A DNA stretch of 42,139 nucleotides from a virus: positions 1 through 42,139 of IMG/VR virus record IMGVR_UViG_3300009420_000025, one strand, 5' to 3'. The notes under the pieces were generated by a model that saw only the letters and a list, made by a program, of their open reading frames with translations, had not been told where the DNA came from and searched no databases. This document shows positions 1 through 42,139 of the stretch, piece by piece. The position numbers and the translations under genes are program-made. Each line of letters opens with the position of its first letter. Positions within the stretch are counted from its first letter, which is position 1.

Positions 1-290
1 CCAAGCGAAGTAAGCACTCTTTGTCCTCTTTGTCTCATTGTATTATTCGTTTTTTATATCTAATTGCATATAATTCTTTGTTATATGCCTCTTTTATATG
101 TGATAGCATATAATCGCGGTTAATAATAGCCCTATTTTAGGGGGGGTTCTTACCTTGATATTCTCTTTTCGTTATGCTATTAGGTGATTGTGTTCACTTA
201 TAGCGTGTTTACTGCTCAAATGACGTAGTATCTAGACAACAAATGACCTGAATAGGACACCTAATCGAGTCATATCCAGTTATCGACATC
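1..290. other. Convergent non-coding region at the window start
   Basis: No convincing gene is visible here. Leftward early transcription ends into it at 291. If the window is circular, the large rightward gene that starts at 39204 ends at 11-13 (TAA). It contains the TTATATGC/GCATATAA cluster (66-113), a short CCCTA-TTT-TAGGG hairpin running into a G tract (130-146), and the 8-bp inverted repeat ATTAGGTG/CACCTAAT (179-186 and 258-265). I see no clear intrinsic terminator with a long T tract. The layout suits a transcription-termination or replication-related region, but that is inference. Confidence 0.5.
66..113. repeat. Cluster of GCATATAA/TTATATG(C) inverted and direct repeats
   Basis: Two hairpins follow one another. 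GCATATAA (66-73) pairs with TTATATGC (81-88) across a 7-nt loop, and TTATATG (94-100) pairs with CATATAA (107-113) across a 6-nt loop. The same 7-8-mer therefore occurs four times in 48 bp, alternating in orientation. Such AT-rich iterated palindromes are typical of protein-binding arrays such as origins or operators. No binding protein can be named. Confidence 0.55.
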
Positions 291-737
291 TTATTTAATT
301 TTGAATACGTGAATACATACGTCGTCGACGTCCCACATAGCTTGGTCTTCGTGCTGAAGCTCTGCAAGGAACTCATCTAACTCTTCATGATAGTGATTGC
401 CACTCTGTTTACCCATAACGGATCTTATGAGAGCTATGTCAGTGAAGACATATGGGTTCAATGAGCTTTCCATTTGGTCCCACACCATCCACCCCTTTAC
501 GTCAGCCCTTAAAGGCATTAGCTCAAGTATTTGGTTAGTCCGCTCATCGTGAGTGTATAGCACCGTTGAATCACAGGTATCCTCTACCTTGTAGCCTTGC
601 TCCTTGAAGCTGTCGCCTAGGGCCTCGTAGTGTTGTATCGCATCGTCTTGACTCGTGAAGAGGACAGCCTCCGTTTCAGAGTATCCCTCTTCCATGCCAT
701 CCACCCCGTGTATTATTACGTATTTTGTATCTTTCAT
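291..737 (-). CDS. Hypothetical acidic early protein, 148 aa
   Basis: Last gene of the P1 operon. I do not recognise the family. The product is strongly acidic (the C-terminal half contains EELDEFLAELQHEDQAMWDVDD) with no signal peptide or membrane segment, so it should be cytoplasmic. The start ATG overlaps the TGA of the upstream 51-aa gene as ATGA, which fixes the start and implies translational coupling. Its acidity would suit a nucleic-acid-mimic or protein-binding role, but nothing specific supports that. It ends at the non-coding region at the window start without an obvious terminator. Confidence 0.85.
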   Translation of the reverse strand: MKDTKYVIIHGVDGMEEGYSETEAVLFTSQDDAIQHYEALGDSFKEQGYKVEDTCDSTVLYTHDERTNQILELMPLRADVKGWMVWDQMESSLNPYVFTDIALIRSVMGKQSGNHYHEELDEFLAELQHEDQAMWDVDDVCIHVFKIK

Positions 738-889
738 TTTCGGTATGGTCTGTCGAAGACAACCATTGAGCCGTCTTCGTCGGGTGAGTTCTGTACGATA
801 GCCACTGCCTCGTCACGTGTTAGGTTAGAGAACAGTACGTCTTTGTCGTAGCTGTCCTGAAATATTCGGTATACGCTGTATTCGTTCAT
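734..889 (-). CDS. Small early protein, 51 aa
   Basis: A 51-codon gene between two better-sized genes. It begins MNEYSVYRIFQD and ends VVFDRPYRK. Both ends overlap the neighbours by ATGA: its ATG overlaps the stop of the upstream 71-aa gene, and its TGA overlaps the ATG of the 148-aa gene. That double coupling is the main evidence that it is real. The sequence NLTRDEAVAIVQNS looks like a short helix after a beta hairpin, a pattern common in small phage proteins, but I recognise no family. Function unknown. Confidence 0.8.
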   Translation of the reverse strand: MNEYSVYRIFQDSYDKDVLFSNLTRDEAVAIVQNSPDEDGSMVVFDRPYRK

Positions 890-1101
890 GTCTGTTGTGT
901 TAGTAGTTCTTGTGCTTTATCCATTGCATAGCTTCGCTGTTGCGTCATAGTACCCGCAGTTTGAGGTGCAGGTAGTTTGATGTGAATTTCATCTACTAAC
1001 CAACCTTCAGCTTCAGAAACGTCAAGAGTGTAATGTTTATCTCTACGTTGGATAGCATTTGCTATCTGCTCGGTGTGACGTAGTGTTTGTTCGTGTGTCA
1101 T
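886..1101 (-). CDS. Small early protein, 71 aa
   Basis: Starts MTHEQTLRHTEQIANAIQRRD. The frame is open further upstream (to 1203), but only the ATG at 1101 forms the ATGA overlap with the preceding gene seen throughout this operon, so I chose it. The N-terminal half is predicted helical and the middle (HYTLDVSEAEGWLVDEIHIKLP) looks like a beta hairpin. No membrane segment, Cys cluster or known motif is visible. Second gene of the P1 operon; function unknown. Confidence 0.8.
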   Translation of the reverse strand: MTHEQTLRHTEQIANAIQRRDKHYTLDVSEAEGWLVDEIHIKLPAPQTAGTMTQQRSYAMDKAQELLTQQT

Positions 1102-1334
1102 TGTACTATGTCTTGAAAGAAGATGTACTTGCCGTCTTCTGAAATGTATTCCGCATCTATTAAGGCTCGTGCAGTTCGCCCATAGTGTCCTTGTAGTGTC
1201 CATGCACTACCATCTTGAATGAGTAGAGAGAACAGCTTTAGTATACCTGCCTCGTCTAGTTGGCCATCTTCGTAGTCCATAATGGCATCCACTATGCTTA
1301 TGCTTCCTAGCTGGAATTGGTCTATTACTTTCAT
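1098..1334 (-). CDS. Small phage protein of the W-LQG-YGR family, 78 aa
   Basis: First gene of the P1 operon. The segment LFSLLIQDGSAWTLQGHYGRTARALID matches, from memory, a small family very common in phages with the pattern LFQ-LI-x-G-x-AW-x-LQG-x-YGR-x-A-x-x-LI. No biochemical role is known to me. The start at 1334 is preferred over the upstream ATG at 1397 because the earlier start would lie upstream of the promoter P1 -7 box (1375-1382) and inside its spacer. The leader of about 40 nt carries the conserved GGC...GCC hairpin. Confidence 0.85.
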   Translation of the reverse strand: MKVIDQFQLGSISIVDAIMDYEDGQLDEAGILKLFSLLIQDGSAWTLQGHYGRTARALIDAEYISEDGKYIFFQDIVQ

Positions 1335-1358
1335 GTGTATTAAATTGAAGTTTGGTTT

Positions 1359-1370
1359 GGCAAAATCGCC
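1359..1370 (-). promoter_or_regulatory. Leader hairpin of the P1 operon
   Basis: In mRNA sense this reads GGCGATTTTGCC, a stem with a G-T wobble, just downstream of the P1 -7 box and followed by the conserved tail CAAACTTCAATTTAAT. Equivalent hairpins occur after P2 (4850-4861, GGCAATTTTGCC) and P4 (8481-8492, GGCAATTGTGCC). A 5'-terminal stem of this kind often protects mRNA from decay; that role is inferred. Confidence 0.55.
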
Positions 1371-1374
1371 GATA

Positions 1375-1406
1375 CAAAGATAAGGGACAGAATCCACAAA
1401 TCCTAA
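1375..1406 (-). promoter_or_regulatory. Early promoter P1 (TTAG-N20-TATCTTTG)
   Basis: On the minus strand a TTAG element (1403-1406) lies 20 nt upstream of a TATCTTTG -7 box (1375-1382). This matches the Bacteroidota vegetative promoter (TTTG at -33, TAnnTTTG at -7) with one -33 mismatch. The A-rich stretch upstream, ACTTAGAAAATA, is nearly repeated at P3. It drives the four genes 1334 to 291. Confidence 0.75.
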
Positions 1407-1429
1407 TTTATTTTCTAAGTCGTTGATTG

Positions 1430-1741
1430 TCAGTCACTTTCGCCGTCCTTGAGTATTGTTGTTACTCCTAGTGCATTAGCTACATAGTTGATATGCTTCT
1501 GTGTAGTCATGCTCCAGTATCCATGCTGCTTAAGCGTCACGCCATCGATCGTAGCCACATGTGTGTTATAGCTATACACTCGGTATTGATTCCGTCCTTC
1601 TATGTAGAGTTCCTCTACTCGAAGATTCTTCTTGTACTTAGGTAAAGGATAGCCCTTCGTGTGAGGATTTCCCCACATGTATCCATCATCACGATTCTGC
1701 TCGTATGTCTCGTCTGCTCGCTCAAATATATCTTTCTTCAT
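1430..1741 (-). CDS. Hypothetical early protein, 103 aa
   Basis: Starts MKKDIFERADETYEQNRDDG and is rich in Tyr, Asn and His. No known motif, membrane segment or signal peptide is visible. The ATG at 1741 gives a 20-nt overlap with the upstream 47-aa gene; an alternative ATG at 1783 would add 14 residues (MYQVKRNTNEIKKT) and enlarge the overlap, so the start is uncertain. It follows the tRNA cluster and is probably the distal end of the long P2 transcript. Function unknown. Confidence 0.75.
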   Translation of the reverse strand: MKKDIFERADETYEQNRDDGYMWGNPHTKGYPLPKYKKNLRVEELYIEGRNQYRVYSYNTHVATIDGVTLKQHGYWSMTTQKHINYVANALGVTTILKDGESD

Positions 1742-1865
1742 CGTCTTTTTTATTTCGTTTGTATTTCTTTTTACTTGGTACAACTTGTTGTGTCATCTTG
1801 CGTCGTGCTAACTGTGCAAGCTCACCTCTCGTGTAGCCGTCAATTTTAGGTTTATCTTTTTTCAT
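1722..1865 (-). CDS. Small basic early protein, 47 aa
   Basis: Starts MKKDKPKIDGYTRGELAQLARRK and ends in a Lys/Arg-rich tail (PSKKKYKRNKKDDEERYI). The ATG lies immediately after the 3' end of a tRNA-like element, so RNA processing would release an mRNA with almost no leader. The frame is open upstream to 2054, but that extension would run through both tRNA-like genes and is rejected. High basicity suggests nucleic-acid binding. No family recognised. Confidence 0.65.
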   Translation of the reverse strand: MKKDKPKIDGYTRGELAQLARRKMTQQVVPSKKKYKRNKKDDEERYI

Positions 1866-1866
1866 G

Positions 1867-1946
1867 TGAGAGCAAAGGGAGTTGCACCCTTTAGCCATAT
1901 ACCAATAAAAGTCTGTCCTACTGTAAGTAGTTTCTTTGACGCTCTC
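1867..1946 (-). tRNA. tRNA-like element, anticodon unresolved
   Basis: An 80-nt element with a 7-bp acceptor stem (GAGAGCG with TGCTCTC, last pair G-T) and an adjacent T arm (AAGGG-TGCAACT-CCCTT) with a 7-nt loop. The T loop reads TGCAACT instead of the near-universal TTCRANN. The central part does not fold into a clean anticodon arm by eye; the best hairpin is CTACT-TAC-AGTAG. It starts only 6 nt after the 3' end of tRNA-Asp, supporting a tandem tRNA transcript. It could be a degenerate tRNA or a tRNA-like processing or decoy RNA. Confidence 0.5.
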
Positions 1947-1952
1947 ATGTTG

Positions 1953-2023
1953 CGGTCCATGAAGGTTACGCTCCTTCGACTCTTCCGTGACAGGGAAGTA
2001 TGATTCTATTTCACCAATGGACC
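1953..2023 (-). tRNA. tRNA-Asp(GTC), reduced form, 71 nt
   Basis: A complete cloverleaf: acceptor GGTCCAT/ATGGACC (7 perfect pairs); D arm GTGA-AATAGAA-TCAT; anticodon arm CTTCC-CTGTCAC-GGAAG with T33, anticodon GTC, A37 and C38; a 4-nt variable loop; T arm GAAGG-AGCGTAA-CCTTC; discriminator G73. G34, U35, C36, C38 and G73 are the known identity elements for aspartyl-tRNA synthetase. The D loop lacks the GG pair and the T loop lacks TTC, so the usual D-T loop contact should be missing, as in some mitochondrial tRNAs. The 3' CCA is not encoded. Confidence 0.75.
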
Positions 2024-2030
2024 AAAGGTA

Positions 2031-2062
2031 GAGGGAGGGCTGACGTTTCAACACACTCCCTC
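2031..2062 (-). promoter_or_regulatory. Hairpin upstream of the tRNA pair
   Basis: GAGGGAG (2031-2037) and CTCCCTC (2056-2062) form a perfect 7-bp stem around an 18-nt loop that can fold further (GTTG/CAGC). It sits 7 nt upstream of tRNA-Asp on the minus strand. No T tract follows, so it looks like an RNA processing or stability hairpin rather than a terminator. Confidence 0.45.
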
Positions 2063-2119
2063 AGGGTTCAAACTTCAATCTAAACCATCGCCTTCAGTGT
2101 TTATTATTATTCATGTTGA

Positions 2120-2377
2120 TTAGTTTTCCGTGTATATGCCGAGGTAGATTTGAAACTGTCCCTCTCTCGTAATAAACGTATGTAGTTCACCATGCTCGTC
2201 ACATAGCTCCGTTAACTCGTCACATAGCTGTTTATATGTAAGAGCTGCTTCGCTAGGCGAACCGAACCCGCTGCTATCTACAAATAACTCCGTTATCTGA
2301 GTATAATCTGAGCCGATTACGTCTTCAAATCGTTCTGACTTTTTTACGTCGTCTAACGTGTCTAATGTAATGTTCAT
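2120..2377 (-). CDS. Hypothetical early protein, 85 aa
   Basis: Starts MNITLDTLDDVKKSERFEDV, acidic, probably a small alpha/beta protein ending in QFQIYLGIYTEN. The ATG overlaps the TGA of the upstream KLIAEFMG-family gene (ATGA), so it is coupled to the paralogue array and read from P2. No catalytic motif, Cys pair or membrane segment is visible. It is the last gene before the tRNA cluster. Function unknown. Confidence 0.8.
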   Translation of the reverse strand: MNITLDTLDDVKKSERFEDVIGSDYTQITELFVDSSGFGSPSEAALTYKQLCDELTELCDEHGELHTFITREGQFQIYLGIYTEN

Positions 2378-2697
2378 TTTACGTGTGTTTTAATAAATTC
2401 TACTACTGCCTTGTATGTACCACCTAAGTCTAAGGTTGATACAGCATCTACAAGGTTATCAAATGGTACATAGTGGCTCTCCGTTTTGTAGCACTTCTGT
2501 ACTACAGGCATCAACCAATCCCAAGAGGTGTGGTATTTTGAGTACTTAGTAATTCCTTCCATTACTTTCTCCTTACTATCTTCTGTTATGTAGAAGAATG
2601 GGGCATCACTCCAAGAGTGTATGTTACCCGCAATAGAGTCTAATGATATCTCATCATGCACCCCCATAAATTCTGCTATTAGTTTATTGTCTTTCAT
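2374..2697 (-). CDS. KLIAEFMG/WLMPVV family protein, copy 3 (107 aa)
   Basis: Starts MKDNKLIAEFMG and carries YHTSWDWLMPVVQKCY in the middle and a YKAVVEFIKT tail. I recognise this small family from many Flavobacteriia and their phages, where it is annotated as hypothetical. It is the third of three adjacent paralogues, which differ mainly in the linker between the N-terminal motif and the WDWLMPVV core. Both ends overlap the neighbours by ATGA. Tandem duplication of an early gene suggests diversification against variable host targets, but its role is unknown. Confidence 0.88.
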   Translation of the reverse strand: MKDNKLIAEFMGVHDEISLDSIAGNIHSWSDAPFFYITEDSKEKVMEGITKYSKYHTSWDWLMPVVQKCYKTESHYVPFDNLVDAVSTLDLGGTYKAVVEFIKTHVK

Positions 2698-3017
2698 GTT
2701 GGTTTATTTAAGTACGAGTATAATAAAGGCTCATTCGTAGGGGCTTCATCGCTATATGTTTTAATAAATTTAACTACTGCTTTATATGTGCTTTGAATAT
2801 CTACGTCAGTTAGATACATAGTTATATCTCCAATGCAGTCACCTTCTGCACCTGACTCGTAACACTTCTGTACTACGGGCATCAACCAATCCCATGAAGT
2901 GTGGTACTTCATTAGAGTCATAGTGTCAGGGTAAATTCCTGTACATATCATGGTTTCGTCATGGTTAAAAGTACCACCCCTACCCATAAATTCTGCTATA
3001 AGTTTGTTATCGTTCAT
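2694..3017 (-). CDS. KLIAEFMG/WLMPVV family protein, copy 2 (107 aa)
   Basis: Starts MNDNKLIAEFMGRGG, with KYHTSWDWLMPVVQKCYESG and YKAVVKFIKT further on. It is most like the copy that follows it, which shares the YHTSWDWLMPVVQKCY block exactly. The C-terminus (APTNEPLLYSYLNKPT) extends beyond the family core. Its start overlaps the end of copy 1 by 11 nt and its stop overlaps copy 3 by ATGA, so the three are translated as a coupled unit. Function unknown. Confidence 0.88.
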   Translation of the reverse strand: MNDNKLIAEFMGRGGTFNHDETMICTGIYPDTMTLMKYHTSWDWLMPVVQKCYESGAEGDCIGDITMYLTDVDIQSTYKAVVKFIKTYSDEAPTNEPLLYSYLNKPT

Positions 3018-3294
3018 CGTTATATGTTTTAATAAATTCTACTACTCTGTCGTACACCACCCCTATATCCATTGTTAGCAAGGACTCGTTGATAAAGTAG
3101 TGCTGACCTTCTTCAGGTTGTTGTGTGTCAAAGCATTTCTGTACTACAGGCATCAACCAATCCCAAGACTTGTGAAACTCCATATTTTCTAACTTAACAT
3201 ATTTACCTTTGTAATAATATTCTGTATTATCTCCAAATTTTTCATAAGGAGTGTATCCCCCCATAAATTCTGCTATTAGTTTATTGTCTTTCAT
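3007..3294 (-). CDS. KLIAEFMG/WLMPVV family protein, copy 1 (95 aa)
   Basis: Starts MKDNKLIAEFMGGYTPYEKFGDN and contains FHKSWDWLMPVVQKCFD and VVEFIKTYNDER. I chose the ATG at 3294 rather than the in-frame ATG at 3366: the extra 24 residues do not align with the two paralogues and overlap another gene, and the AAACCAATA leader motif lies 6 nt upstream of 3294. It is the most divergent of the three copies. Function unknown. Confidence 0.87.
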   Translation of the reverse strand: MKDNKLIAEFMGGYTPYEKFGDNTEYYYKGKYVKLENMEFHKSWDWLMPVVQKCFDTQQPEEGQHYFINESLLTMDIGVVYDRVVEFIKTYNDER

Positions 3295-3295
3295 G

Positions 3296-3457
3296 TTATC
3301 TATTGGTTTTGTCCGTGCTTGCGGACGATTTATAAAATTCGTGGTAGAAGTACTCATCGAACTCATCGTATATTAATGTGTCGTTGTTGAAGATGTCATT
3401 CCATACCTTTTTAGCTACTGCATATTCAGGCTTGTCTGTGTGTATTGTAACCTTCAT
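3296..3457 (-). CDS. Small acidic early protein, 53 aa
   Basis: A 53-codon gene starting MKVTIHTDKPEYAVAKKVW, with an Asp/Glu/Phe/Tyr-rich middle (IYDEFDEYFYHEFY). The ATG overlaps the stop of the upstream 71-aa gene (ATGA), and its TAA lies one base before the next ATG, so it fills the operon gap exactly. Its last codons (KTNR) overlie the AAACCAATA leader motif of the next gene. No family recognised. Confidence 0.78.
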   Translation of the reverse strand: MKVTIHTDKPEYAVAKKVWNDIFNNDTLIYDEFDEYFYHEFYKSSASTDKTNR

Positions 3458-3669
3458 CTTGTAAATTCTTTCCATTCCTTAGACTCAGTACTCCCCAAGT
3501 CTATGGCTATCTCAATGTTGGATATGTGTGTCCACCCATCGTCAGCGCACTTGCTCTGCTCGTTCATTCCCTTGCCGCTTTCGAGGTGGTCTATGACTAC
3601 TTGAGCATCGTCAATTATCATCTTCATTCGATGTATTAAGTCGGGTTTATTTGTACTAGATTTCTTCAT
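3454..3669 (-). CDS. Hypothetical early protein, 71 aa
   Basis: Starts MKKSSTNKPDLIHRMKMIIDDAQ, helical in the first half, with a Cys/Asp-containing middle (QSKCADDGWTHISNIEIAID). The ATG at 3669 overlaps the stop of the 180-aa gene as ATGA and is preceded by a CAAAACCAACA version of the leader motif; the alternative start at 3702 would lie inside the upstream gene. Its stop overlaps the next ATG. Function unknown. Confidence 0.8.
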   Translation of the reverse strand: MKKSSTNKPDLIHRMKMIIDDAQVVIDHLESGKGMNEQSKCADDGWTHISNIEIAIDLGSTESKEWKEFTR

Positions 3670-4208
3670 GATGTTATCTGTTGGTTTTGTGTGCCGTAGC
3701 ACGTTTCACATTCGGCTTGTTCTGTCGCTTCGTTGTAGCTTAGTCCGTTATCATCGAAGAAGTCGTCACATATATCACACTCATCTCGGTCTGCATTAAA
3801 ATCGATCGTTACACCTGCATCATCAGCACACTCCTGAAGGAAACTGTCCTCCCAATCCATCATGCCTAGTCGCATGTGCATTACTTCGTCTTCGGTAAGT
3901 TGAGGGGCAAAGTATTTTTCTAGGAACTCACGCTTAGTCATAGTCGGTGGCTTGGCAAGCGCATATTTCATAGTAGAGTAAGTGTATTCCTCTACCATCT
4001 TGCATATGTCCTCGTATATCTTTTCCTTGTTCCCCTTGAGTCCAAAGTATTTCTTGACATCAGTAACTTTCCAATGTCTATTAGGTTTCATTCCTATTTT
4101 CCATAGCCCTAAGTCACGCTTAGATACTATGAGATTCCACATCCCTTTGGATGATGCCTTTCCGTTTACGGATAGGTCTTGTTCTAAGTCTTGTTCAAAT
4201 TGTGTCAT
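3666..4208 (-). CDS. Early protein with C-terminal zinc-binding motif, 180 aa
   Basis: One of the larger early products. The N-terminal ~120 residues are helical and mixed-charge (DVKKYFGLKGNKEKIYEDICKMVEEY). The C-terminus carries two CxxC pairs, CDIC and CETC, separated by an acidic stretch, which should form a zinc ribbon. Such a domain after a helical region would suit a DNA- or protein-binding regulator or a replication accessory protein, but I cannot assign it. It is ATGA-coupled on both sides within the P2 operon. Confidence 0.85.
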   Translation of the reverse strand: MTQFEQDLEQDLSVNGKASSKGMWNLIVSKRDLGLWKIGMKPNRHWKVTDVKKYFGLKGNKEKIYEDICKMVEEYTYSTMKYALAKPPTMTKREFLEKYFAPQLTEDEVMHMRLGMMDWEDSFLQECADDAGVTIDFNADRDECDICDDFFDDNGLSYNEATEQAECETCYGTQNQQITS

Positions 4209-4426
4209 TGTATTGGTAGTTTTTCGATTAGTATTTTGATGTCGCTTTCTCCACTATGGTAGTACAGGTGGTCATCGCCATCGCTATACACCTCTATGAT
4301 ATAGTCATGGTGTGCAGATAATAACGCCTCAAAATTTGCCCTTGCTTCTTTCTTCGATGCATATAACTGAGTGTCGGTGTAATCTAAACACATATCTAAT
4401 ACGTGTACTGCATATACTTCTTTCAT
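4205..4426 (-). CDS. Hypothetical early protein, 73 aa
   Basis: Starts MKEVYAVHVLDMCLDYTDTQLYASKKEARANFEALL, resembling small phage proteins with a beta hairpin followed by a helix. I chose the ATG at 4426, four bases after the upstream stop, over the in-frame ATG at 4486 that would lie inside the upstream gene. The AACCAATAACATC leader lies directly before it and includes the upstream gene's stop codon. The 3' end overlaps the next gene by ATGA. Function unknown. Confidence 0.82.
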   Translation of the reverse strand: MKEVYAVHVLDMCLDYTDTQLYASKKEARANFEALLSAHHDYIIEVYSDGDDHLYYHSGESDIKILIEKLPIQ

Positions 4427-4430
4427 GATG

Positions 4431-4823
4431 TTATTGGTTATTAAAGTATGCCTCCCCTTCCTTGCGGATACGCTCCTCCTCGTCATTGTGGAGGCCGAAA
4501 GCTATCCCGCTTACACAAGACCACCACATAGCGAAGTAACGCTGGTCGCCTTGTTCCGCTCCCCAAAAGGCTACTTGTGTATCGCAACAACTTAAGCTTA
4601 CCACAGGGGTTACGCCAGAATGTTCGCTCATCTGAATTCGGTAACTCAGTTTCCATGGCCTCTCGTCCTCGTCTATGCCTGTCAACGTGTCCTTGCAGTC
4701 GTAGTCGTTCCAATCAAAGCCGTTTTGAAGTTTCTCAAGGAACCTTCTGAAGTCAGCGGAAACATCTATCTTGGATAGTATCTCGAATTGCCTCTCTGTG
4801 AAGCGGGATGATGTATTAATCAT
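4431..4823 (-). CDS. Hypothetical early protein, 130 aa
   Basis: First gene of the long P2 operon. Starts MINTSSRFTERQFEILSKIDVS. The middle has a Cys pair (SLSCCDTQVAFWG) and an aromatic stretch (YFAMWWSCVSG). The ATG at 4823 is preferred over the frame's extension to 4868 because that start would lie inside the promoter -7 box (4866-4873) and the conserved leader. No family, signal peptide or clear membrane helix is visible. Being promoter-proximal, it should be among the most strongly expressed products of this operon. Confidence 0.83.
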   Translation of the reverse strand: MINTSSRFTERQFEILSKIDVSADFRRFLEKLQNGFDWNDYDCKDTLTGIDEDERPWKLSYRIQMSEHSGVTPVVSLSCCDTQVAFWGAEQGDQRYFAMWWSCVSGIAFGLHNDEEERIRKEGEAYFNNQ

Positions 4824-4849
4824 GGTATTATTAAATTGAAGTTTGATGT

Positions 4850-4861
4850 GGCAAAATTGCC
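4850..4861 (-). promoter_or_regulatory. Leader hairpin of the P2 operon
   Basis: In mRNA sense GGCAATTTTGCC, a perfect 5-bp stem, placed 4 nt after the P2 -7 box and followed by ACATCAAACTTCAATTTAAT. It is the best-paired of three equivalent leader hairpins (the others are at 1359-1370 and 8481-8492). Loop and inner pairs vary while the GGC/GCC ends are kept. Confidence 0.6.
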
Positions 4862-4865
4862 GATA

Positions 4866-4897
4866 CAAAGATAAGGTAGAACTTTCGAGATTCCAAA
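4866..4897 (-). promoter_or_regulatory. Early promoter P2 (TTTG-N20-TATCTTTG)
   Basis: A perfect Bacteroidota promoter on the minus strand: TTTG at 4894-4897, 20-nt spacer, TATCTTTG at 4866-4873. It drives the nine-gene operon from 4823 to 2120 and probably the tRNA pair and the two genes beyond. I see no terminator before the tRNAs. Confidence 0.85.
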
Positions 4898-4918
4898 TCT
4901 TTTTTATTTTGTCAGTGT

Positions 4919-5329
4919 TTACAAGGGATTTAGAGCATCTTCGATTTCTATGTACACACTCTTACCTGCCTCTATGTCGTAGTATGCTTTCTCGCTACGC
5001 TCTACACATATCTTGTATGCTTGGCGTGAGAATTCAACCACTTGAATAATGTCGAAGTAAATAAATCCGTCCTCTATCCATGTGCCTACACCTATGTTGC
5101 GACTTGTGCCGTAAAGCTTGTCCTTTACACCCACTTGCACCTCAAAGCACATCTTAAATTCAGCAGGATTATCGGCTTCACACTTAAGTTCACTCGCAAG
5201 CCCACCCACTACAAAGCCCTTGCTAAAAGGGAAGTCCGTAGGTTCGTGCTGATTGAAGCAAGAGGAACTACCTCCCGTTAGAAGCGTATTACCTAACGCT
5301 AGTGCTGTTGCTTTGTCTAAATTTTTCAT
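4919..5329 (-). CDS. Hypothetical early protein, 136 aa
   Basis: Starts MKNLDKATALALGNTLLTGG and looks like a compact beta-rich protein (FKMCFEVQVGVKDKLYG, GFIYFDIIQVVEF), with no signal peptide or membrane helix. Last gene of the P3 operon; its stop is just upstream of P2. Two adjoining AAACCAATA-type motifs precede the ATG (5336-5355 on the plus strand). Family not recognised. Confidence 0.82.
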   Translation of the reverse strand: MKNLDKATALALGNTLLTGGSSSCFNQHEPTDFPFSKGFVVGGLASELKCEADNPAEFKMCFEVQVGVKDKLYGTSRNIGVGTWIEDGFIYFDIIQVVEFSRQAYKICVERSEKAYYDIEAGKSVYIEIEDALNPL

Positions 5330-5353
5330 CTTGTCTATTGGTTTTATTGGTTA

Positions 5354-5599
5354 TTATATTAATCCCATGCTTTGCTCGTAATCTTCCCATTGTTGTTCCG
5401 TAGCCTTATCGAACTCCTCCTCTTCAGAGGTCACAGGCGGCTTGCCAATAGGTATGCGGTAATCGTGAGGAAATGCCTCTTCGATTCTTCGTGCGTTTCC
5501 TTCGTCAGCACGTAGCCAAGCGTTGATTAAATAGCTTTCAAAGCCTCCTGCATGTTGCAGTCGGTCGAGCAAATGCTCTCGGTGTTCATCGTTTGTCAT
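5354..5599 (-). CDS. Hypothetical acidic early protein, 81 aa
   Basis: Starts MTNDEHREHLLDRLQHAGGFESYL and is helical, with an acidic C-terminus (EEEEFDKATEQQWEDYEQSMGLI). The ATG overlaps the stop of the upstream coiled-coil gene (ATGA), so the two are coupled. No catalytic residues or metal-binding pattern stand out. Second gene of the P3 operon; function unknown. Confidence 0.82.
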   Translation of the reverse strand: MTNDEHREHLLDRLQHAGGFESYLINAWLRADEGNARRIEEAFPHDYRIPIGKPPVTSEEEEFDKATEQQWEDYEQSMGLI

Positions 5600-5898
5600 A
5601 GTGCTTTTCTTAACTTGTTAATTGTGTGAAAAATATGGTCCTTACCACCTTTGCCATCTTCATCTATGGTTTCATCGTAGTGCGTTGATTCGGAATCGTA
5701 GTTGTAATCTACTAACCTCATAGATAATTCTTTGAACTCATCAAACTGCATACGTAGTTGCTCGTTCTCTTCACGTAGGTCTACAAGTGTGCTTCCTCTT
5801 TCCCATTTAAGTTGCTCGATTTCTCTCCCTAAACTCTCGGCTATTTTAATCGCCTCCCCTAATTTATACTCTAGGTCGGTGTTTTTTGATTTACTCAT
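5596..5898 (-). CDS. Coiled-coil early protein, 100 aa
   Basis: Residues ~10-60 (LGEAIKIAESLGREIEQLKWER... EENEQLRMQFDEFKEL) show clear heptad spacing of Leu/Ile and should form a coiled coil, probably a dimer. An acidic Asp/Tyr-rich segment and a short helical C-terminus follow. It is the first protein gene after the structured RNA region transcribed from P3, with the leader ACAATACAATAACATC directly before the ATG. Function unknown. Confidence 0.83.
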   Translation of the reverse strand: MSKSKNTDLEYKLGEAIKIAESLGREIEQLKWERGSTLVDLREENEQLRMQFDEFKELSMRLVDYNYDSESTHYDETIDEDGKGGKDHIFHTINKLRKAL

Positions 5899-5942
5899 GA
5901 TGTTATTGTATTGTGTATTAGATTATTTTGAAGTTTGAATTA

Positions 5943-6065
5943 GTGGGGCAAAGGGGAGTCGAACCCCATACTCACACCCTTGACATTTGCAACTGCCTAA
6001 GTGCTTTCATCCTCCGTTGCATATAGCGTCTTGTACATAGACACGTTAGCACTAGGATAATCCCA
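5943..6065 (-). ncRNA. Structured RNA with tRNA-like 3' end and Tyr-like anticodon arm
   Basis: On the minus strand the 3' part contains a canonical T arm (GGGG-TTCGACT-CCCC) followed by TTGCCCCA, as at the end of a tRNA. About 60 nt upstream is an anticodon-arm-like hairpin TGTCT-ATGTACA-AGACG with T33 and triplet GTA (Tyr). The 5' acceptor partner is poor (TGGGATT gives four solid pairs), and a 58-nt stretch with TGCAAC/GTTGCA pairing sits where a variable arm would be. It could be an insertion-bearing or decaying tRNA-Tyr or another tRNA-like RNA. No convincing protein is encoded here. Confidence 0.35.
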
Positions 6066-6073
6066 TATATTTG

Positions 6074-6234
6074 TACCGACGAAGGGTATCGCACCCTCTT
6101 CTCTATACACCTACGCCCTCTACTATCTGAAGCAACAGATTTCAGGGACATAGTGCTTGTGTGCAGTGCATTACTCAAATGCTACGTCAGTATGTTACGT
6201 TTATACTTCGTCAAGTTTTCCGAACTAAATCGGT
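6074..6234 (-). ncRNA. tRNA-like structured RNA starting at the P3 start site
   Basis: The RNA begins three bases after the P3 -7 box. Its first seven bases ACCGATT pair with CGTCGGT (six pairs, one a wobble, last position mismatched) 150 nt later, and that 3' strand directly follows a T arm GAGGG-TGCGATA-CCCTT. T8 and a D-arm-like hairpin AGTT-CGGAA-AACT follow the 5' strand. The interior holds further hairpins, including GCATT-ACTCA-AATGC on the plus strand (6168-6182). This resembles a tRNA domain closed around an insertion, as in tmRNA, but no tag frame or alanine identity pair is seen. Confidence 0.4.
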
Positions 6235-6237
6235 CCC

Positions 6238-6269
6238 CAAAGATACAACAGACTTTTCCAAATTCCAAA
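6238..6269 (-). promoter_or_regulatory. Early promoter P3 (TTTG-N20-TATCTTTG)
   Basis: TTTG at 6266-6269, 20-nt spacer and TATCTTTG at 6238-6245 on the minus strand match the Bacteroidota consensus perfectly. Unlike P1, P2 and P4 it is not followed by the GGC...GCC leader hairpin but directly by the tRNA-like RNA. It then reads the three protein genes 5898 to 4919. Confidence 0.85.
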
Positions 6270-6300
6270 TCTATTTTCTAAATCGCTGTAAATCAGTGGT

Positions 6301-6492
6301 TTAAGCATGGAATACTTGTTGAGGATTCTCTGCATATTCGCAAAGTGCCTGTTCGTACGCATCGTATAAATGCATGAGTATGTGACGTGGTGCATCGTTA
6401 TGATATGCAGTCGTGTATTCACGCCACGCATCTAGCTTCGCTTGTAGGTACACGTTAGGCGGGTTTTCGTTAAAGGTTTTTGGCTTTCTCAT
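6301..6492 (-). CDS. Small early protein, 63 aa
   Basis: Starts MRKPKTFNENPPNVYLQAKLDAWREYTTAYHND; a basic N-terminus followed by a helical, aromatic-rich body (MHLYDAYEQALCEYAENPQQVFHA). The ATG overlaps the upstream stop (ATGA), and AAACCAATA lies 4 nt before it. It is the last gene of the P4 operon, ending just before the P3 promoter. No known motif. Confidence 0.8.
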   Translation of the reverse strand: MRKPKTFNENPPNVYLQAKLDAWREYTTAYHNDAPRHILMHLYDAYEQALCEYAENPQQVFHA

Positions 6493-6674
6493 AATGTATT
6501 GGTTTTTTCTAGTCCTAAATCGTCGTAAAAGTCATACCCAAACGCTTGTATTAGCTCGTCATTTCGATCGAACAGGTCGTAGATTACGCCTTCATCATCA
6601 AACTTTATTTGGACGTATGTTCCGTCTGTATTTGGTATGTGTATCTTTTTATATGTGAATTCTAATGTTTTCAT
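6489..6674 (-). CDS. Small acidic early protein, 61 aa
   Basis: Starts MKTLEFTYKKIHIPNTDGTYVQIKFDDEGVIYDLFD, a probable beta sheet followed by a short acidic helix (FGYDFYDDLGLEKTNTL). The leader contains AAACCAATACG 15 nt before the ATG. Its 3' end overlaps the next gene by ATGA, and its last codons overlie that gene's AAACCAATA motif. Function unknown. Confidence 0.8.
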   Translation of the reverse strand: MKTLEFTYKKIHIPNTDGTYVQIKFDDEGVIYDLFDRNDELIQAFGYDFYDDLGLEKTNTL

Positions 6675-6702
6675 AGTTCTTTTATTTCGTATTGGTTTTT
6701 AG

Positions 6703-6858
6703 TTAGTTAAGTAGCTCTAGTTCAAGTGTTACTTGAGAGCAAAAGGCATCACATACCCACGCTAATCCCTCTGCGTCTTGGTCGTAACTGAATATAGCAT
6801 AAGCATCTATTAATTCCTCTAAAGAGAAGTTAATGAAAGGGTTGAGGTAATCGTTCAT
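6703..6858 (-). CDS. Small early protein, 51 aa
   Basis: A 51-codon gene filling an operon gap: starts MNDYLNPFINFSLEELIDAYAIF and ends VTLELELLN. It is acidic and helical, with two Cys (WVCDAFCSQ). The ATG is preceded at 4 nt by AAACCAATA, the same leader as its neighbours, which decides the start. No family recognised. Confidence 0.72.
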   Translation of the reverse strand: MNDYLNPFINFSLEELIDAYAIFSYDQDAEGLAWVCDAFCSQVTLELELLN

Positions 6859-6879
6859 AATGTATTGGTTTACAGTTAG

Positions 6880-7104
6880 TTAATAAAACATTCTAAAGCG
6901 TCTTTGTGGTCGCTTCGTCCCACCGATAATGTGTGTGCCTGTTCTGACATAGTCAGGGTGTGAGAGGACAGCCTTAACACACTCCGCCCACATATCATAG
7001 GCATCTGTTCGCATGACAGCGTCATAAGCTAGGTTATTCACACACCAAGCCCAATGCCTTTCGGCATAGGCTTTCCATGTTTCGAGTTCTTGTAATGTAC
7101 TCAT
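6880..7104 (-). CDS. Hypothetical early protein, 74 aa
   Basis: Starts MSTLQELETWKAYAERHWAWCVNNLAYDAVMR: a Trp- and Tyr-rich helical N-terminus with a basic C-terminal tail (GGTKRPQRRFRMFY). The ATG lies two bases after the stop of the upstream 51-aa gene. The aromatic helices plus basic tail could bind protein or nucleic acid; no family recognised. Confidence 0.82.
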   Translation of the reverse strand: MSTLQELETWKAYAERHWAWCVNNLAYDAVMRTDAYDMWAECVKAVLSHPDYVRTGTHIIGGTKRPQRRFRMFY

Positions 7105-7106
7105 GA

Positions 7107-7262
7107 CTAACCGATTAAATCTTCGATTGTCATTTGCTCGTCACACGTCAGGTCGTCCCATGACTGTGTGGTTGTAGCTTGGCTAAAAGTTAGCCCATCA
7201 AATAAGCTCTTTAGAGCTTCTATACGTGCCTCAGCGAAGAGGCGATTGTTAGAGTTTTTCAT
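7107..7262 (-). CDS. Small early protein, 51 aa
   Basis: A 51-codon gene starting MKNSNNRLFAEARIEALKSLFDG and ending CDEQMTIEDLIG. Acidic and helical. The ATG is preceded at 3 nt by TAAACCAATT, a variant of the early leader motif, and the stop is two bases before the next start. It is the first protein gene downstream of the tRNA-like element at 7292-7354. No known family. Confidence 0.74.
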   Translation of the reverse strand: MKNSNNRLFAEARIEALKSLFDGLTFSQATTTQSWDDLTCDEQMTIEDLIG

Positions 7263-7291
7263 TGTAATTGGTTTAATGAAATTAATAAAAG

Positions 7292-7354
7292 TGGTAGTAA
7301 AAGGATTCGAACCTTCGGTTGCTATTAGTTCACAACCATACCAAGTAAACTACC
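7292..7354 (-). tRNA. Short tRNA-like element, D arm missing
   Basis: 63 nt on the minus strand. The acceptor GGTAGTT pairs with TACTACC (six pairs, T-T at the seventh), discriminator A. It is joined to a canonical T arm GAAGG-TTCGAAT-CCTTT. The middle folds as GGTTG...CAACC with an 11-nt loop, too large for a normal anticodon loop, and no D arm fits. It may be a degenerate tRNA or a tRNA mimic marking an RNase P/Z cleavage site within the P4 transcript. The anticodon cannot be named. Confidence 0.5.
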
Positions 7355-7357
7355 ATG

Positions 7358-7376
7358 TAATCCCTTAAGGGGATTA
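7358..7376 (-). promoter_or_regulatory. Hairpin before the tRNA-like element
   Basis: TAATCCC (7358-7364) and GGGATTA (7370-7376) form a perfect 7-bp stem with a 5-nt loop, directly upstream of the tRNA-like element and 16 nt after the 52-aa gene. No T tract follows, so RNA processing or 3'-end protection is likelier than termination. Confidence 0.5.
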
Positions 7377-7392
7377 GTCTTACTCATGATGC

Positions 7393-7551
7393 CTACCTCA
7401 GACAAGCATGTACATCTGCTACGTCCGAAAAGGCTCTTGGAAAGAACTCTTTGAGGTTTCTAAGCGTAGCTTTATCGCCTTTGTTAACCGCATTCAAGGC
7501 TACTAATTCAACGTAGTTGAACAGTGCGGGTTTCGTAGAGGCCACAATCAT
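7393..7551 (-). CDS. Small early protein, 52 aa
   Basis: A 52-codon gene starting MIVASTKPALFNYVELVALNAVNKGDK and ending FSDVADVHACLR. It looks like two amphipathic helices (LKEFFPRAF). The ATG overlaps the TGA of the upstream histone-tail-like paralogue as TGATG, implying coupling to that protein, so the two may work together. No known motif. Confidence 0.75.
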   Translation of the reverse strand: MIVASTKPALFNYVELVALNAVNKGDKATLRNLKEFFPRAFSDVADVHACLR

Positions 7552-8018
7552 CAGAACGGAGCGTTAGATGCTTCAAGCGTAGCTTCAAACGATTCAACGG
7601 TAGCCGCAACTTCAGCAGCTTTAGCTGCATTGTGACGGTCATTTCTCATGCGGTAATACGCCTCTGTTGGAGTTTCACCTTCTCTAACGACGAAGTCGTT
7701 ACTCGATCGGGTGGCCTTATGTGACGGAGGTACACCACCTTCCATCTCAAGGAATTCGGTTTTAACTACGTTAGTTCTAGCTTGGCGTTGCTCCATACGC
7801 TGATTGGAGTTTAAGTTCTTACGAACTTTCCGAGCCAATGGATTATCTTTCTTCTTCTTCGAAGAACTTGTCCTAGTTTCAGCTACCTCTGTAAGAGAAG
7901 CGACAGCCTCAGTTAACTCCGTTAAGAGTTTCAAGGCTAAAGCCTTCTTTTCCGCCGTACAGCTGTACTTGGCTTGGTTGACTGCCTTTCGGCAAGTCTT
8001 AAAATTTATATCTTTCAT
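7551..8018 (-). CDS. Lys-rich early protein, paralogue of the 104-aa protein (155 aa)
   Basis: Starts MKDINFKTCRKAVNQAKYSCTAEKK. The first ~50 residues repeat the N-terminal domain of the next gene upstream (CRKAVNQAKYS-x-TA...LLTELTEAV-x-SL). A basic stretch follows (SSSKKKKDNPLARKVRK), then a unique C-terminal half. I chose the ATG at 8018 because an earlier in-frame ATG (8093) lies in the strong hairpin and gives a non-matching N-terminus. Charge and likeness to H1-type tails suggest DNA or RNA binding; the shared domain may mediate oligomerisation. Confidence 0.82.
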   Translation of the reverse strand: MKDINFKTCRKAVNQAKYSCTAEKKALALKLLTELTEAVASLTEVAETRTSSSKKKKDNPLARKVRKNLNSNQRMEQRQARTNVVKTEFLEMEGGVPPSHKATRSSNDFVVREGETPTEAYYRMRNDRHNAAKAAEVAATVESFEATLEASNAPF

Positions 8019-8077
8019 TTTCAATGAATTAAATGGTTTACGAATTGTGGTTTTGGTTTCCCTTAGTAGTATTGTTA

Positions 8078-8113
8078 AGTAAAGAGAGTTCATAAATGAA
8101 CACTCTCTTTACT
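8078..8113 (-). promoter_or_regulatory. Long hairpin between the two Lys-rich paralogues
   Basis: AGTAAAGAGAG (8078-8088) pairs with CTCTCTTTACT (8103-8113), extended by TTCAT/ATGAA with a 2-nt bulge and a 2-nt loop, about 16 bp in all. The 3' flank on the minus strand (TAACAAT) is not a T tract. It could be an RNase III site, an attenuator or a stabiliser separating expression of the two genes. Confidence 0.6.
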
Positions 8114-8141
8114 AAACACTACAACTACTCAGAGCAGCTTA

Positions 8142-8456
8142 CTATGCTGAAAGCATAGCTAGTAATTCCTTCTTGGTTAACTTCGTTAAGTCAACCTTAG
8201 AAACCTTAGCTTCAGCTACTTGTCTAGCCTTAGAAGTCTTCGACTTCGCTTTAGCCTTCGGCTTAGTAGTAGACTTAGCCTTCGGCTTAGCAGTCGATTT
8301 CTTCTTAGCCTTCGGCTTCACTACTTCTAAAGAAGTAACAGCTTCGGTTAGTTCGGTTAATAAAGCTAAAGCTTTAGCCTTTCGTGCAGCAGTCGCTGAG
8401 TACTTAGCTTGGTTTACTGCCTTACGGCAGTCTGATAAAAGATTTGTATTAAACAT
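8142..8456 (-). CDS. Histone H1-tail-like DNA-binding protein, 104 aa
   Basis: First gene of the P4 operon and the outermost early gene. After an N-terminal helical domain (DCRKAVNQAKYSATAARKAKALALLTE), residues ~47-75 are Lys/Ala/Pro repeats of the KPKAK type, like histone H1 or bacterial histone-like tails. The C-terminus (VSKVDLTKLTKKELLAMLSA) resembles a short SAP-like helix pair. It is probably a nucleoid- or phage-DNA-binding protein. Expression should be strong and immediate given its position 41 nt after the P4 -7 box. Confidence 0.8.
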   Translation of the reverse strand: MFNTNLLSDCRKAVNQAKYSATAARKAKALALLTELTEAVTSLEVVKPKAKKKSTAKPKAKSTTKPKAKAKSKTSKARQVAEAKVSKVDLTKLTKKELLAMLSA

Positions 8457-8480
8457 AGTTTAAAAATTGAAGTTTGATTT

Positions 8481-8492
8481 GGCACAATTGCC
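8481..8492 (-). promoter_or_regulatory. Leader hairpin of the P4 operon
   Basis: In mRNA sense GGCAATTGTGCC, a 4-bp stem, followed by AAATCAAACTTCAATTTTT before the gene start. It is the third copy of the hairpin-plus-CAAACTTCAATTT leader also seen after P1 and P2. Confidence 0.55.
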
Positions 8493-8496
8493 GTTG

Positions 8497-8528
8497 CTAA
8501 GGTATGGTGAACTTTTCCTAATTCCTAA
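8497..8528 (-). promoter_or_regulatory. Early promoter P4 (TTAG-N20-TACCTTAG)
   Basis: TTAG at 8525-8528, a 20-nt spacer and TACCTTAG at 8497-8504 on the minus strand. Both boxes differ by one base from the consensus, but spacing and flanking bases (GGAATTAGGAAAAGTT) match P2 and P3. It drives the eight genes 8456 to 6301 and the tRNA-like element. Confidence 0.7.
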
Positions 8529-8620
8529 CAAATTATCAACTTTCTTTCAAATTAGCTTGTAACAGACTGAGGACCAATGAGTTACAAATGAAAGTTTTTT
8601 TGAGTTGGGTTGTGATGCGA

Positions 8621-8860
8621 GCAGACGCGTGGCGGTGCATACACGCACGTGCTTAGGTACATGTGTAGGTGTGTACAGGTGTGTGCATACAGGTGCGTAG
8701 GTGTGTGTGTATATGCGTCTGTGTGGGTGTACGTGCATGCCAGCACAGGCACATGATACGTGACGGGTGGAGGGGGGTAGATGTGTAGCCCGTATAGGCG
8801 CATCATGCAGGTGACACATAGGTACACGTGGGGTTGTCCGACACATAGCTACTCCCCGTT
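8621..8860. repeat. GT-rich alternating purine-pyrimidine tract
   Basis: The core (8635-8740) contains six runs of 9-18 nt in strict purine-pyrimidine alternation, e.g. 8635-8652 and 8701-8718, rich in TG/CA and CG steps: DNA prone to form left-handed Z-DNA. Within it AGGTGYGT occurs four times (8667, 8677, 8691, 8699). By hand count G+C is about 56% over this 240 bp against about 28% at 9001-9060. No coding signal is convincing on either strand. It sits between the divergent arms, the usual place for an origin or master control region. Confidence 0.6.
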
Positions 8861-9423
8861 ACATACTACGGTTCAACAGATGCTTGATTCAAAGCTACCT
8901 AACTCACTAGCTAGCAGTGGATTAGAAAAGCTAGAATAGTAGGGCAAAAAGCCGAAATCTCTTCGAAACACGCAAAGCAAAGTGCGTTTCGGTATGCATT
9001 ACGCAACGTCTTTAATATAATATTATCCCCCATTCTTATGTTTCTCATAATTTTTTTCACAAAATCAAATATTCTAAAATCATAACAAAACATTTAATCT
9101 GTCATGACGGTTATGCTCTTGATCTGTTGCCTTTTAAAGCAAATCGCCTTGATTATGCATAATAACCACTAAAAAGAGTCTGTTCTAAGTCTCCTTTAAG
9201 GGCAGCATCAATGCTTTTCTAGGGTATAAGAGGCTGGTTTCAAGGTATTTAGAGAAATAGTCTTAAAGTTATGCTTCACTACTTGCATATTAAAAAAAAA
9301 GGTAGTAACTTCGTACTATTAGCGAGTCAGATAGGTAGCTTATCAGATGTTTTAGTTTGTATACTAGACTATTAAGAGATATGCTGTTAAGATTAAGCTT
9401 TTAAGGTAGTATCCGCTCTAATT
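8861..9423. other. AT-rich non-coding DNA of the divergent intergenic region
   Basis: No gene is visible for about 560 bp. The stretch is AT-rich with a notable hairpin at 8964-8991: CGAAACACGC and GCGTTTCG pair over 8 bp with one bulged A. No TAnnTTTG box lies close to the first rightward gene at 9424, so its promoter is unknown. AT-rich DNA beside a Z-prone tract and iterons would suit a replication origin or a phage-specific promoter region. That is inference from layout only. Confidence 0.5.
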
Positions 9424-9612
9424 ATGTCTCACAAGGTTTACATTCGTCACACTTATATCTACCAATGTGGGGACGTTGTGTGTGGTGGGGAATGGAAGGT
9501 AAGTGAGGCGGAGGACATGGAGCACTTAAGCTGTCCCCATTGCGGGAGGAGGGATTATGTGGATTATGTGGTAAAAGATCAAAGGAGGCGATTTAACAAT
9601 AGGTTTGAATAA
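9424..9612 (+). CDS. Small zinc-ribbon protein, 62 aa
   Basis: First gene of the rightward arm. Starts MSHKVYIRHTYIYQCGDVVCGGEW. Cys residues in CGDVVC and CPHC, about 20 residues apart, should bind one zinc as a ribbon, followed by a basic tail (KDQRRRFNNRFE). Small zinc ribbons of this kind often bind nucleic acid or transcription proteins, so a role in late-gene control is possible but unproven. The 3' end of the gene contains the promoter of the next gene. Confidence 0.68.
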   Translation: MSHKVYIRHTYIYQCGDVVCGGEWKVSEAEDMEHLSCPHCGRRDYVDYVVKDQRRRFNNRFE

Positions 9613-9622
9613 GTTATCTTTA
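9597..9622 (+). promoter_or_regulatory. Late promoter, CAAT-N14-TATCTTTA
   Basis: CAAT (9597-9600) lies 14 nt upstream of TATCTTTA (9615-9622), and the ATG of the next gene is 4 nt further on. The surrounding 30 bp (9592-9621) recur at 10241-10270 with two mismatches. The last box base is A rather than G. Confidence 0.6.
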
Positions 9623-9626
9623 CCTC

Positions 9627-10232
9627 ATGAAATTTACAAGGCAACAAATTGAGAAGGCTGTAAAGGCTAAGGGTTACAAATGGTTTAGTAGTGGGGATCT
9701 AAACGTCAACATTGTGGGTGTCAGGAATGATGCGACAGAGGGCAAAGTAACCAATAAATTTGATGATCACATCACCATATCTTACAAGATAGACGGAGAG
9801 TGGCAATTTGAGTGTTATAGGTGTACGACGGATCCAGGGGACGATTGGATGGATAGTCCAATGATGAAGAAAGGGTGTGCGATTTTAAAGCCAGGACAAT
9901 ATAGGAGTTCACACAAATTGAGGCTACACGGGGGGAAGTATTTGGCATTAGGTCAACAAAACCCAGTAACAGTCTATAGGGATGCCAATCGGGACGATAA
10001 CTACAACTTTAACGAGCATTCAACTGATACAGGCTTATTTGGCATAAACATACATAGAGCTACGGCACTGCCAGGAAGGGCGTCTAGCCGTGTAAATAAG
10101 TGGTCTGCAGGATGCCAGGTAATAGCATCTAATGATGATTGGGTGGAGTTTCTAGAGACGTGCCAGGCAGCGAGGGAGGAGTGGGACAATAACTTTACGT
10201 ATACGCTTATTAATAGCAGCGATATAAAATAG
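9627..10232 (+). CDS. Probable peptidoglycan-active enzyme, YkuD-like motif (201 aa)
   Basis: Residues 138-165 (FGINIHRA... VNKWSAGCQVI) carry the His-x(16)-Ser-x-Gly-Cys pattern of L,D-transpeptidase-like (YkuD) folds: H143, S160, C163. The whole protein, including TTDPGDDW, ILKPGQY and YRDANRDDNYNF, fits a family I know from many phages, often called an endolysin or peptidoglycan-binding protein. It lacks a signal peptide, so it would need a holin or act from the virion. It is likely involved in cell-wall degradation at lysis or entry. The mRNA is probably leaderless. Confidence 0.7.
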   Translation: MKFTRQQIEKAVKAKGYKWFSSGDLNVNIVGVRNDATEGKVTNKFDDHITISYKIDGEWQFECYRCTTDPGDDWMDSPMMKKGCAILKPGQYRSSHKLRLHGGKYLALGQQNPVTVYRDANRDDNYNFNEHSTDTGLFGINIHRATALPGRASSRVNKWSAGCQVIASNDDWVEFLETCQAAREEWDNNFTYTLINSSDIK

Positions 10233-10245
10233 ATGAAATATTTAA

Positions 10246-10271
10246 CAATAGGTTTGAATAGGTTACCTTTG
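10246..10271 (+). promoter_or_regulatory. Late promoter, CAAT-N14-TACCTTTG
   Basis: CAAT (10246-10249), 14 nt, TACCTTTG (10264-10271), then 4 nt to the ATG at 10276. It is a near copy of the promoter at 9597-9622, so the whole control element was duplicated. Confidence 0.75.
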
Positions 10272-10275
10272 CAAT

Positions 10276-10812
10276 ATGAGATTTAGCAAGAAACTCCCTC
10301 GTAATCCAATTAAGAGGAGGAGATACAGACTGGAATTAGGTGGTGTAATACCTGGGGCTAATAATCAAGATGCGGGGGATGGTGTTTCCAATGAGGAGCT
10401 TATGGCTATGATCAAGGGGCTTAAATCAGACGCTGCTCCACCGCTTAGCCTAGATGGCGGTTTAGACCCATCTGCTGACGTTGGTATCGGTTTAGATCCA
10501 CTTCCTCCAGTTCCACCAGTAGCTCCTGTCACCGCCCACCAGGAGATGCTTAATGAGAGCGAACTTCAAGCGGGTATAGAAAACACCGTTAGCAAAATTC
10601 CAATAGCAAAGCAATTCATGAAGCTTGGGAAATGGGGGAAAGATAAAATAGCTGGGACTTACAAATGGGATGACAGCCTTAGCGAAGAGGAAAACTTAAA
10701 AGGGCAAGAAAAAAGAGAACGGTTCGGTGCCGCGGTATTTTCACCACATGAGCTATTCATGAAAAAAAAGAAGAAAGAGGGCCGCCGCGGTATGAAAGTT
10801 ATAAGGAGATAA
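10276..10812 (+). CDS. Pro-rich virion-type protein, 178 aa
   Basis: Starts MRFSKKLPRNPIKRRRYRLELGGVIPG: a basic N-terminus with a GG motif, an acidic Pro/Leu-rich linker (LDPLPPVPPVAPVTAHQEM), a short helical part (KIPIAKQFMKLGKWGKDKIAG) and a Lys-rich end (MKKKKKEGRRGMKVIRR). It may be a minor structural or ejected protein, as its neighbours carry related N-terminal GG motifs. The start sits 4 nt after the -7 box, so the transcript should be leaderless. I do not recognise a family. Confidence 0.72.
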   Translation: MRFSKKLPRNPIKRRRYRLELGGVIPGANNQDAGDGVSNEELMAMIKGLKSDAAPPLSLDGGLDPSADVGIGLDPLPPVPPVAPVTAHQEMLNESELQAGIENTVSKIPIAKQFMKLGKWGKDKIAGTYKWDDSLSEEENLKGQEKRERFGAAVFSPHELFMKKKKKEGRRGMKVIRR

Positions 10813-10816
10813 CCCT

Positions 10817-10824
10817 TATCTTTG
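10817..10824 (+). promoter_or_regulatory. Late promoter -7 box TATCTTTG
   Basis: TATCTTTG with the ATG of the next gene exactly 4 nt downstream. The position where other late promoters have CAAT holds TTAT (10799-10802). Transcription would start at or next to the start codon. Confidence 0.65.
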
Positions 10825-10828
10825 TTCT

Positions 10829-11776
10829 ATGCGCCTAGCAAAGAGAACAGAATACCGAATAATGAAAAATGGAGGAGTTAATGGCGATCCGCCTAAAACA
10901 TCACTGTCTGACAACCTAAGGTCTGAGCTGCGAGAAAACTATTCCTTACCTTTATTACCAGAGGATGACTATCCTGAGTACTCTTACGAAGATCTGCTAC
11001 CGCTTTTTAGTCCTTCACAGAAAAAAATTGCTGACTGGTTGATTGCTAGAAAAGAGACGGGTAGATTTGAAGATCAACTAGGGGGAGGTAATTTAGAGAG
11101 ACAGCTATTGAATTTAGCATCTAATAAGACTTTTCAATCACAAAAAGAGCTTGTTGATGAGGTGTTTGATTTTTATGATGAGTTGGGATATATGACAACT
11201 TCTACTGGCGAAAAGGAAACACCTTATGAAACAAAAGATGAGCTTTATAGAGAGGTACAAGGTGCAGCTGGGATATATTTCCCCGAAGCCCATGCAATGT
11301 ATGATACTAAAACAGCTTCAGGAGAGGATTATGGCGGTGCCTTGGAAAAAATAAATAGCGGGGTAGATAGAAGTTTTCAAAGATTAGCCGCTTTTATCGA
11401 AGGAAAGAAAAAAGATTCTACACAAAAGCATGAAAACGTACACTCCTTAAACGCAAAGCTAGCAGAAGGCGTTATAGAAGACATACGCCCTCCTGAGCAT
11501 GAGTATTACGACGACAACAGAGAGTTATATTCTAGGACGATGCAATTCAGGCTTGATAATGAGCTTGACCCTAAAAAGATCTTTACCAAAGAAGACTTAA
11601 AAGATTTAAACTCGGAAAGAAGTAAGTATATGCTAGACTATATACCTGATGAGCAGTTTTTAAAGCTTTTGAATGACGTTGCTTATGCCGAACCAAATAA
11701 TGATACTCATGAAGCTATCCAATATGGGTTTAAAGGCACGAAGATAAAAAACCATTTCAAGGTTTTAAAGAAATAA
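10829..11776 (+). CDS. Probable zinc metallopeptidase (HExxH), 315 aa
   Basis: Residues 201-205 read HENVH, an HExxH zinc-peptidase motif in a predicted helix (KHENVHSLNAKLAEG). About 27 residues later RELYSRTMQFR supplies E232 as candidate third ligand, the arrangement of gluzincin-type enzymes. The N-terminus (YRIMKNGGVNGDPPK, residues 9-23) carries the GG module shared with neighbouring virion proteins. A likely role is prohead or cargo-protein processing, or cleavage of a host target after ejection. The leaderless-type start follows a TATCTTTG box. Confidence 0.65.
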   Translation: MRLAKRTEYRIMKNGGVNGDPPKTSLSDNLRSELRENYSLPLLPEDDYPEYSYEDLLPLFSPSQKKIADWLIARKETGRFEDQLGGGNLERQLLNLASNKTFQSQKELVDEVFDFYDELGYMTTSTGEKETPYETKDELYREVQGAAGIYFPEAHAMYDTKTASGEDYGGALEKINSGVDRSFQRLAAFIEGKKKDSTQKHENVHSLNAKLAEGVIEDIRPPEHEYYDDNRELYSRTMQFRLDNELDPKKIFTKEDLKDLNSERSKYMLDYIPDEQFLKLLNDVAYAEPNNDTHEAIQYGFKGTKIKNHFKVLKK

Positions 11777-11812
11777 TATCGCTTACACTACATCTCTAAA
11801 AGAAGCTTAAGG

Positions 11813-11838
11813 CAATAAGTTATCTTTCCTTATATTTG
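11813..11838 (+). promoter_or_regulatory. Late promoter, CAAT-N14-TATATTTG
   Basis: CAAT (11813-11816), 14 nt, TATATTTG (11831-11838), then 4 nt to the ATG at 11843. A second partial box (TATCTTTC) lies in the spacer, part of CAATAAGTTATCTTT, which resembles the promoter at 9597. Confidence 0.75.
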
Positions 11839-11842
11839 CACT

Positions 11843-12277
11843 ATGGCAAACCTAACATTAACAATCACGGAAGCAGTTACCTTAAATGGTGTGTCTCGTG
11901 GATCTACGAATACGCAAACCGTAGAGAATGTAACTGAGGTGTATCATCGCATATGTGATATTAGAACTAATCAATGGCACACAGTAGCTGCTTTTGGGGC
12001 TTCTGTCGGGGGATCTACACTTATAGATGCAACCGTAAAGCACTTAAGGATAACCAACTTAGATGCCACTAATTTTGTAAAGCTGATTCTTACCGAGACA
12101 GGAGTACAGGAATTTATGGTTAAAATAGAGGCGGGGGACAGTTTCATACTAGGCAACTCTGTTTCGGACGCTAACGCGCTAGGAACAGGAGCCACACCAT
12201 CATTTACAAACATTGACACAATCACAGCCAGAGCCGATCAAGGCGACTGCCAGATTGAACTATTTATAGCAAACTAA
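11843..12277 (+). CDS. Small beta-rich virion protein, 144 aa
   Basis: Starts MANLTLTITEAVTLNGVSRGSTN. It is Thr/Ser/Val-rich and probably all-beta, with VKHLRITNLDATNFVKLILTE followed by VKIEAGDSFILGN. The order 'N-terminal strand, ...xIxNxxxxxFVKL..., aGdxxxLP/G' recurs in the proteins at 24030 and 24431, so the three look like paralogues. Such small beta proteins in a structural region are typically head decoration or fibre-attachment proteins. It is translated from a probably leaderless mRNA; its stop overlaps the next start (TAATG). Confidence 0.75.
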   Translation: MANLTLTITEAVTLNGVSRGSTNTQTVENVTEVYHRICDIRTNQWHTVAAFGASVGGSTLIDATVKHLRITNLDATNFVKLILTETGVQEFMVKIEAGDSFILGNSVSDANALGTGATPSFTNIDTITARADQGDCQIELFIAN

Positions 12278-13890
12278 TGAACTTAAGAAGAAGATACGCA
12301 AACGGCGGACAAACACCAAGCCCAGAGATGATGCAACAGATGATGCAGCAAATGCAACAGAGGCAACAAGGTCCACCACAGGGGCAACAAGCTCCTCAAA
12401 GGGAGGCTCATATTCCCGTAGATGGAAGGGTGTTATCGGACGAGAAGGGGGATTATGTGATGTTCACTGATCTTCAGGGTGCGGAACCTTTTAAGGTGTA
12501 TTCACCTGATTACGGTTGGAATGAAGTAGATGGGATGGCTAGTGGGGAGGATGGAGATTCTATACCTAAGGCTAATTATCCTGTAGTTATGGACGAGAGG
12601 TCTGGAGAATACGTGCTTGACGCAGCTGCATATGATTCTCAGATGACTTCAGAGCAGCCTCAAATGGCGCACGGAGGGAAGTTTAAGGTAATGAAGAAGT
12701 TTGAGAATGGTGGAGTGAATGGCGACCCAGTAAAAGACGGTGACCCTAAGAAACCAAAAGGAAGCCCATATGTACTCACTAAAACTGTAGATGATTCTAA
12801 CTTTGAATCTAAAGAAGGGATGACGGAGACCACAACAGAGGGCGCTATACCTTCTTATAATCCAGAAAGTGGACTTGATAACTTAACGCAAGAGCAGAAA
12901 GACTTAATCCTAAATACAGAGTTTGGGAGGTCACACTTGAGTGGTGAAGGATCTTTAAGCGACCAGTATGCTGATTATACAGTAAAGGTTAACGATTACT
13001 TAAATAACAACCGCGACGCAGCTTTAGATAAAATAAAGGGCTTAATAGACTCAAACCCGAACTTCAAAACAAAACTTGAAGGTAAGTCCGACGATGAAAT
13101 GCTCACAATTACCCGCGATCTTATGACGGATGGGAAGATTGGTGACTTTCATGGGGCTATACTTAGAGAGGAAAAAAAGTACTTGAAGCCTCTTATAGGG
13201 GGTAGTGAGATTGATGCATCGGGCATAAGAGCAGACGCTGCTGATATTATTTATGGGTTTGGCGATCAAGCTATATCTGAAAACGCTCAGGCGGATTATA
13301 GAGCACAAGCTCAGGCCGCTGGCCTAGATCTTCTTGATGAAAGAAGTATGTCAGAATTCTTTAATTTATACATATCTCAAAATCCAGCTTCCACACAAAG
13401 GGGGGAAGTGACGGATGCAGGCTTCACAGCCGACAACATCGCTACAACTAGAGAGAGTGCTGAAGCGGTTGCCTTTGGTAGTAAAGAAGGAATTAATGAA
13501 AACGCTCAGACTGCAAAAAACAAAAACGCACTTACAGTAGAATTGCAAAATCTTATACAAGCAAGAGGATACGATTCCACTTCCGCAAAGTATAAAGCTG
13601 CACAAGCAGAAATAGACGCTCTGCAACAGCAAATAACATCAATGGCAGTAGGGGGCCGAGTAAAACTCATAAAGAGTTTTAATAATGGCGGGAAAAATGA
13701 CGACCCCCCTAAAGAATTAAGCTTAATACTTAATGGCACAAACATAAAAGACATGGATCACACAACAAAAAGAAGGCTTTTTAATACTACCCTATCCACA
13801 CCAAACGGAAATTTTAGCGTAACTAATCCTAATTTTTTAGGCAGGATGCTTAAAAAATACAAGAACCCGAAAGTAAGCACTTCCTTTTAG
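12277..13890 (+). CDS. Virion-associated protein with two GG modules, 537 aa
   Basis: Starts MNLRRRYANGGQTPSPEM, followed by a Met/Gln-rich stretch (residues 18-42). Residues ~44-125 form a conserved-looking domain (IPVDGRVLSDEKGDYVMFTD...). A 24-residue module (M-A-x-GG-[KR]-x-K...F-x-NGG-x-N-x-DP) occurs at 130-153 and again at 456-479. The region between is helical and charged. I take it as an internal (ejected) virion protein because the same GG motifs mark the ejection-type proteins at 37948 and 10829. The start overlaps the previous stop (TAATG); it ends tail-to-tail with the minus-strand secreted gene. Confidence 0.75.
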   Translation: MNLRRRYANGGQTPSPEMMQQMMQQMQQRQQGPPQGQQAPQREAHIPVDGRVLSDEKGDYVMFTDLQGAEPFKVYSPDYGWNEVDGMASGEDGDSIPKANYPVVMDERSGEYVLDAAAYDSQMTSEQPQMAHGGKFKVMKKFENGGVNGDPVKDGDPKKPKGSPYVLTKTVDDSNFESKEGMTETTTEGAIPSYNPESGLDNLTQEQKDLILNTEFGRSHLSGEGSLSDQYADYTVKVNDYLNNNRDAALDKIKGLIDSNPNFKTKLEGKSDDEMLTITRDLMTDGKIGDFHGAILREEKKYLKPLIGGSEIDASGIRADAADIIYGFGDQAISENAQADYRAQAQAAGLDLLDERSMSEFFNLYISQNPASTQRGEVTDAGFTADNIATTRESAEAVAFGSKEGINENAQTAKNKNALTVELQNLIQARGYDSTSAKYKAAQAEIDALQQQITSMAVGGRVKLIKSFNNGGKNDDPPKELSLILNGTNIKDMDHTTKRRLFNTTLSTPNGNFSVTNPNFLGRMLKKYKNPKVSTSF

Positions 13891-14432
13891 TTAAACACGT
13901 AGTTTGGCGGCAGGAACTCATCGAAGCACCCACCCCCATAGAATCGCGTAGCTTCGTCATCTATTTTTAGCTGCACAAGAACAAAGTCCTTCTCGTAGTA
14001 TACTGACCCATAATCCCCATATGTTTTTAGGATTTCTACGGTCTCGTACCCAACTCTAGCAAAAGTATTACCTAGGACTTCACCAGTACGGTTGTCTCTT
14101 GCTATTATGTGGTAAATTCCCTTCTTGTAAACATTAAACCATAGCATGAAATCTCCTTCATGTAAGTCAGTCTGTTCTTTATTTAAGGCAATCTCATTAG
14201 CTATGTATGAGTCTGTTAGGTAAGGCTTTTCAGAGTTATCTCTACCTAAATCCCAGCAACTGCATTCATCTTCAGGTTCTGCCCACACCTCCCATGTAAC
14301 GAAGCTTTGGTCAGCATCTGGCCAGAAACAGTGGCACTCGCTAAATGCGACTTGGAGCCTTAATAATTCTTCTTGTGCGTTTATACCAATCGACAGCAGG
14401 CTAGCAATCAGTACTAAGAATAAGTTTTTCAT
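13887..14432 (-). CDS. Secreted Cys-rich protein, probable moron (181 aa)
   Basis: Starts MKNLFLVLIASLLSIGINAQ, a clear Sec signal peptide with likely cleavage after A19. The mature part has paired cysteines (ECHC, ECSC), suggesting disulphides, and a beta-rich body (FMLWFNVYKKGIYHIIARDN). It is a lone minus-strand gene inside the rightward arm and carries its own early-type promoter (14486-14517). These are the marks of a moron: a phage gene altering the host envelope, for example superinfection exclusion. The exact function is unknown. Confidence 0.78.
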   Translation of the reverse strand: MKNLFLVLIASLLSIGINAQEELLRLQVAFSECHCFWPDADQSFVTWEVWAEPEDECSCWDLGRDNSEKPYLTDSYIANEIALNKEQTDLHEGDFMLWFNVYKKGIYHIIARDNRTGEVLGNTFARVGYETVEILKTYGDYGSVYYEKDFVLVQLKIDDEATRFYGGGCFDEFLPPNYVFN

Positions 14433-14447
14433 AATGTGTAAATTAAA

Positions 14448-14473
14448 GGATTAAAAAATTCAGCGTATATTTG
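14448..14473 (+). promoter_or_regulatory. Late promoter, GGAT-N14-TATATTTG
   Basis: TATATTTG at 14466-14473 with GGAT 14 nt upstream (14448-14451). It precedes the DUF5675 gene at 14631 by about 155 nt and lies inside the leader of the divergent minus-strand gene, so the two transcripts overlap at their 5' ends. Confidence 0.55.
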
Positions 14474-14485
14474 TTGCTGCTATTA

Positions 14486-14517
14486 TCAAGGTAAACTAAA
14501 CTTTCCACATTTCCTAA
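14486..14517 (-). promoter_or_regulatory. Early-type promoter P5 (TTAG-N20-TACCTTGA)
   Basis: TTAG at 14514-14517, exactly 20 nt, then TACCTTGA at 14486-14493 on the minus strand. Spacing and flank (GGAAATGTGGAAAGTT) match P4 (GGAATTAGGAAAAGTT). It should express the secreted gene together with the early arm rather than with the late genes around it. Confidence 0.6.
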
Positions 14518-14630
14518 TTTGAATGGTAAATAAATTTCTAAAACTTTGAAGAAGTTTTATTTTAACCCCACACGAAAGAGAAAAGACCGCAAGAAGGAAG
14601 CCGAGCTAATACGGTTAAATAAGTTAAAAA

Positions 14631-15134
14631 ATGAAACTAGAAGTAATAAGGTTCAGCAAACAAAAAGATTCGACTAATGGGATTCTATTCGACATATCAA
14701 AAGACAAAAGAGAGTTTTTATGCTATACTCTCGAAGACGAAGCTAGGGATATCAAAGTCATGGCAGAAACTTGTATCCCTGAAGGAGAGTATCCTATCCG
14801 TTTTAGAAATGTGGGCGGGATTCATACCAAATACTCTAAGCGGTTTGCCGATATTCATCTGGGTATGCTTGAAGTATGTGATGTACCTAATTTTTCGTAT
14901 ATTCTTATTCACTGCGGTAATACTGACGAAGATACTGGTGGGTGCTTACTTGTGGGTGACTCACAAGAGAACAACATAATCAAGTCCAATGGCTTTATAG
15001 GCCACTCTACAAAGGCTTATATGAGAATATATCAGCCAATAGCAGCCGCACTAAAAGCAGGGGAACAGGTTACTATTATTTACCGAGACTTTGAGGAGTC
15101 ATTAGTCTTAAACGAACTAAAGGAAATATGCTAA
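14631..15134 (+). CDS. DUF5675 family protein, 167 aa
   Basis: The pattern CYTLEDEARD (31-40), PEGEYPIRF (50-58) and IHCGNTDEDTGGCLLVG (93-109) is what I remember of DUF5675, a fold with conserved His, Cys and Asp found in many phages and often next to lysis genes. A role in cell-wall handling or lysis is suspected for the family but not proven. No signal peptide. Preceded by a ~155-nt leader; its last bases overlap a 35-aa ORF (ATGCTAA). Confidence 0.75.
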   Translation: MKLEVIRFSKQKDSTNGILFDISKDKREFLCYTLEDEARDIKVMAETCIPEGEYPIRFRNVGGIHTKYSKRFADIHLGMLEVCDVPNFSYILIHCGNTDEDTGGCLLVGDSQENNIIKSNGFIGHSTKAYMRIYQPIAAALKAGEQVTIIYRDFEESLVLNELKEIC

Positions 15135-15235
15135 AGAGAATGGGTAAAATGATAGCAAGACTTAAAACCTCTAAGCCATCAGTCCACATAAAGAAAAGAA
15201 TCTCAGCTGGCGGAAAGAAGAAGAAGGGGAGGTAG
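15128..15235 (+). CDS. Very small basic protein, 35 aa
   Basis: Reads MLKRMGKMIARLKTSK...GGKKKKGR. It starts inside the last codons of the DUF5675 gene (ATGCTAA overlap) with AAAGGA 5 nt upstream, and ends one base before the stop of the convergent minus-strand gene, so it fills the gap exactly. An amphipathic basic helix plus a Lys-rich tail would suit an antimicrobial-like lysis peptide or an RNA-binding peptide. At this length, coding status is only supported by position. Confidence 0.45.
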   Translation: MLKRMGKMIARLKTSKPSVHIKKRISAGGKKKKGR

Positions 15236-15664
15236 TCAGACAGACTCCTCTAAGCTTCTATAGAATCGCTGTACAAGCAGTCTAGCTTTCTGCGTGAGAG
15301 CATATCTCACTCTATAGCTAACCTTGGTTTCATCACGAAACAAGTGATCCTCTAAGGTTTGCGAAGGGGTAAGTTTATCGAAGTACTTATATACGTACCC
15401 AGCGTTAACTAACGGGAATATTATTCTTTTCCCTATTTTATCTTTACTATAGCCATATTCAGCTACGGCAAAGTCTATTGTCCAGAACTCTAAGTCGTAT
15501 GCCCAGCACATAAACATGAGCTCCCTTTGGAAAACATCCGCTGTTTCCTGGGTGTGTAGAAGCTTTTCTCTTAAGTTCTTTAAATAGTTCCTACGAACGA
15601 ATTTCTTTTGTAACTTTAGGGACTCGCGGAAGAGTTTTTTCTTAGCTTGTTTTTTTCTAGCCAT
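15236..15664 (-). CDS. Probable winged-helix DNA-binding protein, 142 aa
   Basis: A strongly basic N-terminus (ARKKQAKKKLFRESLKLQKKFVRR) precedes a body (RELMFMCWAYDLEFWTIDFAVAEYGYSKDKIGKRIIFPLVNAGYVYKYF...YRVRYALTQKARLLVQRFYR) that reads like a MarR-type winged helix: helices, then LTQKARLLVQ as the C-terminal helix. It could be a regulator of late genes or a morphogenesis factor. Its start codon overlaps that of the divergent gene at 15663 (CATG), so one of the two starts may be further in. Confidence 0.65.
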   Translation of the reverse strand: MARKKQAKKKLFRESLKLQKKFVRRNYLKNLREKLLHTQETADVFQRELMFMCWAYDLEFWTIDFAVAEYGYSKDKIGKRIIFPLVNAGYVYKYFDKLTPSQTLEDHLFRDETKVSYRVRYALTQKARLLVQRFYRSLEESV

Positions 15665-16001
15665 GACGTTTAATTCAAATAAGTACGAAGATATGAATAA
15701 AGACGGATTTCTCTTTGAAGTTCAGAAACTAGCTCTTGAACTAGAGGCTTTGATTGATAAATACGACGTTAGAGATGAGGTTGTAAACGTCATGATGACT
15801 GGTGTAATAGAAAAGGCAGAAGAAGGAACGACTCGGATGCGAGCAATTTACAGCTATAGTATAGACTCACAGGAAGAACTGGAGGATGTATTGGAATTTA
15901 TTAACGACACCTGGATACAACAGGATCTTTTAGATGATGAAGACGATAACGAAGCCGATCTAGACGACTTGCTTGATGGCACGGGTATAGAATTAGAATA
16001 G
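15663..16001 (+). CDS. Hypothetical acidic protein, 112 aa
   Basis: Starts MTFNSNKYEDMNKDGFLFEVQKLALELEALIDK; an alternative ATG at 15693 (MNKDGFLF) would free it from overlap with the divergent gene. The C-terminal 25 residues are almost all Asp/Glu. The helical body followed by an acidic tail suggests a partner or chaperone for a basic protein, perhaps one of the Lys-rich packaging-region proteins nearby. It starts the gene string leading to terminase. Function unknown. Confidence 0.75.
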   Translation: MTFNSNKYEDMNKDGFLFEVQKLALELEALIDKYDVRDEVVNVMMTGVIEKAEEGTTRMRAIYSYSIDSQEELEDVLEFINDTWIQQDLLDDEDDNEADLDDLLDGTGIELE

Positions 16002-16002
16002 A

Positions 16003-16239
16003 ATGGACGGACTTATTAGAAAGATCGTAATTGGGAAGGACCCAAAGAATGCGATGGCCTACTACGTAGGAATGAGAGCAGGTGGAGGCAATGTCTCTAC
16101 CATCATACTAGATGATAGACATCTCTTTAAGTATGGTAAAAATAGATACCTTGTTTACATAGATATAGATGAATCTCAAGTTCTCTGGAAAGGAGTAGAC
16201 GAGATGCCATGTATTGTGGAATACGACCTAAACTTCTGA
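16003..16239 (+). CDS. Hypothetical protein, 78 aa
   Basis: Starts MDGLIRKIVIGKDPKNAMAYYVGMRAGGG and is mostly beta (VSTIILDD, YLVYIDIDESQVLWKGV). It sits 1 nt after the acidic protein gene and its stop overlaps the GroES-like gene start (TGATG), so the three are coupled. I recall similar short proteins next to phage co-chaperonin genes but can give no function. Confidence 0.75.
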   Translation: MDGLIRKIVIGKDPKNAMAYYVGMRAGGGNVSTIILDDRHLFKYGKNRYLVYIDIDESQVLWKGVDEMPCIVEYDLNF

Positions 16240-16829
16240 TGAAGTCTATGAAAGGGTTTATTGTTAAACTCCCGAAAAAAACAAAGGACTCTGTCACTCT
16301 TGCGGGTGGTGTAGAGATATTCATGGATACTAAGTACGACGAGTTCCGCCATAGAGTTATGGATGGGGAAGTTGTAGCTCTACCAGCAAAGCATGATACA
16401 GACATAAAGGTCGGCGACACCATATACTTCCACCACCACGTTGTAGTACAGGGAGGTACTCCATTGCCTGGATATGAGGGCTGTTACACCGTAATGTTTC
16501 ATCCGACTAGCGCTATGGATTCCCAAGCTTTTGCTCATAAATGCGCAGAGACAGGAGTGGTAAAGAGTCTGTCCTCTTGGTGTTTGCTTGAATTTGTAGA
16601 AGAGAATCATATAGATGATTTAGAGTCAGATACTATAAAGCTAGTGGAGCTCACAAAGAAGGGCCCGACTAAAGGTCGTATAGCTTTTGCTTCAATAGAG
16701 TGCGAAGCTATGGGCGTTGGCCCAGGAGATATCGTTGGAATAGACAAAAATAGAGATTATAGGGTTGTAGTTGATGGAAAGGACTACTACCGTACACGCT
16801 CAGATGATTTCATGTATGTCGAGAACTAA
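16239..16829 (+). CDS. GroES-like co-chaperonin with a second GroES-like half (196 aa)
   Basis: Residues ~4-65 (GFIVKLPKK... GEVVALPAKHDTDIKVGDTIYFHHHVV) match the GroES beta barrel, including the G-x-V-x-x-x-P and VGD signatures. Residues ~140-196 (KGRIAFAS... GVGPGDIVGID... YYRTRSDDFMYVEN) repeat the pattern. Phage co-chaperonins replace host GroES to fold the capsid protein in GroEL. At 196 aa it is about twice a bacterial GroES. The start at 16239 (TGATG overlap) is preferred; M at 16248 is possible. Confidence 0.75.
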   Translation: MKSMKGFIVKLPKKTKDSVTLAGGVEIFMDTKYDEFRHRVMDGEVVALPAKHDTDIKVGDTIYFHHHVVVQGGTPLPGYEGCYTVMFHPTSAMDSQAFAHKCAETGVVKSLSSWCLLEFVEENHIDDLESDTIKLVELTKKGPTKGRIAFASIECEAMGVGPGDIVGIDKNRDYRVVVDGKDYYRTRSDDFMYVEN

Positions 16830-17106
16830 ATTCACTACAGTATCAGCGGCTAAGAGGCTCATGGCCAGTATGGAGGTTGCTATTGACAACATGATAGAAG
16901 AGATAAAGAAGCCTGTTGACCCAGACATTAATGGGTCGGCACGAAAGGCAGAACTCCAATCCATAAAGCAAACGGCGACAGATTGTAAGGAGCTTCTTGT
17001 AGAGAGGCAGAGGCTTGAACAAATGATTAAAACCCTCCATGAAAACGGAGAGATAGCAGAAGTAAAGGACTATTCAGGAGGTTTCGCTGAAAGATTCTCT
17101 AAATGA
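16816..17106 (+). CDS. Helical protein, candidate small terminase subunit (96 aa)
   Basis: Starts MSRTKFTTVSAAKRLMASMEVAIDNMIEEIKK, then a long helix (KAELQSIKQTATDCKELLVERQRLEQMIKTLHENGE), likely a coiled coil. It lies two genes before the HNH nuclease and large terminase, where the small terminase is usually found, and it is short, helical and charged like one. No helix-turn-helix is certain, so this is only a candidate. It overlaps the GroES-like gene by 14 nt and the HNH gene by ATGA. Confidence 0.55.
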   Translation: MSRTKFTTVSAAKRLMASMEVAIDNMIEEIKKPVDPDINGSARKAELQSIKQTATDCKELLVERQRLEQMIKTLHENGEIAEVKDYSGGFAERFSK

Positions 17107-17489
17107 ACTGTACGGTTGTCACGTATAAAGAGTGTAAAGACTGCAAAGAAGTCCTTCCAGAATCTGAGTTTAGAGTGCTGAGAAGAAAGAATCTGCCAGA
17201 ATGGGCCCATTTAGAGTGCCGCACATGCGAAAACATTGCCCGATGTGCCGACAAAAAAAGAAAGAAAAAGCAGCTAGTGGCTTTATTAGGGGGTTGTTGC
17301 GAGGTGTGTGGGTACAATAAATGCATTGAGGCTCTAGATTTCCACCATAAAGACCCCTCTACAAAAAAGTTTGGGATAGCCAGGAAGCTTGCTCAATCAT
17401 GGAAGTTGCTGTTACCAGAAGCTAAGAAATGCGCTGTGTTATGTTCTAATTGCCATAGAGAGTTTCATGCAGGGGTAATAGAGCTTTAA
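17103..17489 (+). CDS. HNH endonuclease, 128 aa
   Basis: CKDC (N-terminal), CRTC, CCEVCGY, LDFHHKDP and CSNCHREFH form a zinc-stabilised HNH nuclease: the catalytic His lies in DFHHKD and the metal-site His in NCHREFH. HNH proteins encoded beside the terminase assist DNA packaging by nicking or cutting concatemers in many phages; a homing role is less likely for such a compact gene in a coupled operon. The start overlaps the previous stop by ATGA. Confidence 0.85.
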   Translation: MNCTVVTYKECKDCKEVLPESEFRVLRRKNLPEWAHLECRTCENIARCADKKRKKKQLVALLGGCCEVCGYNKCIEALDFHHKDPSTKKFGIARKLAQSWKLLLPEAKKCAVLCSNCHREFHAGVIEL

Positions 17490-17494
17490 TTCCT

Positions 17495-17502
17495 TATCTT
17501 TG
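17495..17502 (+). promoter_or_regulatory. Late promoter -7 box TATCTTTG
   Basis: TATCTTTG six bases after the HNH stop, with the next ATG exactly 4 nt downstream. The usual upstream position reads AATA, with TAAT one base further out (17476-17479). It implies a leaderless mRNA for the packaging genes. Confidence 0.65.
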
Positions 17503-17506
17503 CAAT

Positions 17507-17827
17507 ATGGCAGGAAAGACAGCAACATATTATCATACTCACCCAAAGTCATACGCTAAAAAGAAAAAGAAAGATGCAGCAGACGGAAAATCTAACGTTA
17601 GAACTACTAAAAGAGTTGAAGCTAACCAAAAGCGCCGCGAAGCAAAACGTAACGGACAAAATGTTAAAGGAAAGGATTATGATCATGCTACTGACAGCTT
17701 TGTCGATAGTTCGGTAAACAGAGGAAGGAAGGGTGAAGGTGGGAGAAAGAAGAAGTTTACGACAGTCAAAAAAGCCGTAAAGAGACTAAAGAATACAATT
17801 AAGCTCCTTAAAGGAGGGGGGCGATGA
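17507..17827 (+). CDS. Small Lys-rich packaging-region protein, 106 aa
   Basis: Starts MAGKTATYYHTHPKSYAKKKKKDA; about a third of residues are Lys or Arg. The segment KRREAKRNGQNVKGKDYDHATDSFV followed by NRGRKGEG resembles short basic proteins encoded next to terminases in Bacteroidota phages and in some algal viruses (pattern KRR-x-x-x-G-x-GKD-x-x-H). A role in DNA binding during packaging is plausible. The -7 box is 4 nt before the ATG. Confidence 0.72.
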   Translation: MAGKTATYYHTHPKSYAKKKKKDAADGKSNVRTTKRVEANQKRREAKRNGQNVKGKDYDHATDSFVDSSVNRGRKGEGGRKKKFTTVKKAVKRLKNTIKLLKGGGR

Positions 17828-17840
17828 AATATAATATAAC

Positions 17841-18032
17841 ATGGCTGAATACAAATGTAAATGCAACGACGAAATAGTCACAACAGGCGAAATCACAATA
17901 AGATACGTAGAGGGAAAAGGTGTTATACACGATATTCAGTGCGAAAGCTGTGGAGAATACTTAGACCTTGCAAACCCTAAGTCTGGTGTCCCAAAGCTAG
18001 GAAGAATGAATAGCAGTGGAAGCAGTTATTAA
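17841..18032 (+). CDS. Small zinc-binding protein, 63 aa
   Basis: Starts MAEYKCKCNDEIVTTGEITIRYVEGKG and has two Cys pairs, CKC and CESC, about 25 residues apart, separated by beta strands, as in a rubredoxin-like knuckle. It lies between the basic protein and large terminase, its stop overlapping the terminase start (TAATG). It may be a terminase accessory protein, but no family is certain. Confidence 0.7.
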   Translation: MAEYKCKCNDEIVTTGEITIRYVEGKGVIHDIQCESCGEYLDLANPKSGVPKLGRMNSSGSSY

Positions 18033-20158
18033 TGTCCGTTTTACTAGACACGAAAGAGTATGAGGAACCCGCTGTTAAGATTTGTCCCAACGGTAGTGAA
18101 GGTGAGCTACTCGAACTGGGTGGCTTGGTCATTTGTCTTCCAAAAAGGCCGCCGAAGAAAGAAATTTTCGGATATAAAGACCCAGACGCTATGCAAGTGT
18201 GGAGAAGGGTATCTATGCCGAAGGAACTGTCTCGTATTCGTTCTATGGATGAGTGGGGGGAGATGCCAAGGGAGTTTAGAGAGAAGTTTCGCCCATATAT
18301 CGAGGAGGAATTTAGGCGTAGGCGTGAGGGCTTTTGGTTTTATAATTGCGGTGAAGCTACATATATTACGGGGAGGCATTACATGATGCTACAATGGGGG
18401 AAGATGGATATAGGCCATCCCTCCTACCTAGAGTTTCAAAGAGAAATTTTAATACATATGATGGCTTGTGAGCGCGACCCTCGATCTCTAGGTCAGCTAT
18501 ATACGAAGTGTCGTCGTAGTGGGTATACAAACATATGTTCCTCAGTATTAGTAGACGAGGCTACTCAAGTGAAAGACAAGCTGTTAGGCATCCAGTCTAA
18601 AACTGGTAAGGATGCCCAGGAGAATATCTTTATGAAGAAGGTAGTCTTTATGTTCCGTAGCTATCCATTCTTCTTTAAGCCTATTCAAGACGGTACCACT
18701 AACCCGCGTATGGAGTTAGCCTTTAGAGAGCCTTCTAAACGTATTACAAAAAACAATAAAACCTCATTTAAAGGGGACGCACTTAATACAGTTATCAACT
18801 GGAAGAACACCACAAATAATGCGTATGACGGGGAGAAAGTCCACATACTATATCTAGATGAGGCGGGGAAATGGGAGAGACCATCAGACATTAGAGATGC
18901 CTGGAGGGTACAAAGAACCTGTCTTATTGTTGGTAAAAAAGTAGTAGGTAAAGCCATGGTAGGAAGTACCGTAAACCCTATGGGGAAAGGGGGTAAAGAA
19001 TACAAGGTTTTATGGAGGGATTCCGATCCTTTGGAGAGAAATGCTAACGGTAGGACTAGAACGGGGCTGTATAGGTTGTTTATACCTGCACATGAGTCTT
19101 TAGAGGGTTTCTTTGATATACATGGTAGACCAGTTACGGAAAACCCTGAAACACCAATCATCGGGCTGGACGGCGAACAGATTGTTATAGGGTCGAAAAC
19201 CTACCTAAAGAATGAAAGGGCCGCTCTAAAGCATGATGCATCTGAACTGAACGAGATAACAAGACAGTTCCCTTTCACTACGGACGAGGCCTTTAGAGAC
19301 AGTATTGATGGCAGCTTGTTTAACGTAGGTAAGATATATGAGCAGATCCAATACAACGACGAACTCTTCCCAAGCCCTATAGTAAGGGGTAACTTCAACT
19401 GGAAAGACGGAGACAAAGACACAGAAGTGGTGTTTTCTCCAGACATTAATGGGCGCTTTAAAGTCGCTTGGCTGGCCCCAGAAGCTCTCCGCAACCAAAC
19501 AAAACTAGACCGAGGGAAACGCGTTGCACCTAATGCTGAGTTTGGCTGTGGCGGAGTAGACTCTTATGACTTAGACGCAACAGTGGATGGAAGAGGCTCT
19601 AAAGGCGCTCTTCACATGTACAATAAGTTTAACATGGAGCACCCATCTAACACGTTTATAGTGGAATACGCCTCTCGCCCACCCTTAGCTAAGATCTTTT
19701 ATGAAGATGTATTAATGTGTGCTGTGTTTTATGGCTATCCTGTCTTAATTGAGAACAATAAGTACGGTATCGCAAGACACTTTGAATCAAGGGGTTACGA
19801 TGGATACCTAATGGACAGGCCTAAACACTTATTAGCTGCTAATAGCTCTACGATTAAATCAAAAACCAAGGGTATCCCATCAAACTCACAGGACGTTATT
19901 CAGTCCCACGCTCATGCTATTGAGGCTTATATTCACGACCATGTCGGCTGTAATTATGAGTCTGGAGAAATGGGCGGGATGTATTTCAATGAAACCTTAG
20001 AAGACTGGATAGGCTATGATATAACCAACAGAACTCGCTTTGACCTTACTATAAGTTCGGGATTAGCACTTCTAGCAGCTCAAAAAACTAAAATCAAAAA
20101 GAAAGAGCGAGCCGACTATTCTGACAAACAATTCTTTAGGCGATTTAAGGTTTACTAG
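18032..20158 (+). CDS. terL: Terminase large subunit, 708 aa
   Basis: The packaging motor ATPase and nuclease. An N-terminal ~150-residue extension (FWFYNCGEATYITGRHYMMLQWGKMD) is like that of crAss-type podovirus terminases. A deviant Walker A, TKCRRSGYT (158-166), is followed by Walker B HILYLDEAGK (271-280, D276/E277) and the coupling motif GSTVNP (311-316). The nuclease domain begins at CGGVDSYDLDA (506-516, D510), with ENNKYG and SHAHAIEAY further on. It pumps DNA into proheads through the portal encoded next. The stop codon TAG is the loop of GTTTAC-TAG-GTAAAC. Confidence 0.9.
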   Translation: MSVLLDTKEYEEPAVKICPNGSEGELLELGGLVICLPKRPPKKEIFGYKDPDAMQVWRRVSMPKELSRIRSMDEWGEMPREFREKFRPYIEEEFRRRREGFWFYNCGEATYITGRHYMMLQWGKMDIGHPSYLEFQREILIHMMACERDPRSLGQLYTKCRRSGYTNICSSVLVDEATQVKDKLLGIQSKTGKDAQENIFMKKVVFMFRSYPFFFKPIQDGTTNPRMELAFREPSKRITKNNKTSFKGDALNTVINWKNTTNNAYDGEKVHILYLDEAGKWERPSDIRDAWRVQRTCLIVGKKVVGKAMVGSTVNPMGKGGKEYKVLWRDSDPLERNANGRTRTGLYRLFIPAHESLEGFFDIHGRPVTENPETPIIGLDGEQIVIGSKTYLKNERAALKHDASELNEITRQFPFTTDEAFRDSIDGSLFNVGKIYEQIQYNDELFPSPIVRGNFNWKDGDKDTEVVFSPDINGRFKVAWLAPEALRNQTKLDRGKRVAPNAEFGCGGVDSYDLDATVDGRGSKGALHMYNKFNMEHPSNTFIVEYASRPPLAKIFYEDVLMCAVFYGYPVLIENNKYGIARHFESRGYDGYLMDRPKHLLAANSSTIKSKTKGIPSNSQDVIQSHAHAIEAYIHDHVGCNYESGEMGGMYFNETLEDWIGYDITNRTRFDLTISSGLALLAAQKTKIKKKERADYSDKQFFRRFKVY

Positions 20159-20183
20159 GTAAACTCCACGTTTCGTATATTTG
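20150..20183 (+). promoter_or_regulatory. Late promoter with palindrome, GGTA-N14-TATATTTG
   Basis: TATATTTG at 20176-20183 with GGTA (20158-20161) 14 nt upstream. GGTA is part of the inverted repeat GTTTAC-TAG-GTAAAC (20150-20164), centred on the terminase stop codon. A similar GGTTAAC occurs in the same place at 23975, so this may be an operator. It drives the portal gene. Confidence 0.65.
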
Positions 20184-20207
20184 CAAAAATGCGCACACTC
20201 CACATCC

Positions 20208-22664
20208 ATGTACAGCAGTAACAACAACAAGAAAAGAACCCAGGGATTTCCAGATCCTTTAGCTCCCGCTAACGAAAAAGAAACGGAGGATTATGGCTTA
20301 GATTATGCTAAGTCTATTGAGTCTCAGTGGGGGGGCGCCGCAGATTCGGAATCTACCTATAAGAAAAGAATGAATACTTTTCATCGTAGTAGACAGTATG
20401 CAAATGGTACCCAAGACACTACGGTTTATAAAAAGCTATTAACTTCTTTAGATCCTAACGGAGGGTCAGGGTCTCTTTTAAACCTAGACTTTACTCCAGT
20501 ACCCATCCTCCCAAAGTTTGTGCGTATTGTAGTAAACAATATACTTTCAAAAAACCCATATCCTAACGTAGAAGCTATAGACCCTTTGTCTTCTTCTATG
20601 AAAGACCTAGAGAAAAAGAAGCTTGAGGCTGCTATCATAGCTAAGCCAGAGCTTCAAAAGCTAAAGGACGAGACAGGCATGGTTGTTGGCCAAGACCCAT
20701 CAGAGATACCAGAGACTTTAGAGGAAGCTGAGATATTTATGGGGACGAGCATCAAAACAGATGCGGAGATAGCGGCTCAGATAGGAGCTAACATGACTCT
20801 AGAGTGGAATGATTTTAATGAGGCTATTCTAAGGAGGTCAGTAGAAGACTTGGTTAACTGCGGAATGGCTGTAGTTAAGCGCAGTAACGACCCCAACTAC
20901 GGGATAAAGACGGATTATGTAGATCCAGCTAAGTTTATTCACAGTAAGACTGAGGATCCAGGGATGAATGACTTGGTGTATGCTGGGCACATAAAGAGCA
21001 TAAGCATAGGAGAGCTTAAAAGGTTAGCAGGCGACCAGCTTGACGAAAAGCAATATGAAAAGATAGCTCAGAAAGTGTCTGGATCTAACGGAAATGACGC
21101 TTCACAACTTAATTATAGTTATTACGATAACGCAAAAAACTCTACTTCATACGGGTATGACGCCTATATGGTTGATGTTTTAGACTTTGAGTTTCTTTCT
21201 GTCGACTGTCATCACTTTGAGGAAAAGGAAAGCCAATACGGTAACACAGGGTTTTATTACAAAGGAACCAATTACAAAGAAAAGCACGGATCTATATACG
21301 ATCGCACGGCTCATAAGATGAACATAGTCACTGTTTATGGCGGGAGCTATGTACTAGGGTGTGAGTACTTGTTTGATTACGGGAAAAAGAAGAATATACC
21401 AAAGAATGTCCATGACATTTCTAGGGCTAGAATGTCTTACTCTTGCATTGCAGTAAACATGCAATCAATGATGCCTAAGTCTCTGGTAGACAGTTGTGTA
21501 GGCTTCGCAGATATGCTTCAGATAACCCATCTTAAGATTCAACAGTCTATAGCTAAGGCTAAACCAGACGGGCTTATCATTGATATTGACGGGTTAGAAA
21601 ATGTACAGCTAGGTAAAGGAGGGGAGTTAGAGCCGTTAGACCTGCATGACATTTATGAGCAGACGGGTGTTTTCTATTACAGAGGCAAAAACCCAGAAGG
21701 TGGACACCAAAACCCACCAATAAGAGAGATAGGGAACAGCATCCGTAATATAAATGAGCTCATTGGGCTTTATAATCACTACTTGCGATTAATTCGTGAC
21801 GCAACGGGTATCAACGAAGTGATGGATGCAACGACGCCTAAGGGTGAGCATCTAGTGGGGGTGAGGGAGCAAGCTATGCAAGCTTCAAACAACGCTATAT
21901 ACAACATAACTAATGCTTCTATGGTCCTTTACAGAAAGGTAGTAGAAGATGTAGTAAAGTGTCTACAGATTATACCACCTGAATCTGTCCTCTACCGCGT
22001 ATATGCTAATGCTATTGGCGAAGAGAACATGAAGGTTTTATCTTCTTTCCAGGATCTATCAATGTATAACTTTGGAGTAAAAGTTGTAAAGGAGATGGAA
22101 GACCAAGAAAAGATGGCTTTAGAACAAATGTTACAAATCTCTCTAGGTCAGAAAGAAATAGACTTAGAAGATATTATTGCTATAAGGGACCTTAAGGATG
22201 TAAATCAAGCTGAAAGACTCCTGATTATACGACGAAAGAAGCGTAAGGCAGCTATGCAGCAAGAGGCTATGCAGATGCAACAACAGCAACAGCAAGCTGC
22301 TATGCAGGCTCAGCAGGCACAACAGCAAGGGCAGGCTCAGATCCTTCAAATGCAATCTCAAATGGAGCTGCAAAAAATCCAAGCTAAAGCTCAATCGGAA
22401 GTGCAGGTTGCACAAGCTTTACATGAGTTTAGGAAAGAAATAGAAATGATAAAGGCTCAGGCCACCCTAGGCTTTAAAACTGACGACGCTGAGTTTAAAG
22501 AAAAACTAGAGGTTCTTAAAGAGGATCGAAAGGATGACCGCGTTAAGAAACAAGCAGTTGAACAATCGAAGCTTCTCTCACAACGAAAAGATAAACGGGG
22601 CGAACTAGAGGCTCCCCCAGAAAACGGCCTTGACTCAACAATATCTCAAATACTAAGCTCATAA
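20208..22664 (+). CDS. Portal protein, 818 aa
   Basis: Identified by size, place directly after the large terminase and sequence (FTPVPILPKFVRIVVNNILSK, then IRDATGINEVMD near residue 540, typical portal helices). Residues ~680-735 are extremely Gln/Met-rich, a feature of portal C-terminal barrels in this phage type. It forms the dodecameric DNA channel and the tail attachment point. I chose ATG 20208: a TTG at 20181 is in frame but is part of the promoter -7 box. The stop overlaps the next start (TAATG). Confidence 0.88.
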   Translation: MYSSNNNKKRTQGFPDPLAPANEKETEDYGLDYAKSIESQWGGAADSESTYKKRMNTFHRSRQYANGTQDTTVYKKLLTSLDPNGGSGSLLNLDFTPVPILPKFVRIVVNNILSKNPYPNVEAIDPLSSSMKDLEKKKLEAAIIAKPELQKLKDETGMVVGQDPSEIPETLEEAEIFMGTSIKTDAEIAAQIGANMTLEWNDFNEAILRRSVEDLVNCGMAVVKRSNDPNYGIKTDYVDPAKFIHSKTEDPGMNDLVYAGHIKSISIGELKRLAGDQLDEKQYEKIAQKVSGSNGNDASQLNYSYYDNAKNSTSYGYDAYMVDVLDFEFLSVDCHHFEEKESQYGNTGFYYKGTNYKEKHGSIYDRTAHKMNIVTVYGGSYVLGCEYLFDYGKKKNIPKNVHDISRARMSYSCIAVNMQSMMPKSLVDSCVGFADMLQITHLKIQQSIAKAKPDGLIIDIDGLENVQLGKGGELEPLDLHDIYEQTGVFYYRGKNPEGGHQNPPIREIGNSIRNINELIGLYNHYLRLIRDATGINEVMDATTPKGEHLVGVREQAMQASNNAIYNITNASMVLYRKVVEDVVKCLQIIPPESVLYRVYANAIGEENMKVLSSFQDLSMYNFGVKVVKEMEDQEKMALEQMLQISLGQKEIDLEDIIAIRDLKDVNQAERLLIIRRKKRKAAMQQEAMQMQQQQQQAAMQAQQAQQQGQAQILQMQSQMELQKIQAKAQSEVQVAQALHEFRKEIEMIKAQATLGFKTDDAEFKEKLEVLKEDRKDDRVKKQAVEQSKLLSQRKDKRGELEAPPENGLDSTISQILSS

Positions 22665-23065
22665 TGGCAACACAACTTAACCTTGATATTTCCGAGGAAC
22701 TCAATATAACGACGAAGCGAGGGGACAGCCTCTCCTTTACTGTTACTGTAAAAGACTCCAATGATGATGCTGTGGACTTAACTGGATATAATTTTGCCAT
22801 GGATGTAAGATTTAGTAACGAAAAAATTGACTCTAATGTGGTTCTATCTACTTCCCCTCCTGCCGCTATAGCCTCTTCAACCATTGTTTTAGTGGGTTAC
22901 GCCGACGGGACTTTATCGCTAGATGCAACTAGACAGGCTATGGAGACTGTCGCTGCTGGTGGATACGTGTATGACATTCAAGCCACAAATAACTCTACAT
23001 TAGACTCAAAGACTTGGTTCTTTGGTAGTTTTGACATCAATGATGATGTTTCTGTATGGCAGTAG
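22664..23065 (+). CDS. Ig-like structural protein, 133 aa
   Basis: Starts MATQLNLDISEELNITTKRGDSLSFTVTVKDSNDDAVDLTGYNFAMDVRF. The order 'rGDslsftv-x-kdsndd-x-v-DLTGY-x-f-x-MdvR' is that of the N-terminal BppU-like or Ig-like domain found in baseplate and decoration proteins of many phages. In this short-tailed phage it probably decorates the head or anchors a fibre. It is TAATG-coupled to the portal gene and overlaps the next gene by 10 nt. Confidence 0.7.
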   Translation: MATQLNLDISEELNITTKRGDSLSFTVTVKDSNDDAVDLTGYNFAMDVRFSNEKIDSNVVLSTSPPAAIASSTIVLVGYADGTLSLDATRQAMETVAAGGYVYDIQATNNSTLDSKTWFFGSFDINDDVSVWQ

Positions 23066-23958
23066 AATTCAAAATACCAGCCACCGTCATTCCTTCGCTA
23101 GCCGTGAAAGAAGACATAAATGTAATCGCAACACTAACGGCCAATAGCATTGCTATAGACTCTGTAGGAGCCACATTATCGTTAACCACTCTTTTACCAA
23201 CGGCTACTATTGCTTTTCAGGCTGATGGACAAAACTTTACTCACGGACTCAACGTAACAGCTTGGACTAATAATGGTACAGGAGGCACAACATATGATGC
23301 CTCTACAGGAGGTGTAGCAGCAAACGAACCTGTATACGATGGGATAGCCGCTGACAATCCTTTTAAAGCCCCATTAGGAGCATTGTATTTTGCAGACAGT
23401 TCGCTTTCAGCTTGGGATTATTTAAACTTAGCTAATAAGTTTTCAACTACAGGAGCTTTTGTTATGTATGCTGTCTTTGGTTATGAAACAGGGTTTGCCT
23501 CAGCATTTAGCCCAACATTAATCTCAACTAAATCGGCCAATAGCATTGGCCACAGTGTTAACGTTCTAAGTAAAGTCACTCGCACATCCACCACTGTCTC
23601 AATTCGCGACGAAAACTATACAGCTTTATATTCCTCCCTTCAAAAATGGATGATAGCCACGACAGAGGCCGAGCCTACAGCCGCAGCAACTCCATATGTT
23701 TTAGTTATTAGAAGGGACGCCTCTGGCAATATGTTCTGCTATGACGCTTCATCTAGAAGCATTGTATCCTCTGAACAAATTCATGAAGTAGGATTTAAGC
23801 TGTCGTTTGATGCTATTGGTATGGCTCAGCCTTCCCTCCCAGGTGCCGCAGAAGGGAAAGGAGCTTATATTGCTGCGCTTGGAGTGTTTAACTCTGACAT
23901 TGGTTCACAAAAGTCTCAAGGGTTAGCTAGACTCCTGGGTAAGAAATACATAGGGTGA
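23056..23958 (+). CDS. Laminin-G/concanavalin-like structural protein, 300 aa
   Basis: Residues ~75-300 read as a lectin-like jelly roll: AWDYLNLANKFSTTGAFVMYAVFGYET, TPYVLVIRRDASGNMFCYDAS and the ending AYIAALGVFNSDIGSQKS... LLGKKY, a typical LamG-domain close. The first ~70 residues may bind the preceding Ig-like protein. Such domains in phage particles bind sugars on the host surface. It is likely a head- or tail-attached adhesin, last gene before a promoter. Confidence 0.72.
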   Translation: MAVEFKIPATVIPSLAVKEDINVIATLTANSIAIDSVGATLSLTTLLPTATIAFQADGQNFTHGLNVTAWTNNGTGGTTYDASTGGVAANEPVYDGIAADNPFKAPLGALYFADSSLSAWDYLNLANKFSTTGAFVMYAVFGYETGFASAFSPTLISTKSANSIGHSVNVLSKVTRTSTTVSIRDENYTALYSSLQKWMIATTEAEPTAAATPYVLVIRRDASGNMFCYDASSRSIVSSEQIHEVGFKLSFDAIGMAQPSLPGAAEGKGAYIAALGVFNSDIGSQKSQGLARLLGKKYIG

Positions 23959-23959
23959 T

Positions 23960-24000
23960 GGACTTAACCCAAAAGGTTAACTAATTAGTCCTTATATTTG
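23960..24000 (+). promoter_or_regulatory. Hairpin fused to late promoter, GGTT-N14-TATATTTG
   Basis: GGACT-TAACC (23960-23969) can pair with GGTTA (23975-23979) and AGTCC (23987-23991), with an internal bulge. The stem ends 1 nt before TATATTTG (23993-24000). GGTT at 23975 is 14 nt upstream of the box. No T tract follows the stem, so an operator or weak terminator is likelier than a strong one. It precedes the gene at 24030. Confidence 0.6.
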
Positions 24001-24029
24001 CAAAAACAACAACCTAACAATAAACTACA

Positions 24030-24431
24030 ATGGCAACTACTACTGCTACTTTAACATTATCTAGTTCAGACCTTACAGGCGACTCTTTGGCTCTGTCTAC
24101 TACAGCAACCCTTACGAAAGCTGGAGTATTAACAGGCTTAGACCAGACTACTGGTGTGGCTAGAAAGTTCTACGCTTCCGCAACGACAAACGGCACCCTC
24201 TTAGCTGCGGCTGGCTATACAGCTGATAAAGCTCATAAGATTTACATTAAGAACACTTCTAGCACGGCGGCTGAATTTATAAAGATTACCATTGGCTCAA
24301 GTAACGTGGCTTTAGGTCGCATATATGCTGGAGACTGGGCTTTACTTCCTTGGGACGGGGCGAATGACATTGACATAGATACATCTGCAACCAACATGAC
24401 TATAGAGTACATGGTAGTATTTGAAGCATAA
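24030..24431 (+). CDS. Small beta-rich structural protein A, 133 aa
   Basis: Starts MATTTATLTLSSSDLTGDSLALSTTATLTKAGVLTG. All-beta by composition, with AHKIYIKNTSSTAAEFIKITIG, then IYAGDWALLPWDGANDIDI. It shares layout and length (133 aa) with the next gene and resembles the 144-aa protein at 11843, so the three are likely paralogues. It is probably a decoration or fibre-base protein on the capsid. It has its own promoter with a 29-nt leader, suggesting high expression. Confidence 0.78.
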   Translation: MATTTATLTLSSSDLTGDSLALSTTATLTKAGVLTGLDQTTGVARKFYASATTNGTLLAAAGYTADKAHKIYIKNTSSTAAEFIKITIGSSNVALGRIYAGDWALLPWDGANDIDIDTSATNMTIEYMVVFEA

Positions 24432-24832
24432 TGGGCACTCTAAGAGCCACCTTAAAGCTTACTTCGTCTGACGTATTTACTACGGCTGTAGATTTATCTA
24501 CCGCGGTAACAGTATTAGCTGATGGAGGCAACATCTCTAGAGGAAAAACTTCTCAAGTGGGTGTACATGCAAACGCTCTTGTTATATACAAGGCTAATAA
24601 AAAATTAGTAAACGCTTATGTTTACATAAAAAACCTTGCTTCTGATAAAGAAGACTATGTCTACTTATACAACGATACAGCTAATGACGTCGTCCTCAAG
24701 TTAGGTGGGGGTGAGTTTGCTTTCTTACCAGTTAAGGAAGACCAAACGTTTAAAGCTTACGGGACTAAAATAGACCAAATCGTAGAATACGCAACATTCG
24801 GACTTGACAGTTCGGCAGTTAATTTAGCATAA
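24431..24832 (+). CDS. Small beta-rich structural protein B, 133 aa
   Basis: Starts MGTLRATLKLTSSDVFTTAVDLSTAVTVLADGG; the middle KLVNAYVYIKNLASDKEDYVYLYND and the end GGGEFAFLPVKEDQTFKAYG align by eye with protein A (KAHKIYIKN..., GDWALLPW...). It is TAATG-coupled to protein A, so the pair may form a hetero-oligomer. The role is inferred as head decoration. Confidence 0.78.
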   Translation: MGTLRATLKLTSSDVFTTAVDLSTAVTVLADGGNISRGKTSQVGVHANALVIYKANKKLVNAYVYIKNLASDKEDYVYLYNDTANDVVLKLGGGEFAFLPVKEDQTFKAYGTKIDQIVEYATFGLDSSAVNLA

Positions 24833-24834
24833 CC

Positions 24835-25167
24835 ATGGGACTATCCAATACAAGTAATAATAACGCTGCAGCCTCTGGCGAATACGGAAGTGTTTTCAGT
24901 AACTCTACTGATGCGGTTGTCGCCCCAGCAGGGAAGTATTTCTTCTCTATTACCTTTCTAGAAGCAACTACGTTTGATTCGTCTGGTGGCTTAATTGCCA
25001 CAAATTCTGCAAAGTACATGAACACAGAAGCAGCGGCTTCAGCAGGAGGGAGTGGCGGCATCCAAGTGGTAGTAGGCGACTCCTTTCCAGCAGGTATGAC
25101 AATCTTCGGTCAATGGACTGAGTTTGACCTAGCTTCAGGATCTGTTGTTGCACACCTTGGATCATAA
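24835..25167 (+). CDS. Small structural protein, 110 aa
   Basis: Starts MGLSNTSNNNAAASGEYGSVFSNSTDAVV. The first 20 residues are low-complexity Ser/Asn/Ala; the rest is beta-like (KYFFSITFLEATTFDS...PAGMTIFGQWTEFDLASGSVVAHLG). Proteins ending in this 'GMTIyGrwtefdL-x-sGsviayl' fashion are common small virion proteins, from memory. It starts 2 nt after the previous stop. Likely decoration or head completion. Confidence 0.72.
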   Translation: MGLSNTSNNNAAASGEYGSVFSNSTDAVVAPAGKYFFSITFLEATTFDSSGGLIATNSAKYMNTEAAASAGGSGGIQVVVGDSFPAGMTIFGQWTEFDLASGSVVAHLGS

Positions 25168-25195
25168 AAGACATTAACTACATAATTTAATTAAA

Positions 25196-26296
25196 ATGGA
25201 AAACGAAGAATCGTTTGATAAAGTAGAGTTTGTTGATTCACCAGAACAGTTACAAGAGTCATTTGCAGCTGAAACTAGCGAAGCTCAACCAGAAACTCAA
25301 CCAGAAACTCAAGTAGACTCTCAACCAGAGGTTCAATCAGAACCAATGATAGGGCAACAGACTCAAGGGAACGCTCCTGAGTCTTTTAATAATGAAACAC
25401 AAGGGACTGAGCCTCAAAGCTCAGAACCTCAATATAGCGATGATGAAATCGAAACTTCTGTCCTTAACTTTCTAAGCGAAAAGCTTGGAAGAGAGATAGG
25501 TAGCCTAGATGAATTTAACGCACCGCAAGAAGAAGCTCGTCAGCTAGACGAGCGTGTTAAGGCAATATCCGACTTTGTTGAAAATACAGGTCGTCCGCCA
25601 AGGGATTGGTTTGCATACCAGTCGTTGAATACATCTGAAATGGATGACGCAACGGCAGTGCGAGTTTCGCTCGCTTCTGAGTATCCAAACTTAGCTCCCG
25701 ACGAAATTAACATGCTCGTTGCAGATAAGTACAAGCTTGATTCCGACCTCTATTCAGAGTCCGAGATGAAGCTGTCTCACTTGCAACTTAAAATCGACGC
25801 CTCTAAAGCAAAGGAGAATATTGAAGGCATCCGCCAACAGTATAATGCTCCCGAAGTTGAGGCCGCTCGTTCAAAATCAATTGTCAATGACAAATGGCTT
25901 TCTGATATGTCTAAAGAGGTTGACAGCCTTACAGGTTTGGATTTCGATCTAGGAAACGGAAAATCGTTTCAGTTCGGACTCAATGACCAGTATAAAGGTC
26001 AGCTAAAGGACCAGAATTCCCGTCTAGATAATTATTTCGATTCGTTTGTCCGAGAGGACGGGAGTTGGGATTACGATGCTTTGAATTCGCAAAGAGCCAT
26101 TATGGACAACATCGATGATATTGTTTCAGCCGCCTACAAACAGGGCAGAGGAGACGGTCAGAGAGGTTTAGTTGATAAGGCCGCGAATGTAAGCATGGAT
26201 ACCGCTCAACGTTCTAACGTACAAAATGTTAACAGTGTTGCTGAGCAATTAAAACAAATCATAGGCTCTGGCAGCACTACTACTTTTAAAATCTAA
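25196..26296 (+). CDS. Scaffold-like protein, 366 aa
   Basis: Placed directly before the major capsid protein, as head scaffolds usually are. The N-terminal ~80 residues are acidic, disordered and Gln/Pro/Glu-rich, with near repeats of QPETQ (residues ~28-48); the rest is helical and charged (LKIDASKAKENIEGIRQQYN). The C-terminus ends QLKQIIGSGSTTTFKI, a likely capsid-binding tail. Scaffolds guide capsid assembly and then leave or are digested, possibly by the HENVH protease. No protease motif is seen in it. Confidence 0.72.
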   Translation: MENEESFDKVEFVDSPEQLQESFAAETSEAQPETQPETQVDSQPEVQSEPMIGQQTQGNAPESFNNETQGTEPQSSEPQYSDDEIETSVLNFLSEKLGREIGSLDEFNAPQEEARQLDERVKAISDFVENTGRPPRDWFAYQSLNTSEMDDATAVRVSLASEYPNLAPDEINMLVADKYKLDSDLYSESEMKLSHLQLKIDASKAKENIEGIRQQYNAPEVEAARSKSIVNDKWLSDMSKEVDSLTGLDFDLGNGKSFQFGLNDQYKGQLKDQNSRLDNYFDSFVREDGSWDYDALNSQRAIMDNIDDIVSAAYKQGRGDGQRGLVDKAANVSMDTAQRSNVQNVNSVAEQLKQIIGSGSTTTFKI

Positions 26297-26307
26297 AATA
26301 AGAAATA

Positions 26308-27768
26308 ATGGCTATAACCACACCATTAGGTAATGTTGCAGATCAAGCCGTCTCAAGAGGAGGCTTTGCTACATCACCTGAAAAATATACAACTGTTGAG
26401 GAGTTACTTACAGGTAACGCCCCCGACGTAAAAGACCAGTTAGCTAAGATCTATGGAGATCAAGGTATTACTGGATTCTTAAAAATGACTGGCGCAGTAC
26501 GCGCTGGTGGATCTGCTGACTTCGTAGAATGGTACGAGGAAGGCCGCCGTCACACTAAAATTGTGACAGGTGCAACAACAATATCGTCTGCTGATCTTTC
26601 GGGAATAAAGGCACTACACTGTGTAGCTGTTTCTGTTGACGGGGTTGCAAATGTAGCTCCTGAGACATATCTAAATGTTGGAGATGTTTTACTAAGTCAC
26701 GCAACAGGTCTTGTTTACGTTCTAACTATACTTAATGTTGCTACTGATGGATCTACTGCTGATGCTGATGGGTTTATATTATCGCGCATGGACGGAACGG
26801 ACGCTTCTTCAGGAATGGAGGGTGAAACTGCGTCTTGGGCTTTAATTGGTAACACTCACGCACAGGGATCAACAACAAGCTTAAGTGCTTACAAACAGCA
26901 TGGCTTAAATCGCCTTCGTAATTCTTACAACATCGTTAAAGACCTTTACCAAGTAAGTGGTTCACAAGCGACTAATATTGGATATGTAAACGTTGGAAAC
27001 GGCGATTACCGTTGGTACATCAAAGGGGAGCAGGAAACTCGCAACCGCTTTGTAGATAAGCGTGAGATGATGATGCTCTTTTCTGAAAAAGGAAATCAAA
27101 ACGATCAGGCAGGAACGACTATTTCAGGACTTCCTGGAGATATTGCTGGATCAGAAGGTTACTTTGCGGCTGTTGCAGCTCGTGGAATAACGGCTACTTC
27201 AGACGGTTCTTCTAGAATTTTTGATTCTATGGCTGACATTGATAATGTTTTGTTAGAACTTGATAAAGAGGGAGCACCTGCTGAGTACGCTATGTACATT
27301 GATCGCAGAACTTCTCTTGATATCGATGATATGCTAGCTAACGGTATTGCTACACAGAATACTGCAGGTTTGGCTGGTCAGTTCGGCGCGTTTAACAACG
27401 ATGCTGACATGGCAGTGAAGCTAGGCTTTAAATCATTCACTCGTGGAGGTTACACTTTCCACAAGCACGATTGGAAGCTTCTAAATGACCCTACACTTGT
27501 TGGGGGCATGACAGCAGCAGAATATCGCGGAGCAATGATTCCTTTGGCTTCTTATGTAGATCCTAAATCTGGCAATAAAGCGCCATCTTTAGAGATGATC
27601 TATAAAGAGTCTAACGGGTATTCTCGTGAGTTAGAGCACTGGGTAACTGGTGGTGCTGTGATTGGTAACAAAACTGACGATAGCGATATCGCAAAGTTCC
27701 ACTACCGTTCAGAGTGTCAATTAGTGACTCGCGCTGCTAACCAGCACGTAATCCTTCGCGGAGCCTGA
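26308..27768 (+). CDS. Major capsid protein, 486 aa
   Basis: Identified by size, position after the scaffold-like gene and content: an N-terminal arm (MAITTPLGNVADQAVSRGGF), then mixed alpha/beta with QHGLNRLRNSYNIVKDLYQVSG, and a C-terminal AKFHYRSECQLVTRAANQHVILRG, typical of HK97-fold capsid proteins of Bacteroidota podoviruses. It is followed by the strongest terminator in the window. Translation starts 12 nt after the scaffold stop from an A-rich leader. Confidence 0.85.
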   Translation: MAITTPLGNVADQAVSRGGFATSPEKYTTVEELLTGNAPDVKDQLAKIYGDQGITGFLKMTGAVRAGGSADFVEWYEEGRRHTKIVTGATTISSADLSGIKALHCVAVSVDGVANVAPETYLNVGDVLLSHATGLVYVLTILNVATDGSTADADGFILSRMDGTDASSGMEGETASWALIGNTHAQGSTTSLSAYKQHGLNRLRNSYNIVKDLYQVSGSQATNIGYVNVGNGDYRWYIKGEQETRNRFVDKREMMMLFSEKGNQNDQAGTTISGLPGDIAGSEGYFAAVAARGITATSDGSSRIFDSMADIDNVLLELDKEGAPAEYAMYIDRRTSLDIDDMLANGIATQNTAGLAGQFGAFNNDADMAVKLGFKSFTRGGYTFHKHDWKLLNDPTLVGGMTAAEYRGAMIPLASYVDPKSGNKAPSLEMIYKESNGYSRELEHWVTGGAVIGNKTDDSDIAKFHYRSECQLVTRAANQHVILRGA

Positions 27769-27785
27769 TATATTAACTAAGTAAG

Positions 27786-27823
27786 AAAGGGGGGCTAGGT
27801 TCAAGCCTTCAGTCCCCCTTTTT
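27786..27823 (+). terminator. Rho-independent terminator after the capsid gene
   Basis: AAAGGGGGGCT (27786-27796) pairs with AGTCCCCCTTT (27811-27821), 11 bp with one G-T wobble; the loop has an inner AGG/CCT. A run of five T (27819-27823) follows. It lies 17 nt after the capsid stop codon and should define the 3' end of the abundant capsid mRNA. Confidence 0.88.
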
Positions 27824-27844
27824 AACTTTAAAAAAAAAACAATC

Positions 27845-28174
27845 ATGATTTTTCCTTTATATCAAGACGCTGCTAAAGCAGCTTTATCAGGTGCAGGAGC
27901 TATTACAGTTTCTGAATACTACACTGCGTGGACTACCACAGATGCACAAATTGGAACACTAGCTGATGGCTCTAAAGTAGGCCAAATGAAGAAAGTTACA
28001 CTTATCGTTGACGGGGGTGTTGGGACATTAACTCCTAGCAACTTTGCAGACGGTGCAACTATTGCATTTGCTGATGCTGGTGACTTTGTAATCCTTATGT
28101 GGACTGCTGGTGGCTGGAGAGCAATTGAACTAGGTAACGATGTTGACGGGGCAACTGCTCCAGAAATAGCATAA
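27845..28174 (+). CDS. Small capsid-associated beta protein, 109 aa
   Basis: Starts MIFPLYQDAAKAALSGAGAITVSEYYT; the rest is beta-rich (VGQMKKVTLIVDGGVGTLTPSNFADGATIAFADAGDFVILMWTAGGW). The pattern 'G-x-KkvTliaDgGxGTLtPsNfadGtTitF-x-DagDfvxLxWtaggW' is a common small phage-head protein, from memory. It is probably a decoration or head-fibre-base protein. It sits between two terminators, so it has separate expression; a weak box TAACTTTA lies at 27823-27830. Confidence 0.75.
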   Translation: MIFPLYQDAAKAALSGAGAITVSEYYTAWTTTDAQIGTLADGSKVGQMKKVTLIVDGGVGTLTPSNFADGATIAFADAGDFVILMWTAGGWRAIELGNDVDGATAPEIA

Positions 28175-28198
28175 CGCTAGATTTCTATACTATTTGAG

Positions 28199-28223
28199 AA
28201 AGGCTCCATTAAGGGGTCTTTTT
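28199..28223 (+). terminator. Rho-independent terminator
   Basis: AAAGGCTCC (28199-28207) pairs with GGGGTCTTT (28213-28221), 9 bp with two wobbles, loop ATTAA, followed by TT-C-TTTTT. Its T tract runs directly into the next promoter box at 28232. Confidence 0.7.
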
Positions 28224-28239
28224 CTTTTTCGTATATTTG
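28214..28239 (+). promoter_or_regulatory. Late promoter, GGGT-N14-TATATTTG
   Basis: TATATTTG at 28232-28239, GGGT 14 nt upstream within the terminator stem, and the ATG 6 nt after the box. The context CTTTTTCGTATATTTGT is repeated at the terminator-promoter junction near 30440. Confidence 0.65.
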
Positions 28240-28245
28240 TGGATC

Positions 28246-29469
28246 ATGAGAAATTTCCTTTTTATAAAGACTGCTACCGATATGGTAACCTTGCCGACAG
28301 ACTCTTTGTCACACACAGAGTACACAAGCGCCACAACGGTAACTTTATACTTCTCTAACTCTAAAGATGGAAAGGACGCTACAGTCTCTGTAGTACTTAC
28401 CGTTACCTCTGGTAAAGCTTCCTCTGTTGTTGAAGCTATGATGCAACAAGTTGCTTCGGGATCTTCAGCCTCACTTAAATATGACGCTGTGAACGGAACA
28501 TACTTTACACCTAATGTTACGGGTATAACGAGTATTACAACTTCTTTAGCGGGGGCAGGGCTAGCAGCAACGGCAACAGCCTTAGCAACAGCAAGAGCGA
28601 TTAACGGGGTTAATTTTGATGGTACGGCGGACATAACGGTTACAGCGGCCGCAGGCACATTAAGTGGGAACACTTTAAAGGCTACGGTAACAGCCTCTTC
28701 TTTAACTTCTGTGGGGACTCTCTCAGCTTTAACAATGGGAGGTACTGTTGATATGGCTGGCGAAACCCTTAACGTCAATGGTGGTGACGTAACAGGAGCC
28801 GCAACCACTACCTCTCTGGAATACAAAGGATCTGCTGACTTAGACCTAAGCATTAAGTCTGACGGGAACATGACTTTCATTATAGATAACGACTCTGACG
28901 AAACAGGCCAGTCGTTCAGCTTTAAAAACAATGCTACTACGGAGATAGCTAATCTTGACGAGTCTGGGAACTTACAGCTTGACGGTGTTTTGACTGCCAA
29001 GACATTTGAAACTCTTACAGCAAACTTTTTTGATGATCTAGGAACCATAAAGCATTACCTACCTATAAGTACTCAGTCTTCAAGCGAACAAACTACCGAC
29101 GGAAACACTATTACTGACTACTTGGCCCCATGTAACCTTAAGGTAAATAGTGTTTTAATTAAACTCCCCTACACCACTACAGGATCAGGCAATGTAACCG
29201 TGGGGGTTGAGTCATCAGACATAGGCGCATCACCATTAACTAAGTCAATAATAGAAACTGAAGTTGTGTCAAGCGTGGCCGCCACCAACGATGATGATGT
29301 TCTTTATTTTTCTTTTGACAGCGCAGCAATTACCGTAGGCCAAAATCTATCCATAACAATTCAGAGTGACGGAGACTTAAGCGGATCTCAAAACTGGTTT
29401 GCTACAATTATCCTAGAAATGGACTGGAACACTCGCTACACAGGCTCAAGCGCAATTAAAACTTCTTAA
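28246..29469 (+). CDS. Fibre protein, probable receptor-binding, 407 aa
   Basis: The N-terminal ~90 residues form an attachment domain. Residues ~110-150 contain ARAINGVNFDGTADITVTA and ASSLTSVGTL, hallmark repeats of phage fibres (INGVxFDGTA...). The Thr/Ser/Ala-rich middle suggests a triple beta-helix shaft. The C-terminal ~140 residues (LPYTTTGSGNVTVGVESSDIG...) look like a beta-sandwich tip. It likely contacts the host. I use ATG 28246; a TTG at 28237 is in frame but belongs to the -7 box. Confidence 0.78.
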   Translation: MRNFLFIKTATDMVTLPTDSLSHTEYTSATTVTLYFSNSKDGKDATVSVVLTVTSGKASSVVEAMMQQVASGSSASLKYDAVNGTYFTPNVTGITSITTSLAGAGLAATATALATARAINGVNFDGTADITVTAAAGTLSGNTLKATVTASSLTSVGTLSALTMGGTVDMAGETLNVNGGDVTGAATTTSLEYKGSADLDLSIKSDGNMTFIIDNDSDETGQSFSFKNNATTEIANLDESGNLQLDGVLTAKTFETLTANFFDDLGTIKHYLPISTQSSSEQTTDGNTITDYLAPCNLKVNSVLIKLPYTTTGSGNVTVGVESSDIGASPLTKSIIETEVVSSVAATNDDDVLYFSFDSAAITVGQNLSITIQSDGDLSGSQNWFATIILEMDWNTRYTGSSAIKTS

Positions 29470-29478
29470 CTATATTTG
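29453..29478 (+). promoter_or_regulatory. Late promoter, CAAT-N14-TATATTTG
   Basis: CAAT (29453-29456), 14 nt, TATATTTG (29471-29478). It overlaps the end of the fibre gene (stop at 29467-29469) and leaves a 30-nt AT-rich leader for the gene at 29509. Confidence 0.75.
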
Positions 29479-29508
29479 CAACGACTTTTAATTTAATATT
29501 TAATTATA

Positions 29509-30390
29509 ATGGAGAATAAACAAACAAAACGCACCAAAGGCTTATCTAAGCCAGGTGAAACATCAGAAGCGGCGACAGACTCAATTCCTACAATGGAGGC
29601 GCCAGTAATGGAGGCTCCTAAGCCTCAAGCCCCAAAATCTAAAAAGCGTCCTGCTATTAAGCAAGACATAAGAGAATCAAAAGCTTGTGTTTACGAATCA
29701 ATAAAGAATAAAGGGCCCGCTTATATGCTTATGAGCAGAGGCATCCGTATTCATGACAAAGAAACAGACAAGGTTAGATTTGCTAATTATTCACCGTCTG
29801 AACCTACCATTTGGAAAGATGAGCAGTTAGAAAACAGCGCGTCTGCTCCTGTTATATTTAGAAATGGATACCTAACTGTCCCTGCCAACGACCCAGCCTT
29901 GCGATTTTTCATGGAAATTCATCCAGGAAATGTTGTTAACGGAGGGAAGTCCTTTAAAATTGTAGACAAAAAGAATGATGCGGAGGTAGAGATTAAGAAG
30001 GAGTTTGCAGTACATGATGCTGTCTCTATACTTAAAAACGCAGAGATGAACGATCTTTTATCGGTTGCTCTTTACTTTAAAGTGAACATAGACAAGAAGT
30101 CAAGTGAAATAAAGTTTGACCTACTTAAAATAGCTAAAAAGAAGCCAACGGAGTTTATCAACGCTTTTGATGACCCTATGGTAAAGACTAAGGCTACAAT
30201 ACGTCAAGCCTTTGATTATCAGATGTTAAAATCAAACGCAACGTCAGTTAGGTGGTTTGACTCTAACTCTTTGATTGTCTCCGTGCCTCACGGTCAGGAG
30301 CCAGAAGATATCCTAACGCGTTTCTGCCTAACAGAGAAGGGAGCATCGATTTTATCTGAAATAGAACAACAGCTCGAAAGGCTAGCTTAA
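29509..30390 (+). CDS. Conserved virion-type protein, 293 aa
   Basis: The N-terminal ~55 residues are Lys/Pro/Ala-rich and disordered (EAPVMEAPKPQAPKSKKRP). The core includes PVIFRNGYLTVPANDPALRFFMEIHPGN, which matches a conserved protein I remember from Bacteroidota and marine phages in this gene order, role unknown. The C-terminus is helical (DILTRFCLTEKGASILSEIEQQLERLA). Flanked by its own promoter and terminator, it is a single-gene transcript, which suggests that it is needed in quantity. Confidence 0.75.
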   Translation: MENKQTKRTKGLSKPGETSEAATDSIPTMEAPVMEAPKPQAPKSKKRPAIKQDIRESKACVYESIKNKGPAYMLMSRGIRIHDKETDKVRFANYSPSEPTIWKDEQLENSASAPVIFRNGYLTVPANDPALRFFMEIHPGNVVNGGKSFKIVDKKNDAEVEIKKEFAVHDAVSILKNAEMNDLLSVALYFKVNIDKKSSEIKFDLLKIAKKKPTEFINAFDDPMVKTKATIRQAFDYQMLKSNATSVRWFDSNSLIVSVPHGQEPEDILTRFCLTEKGASILSEIEQQLERLA

Positions 30391-30414
30391 CAAGCGATAA
30401 CACATAAACAGAGA

Positions 30415-30439
30415 GGCCAGCAGCAATGCTGGCCTTTTT
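30415..30439 (+). terminator. Rho-independent terminator with GNRA loop
   Basis: GGCCAGCA (30415-30422) and TGCTGGCC (30427-30434) form a perfect 8-bp stem closed by a GCAA tetraloop, followed by TTTTT (30435-30439). A strong terminator for the gene at 29509. Confidence 0.9.
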
Positions 30440-30449
30440 CGTATATTTG
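30424..30449 (+). promoter_or_regulatory. Late promoter overlapping the terminator, CAAT-N14-TATATTTG
   Basis: CAAT (30424-30427) lies in the tip of the terminator hairpin, 14 nt before TATATTTG (30442-30449), so terminator and promoter share bases. The ATG of the next gene is 17 nt after the box. Confidence 0.75.
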
Positions 30450-30466
30450 TAACAAATAAAACCGAA

Positions 30467-31171
30467 ATGGTAAGCGTACAATCAGTATACGAAACAGTTA
30501 AGAATCTAGCCAACAAAGATCAAAAAGGCTTTGTCTCGCCAGAGGTGTTCAACTCCTTTGCTAAATTAGCACAGCTTAACATCTACAGCGAAATGTTTGA
30601 AGACATTGTTGTGGGAAGGAAACTAAGGCGCCAAAACGTCGACGGCCCTTCTATTAACTCTATGGTAGACCGCTCTAAAACAGACCTGTCCCCATTGGCT
30701 ACCACAACGCTCCTTCAAAAGAATTCATCCACTGGCGTATTTAACAAGCCTTTAGATTTTTCTGTTATAATCTCTTGTAATATTCCTGGCCTCAGAGGCT
30801 CGGTAAAAACAATCATACACTTAATAAGAGAAGAAGAGAAGCTTAACCACTTATTAGCGAGTACTTTATCAGCTCCAACTAAAACAAATCCTGTAGCCCT
30901 TATCTCCGACGACATAGAGGTATTCCCTACATCCCTCTCTAGAATCGATTTAACGTACTATAGAGTACCTAAAACACCTTTATACAACATTAGTGTCCTT
31001 TCTGTTGATGGAGCGCATCTAGAGGTCTTTAATGAAGACAACAGTCAAGACTTTGAGCTACCTGTACATTACGAGCCTGAATTAGTTGCCGAGGTGGTTA
31101 AAATGCTAGGTATTGAAATTAACGATAAGGATCTGTACACGTACGGACAAACTGAAGAAACACAAGCATAA
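30467..31171 (+). CDS. Head-tail ring protein, 234 aa
   Basis: Starts MVSVQSVYETVKNLANKDQKGFVSPEVFNSFAKLAQLNIYSEMFED. The N-terminal pattern 'KDQkGFvsPevFNsFA-x-lAQlniY' and the later DFELPVHYEPELVAEVVKMLGIE match ring-type structural proteins of crAss-like and related podoviruses, as I remember them. These stack under the portal to form the neck. TAATG-coupled to the next gene. The exact ring number is uncertain. Confidence 0.72.
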   Translation: MVSVQSVYETVKNLANKDQKGFVSPEVFNSFAKLAQLNIYSEMFEDIVVGRKLRRQNVDGPSINSMVDRSKTDLSPLATTTLLQKNSSTGVFNKPLDFSVIISCNIPGLRGSVKTIIHLIREEEKLNHLLASTLSAPTKTNPVALISDDIEVFPTSLSRIDLTYYRVPKTPLYNISVLSVDGAHLEVFNEDNSQDFELPVHYEPELVAEVVKMLGIEINDKDLYTYGQTEETQA

Positions 31172-32007
31172 TGGCAAGAAATACAGTAGCACTAGATCAA
31201 GTCGTTGGAGACTTCATGTTAATACAAGAAGGGGACGACTATACAACTCATTCTTCCGAGATGGTTGTCCGAAATATAGCTTTGCGAGGGATTAGAGAAA
31301 TGGGCTTTGATGTGTCTAAAAAGATTCGTTCATTGAAACTAACCATAAACAAAGACAACAACACGGTTGAGCTGCCAGACGATTTTGTTGACTTAACTAA
31401 GGTTGGCATTGTGGGGGCTGACGGAAAGGTTTACGTTTTCCCTTCAAACAAACACATTAACTACTCACAGACTTACGCTAACTCAGCTGGGACAGCGGTG
31501 AATACGGCAGTCGACGCAGCAGACAGTGATAGTGATGGAGTATTTAACCGTATTGATGCTAAGGGAGCTACAGGCGGAGGCGGGGACAGCTTAAGCGAGA
31601 CCTTTGATTCATACATCTTCAGTAATTTTGTGCAGGGCAGCACCAATGGTCGTTTATACGGCTTAGGCGGCGGGGGAAGCTTAGGGGCATATAGGCTTAA
31701 CCTAGACCAGAACAGACTCGAAATAGAGGCAGGAAGCGGTTACTCAGAGGTTGTTATAGAGTACGTAGCTGATGAGGCTCGTTCTGCTAATCCAGACATT
31801 CACGTATACATAGAAGAAGCCTTAAGATCCTACATGTATTACAAACTAATAGAGCGTAAATCTACCGTCCCTATGGCCGAAAAGTCTAGGGCTAGAGCTG
31901 AGTATTACAACGAAAGACGAAAAGCTAATTCTAGAATGAGCAACTTCACTAAGCAAGAGGCCCTCCATGTAATTAGCAAAAACTTCAGACAGTCTCCTAA
32001 GGTATGA
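31171..32007 (+). CDS. Adaptor / tail-tube-A-like ring protein, 278 aa
   Basis: The start has MARNTVALDQVVGDFMLIQEGDDYTTHS; VELPDDFVDLTKVGIVGADGKVYVFP is the adaptor signature (lPdDfv-x-l-x-kvGi-x-g-x-dGxvy). The C-terminal helices (HVYIEEALRSYMYYKLIERKSTVPMAEKSRARAEYYNERRKANSRM) match P22 gp4- and T7 gp11-like adaptors. Residues ~110-165 are an Asp/Gly-rich insertion. It connects portal and tail hub. Its stop overlaps the next start by ATGA. Confidence 0.78.
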   Translation: MARNTVALDQVVGDFMLIQEGDDYTTHSSEMVVRNIALRGIREMGFDVSKKIRSLKLTINKDNNTVELPDDFVDLTKVGIVGADGKVYVFPSNKHINYSQTYANSAGTAVNTAVDAADSDSDGVFNRIDAKGATGGGGDSLSETFDSYIFSNFVQGSTNGRLYGLGGGGSLGAYRLNLDQNRLEIEAGSGYSEVVIEYVADEARSANPDIHVYIEEALRSYMYYKLIERKSTVPMAEKSRARAEYYNERRKANSRMSNFTKQEALHVISKNFRQSPKV

Positions 32008-32663
32008 TTGATAAGCTGTCACCAAGGGCTCTAGAGACATCAAAGGATAATCGCCTAAAAGCGCCTTCGGCTTTGCTGGACGCACTTAATATTATCATTA
32101 CTGGCGACGCGGATGGTGGTAGTGGTGCCATAAAGAACATAAGAGGGACAGACCCCGTAAGTATGTCTTCCGACAATGACTCCCATTTATCTAATATTAC
32201 TCCAGTTCAAGGAGAAAACACTGTTATAGGTAGTGTTAGAGATGAAAGTTTAGGAGTGGTTTATTTTTTTGTACACAACAGCGATGATAACCATGGAGTT
32301 TATGCTTATAGCGAAAGGACTAACACTTACAGGCTCATTTTAATGAGTTCTACTCTAAACTTCCCAGCAAACGGCTTCGTAAAAGCTGATGTTATAAGAA
32401 TAGACCGAAGAATAGATGAGCCGTTTACACCTTGGGACGAGACAGAGGAAGGGGAGGACGAAGAAGAAGTCTTTCTCCCTTGCTCTATTCCTGAGTGGAT
32501 AAATGACTTAGGAATTCTAGATGCGGATTTAATTACCCAAAACCCACAGTTCCTCCCAGCTGGCCTCTCTCTAGAAACCGCTCTTTTTGTTTATCCTGGA
32601 ATGGTATGTATTGTGCAAGGTGACACGAACTCCGACGATGCCGAAGACACAGGATTAGGATGA
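32004..32663 (+). CDS. Tail hub protein, N-terminal part of a split P22 gp10-like gene (219 aa)
   Basis: Starts MIDKLSPRALETSKDNRLKAPSALLDALNIIITGDADGGSGAIKNIRGT and continues TVIGSVRDESLGVVYFFVHNSDDNHGVYAY, the N-terminal blade of P22 gp10-type hub proteins. In the homologues I remember, the chain goes on to a 'lyFTDn-x-NpPrkInI' segment, which here begins the next gene instead. The C-terminal ~60 residues are acidic (DETEEGEDEEEVF) and probably unique. The two products most likely assemble together below the adaptor ring. Confidence 0.75.
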   Translation: MIDKLSPRALETSKDNRLKAPSALLDALNIIITGDADGGSGAIKNIRGTDPVSMSSDNDSHLSNITPVQGENTVIGSVRDESLGVVYFFVHNSDDNHGVYAYSERTNTYRLILMSSTLNFPANGFVKADVIRIDRRIDEPFTPWDETEEGEDEEEVFLPCSIPEWINDLGILDADLITQNPQFLPAGLSLETALFVYPGMVCIVQGDTNSDDAEDTGLG

Positions 32664-32688
32664 TGCAAACTAAAGAAAAAACTATATA

Positions 32689-35600
32689 ATGTCGTTTAAA
32701 GATACTCATATAACCCCTTTTATAGGAGTTGACGAAACAGTTGACACTATTCTTTTTTTTACGGACAATACAAACGAGCCTCGCCGAATAAATATCCGAC
32801 GATGCATAGAGGATGATGAAGCTTTATCAGGCAATGCTTTAAGCTACATTGGCGAAGACTTAGAAGATTTTATTACGGCTTGTCCAAAGGCGCCTATAAA
32901 ACCTATTAGCTTTAAGTTTTCATTGATCTTTGATTTAGGCTCAACAGAGAGTAAATTTGCAGAGACGGACGGTATTATTTTTGCGTATCAAAATGTTTAT
33001 GAGGACGGCTGGTTGTCGCCTCTGTCGCCTTTCTCAAAGGTTGCCTACCCCCCAAGACTTAAAACTCTCGGCGTGGATGCTGGCTCAACCCTTATTGAAA
33101 AAGAATGTGTTCTATCTATCCCTTCTCAGTCGCAAGAAATCAAAGAAGTTCGTATTCTCTTTAAGGAGGGAGACTTTGGCTACTGGAAAATCGTTGATGT
33201 AATCAACGCAAAAGAGGACGTTGAACAAACTTCTTTTGAGTACATAGGAGATGATGATCTTATAGGGAAGTATACTTTTGACAATAATAGAGTCTACCCT
33301 CTCTTACCGTTAGATGAATCTGTTAAATATTATGATGCTTTGCCTAGAAAGGCGAAAGCTCAGGCTGTGTCTGGCGGCAGGTTAATGTATGGTAATTATG
33401 TGGAAGGTTTTAATCCAATAAAAACTAAATCAAGCGGGCAGGTAGAGTATATTCCTAGACCAACCGACTTGACCTCCATAAGGCTAGGTATTGAGCCTAC
33501 GATTTTTGAAAACGAAGATACCGATGGTTATACAGGAGCTGACAAAGGAACAGCGGCTGGGTTTATTATAGACGTTGAGGGGCTCCCTGATGTTATTCCA
33601 GCAGGAGCGTATGAGTTTCAATTAAGTTTCCGTACGAAAAATAACCTTCACCTATATAACACTGACGTAAATGGATTCAGAGGATCTAGAAACATAACAA
33701 ACGACGGCGTCACAGATTTTAGTGCAGAACTGTCTCCTATAACAGCAACCACAAATTTAGATCTCTACTTACCTTCAGGCTCTGAAACTTCAGCTACCCC
33801 GTTATTCACAAATAATACAGGTGTAGCAGAAATAACGTGGAAGACAGGAGCTTCGAATCCTCTGTCAACCCATATAGGCACAGCTCCTTCCTCTCCTCTT
33901 ATTCTTAATGTAGATGAAATAAGCTTCTCTCTCAAGCTCTCCTTTTCTTCAGACATCACTAAGAATATATTACTGCAGGCTATTACGGCGACTCTTACAG
34001 GCCCCTCTAATAACTCTATGCTGAGCAGTATAATGTCAGGCTTAGGCGTGGAGATTTTAGATTTACCTTACTTCGAGTGGGAGACTAACGGCGGATTTGT
34101 CGCAGACTCTAAACCATATGGAGCTGTCATAGAGAAAAATATTGATCTAAACCTCCAGTCTGGCGGGGTTTTTTCTCAGGAATCATCTTTTGCTGAGCTT
34201 GTGTGCGCTGTTAAAAAGGACAGTGAGGAGTGCGCTGGATTCTTTATTCTTAATAAAGCAAAGGTTAGAATTGGATTTGAGGTGGACGCTAGTTCTTCTT
34301 CAGGATTTAAAAAGGGGTTTAGATTGAAGGTTATAGGGGTTGACGCGGAGGATGTCATGACCTGCTTGCCAGTCCCTGCTATGGGTAGAGGGTCTAAAGG
34401 AAGTTATTTTTTATCCGCGACCGCTGACGAAAACACTACTGCTTACGGGCCAGAAGATGAATATGCCGACACAACTGAAACCCCATTTCTTTTAGAGCCA
34501 TCAAAAACTTACACACGCTGGCCCTGGATTCGATCCGACCTTCGAGGAGGTCTTGCTAATGGTGATTGGAATGGTTCACAAACTCCGTACAGAATTGGTG
34601 AATGGCATGTTTTTTCTAAGGCAGATCTCTCAGGAGTCGATTCGGGCGTAGAGAACACATATAAAGCTAAAATAAACAACATACAAGGGACTAACTTTAC
34701 GGTTAACCCCGACCTCGTACTCAACTATGATGACACTTTACGCACGTGGGTGACAAATCTAAACCATTTATTGAAGGTTACTGCCCCTGGTAGTACAGGA
34801 TATAGTTACCGCTGGGACGGATATGTAGATTCATTTACCTGGAACGCGATAGGACTGGACCCGTCATCCAACTCTGAATTTGATGGGAATGGCAATGCTA
34901 TGCCAAAACAAATGTTTTCGGTGGTGGACGGTGAAGCAGGCCCTGGTGGAAGAATGAGCAGTGAACACCCTTATTCGGATACCTCCATAGGTGCGGACGG
35001 GACTACAGAAAGCCTGACGGTGTCTTCAATCGTTTCGGGTGATATATCAGCAACAGAGTCCAGCCCCGCCTCTGGAGGAAACTGGATCTTTGACACAGGG
35101 TTTTTAAATGCTTCAGGTGTGGTCCCAGCACATAATAGGAAAGGATCTGTATGGAGCACGACCCTCATAGGAATTGTTGATAATCTCCCTTTTTTAACGG
35201 CTAATAAAATCTACAAGGGCGTTTCGGAAGAAGAGAATATAGGGAGTGTAGACCCCATAAAGAGAGATTCTTTTAACAGTTCTCCAATGGAGGCGGCAAA
35301 TATATCCTCTACCGTATCTACTGGTAATGATGAGATATCTTCATTTAAGACTCGCGCAACGCATGATTTTGGAATTGTTTATTATGACTCTAGAGGAAGG
35401 TCAGGCGCTGTCAATAAACTCGATAGCGTATATGTTCCAGGATATTCATCTGAAGAAAGAGGTAACCACCCTAAAGGTGCTACAAATATAAGAATGAATT
35501 TGCAGTTCATTCCCCCTTCGTGGGCTCACAGGTATAAAATTTACTACTCAAACAGAAATGAGGCGAAGAGGTTTATCCAATATTCTGCTGGCGGAGCCTT

Positions 35601-37920
35601 CGTTGAGAAGGGTGATGTCCCTAAGAAAGATAAAATATATGTTTCCTTAAACTATCTTCAAGGATACAGTGAGTCGTATGCAGGCTCTTATGGGGCTAGA
35701 AGTCAAGACACTGACGAGCCCAAACTTTATAGATATTCTGCAGGAGACAAGCTTAGAGTAATAAGCTATTACGACGACGACGACGCTAGAAAGTGGGCTA
35801 ATGATGAGGCAGTGTTTGATGTTTTAGACACAAAATACTTATCTAATGATTTAGAGTCCCACCCATTGTTTTTTGCAAGCGACTCTGACCCCTACGAAAG
35901 ATTAGTAAGAAACGGGGAGTTTGTAGTGCTTAGGGACAACTCAGACGCTAGTGGCTTTACTGCGCTTGACATTGATGAAAACCAAGACAAATGGAAAAAT
36001 AGATGCGTTTTTGAAATAATTTCACCTCAGTTAGAAATTGACGACAAGGTACAGGGGTATTTTGAGACGGATCAAGGAGGCGAGATTAAAAGCAATTACG
36101 ACGGGACTAAGTATCATGAATTTTCTTACCATATTATGACGGAAGGAGACGTCTTCTTCAGGGCGGTCCCCACCAACATGAGGGACTGGGACCCCGTAAC
36201 AGCCACCTTTAAAGACATTTTCGTTGTTAATGACGAGAATGAAAACGTATCCTCTTCTAATTTTAAGAACTACTACCTTGAAACACAGGGCGTTACTGAT
36301 CTCCATAAAACCAACTCAAAAGGTTATGGAAGACCAAACTTCATTGAGCCAAACCAAAGAGATGCTAGACTAAAAGCCTCAGTAAAGTTTTCTCAAATAA
36401 CAGAACCTGACACCTTTAAAATAAAATACACTTCTTTCCCCGTGACAAAAGAGAACAGCTTCCACTTACCAGAAAAGCACAAGGAGCTCAACTACCTTGT
36501 TGGTTTTGATGAGAGCATCACTGCCATACAGGAAAATAAGGTTTCTTACATCCCTGTGGACAGAGCTTTGACTGCTACAGTGTCTGGAGACGAGTCTTTA
36601 AACATATCTCAAAAAGTATTAAATACGGCTAAGTTTGAATCTTCTTCTAATGGCTGCTCAAACGCGGAGTCTGTTGTTGAAGCTGAAGGAGCTGTTTACT
36701 TCGTGGATAAACGGAACAGAGCTGTTATTAAACTTGGAAGCAAAGGAGCCGTAAACATTTCTAACGTAGGTATGGAGGAGTATTTTAAAAGACATATTAC
36801 AAATCTTTTGAAATCATCTGAAAAAGAAGATTACTCTGACATAAGAATAGTCGGGGGTTTTGATCCCGCTGAAAATGAATTTATAGTCTCTTTTATTTCA
36901 CCTTCTGACATTAACTCTGTTTCCTTAACGGGAGAGGCGCATCCGCAGAGGATAGAGCTTATATCTGATTATGCTAAAGACGAGTTTTCTTCGAACGAAG
37001 ACACACCTATAAATACTATTGCTTGGGATCACTTAAGTGAGGTCTGGAAAACGAGGTATAGTTTTAATTCAACAAATTATGCGAGAGTAAACAACAAACT
37101 TATATCTTTTAAGCCAGGTCAAAATGGAGAGCTAGTGTGGCTTCACGGAGCTAACGAAAAGAGAAACTTCTTTCACGGGCATCAATACCAATCAGCAATA
37201 AAGGTTGTTTCTAATTTTGGAAAGTCTCTCGGCGCTTCAGAAACAAAGGCTTTTAGATCTATCTCCTTTGAGGGGAACTCTAAATGGCCCTCAATAATTA
37301 AGACTCAGAAAGATAAAGCAAGAGTGGCTAAGTTTGAAGAAAGAGAGGGAGAGTTTTATGCTAACCTTCCTAAGTCGGAGTCTGTCTCCTCTTCATCTAA
37401 TATAAAGGCTATTGGAATTGTTAAGTCAATAGAGCTTTTACAAGATCCAAACTCGCCTTCTGCTATACATGCTATAATAACTTTTAAGTCGCCTGTAGGG
37501 AGGTATCCAATAAACCTAGGAGACCACGTTGATTGCTTTTTGTCGGAAGCCACTGAAGACTCAAACGTTATAGAGACGGGCTTACGCCCTGTAGAAATTA
37601 TTGGAGACTATTCTATTAGATATATCCTTGGGTTTATGGACGGACTCGCCGCTGAGATTCCAGACGTGTGGGACACAAATGAAGACGGCCAGATTAATAC
37701 TGAGGAATACCTAGCCCTTCTCGAAGGAGGCTTGAGTCCTGAGATTACTGCTGCCTTTGAAGGCAAGACAATGATTCATAAATCCAACTCTGCTATTTTT
37801 GGCGACACTCTTAGAGATAAGTTTGCCACTATAACAGCTATAAATGCTTCCGATGAGCCAGTGGAGCTTTTTGCCATAAACGTTAAAGCGACAGACTCAA
37901 AACTTAGCAATGGCTTATAA
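32689..37920 (+). CDS. Giant tail hub / stabilisation protein, P22 gp10-like remainder (1743 aa)
   Basis: One eighth of the window. The N-terminus TILFFTDNTNEPRRINIRRC continues the hub fold of the preceding gene. Near residue ~1330 GCSNAESVVEAEGAVYFVDKRNRAVIKLGSKG and GGFDPAENEFIVSF are further beta-propeller blades of this family. The middle has long beta-rich stretches likely to bind fibres. An EF-hand-like loop DTNEDGQINTEE lies near residue 1663. It should form the tail hub or nozzle. It starts 25 nt after the N-terminal part ends, in another frame, from an A-rich leader. Confidence 0.8.
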   Translation: MSFKDTHITPFIGVDETVDTILFFTDNTNEPRRINIRRCIEDDEALSGNALSYIGEDLEDFITACPKAPIKPISFKFSLIFDLGSTESKFAETDGIIFAYQNVYEDGWLSPLSPFSKVAYPPRLKTLGVDAGSTLIEKECVLSIPSQSQEIKEVRILFKEGDFGYWKIVDVINAKEDVEQTSFEYIGDDDLIGKYTFDNNRVYPLLPLDESVKYYDALPRKAKAQAVSGGRLMYGNYVEGFNPIKTKSSGQVEYIPRPTDLTSIRLGIEPTIFENEDTDGYTGADKGTAAGFIIDVEGLPDVIPAGAYEFQLSFRTKNNLHLYNTDVNGFRGSRNITNDGVTDFSAELSPITATTNLDLYLPSGSETSATPLFTNNTGVAEITWKTGASNPLSTHIGTAPSSPLILNVDEISFSLKLSFSSDITKNILLQAITATLTGPSNNSMLSSIMSGLGVEILDLPYFEWETNGGFVADSKPYGAVIEKNIDLNLQSGGVFSQESSFAELVCAVKKDSEECAGFFILNKAKVRIGFEVDASSSSGFKKGFRLKVIGVDAEDVMTCLPVPAMGRGSKGSYFLSATADENTTAYGPEDEYADTTETPFLLEPSKTYTRWPWIRSDLRGGLANGDWNGSQTPYRIGEWHVFSKADLSGVDSGVENTYKAKINNIQGTNFTVNPDLVLNYDDTLRTWVTNLNHLLKVTAPGSTGYSYRWDGYVDSFTWNAIGLDPSSNSEFDGNGNAMPKQMFSVVDGEAGPGGRMSSEHPYSDTSIGADGTTESLTVSSIVSGDISATESSPASGGNWIFDTGFLNASGVVPAHNRKGSVWSTTLIGIVDNLPFLTANKIYKGVSEEENIGSVDPIKRDSFNSSPMEAANISSTVSTGNDEISSFKTRATHDFGIVYYDSRGRSGAVNKLDSVYVPGYSSEERGNHPKGATNIRMNLQFIPPSWAHRYKIYYSNRNEAKRFIQYSAGGAFVEKGDVPKKDKIYVSLNYLQGYSESYAGSYGARSQDTDEPKLYRYSAGDKLRVISYYDDDDARKWANDEAVFDVLDTKYLSNDLESHPLFFASDSDPYERLVRNGEFVVLRDNSDASGFTALDIDENQDKWKNRCVFEIISPQLEIDDKVQGYFETDQGGEIKSNYDGTKYHEFSYHIMTEGDVFFRAVPTNMRDWDPVTATFKDIFVVNDENENVSSSNFKNYYLETQGVTDLHKTNSKGYGRPNFIEPNQRDARLKASVKFSQITEPDTFKIKYTSFPVTKENSFHLPEKHKELNYLVGFDESITAIQENKVSYIPVDRALTATVSGDESLNISQKVLNTAKFESSSNGCSNAESVVEAEGAVYFVDKRNRAVIKLGSKGAVNISNVGMEEYFKRHITNLLKSSEKEDYSDIRIVGGFDPAENEFIVSFISPSDINSVSLTGEAHPQRIELISDYAKDEFSSNEDTPINTIAWDHLSEVWKTRYSFNSTNYARVNNKLISFKPGQNGELVWLHGANEKRNFFHGHQYQSAIKVVSNFGKSLGASETKAFRSISFEGNSKWPSIIKTQKDKARVAKFEEREGEFYANLPKSESVSSSSNIKAIGIVKSIELLQDPNSPSAIHAIITFKSPVGRYPINLGDHVDCFLSEATEDSNVIETGLRPVEIIGDYSIRYILGFMDGLAAEIPDVWDTNEDGQINTEEYLALLEGGLSPEITAAFEGKTMIHKSNSAIFGDTLRDKFATITAINASDEPVELFAINVKATDSKLSNGL

Positions 37921-37933
37921 TTTCGTAACTTTG
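37908..37933 (+). promoter_or_regulatory. Late promoter, CAAT-N14-TAACTTTG
   Basis: CAAT (37908-37911), 14 nt, TAACTTTG (37926-37933), then 14 nt to the ATG at 37948. CAAT lies within the last codons of the giant hub gene. TTTCG before the box is shared with the promoters at 20176, 28232 and 30442. Confidence 0.72.
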
Positions 37934-37947
37934 CAAAAAACAGACTC

Positions 37948-39204
37948 ATGATAGATTTTTTAATGAACCTCTGGGAAAGCTCAGGGACTACAAGTCAAGC
38001 CATTATTCCCCTGCTTACACAGGGCTTAAGCTTTGCAACAGACCTAAGATCAGGTAATCAAGCGAGAGAGAAAGAACTTGTAGGGCTTAATGCTCAGTTA
38101 GGTTTTGCAGGACAAGACTTATCGGAAGGGCAGGCAGCACTGAAAAATTTAGAACAAGGCAATCTTAGGTTCGCTCCAAAAGAGCAGAAGGTTTCAGGTA
38201 AGGCATATGAGGCATACGATATAGCTCAGTCAAGAGCCGTAGAAGATGCCTCTCAGCAAAGCCAAGATGCCTTTTTAGCAACTATGGCTGCGAATAACGG
38301 TGGCGGATCAGAAATGTTTAGTGCTTTCCAAGACCAGTCCCGTGCGGCGGCTCTTGCAGGACTAACAAACAGGCAGACTGCGGCAACGAACTTAGGAGCG
38401 ATAGAAACATCAACTAACGCAGCAAACACACAGGCTTTTAATCTTCAATCAGACGTAGAGCAAAAGAGAGGATTACAACAAGAGCGAGCTGGTAAGGTAG
38501 GGACGATGCAGGCTAACGTTGGAATAGAGAACGTAGGGCTTGATAAAAAGCATGCCCTTGGAAATGCCTTGATGGACGCAAGCGTAGGTGTGCTAGGAAT
38601 GGCTTCTGCTGGCGGAGTTAAGAACATGTTTAGTATGGATGATTTAAAATTAGGGGCAGGCGGACCTGGGCTAGGTTCTCCAACCCCTAAGGTTGATTAT
38701 GGTAACCTTTCAACCCCTAAGATTGAGTATGGGAACCTTCTTGATAACTTGGGCAATAGAGGTGGTCTAGCTGGCCTCCACGATAACGCTGTAGCGCACA
38801 GAGGCTATGCTACGGGAGGCAAGGTAGAAGAATCTCTTTATAACTTGTCTGACTACGACACAGGTCCTAAGGATGCTGTCCCCGAAAACAAAGCTAAGAC
38901 GGCTTTTGCTGCTATGCTTAAGCAACTCCAAAAAGAAAAAAGCATGGCTAATGGAGGGAAGCTTAGCTACGAAGATGGAGGCGAAGTAATGGAAACTCCT
39001 GGTGAATTTTCACACGAAGAGAACCCTATAGATATGATAGACGGAGACGGAGACAAGGTAGGAGAAGTTACTGGAGGGGAGCTAGTTTTCAATCCAGAAC
39101 AGTCTAGTATTATAGAAGAGTTAGTATCTTTAGGCGACGAAGACTCACTTATGCAGTATCTTAAAGACCTAATGAACGAACCTCAGTTCCAAGACGCAAT
39201 ATAA
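37948..39204 (+). CDS. Internal virion / ejection protein with GG modules, 418 aa
   Basis: The N-terminal half is Ala/Gln-rich and helical (GLNAQLGFAGQDLSEGQAALKNLEQGN), typical of ejected proteins. GG motifs occur at HRGYATGGKVEESLYNLSDYD (~res 289-309) and MANGGKLSYEDGGEVMETPGEFSHEENPIDMIDGDGDKVGEVTGGELVFNPEQ (~res 333-385). This last block is a domain I recall from many Bacteroidota phage virion proteins. It probably enters the host with DNA or builds the trans-envelope channel. TAATG-coupled to the next gene. Confidence 0.75.
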   Translation: MIDFLMNLWESSGTTSQAIIPLLTQGLSFATDLRSGNQAREKELVGLNAQLGFAGQDLSEGQAALKNLEQGNLRFAPKEQKVSGKAYEAYDIAQSRAVEDASQQSQDAFLATMAANNGGGSEMFSAFQDQSRAAALAGLTNRQTAATNLGAIETSTNAANTQAFNLQSDVEQKRGLQQERAGKVGTMQANVGIENVGLDKKHALGNALMDASVGVLGMASAGGVKNMFSMDDLKLGAGGPGLGSPTPKVDYGNLSTPKIEYGNLLDNLGNRGGLAGLHDNAVAHRGYATGGKVEESLYNLSDYDTGPKDAVPENKAKTAFAAMLKQLQKEKSMANGGKLSYEDGGEVMETPGEFSHEENPIDMIDGDGDKVGEVTGGELVFNPEQSSIIEELVSLGDEDSLMQYLKDLMNEPQFQDAI

Positions 39205-42139
39205 TGGCAACAGAATCATCAATTTACAACTTATCAGACTACGCCCTACCTTCTTCAGGTCTTGGTTATGAAGAAGAATTAGCTGCAGGAAAACTAAAAG
39301 CTCAGCAAATAAGAGATATGGGTAAGACCCTCTTAGCTGCCGATCAAGAGAAGAATCAACTAGCCGCAACAGAGATATACGGGACAGCCTTAGGTAGCAT
39401 GTATGAAGGAGACAGATCCGCAATAGAGCAGATGAGATTATACATAGAGGATCAACAAAAGAGCGGCGGATACAGTAGCGACCCTGCGGCTTTTTCAAGG
39501 TCGGTGGCGCAGCTTAATGCAATGACTAAGAATTTTTCTGCTTTTTACACTCAGTCTTACGGGACTGGTGGAGCAGACGGCACAGGGAGCACATATTCAG
39601 ACATCCTGTATAACCAAAAGTCAGGGAGCGACCCTTATGCGGACGCTGACATGCAAGCAGTTGGGGATGTTTTTGAGGGGGCACAAGGCACACTAAACTT
39701 TTTAAACTCTGGTGGATATTCGCCTGATAGCATATACATAGACGACCAAGGTATCATGATGGCTCGCTCAATCGATATGCAAGGCAACGTAGGGGAATAT
39801 GTTCCTATTACTGACCTCCCACACAGACAGCTAGGCGCACAAGCTTTTATGCCTGAATTAGAAGAAAGATCAATGTCTTTACTTAATTTGGCCACAGAAA
39901 ACAGAGATGGTATTATAGTATCTCAGCAAAGAACAAATTCAAACACTGGTTTAACATACACCTTTGATGAAGCTAACGAAGAGTGGTTTAATAATGAAAT
40001 TGTTTCTAATCCAAGATTTTTAAGGGATATCCTAAGTCCCTATGGTATTGATGGTGAAGCTTCTGACGCGTTCTTTAACGGAAAAGCTACTCCAAACTCT
40101 GAGACTCATATCAAAAGCCTCTTATTTGGAGTCAGAGATGATAACGGAGGAATTCCCGTCGGGGAATCTGGGGGCATTTTAGAAGAGTGGGTTCAGACTG
40201 CTAATTTCGGGCTGACTGCCCCTCCAGAACCAGGAGACACAGGAAACAAAGGAAAGAGATCAGACGGAAAAGACTTAATTCTAGGTGGCCCTCAGGAGAT
40301 AGACCTTGCAGCTCAAGGCTCCACGTCAGTGGATGTTGAAAGAGACGAGTATGGGATAATTGATGGTACGGGAGATAAGGATGTATGGGTAGGATACGGC
40401 GAGGTGCTAAGGAACGCAGAAGGGATTATTGTAACGCAAAACTCACTAGGTGAGTGGATTTACGAAACGGAAAACGGTATGGCAATCTCACAAACGCCAG
40501 GAGAATACACCAAGACTGGAGAAGCGGCACCTGGTGCTGCTGATTACAAACCAGGAGATACTTTTACGACAGTGTCTTATAATATACCCGCCATTGAAAT
40601 GAATCACGGGCAGTACGGAGACTATAAGATTATATCTGTAGCTGCTGGGGCTAGAGGCCACAGGATGGTTCAGATACAAGCTCCTAGATTTATTGTTGCG
40701 GACATGGTGGAGGGCAGTATGCTCTCAACGTCCTATAGAGAGGCAACGGCACAAGAAGTCGCAAATGGCATGGGAATGCAAGGCCAGGAGCTAGAAGAGG
40801 TTGCAGGGGCGCGTGAGTGGATTGACCTCGACGACGAAGGGACAGACTATGTGAATGCTGAAGGAGTGCCCGTTTGGATGAAAGATGGGGTTTGGTACCA
40901 AAGAGCCCTAGATTGGGAAGGTACGATTAAGTCAGACACGCCAGGGCAAGTGGTTCAGGTAGATGGCCGTACAACTGATATTAGATCTGCACTAGGGGAA
41001 TACGGACAGGTTTACAACCAGCTTATCTTATTATCTGAAGATAAACTTGAAGAACAGAATCGGGCCAATGACCTAGAAATGCAAGCTGAATATAAGAAGG
41101 CTTGGGATATTCTTCAGGAGTTCGACGCAGCTAATCCAACGCCCACACCAAAAGTTGACGCAACACCTGTTGACGCAAACGCTGCTGATGACGCAACACC
41201 TATTGATGACAAAACAGTTCCAGATGAAATAGTGTTTGATGAGGGAGATCCTGACCCTGTTTTTGAGCCATCCCCTGAGCCGTTAACGGAGATAGAGGCA
41301 ACAGTTGGGGCTAAGGCTATACAAAAATCATGGAATTCCTCTCACGGGGCTAAAATGAGAGACTACGCTAGGCGGAAAATCGAAGAGCTATACCCTGACC
41401 TAACCACACAAGAAGTAATCGACTTAGCTAACAATCCAGCCTTTCAGGAGGCTTTATCAGAAGCTGGCTATATCGTCGATGCAACGGGGCCAGGGTGGCT
41501 ACAAGGAGCAGCTGAGGTAATTGGTCAAGGAGCTTACCCTAGAAAGAGAGAGATTATTAGAGAGGTAATTAATGCGTTTGATTTTGAAGGAGAATCAGGA
41601 AAGTCATTAATCGGGGCAGCTGAAAGCCCAGAGGAGCTCCGAGAGCGTCTTCTACTGGAAGAGACAAAGAACACAGAGTCGCCAGTAGTGGAAGAAGTAA
41701 ACCCACAAGTACACGTGAATGAAATCACGGAGCGCGGCAGCACAACCGACTTTGGGGATAAGGATGCCTCAGCATACTATTGGGCTGGAATTGATTTAGG
41801 CGAGACTAACGGAGAAAAAGACCTCTTGGAGTCTGTTCTCCAGTTTGGGTTACCGCCTGAAGAGAGCATACAATATAAAACTCTAAAGTACAAATTTCCA
41901 GAAGAGTTCGCAGCCGCGACGGAACGCGCTGAGACAATAAAGGTGGCCAAAAAAGCCGCTGAAACTGAAAACGAAGTTATAAGTAAAGAGGTTCGGACAA
42001 AGCTAATAAAGGACGGTTTAGAAAACACGTCCCTTGTAATGAGTAATATTTTAGACTTAACTAGACCTGTTGACCCTGATGCCGATCCCGATGCAAATCC
42101 AGTAGAAATTGCTGTGAATGCGCTTCCTATTGGGGTTAA
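39204..42139 (+). CDS. Large internal/ejection virion protein, 3' end cut by the window (at least 978 aa)
   Basis: Starts MATESSIYNLSDYALPSSGLGYEEELAAGKLKAQQ; the SIYNLSDY motif echoes SLYNLSDYDTG in the preceding protein. The N-terminal ~100 residues are helical, then a long mixed region, an Asp/Pro/Thr linker (VDATPVDANAADDATPIDD, ~res 651-669) and a helical end rich in Glu/Lys. There is no stop before position 42139. Joining the end to position 1 would give ...VNQAK and TAA at 11-13. Probably an ejected core or channel protein; no enzymatic motif found. Confidence 0.78.
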   Translation, partial: MATESSIYNLSDYALPSSGLGYEEELAAGKLKAQQIRDMGKTLLAADQEKNQLAATEIYGTALGSMYEGDRSAIEQMRLYIEDQQKSGGYSSDPAAFSRSVAQLNAMTKNFSAFYTQSYGTGGADGTGSTYSDILYNQKSGSDPYADADMQAVGDVFEGAQGTLNFLNSGGYSPDSIYIDDQGIMMARSIDMQGNVGEYVPITDLPHRQLGAQAFMPELEERSMSLLNLATENRDGIIVSQQRTNSNTGLTYTFDEANEEWFNNEIVSNPRFLRDILSPYGIDGEASDAFFNGKATPNSETHIKSLLFGVRDDNGGIPVGESGGILEEWVQTANFGLTAPPEPGDTGNKGKRSDGKDLILGGPQEIDLAAQGSTSVDVERDEYGIIDGTGDKDVWVGYGEVLRNAEGIIVTQNSLGEWIYETENGMAISQTPGEYTKTGEAAPGAADYKPGDTFTTVSYNIPAIEMNHGQYGDYKIISVAAGARGHRMVQIQAPRFIVADMVEGSMLSTSYREATAQEVANGMGMQGQELEEVAGAREWIDLDDEGTDYVNAEGVPVWMKDGVWYQRALDWEGTIKSDTPGQVVQVDGRTTDIRSALGEYGQVYNQLILLSEDKLEEQNRANDLEMQAEYKKAWDILQEFDAANPTPTPKVDATPVDANAADDATPIDDKTVPDEIVFDEGDPDPVFEPSPEPLTEIEATVGAKAIQKSWNSSHGAKMRDYARRKIEELYPDLTTQEVIDLANNPAFQEALSEAGYIVDATGPGWLQGAAEVIGQGAYPRKREIIREVINAFDFEGESGKSLIGAAESPEELRERLLLEETKNTESPVVEEVNPQVHVNEITERGSTTDFGDKDASAYYWAGIDLGETNGEKDLLESVLQFGLPPEESIQYKTLKYKFPEEFAAATERAETIKVAKKAAETENEVISKEVRTKLIKDGLENTSLVMSNILDLTRPVDPDADPDANPVEIAVNALPIGV

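Follow-up and report, generated by a model that had tools for sequence, protein, structure and literature searches.

The elbow of tRNA is built where the D-loop and T-loop meet, with G18-U55, G19-C56 and U54-A58 as its canonical bases, and these are regarded as nearly invariant in cellular tRNAs. Suppressor tRNAs of the "specific purine trap" type, selected in E. coli in the Steinberg laboratory in about 2004, reportedly have G18 where base 55 is U and A18 where it is G; they are said to have come from a randomised library and to have mostly retained U54-A58. For natural tRNAs, our searches of open-access papers turned up no description of this elbow covariation.

Positions 18, 54, 55 and 58 are described as modified in tRNA (PMC7912444), and the elbow of the eukaryotic initiator tRNA has A20, A54 and A60 (PMC10602860). 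The aspartate identity of bacterial tRNA is given by G73, G10, G34, U35, C36 and C38; the pairs G1-C72 and G2-C71 are also strictly conserved (PMC9976931). As to what tRNAs may do for a phage, the available text of PMC10264068 describes phage tRNAs with altered anticodon loops as an escape from tRNA-cleaving defence, and that of PMC11555353 describes supplementation with phage tRNA-Tyr/Lys against such defence; neither available text mentions the T-loop, the D-loop or the elbow.

The DNA analysed here, which we call the window, is a stretch of 42,139 bases constituting an IMG/VR virus record, and it encodes PHROG-type terminase, portal and head proteins. A terminase search finds over 600 viral relatives of this phage.

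The tRNA-Asp gene and its surroundings

The element at 1953-2023 of the window is a genuine tRNA-Asp gene. It and its immediate features are as follows.

1953-2023, minus strand: tRNA-Asp(GUC) with an alternative elbow, A18-G19 in the D-loop and a T-loop of A54-G55-C56-G57-U58-A59-A60 (ARAGORN, Rfam, model R1)
2004-2010, minus strand: D-loop AAUAGAA (A14-A21), A18-G19 in place of G18-G19 (sequence, ARAGORN brackets, alignments)
1987-1993, minus strand: anticodon loop CUGUCAC (C32 U33 G34 U35 C36 A37 C38), standard for tRNA-Asp (sequence, ARAGORN)
1966-1972, minus strand: T-loop AGCGUAA (A54-A60) (sequence, ARAGORN brackets)
2030-2062, minus strand: GC-rich hairpin GAGGGAG / CTCCCTC, directly 5' of the tRNA-Asp (folding, -18.1 kcal/mol)

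ARAGORN calls the gene at 1952-2023 on the minus strand, Rfam RF00005, run with permissive filters, scores it at 48.4 bits against a gathering cut-off of 29, and its minimum free energy structure is the cloverleaf with z = -2.15. A z of about -2 is weak, and covariation is used here in place of a mean-energy argument. Model R1, a covariance model built from 30 G55-class viral tRNAs with the window sequences not included, scores it at 69.4 bits (E = 9e-21). The initial annotation of the sequence had proposed a full cloverleaf tRNA-Asp(GUC), which the ARAGORN call, the Rfam score and the fold bear out, and it had read the D-loop without GG and the T-loop correctly. Its expectation that standard finders would score the gene poorly does not hold for ARAGORN and Rfam, although the default filters of Infernal do discard 1953-2023.

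In the tRNA numbering, G1-U7 is followed by U8 and G9, the D-stem pairs 10-13 with 22-25, the D-loop is A14 A15 U16 A18 G19 A20 A21, and the discriminator is G73. The D-stem, the T-stem and the loop lengths are all ordinary. CCA is not encoded, the acceptor stem being followed by GCA, so the tRNA would need the CCA-adding enzyme of the host. The bacterial AspRS determinants of PMC9976931 are all present: the five bases singled out at the outset (G34, U35, C36, C38, G73) and also G10, G1-C72 and G2-C71. The canonical elbow is absent, and A18-G19 and A54-G55-C56-G57-U58 stand in its place. G55, A18-G19 and C56 together are the features by which we define an A18-G55 class here, and the tRNA-Asp has all of them. 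That filter-based tRNA searches overlook genes of this type is a warning.

Two other phage tRNA-Asp genes have a D-arm very similar to that of the window gene; L233 has a D-loop with GG and the T-loop AUCGUAA, and L063 has the D-loop AAUAGAA and the T-loop UGCAAUU. When the three are aligned, 63/63 stem cells hold standard pairs, and double-sided changes occur in 12 of the 21 stem pairs against a shuffled mean of 4.0. Substitutions that break the stems in related phages had been named as the refutation test for the gene; in L233 and L063 the stems are intact. The compensatory changes indicate that the four-stem cloverleaf is under constraint, and the tRNA-Asp is very probably functional. It is plausible to arrange the three as a series, from U55 with GG (L233) through G55 with AG (L063) to G55 with AG plus A54-U58 (the window).

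None of the terminase relatives searched has this tRNA-Asp at the same site. By DNA similarity against isolated phages, the 600-bp region gave matches at chance level, and the tRNA-Asp matches retrieved with the gene alone had canonical loops. Aspartate makes up 7.0% of the codons in 12 phage ORFs. The hairpin at 2030-2062 may be a terminator or a leader. At 2374-3294 on the minus strand are 3 neighbouring small genes of 95-107 aa, tandem paralogues by appearance, with no PHROG matches.

Elbow covariation in viral tRNAs

The question is whether this elbow is a lost contact or an altered one. Viral contigs were collected with an anticodon-arm pattern and through terminase, and ARAGORN run on them gave an unselected census of 1,255 distinct tRNAs. 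The D-loop has AG in all 19 of the G55 tRNAs and GG in none, while the U55 tRNAs divide into 1,202 with GG and 13 with AG (Fisher P = 9e-34; the P values given here are descriptive only, the sequences being kin by descent and not independent). Two patterns blind to the D-loop were used to test for ARAGORN bias. The first asks for the anticodon loop of tRNA-Ile(GAT) and GGAGCRTNACC and specifies nothing for the D-loop; the matches listed include 97 real tRNA genes, of which 96 have A18-G19, the remaining one reads AAAAAUA, and GG is found in none. Another six listed matches were not tRNAs. The second asks for tRNA-Asp with CGTNACC in the T-arm, again with the D-loop unspecified, and its 44 distinct tRNAs comprise G55 with AG (4/4) and U55 with GG (40/40). 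As the two scans agree, ARAGORN bias was rejected as the source of the 18-55 rule. New G55 tRNA-Asp genes in L507, L527, L551 and L609 belong to the window tRNA-Asp's own class.

The second elbow contact covaries as well. In viral tRNAs, U56 goes with G18-A19 (32/33), A56 with G18-U19 (13/16), G56 with G18-C19 (4/4), and the combination G55-A56 with A18-U19 (1/1). Phage tRNAs thus vary both elbow pairs, with 18-55 changing from G-U to A-G and 19-56 running through all four Watson-Crick pairs, and exchange the 54-58 pair besides. The A54-U58 form is tied to G55 in the unselected viral sample, at 7/19 against 21/1,225 (descriptive P = 5.5e-8), and A60 accompanies A54 in 133/156 tRNAs of a set enriched for A18-G55-class tRNA-Ile (descriptive P = 2.7e-152). 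These patterns argue that compensation operates at both known elbow contacts in phage tRNAs. The window gene had been taken for a lone oddity, and with more than 100 viral tRNAs of the A18-G55 class found, it is not one; judged by covariation, its elbow exemplifies an alternative form that is widespread among phage tRNAs and follows a rule.

The initial annotation had concluded from the loop bases that the elbow contact should be absent. A tRNA-Asp lacking all D-loop/T-loop contact would resemble some metazoan mitochondrial tRNAs, from which the elbow is missing (PMC4810234), and the canonical G18, U54, U55 and A58 are indeed all missing from the window gene. Such strict covariation of 18-55 and 19-56 would not be expected without a contact, however, and in the AG..U class, to which the window tRNA-Asp belongs, C56 and an AG D-loop occur together in 63/63 tRNAs; the ordinary D- and T-stems and loop lengths of the gene also speak against it. 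Since the window gene obeys the rule, we consider loss of the contact highly improbable, and the earlier conclusion very likely wrong.

We think instead that this is, in all likelihood, a functional phage tRNA-Asp whose alternative elbow is compensated and would let it adopt the normal L shape. A18 would replace G18 opposite G55, where canonical tRNAs have G18-U55, in an exact geometry that we infer from the covariation. G19-C56 pairing would be retained, and the 54-58 pair would be exchanged for A54 and U58, with A60. If expressed, the tRNA would be a substrate of the host AspRS and would feed aspartate into phage translation. Because it has other bases in place of U54, U55, A58 and G18, the host enzymes TrmA, TruB, TrmI and TrmH would have no target base in it, and to judge from these replacements the A18-G55 class may have a modification-independent elbow. 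Plain compensatory drift also accounts for the data.

A bacterial control used the same anticodon-arm pattern and covered 116 loci with 229 tRNAs, none of which has A54-U58. All 9 of its G55 tRNAs have AG, and 8 of these 9 are tRNA-Met(CAT), for the most part on contigs of Patescibacteria. Chromosomal tRNA-Met(CAT) with the A18-G55 elbow was seen in seven bacterial contigs, mostly Patescibacteria (L289, L273, L294, L296, L309, L337, L261); its D-loop reads AGUAGUA and its T-loop UGCAANU. A pattern for the class's tRNA-Ile form matched twice (L493, L494) among 395 genomes from the phylum of Cesiribacter (G047) and 0 times among 398 from the phylum of Zoogloea (G048). Of the two matches, L493 was inspected and has no cloverleaf. 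On these counts, a cellular origin of the class was rejected. Isolated phages do have members, namely a tRNA-Ile of Pseudomonas phage 16Q (AAAAGUA / AGCGUUA) and a tRNA-Met of Aeromonas phage 4_4572 (UGCAAUA). In Pectobacterium phage CBB the A54-U58 form occurs with U55 and GG.

The partner and other tRNA-like elements

Next to the tRNA-Asp there is a second element, which coincides with a small open reading frame.

1867-1946, minus strand: tRNA-like partner with an acceptor stem of 7 bp, a T-stem of 5 bp, the G55-type T-loop UGCAACU and A73 (R1, shuffles)
1862-1948, minus strand: 28-codon ORF MRASKKLLTVGQTFIGIWLKGATPFALT coinciding with the partner (translation)

The acceptor stem GAGAGCG/UGCUCUC lies at 1946-1940 / 1874-1868, and the T-stem AAGGG/CCCUU encloses the loop UGCAACU; there is no conventional D arm or anticodon arm. 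The initial annotation had described the acceptor and T stems, this loop and the want of a conventional anticodon arm, all of which we find. Its forecast that standard finders would do poorly is also right for this element, which gets no ARAGORN call and no Rfam match, permissive filters included. A canonical anticodon arm was sought by enumerating stems by hand and rejected, no arm of 5 bp and 7 nt with U33 being present.

Over both strands of the window, the layout of acceptor plus T-arm is found only in the tRNA-Asp and the partner, which are 6 nt apart. Shuffled sequences give the layout 0.47 times per strand with any loop and in 0/30 cases with a T-loop-like loop, making a chance origin of the partner unlikely. 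Model R1 ranks the partner second in the window at 17.1 bits (E = 0.0022), with the anticodon region mostly deleted. We favour the view that the partner is probably tRNA-derived, either a relic or a tRNA-like RNA with an aberrant core, and the small ORF is a serious rival to it.

On that rival account there is no RNA gene, and 1862-1948 is a 28-codon coding sequence that happens to hold an inverted repeat. The frame is open, and its stop and the start codon of the small ORF that follows overlap as ATGA, in a way that resembles translational coupling. The missing anticodon arm would suit this account, as would the related tRNA-Asp genes of L507, L527 and L609, beside which no such partner was seen. 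Against it, an acceptor and T-arm with the T-loop consensus occur once, 6 nt from a tRNA, in an arrangement that 0/30 shuffles reproduce; the element is second-best for an independent tRNA model; and homology lends no support to the ORF, which is short. We regard a coding sequence as possible, though somewhat doubtful.

L231 (1501-1577) and about 12 more terminase relatives (e.g. L173, L176, L178, L193) share a tRNA-like element of 77 nt that is conserved and has a rearranged core. It has acceptor and T arms and a covarying stem CCC/GGG (CUC/GAG) around CAAG-CUUAUAC-CUUG (anticodon UAU), then a UGG segment; sister phages of its carriers have an ordinary tRNA-Ile(UAU).

The partner might then be a working tRNA-like RNA akin to this Ile(UAU)-like element, which likewise joins acceptor and T arms to a covarying stem around an anticodon-type loop, CUUAUAC. 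The same layout can be drawn for the partner, with AAAG/CUUU enclosing CUUACAG, but the drawing is weak in that its anticodon stem has 3 bp, homologues of the partner were not found, and its linker is GG, whereas its G55 calls for AG. A working RNA of this kind seems unlikely to us, and a tRNA-derived element, relic or aberrant, is still the reading we favour.

Other elements of a similar kind were noted. L609 has at 1388-1466 on the plus strand an acceptor plus T-arm with a non-standard core and no ARAGORN call, partner-like in kind. The window at 7292-7354, minus strand, has a tRNA-like element with an acceptor, a canonical T arm and a reduced D-arm, whose Rfam tRNA score of 23.9 bits is below the cut-off; its hairpin GGUUGU/GCAACC surrounds GAACUAAUA, with CUA at the centre. 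At about 5943-6245, also minus, some 300 nt of non-coding sequence have tmRNA-like ends, UGGGG...GGGGUUCGACUCCCC...CCCCA, and contain at 6074-6114 a T-arm-like hairpin with the loop UGCGAUA. As a tmRNA, this region gets no ARAGORN call and only an Rfam tmRNA fragment match of 12.8 bits.

Possible counter-defence and comparison with known elbows

Resistance to host anticodon nucleases had been suggested for these tRNAs. The anticodon loop CUGUCAC of the tRNA-Asp shows no alteration of the kind that marks nuclease-resistant phage tRNAs, and searching with the same anticodon arm shows it to be common in phages and bacteria, so escape by the published route (PMC10264068) is disfavoured.

A different proposal is that the elbow itself was selected, hiding the tRNA from host nucleases or other enzymes that read the elbow while it replaces host tRNA-Asp destroyed in infection. 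Since bacteria always have tRNA-Asp, a phage would have little cause to carry it for codon supply alone. The elbow changes co-occur above expectation, the A18-G55 class is rare or absent among the sampled bacterial genomes, and phage tRNAs are known to oppose tRNA-cleaving defences (PMC10264068, PMC11555353). Yet the anticodon loop is unaltered, unlike in the escape route that has been published, this analysis identified no anti-phage nuclease that reads the elbow, and U55-type tRNAs are the majority in phages overall. Selection for counter-defence is thus distinctly unlikely in our estimate. A wider version is more of a long shot still: a class with a modification-independent elbow (A18-G55, A54/U58, A60), free of TruB, TrmA, TrmI and TrmH, would evade host enzymes or nucleases that read the standard elbow, and the coreless partner would be a tRNA mimic that keeps an enzyme of this kind occupied.

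The compensated elbow that we prefer has uses apart from these proposals. The changes in phage tRNAs are natural compensatory changes, and they offer comparative evidence for the D-loop/T-loop contacts. The A18-G55 class could supply an alternative elbow for tRNA engineering and a test of the purpose of elbow modification.

With the canonical bacterial tRNA-Asp(GUC), the window tRNA shares the cloverleaf, the loop CUGUCAC and the full AspRS determinants, and differs in the elbow, where G18, U54, U55 and A58 become A18, A54, G55 and U58, and at position 60, which is A in place of a pyrimidine. The purine-trap suppressors reportedly share with the phage class the choice of purine 18, G with U55 and A with G55; they are said to be the product of library selection and mostly U54-A58, whereas the phage tRNAs are natural and often A54-U58. 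The phage tRNAs of PMC10264068 and PMC11555353 duplicate a host isoacceptor, as does the window tRNA, but those of PMC10264068 are altered in the anticodon loop and the window tRNA-Asp in the elbow. The eukaryotic initiator tRNA (PMC10602860) has A54 with A60 and no m5U54 in common with the window tRNA, but it retains U55 and A58, belongs to another group of organisms and has a different 18-55 pair.

Follow-up and report, generated by a model that had tools for sequence, protein, structure and literature searches.

Two tandem tRNA-like RNAs behind a Bacteroidetes-type promoter in a phage genome: candidate tRNA mimics that do not decode

We analyzed a marine phage record of 42,139 nucleotides (referred to as the window), in which structural genes (terminase, portal) lie on the plus strand and a block of small genes lies on the minus strand. 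Behind a promoter on the minus strand, the window carries two tandem tRNA-like RNAs, elements A and B, which on balance we take to be genes for noncoding RNAs that mimic tRNA and do not decode. At the sequence level, both elements keep the outer parts of a tRNA, namely the T arm with a canonical T loop and a trailer with C at position 74, and their decoding half is enlarged or rebuilt. The predicted acceptor stem is well formed in A and in the relative of B. Across homologues, the top half of the tRNA is retained with compensatory changes, and the lower half differs greatly in length. The original prediction had described a single tRNA-like region of about 300 nt. This region is real, but it lies on the minus strand and comprises two tandem units that had been merged into one. 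The proposal that it represents a new phage noncoding RNA with tRNA-like ends finds support in homologues, positional conservation, and covariation.

Promoter, leader, and gene context

The promoter (positions 6238 to 6269, minus strand) has the form TTTG-N20-TATCTTTG (TTTGGAATTTGGAAAAGTCTGTTGTATCTTTG) and is of the Bacteroidetes type, for which the consensus is TTTG / TAnnTTTG (PMC7366714). The module is conserved in relatives and is presumably active. Judged from promoter type alone, the host would be a member of the Bacteroidetes. As had been predicted, no gene stands directly behind this host-type promoter: the approximately 290 nt downstream of 6269 to 6238 held no convincing ORF until a 100-amino-acid gene at 5898. 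The first part of this interval is a 46-nt leader (positions 6192 to 6237, minus strand; GGGACCGATT...AACAT) that contains ACCGATT. A second, looser copy of the Bacteroidetes-type promoter (TTTGGAATCTCG...TTATCTTTG) was observed at position 4897 on the minus strand of the window.

The promoter module was found in eight records, the window included. At three of the eight sites, a tRNA-like RNA begins 46 nt (element A in the window), 45 nt (a B-type RNA in record G001), or 44 nt (record G029) past the promoter. The leaders of 44 to 46 nt in G001 and G029 also contain CGATT, and CGATTC is present in leaders that precede protein genes. At the other five sites, a protein gene comes immediately after the leader, and no tRNA-like element is present. 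The element is therefore not needed in cis for the presence of the next gene. Taken over all loci described here, the position of the tRNA-like RNAs is fixed at certain promoters and gene gaps, and their presence is optional. Neither the region nor the structural genes gave a blastn match in the phage collection.

Element A

Element A (positions 6075 to 6191, minus strand) consists of an acceptor (ACTGACG/CGTCGGT), a D arm (GCATT/AATGC), a T arm (GAGGG/CCCTT), and the trailer ACAA. Both T arms named in the original prediction exist, GAGGG-TGCGATA-CCCTT at about 6098 in A and GGGG-TTCGACT-CCCC at about 5967 in B. The T arm of A, which includes one GU pair, runs on into CGTCGGT. The best partner of the latter strand is ACTGACG at 6191, which forms six Watson-Crick pairs and one GU pair and is followed by TA and the 5-bp D arm; ACTGACG is the likely closing strand. 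The prediction had instead closed the element with ACCGATT. The pairing ACCGATT/CGTCGGT has one mismatch and one wobble, its CGATT is part of a leader kept in relatives that have no tRNA-like RNA, and ACTGACG pairs better. We rejected ACCGATT as the 5' closing strand because it is leader sequence, conserved without a partner.

The minimum-energy free fold of positions 6191 to 6071 contains the 7-bp acceptor, the D arm, a long hairpin at the anticodon position, and the T arm. Element A was assigned on the basis of this fold (z = -3.1), of a match in the scan described below, and of record G029, which shares the architecture and the site. Element A has the 7-bp acceptor and the 5-bp T arm with a T loop expected of a canonical tRNA. 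No 5-bp anticodon arm with a 7-nt loop was found in it, and the long hairpin occupies that place.

The A-type RNA of G029 has the acceptor CGGAGTA/TACTCTG, the D arm GCATC-TAAGGT-GATGC, a long hairpin, and a T arm (z = -4.3). In an alignment of the outer parts of these two sequences, 9 of the 17 pairs were changed on both sides, with the D arm and T loop conserved; the covariation of the acceptor is partly circular, since both RNAs were found by acceptor pairing, which does not apply to the D arm, the T loop, or the position. Pairing was retained in 97% of the cells, compared to 33 to 57% when the alignment was slid. The sequence of the long arm differs between the homologues and is not conserved. 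A 23-nt A-like match in record G013 sits in an apparent promoter and was dropped.

Element B

Element B (positions 5948 to approximately 6063, minus strand; its 5' end is uncertain) comprises three nested 5' helices, a GGCAGTTGC segment, a 4-bp T arm (GGGG/CCCC), the 3' strand TTGCCCC, and the trailer ACTA. It was assigned on the basis of a homologue in L002/G001, which opens with GGAAGAA and closes on TTCTTCT. The acceptor is weak in the window and well formed in G001. Taken alone, element B folds no better than shuffled sequences (z = -0.5; G001 copy, z = -1.2), so its support is comparative. Between the window and G001, 4 of 15 pairs were changed on both sides, and all cells were paired, compared to 45 to 60% in slid alignments; the outer-helix alignment is ambiguous by one gap, and the counts are from the MAFFT columns only. 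This covariation was equaled by 29 of 500 shuffles. We regard it as moderate support, from two sequences, for a putative RNA structure. The stem TGTCT/AGACG, which had been singled out in advance, is supported, as two of its pairs have both bases replaced in the relative. The Tyr-type anticodon arm proposed for the same segment is not supported: U33 is absent from the relative, and its loop is not 7 nt long; the candidate anticodon loop of B is not kept in G001. A canonical tRNA-Tyr stands 6 nt after B in that record. In a second pattern search for B, G001 was the only match.

In L002, a 16-codon frame (ATGGAAGAA...GCTTAG) runs over B. This frame is not kept in the window, where the start codon is absent and the stop lies elsewhere. 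We rejected a coding reading of B because the frame is not conserved between L002 and the window. A conserved ORF, the outcome that would have spoken for a protein gene here, was looked for and not found. A pseudoknot (ATGCAAC/GTTGCA) in the B of the window is not conserved in L002 and was dropped.

Comparison with tRNA, tmRNA, and introns

ARAGORN at default settings reported no tRNA or tmRNA in the flagged region, and Rfam at its own thresholds reported nothing there. With E values up to 10, the tRNA model RF00005 had no match in the region, and the only Rfam match was a 15-nt T arm against the tmRNA model RF00023 (12.8 bits; cut-off, 47 bits). The region is not a canonical tRNA: it has no standard anticodon arm and no RF00005 match. 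ARAGORN also made no call in 11 records carrying these RNAs, and the canonical tRNA-Tyr was the only find at five loci searched at Rfam gathering thresholds.

The suggestion that the region is tmRNA-like was abandoned. Its likeness to tmRNA is that the T arm matches the model, at a score far below the cut-off, and the phage elements are much shorter. In addition, the G3-U70 pair, which defines alanine charging, is absent; element A has U3-G70, and B in G001 has A3-U70. No tag-coding frame is conserved, the 16-codon frame of L002 being missing from the window. An intron-bearing tRNA, also suggested, is unlikely. No Rfam family matched a group I intron core in positions 5900 to 6320 at E values up to 10, and we are aware of no pathway by which bacteria would splice out an insert of 37 to 43 nt. 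Both A and the G029 RNA can be modeled as a tRNA when ARAGORN is run in its relaxed intron mode, but the proposals are inconsistent: the anticodon and intron site for A vary with the settings (Leu versus Ser), and G029 gives Asn.

Related tRNA-like RNAs in the window and in other phages

In 34 clade records (1.0 Mb), we searched for 5-bp T arms that carry a T loop and precede a 7-nt strand able to pair, through at least six Watson-Crick pairs and no mismatch, with a partner 20 to 135 nt upstream. The scan returned 25 matches (24 noncanonical and one canonical tRNA), compared to 3 in reversed sequence and 1.0 in first-order Markov sequence per 1.0 Mb; this clade-wide count is enriched, as some records were fetched as carriers of such an RNA, which is not the case for the window or the terminase-selected records. 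Two strict matches, one of them element A, lie in the window, where about 0.04 would be expected. By this count and by its fold, element A exceeds chance. The base after the discriminator, which was not part of the scan criteria, is C in nearly all matches, with minis (described below) taken with a 6-bp acceptor. The trailer N-C-N-A is common to the tRNA-like RNAs and the canonical tRNAs of the clade.

The other match in the window (positions 1868 to 1946, minus strand) has the acceptor GAGAGCG/TGCTCTC and the T arm AAGGG/CCCTT and lies 5 nt behind a tRNA-Asp. This spacing, like the 6 nt between B and tRNA-Tyr in G001, is as in tRNA arrays. This RNA was also matched (1946 to 1864; 25.1 bits; E = 0.002) by R1, a covariance model that we built from a family with the plan GTGAG(T/C)G-TCTGG-[long hairpin, loop GTGATG]-[hairpin with TTTTATTGGTTAT]-T arm-C(A/G)CTCAC. 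The RNA at 1868 to 1946 carries the CTTTTATTGGT motif of this family.

Over a dozen phage contigs carry the GTGAGTG family. Its members are about 97 to 120 nt long (for example, L172:575-671 and L165:12646-12743), and in several records they lie downstream of a homologue of the window gene at 889 to 734. Of its 26 pairs, 7 are changed on both sides, and 90% of cells are paired, compared to 33 to 56% in slid alignments. The family is conserved in records without any tRNA called by ARAGORN. It keeps UCUGG after the acceptor, as in tmRNA. A match to the GTGAGTG pattern in L182, the only one in genome_contigs, was attributed to chance, as it has no T-arm stem and no tRNA call. A D-loop pattern (GGCAGTTGCAA) mostly returned ordinary tRNA-Asn and was set aside.

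R1 also reached the G001 relative of B (20 bits) and a further RNA in the window (positions 7289 to 7354, minus strand; 20.2 bits; E = 0.05), which was assigned from this match and its fold. This RNA lacks a D arm and has the form GGTAGTT...TACTACC, with the T arm GAAGG/CCTTT and a 9-nt loop containing CTA. It occupies a gene gap, matched by its flanking genes, in which relatives hold minis of about 47 nt. The minis consist of an acceptor, a 4-bp hairpin with the loop A(C/T)AGG, and a T arm, with no anticodon arm. They lie between homologues of the window genes 8093 to 7551 and 7262 to 7107, and their acceptor pairs are replaced on both sides between phages. In G008, G009, and G017, no mini was found in this gap.

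Near tRNA-Arg(TCT), at a place where a canonical tRNA-Ile(TAT) stands in other relatives, we found RNAs that resemble this tRNA-Ile(TAT) but have no D arm. These copies are at L122:3300 (minus strand), L065:7616 (plus strand), L088:3860 (plus strand), L160:1103 (minus strand), and L066:340-418 (plus strand). At L130:4100-4430 (plus strand; G046), three tRNA-like 3' ends are clustered at short distances from one another.

Possible function

According to our model, the promoter-proximal cassette would encode two tandem tRNA mimics. A and B would be transcribed first, by host RNA polymerase; RNase P and enzymes that act on tRNA 3' ends would probably excise them, and CCA would be added. The RNAs presumably do not decode, because they have no standard anticodon arm. 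They could act in trans as tRNA look-alikes by engaging a host factor that deals with the acceptor/T-arm half; candidates are a tRNA-attacking defense enzyme and a modification or maturation enzyme. This specific trans role, suggested by the optional presence and the position of the elements, is put forward tentatively, and the tRNA decoy role contemplated in the original prediction may hold. We favor an RNA cargo acting in trans over a cis element on two grounds: the element is missing from relatives that retain the promoter and leader, with a gene following, and the same site also accommodates a true tRNA. Going further, it is conceivable, if doubtful, that a clade of marine Bacteroidetes phages carries diverse non-decoding tRNA mimics, matured by the host, that serve as trans inhibitors or decoys of a host system acting on tRNA. 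Elongated, D-arm-less, and approximately 47-nt "top-half" mini forms would, jointly with the trans-decoy reading and with the same doubt, make up a kind of counter-defense RNA.

The main rival is that the elements act in cis in the manner of the t-elements of plant mitochondria. The latter undergo cleavage by RNase P and RNase Z and addition of CCA but are not charged (PMC11658184), and they make this explanation a live one. Cuts by RNase P and 3' enzymes at the tRNA-like fold would then define the ends of mRNAs, leaving the excised RNA as waste. The elements are indeed located between genes, on the coding strand, and only the top half is kept, down to minis with no anticodon arm. However, five of the eight relatives keep the promoter and leader without an element, three records lack the mini in the other gap, and loop sequences that would be dispensable for processing alone are preserved in the GTGAGTG family. 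We give cis processing a minority chance, though a serious one. Decay of ordinary phage tRNA genes after loss of function is unlikely. It would fit the weak acceptor of B in the window and the D-arm-less Ile(TAT)-like copies at sites where other relatives have the canonical tRNA, but A, B, and the GTGAGTG family each show compensatory changes, as three separate sets; that family persists in records without an ARAGORN tRNA; and the elements retain their positions and trailers.

We consider it improbable that these are genuine, unusual decoding tRNAs, in which A would have either a lengthened anticodon arm or a short intron and B a rebuilt arm. The normal acceptor, D arm, and T arm of A, the fit in relaxed intron mode, and the adjoining tRNA-Tyr and tRNA-Asp are consistent with such tRNAs; the shifting anticodon and intron assignments, the lack of a match to the Rfam tRNA model at E values up to 10, and the minis without an anticodon arm argue against them. 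That no RNA gene exists, and that chance tRNA-like matches overlie a short coding region, is hardly credible: the 16-codon frame of L002 could be read in this way, but its start and stop are not shared by the window, four stem pairs of B change on both sides, and the scan exceeds its controls. Non-decoding mimics are our preferred reading of A and B.

Like t-elements, the phage elements are tRNA-like sequences adjoining genes, as judged from folds and gene context, and have a tRNA shape without decoding (PMC11658184). By analogy, they may work as a t-element or as a tRNA mimic. t-Elements differ in being organellar, in being described as homologous to tRNA genes, and in lying at mRNA or rRNA ends, whereas ours are phage encoded, optional behind a promoter, and known from sequence (PMC11658184). 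The MALAT1-associated mascRNA is a tRNA-like RNA with a diverged D stem and anticodon region, released from a human long noncoding RNA by RNase P and RNase Z (PMC11658184); we do not claim homology to it. RNAC and RNAD of phage T4 are small RNAs that come from the tRNA region of T4 and have no known role (PMC3014915, PMC9697503); they belong to different phages and are likened to ours by description. Phage tRNA-type genes have been proposed or shown to counter tRNA-directed host defense (PMC10264068, PMC11555353). Those tRNAs decode, whereas ours lack a standard anticodon arm, and the likeness is one of gene type. In the open-licence papers searched, such a phage counter-defense RNA was not found described, which is weak evidence of novelty.

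These tRNA mimics may be counter-defense RNAs or a phage counterpart of mRNA punctuation by RNase P. Since tRNA-finding tools miss them, surveys of phage tRNAs may undercount. Optional, covarying mimics at fixed promoter sites make it possible to test why tRNA-like genes are carried by phages.

Two further features were observed. A long AT-rich hairpin (GGTTTAGTATAATATATC...GATATATTATACAAACC) follows the mini at G007:48470-48580 and G001:2965-3078 (minus strand), and a similar one is present in G008, which has no mini. In the window, positions 2374 to 3366 and 7551 to 8456 (both minus strand) hold tandem paralogous small genes, with MKDNKLIAEFMG occurring three times and CRKAVNQAK twice.
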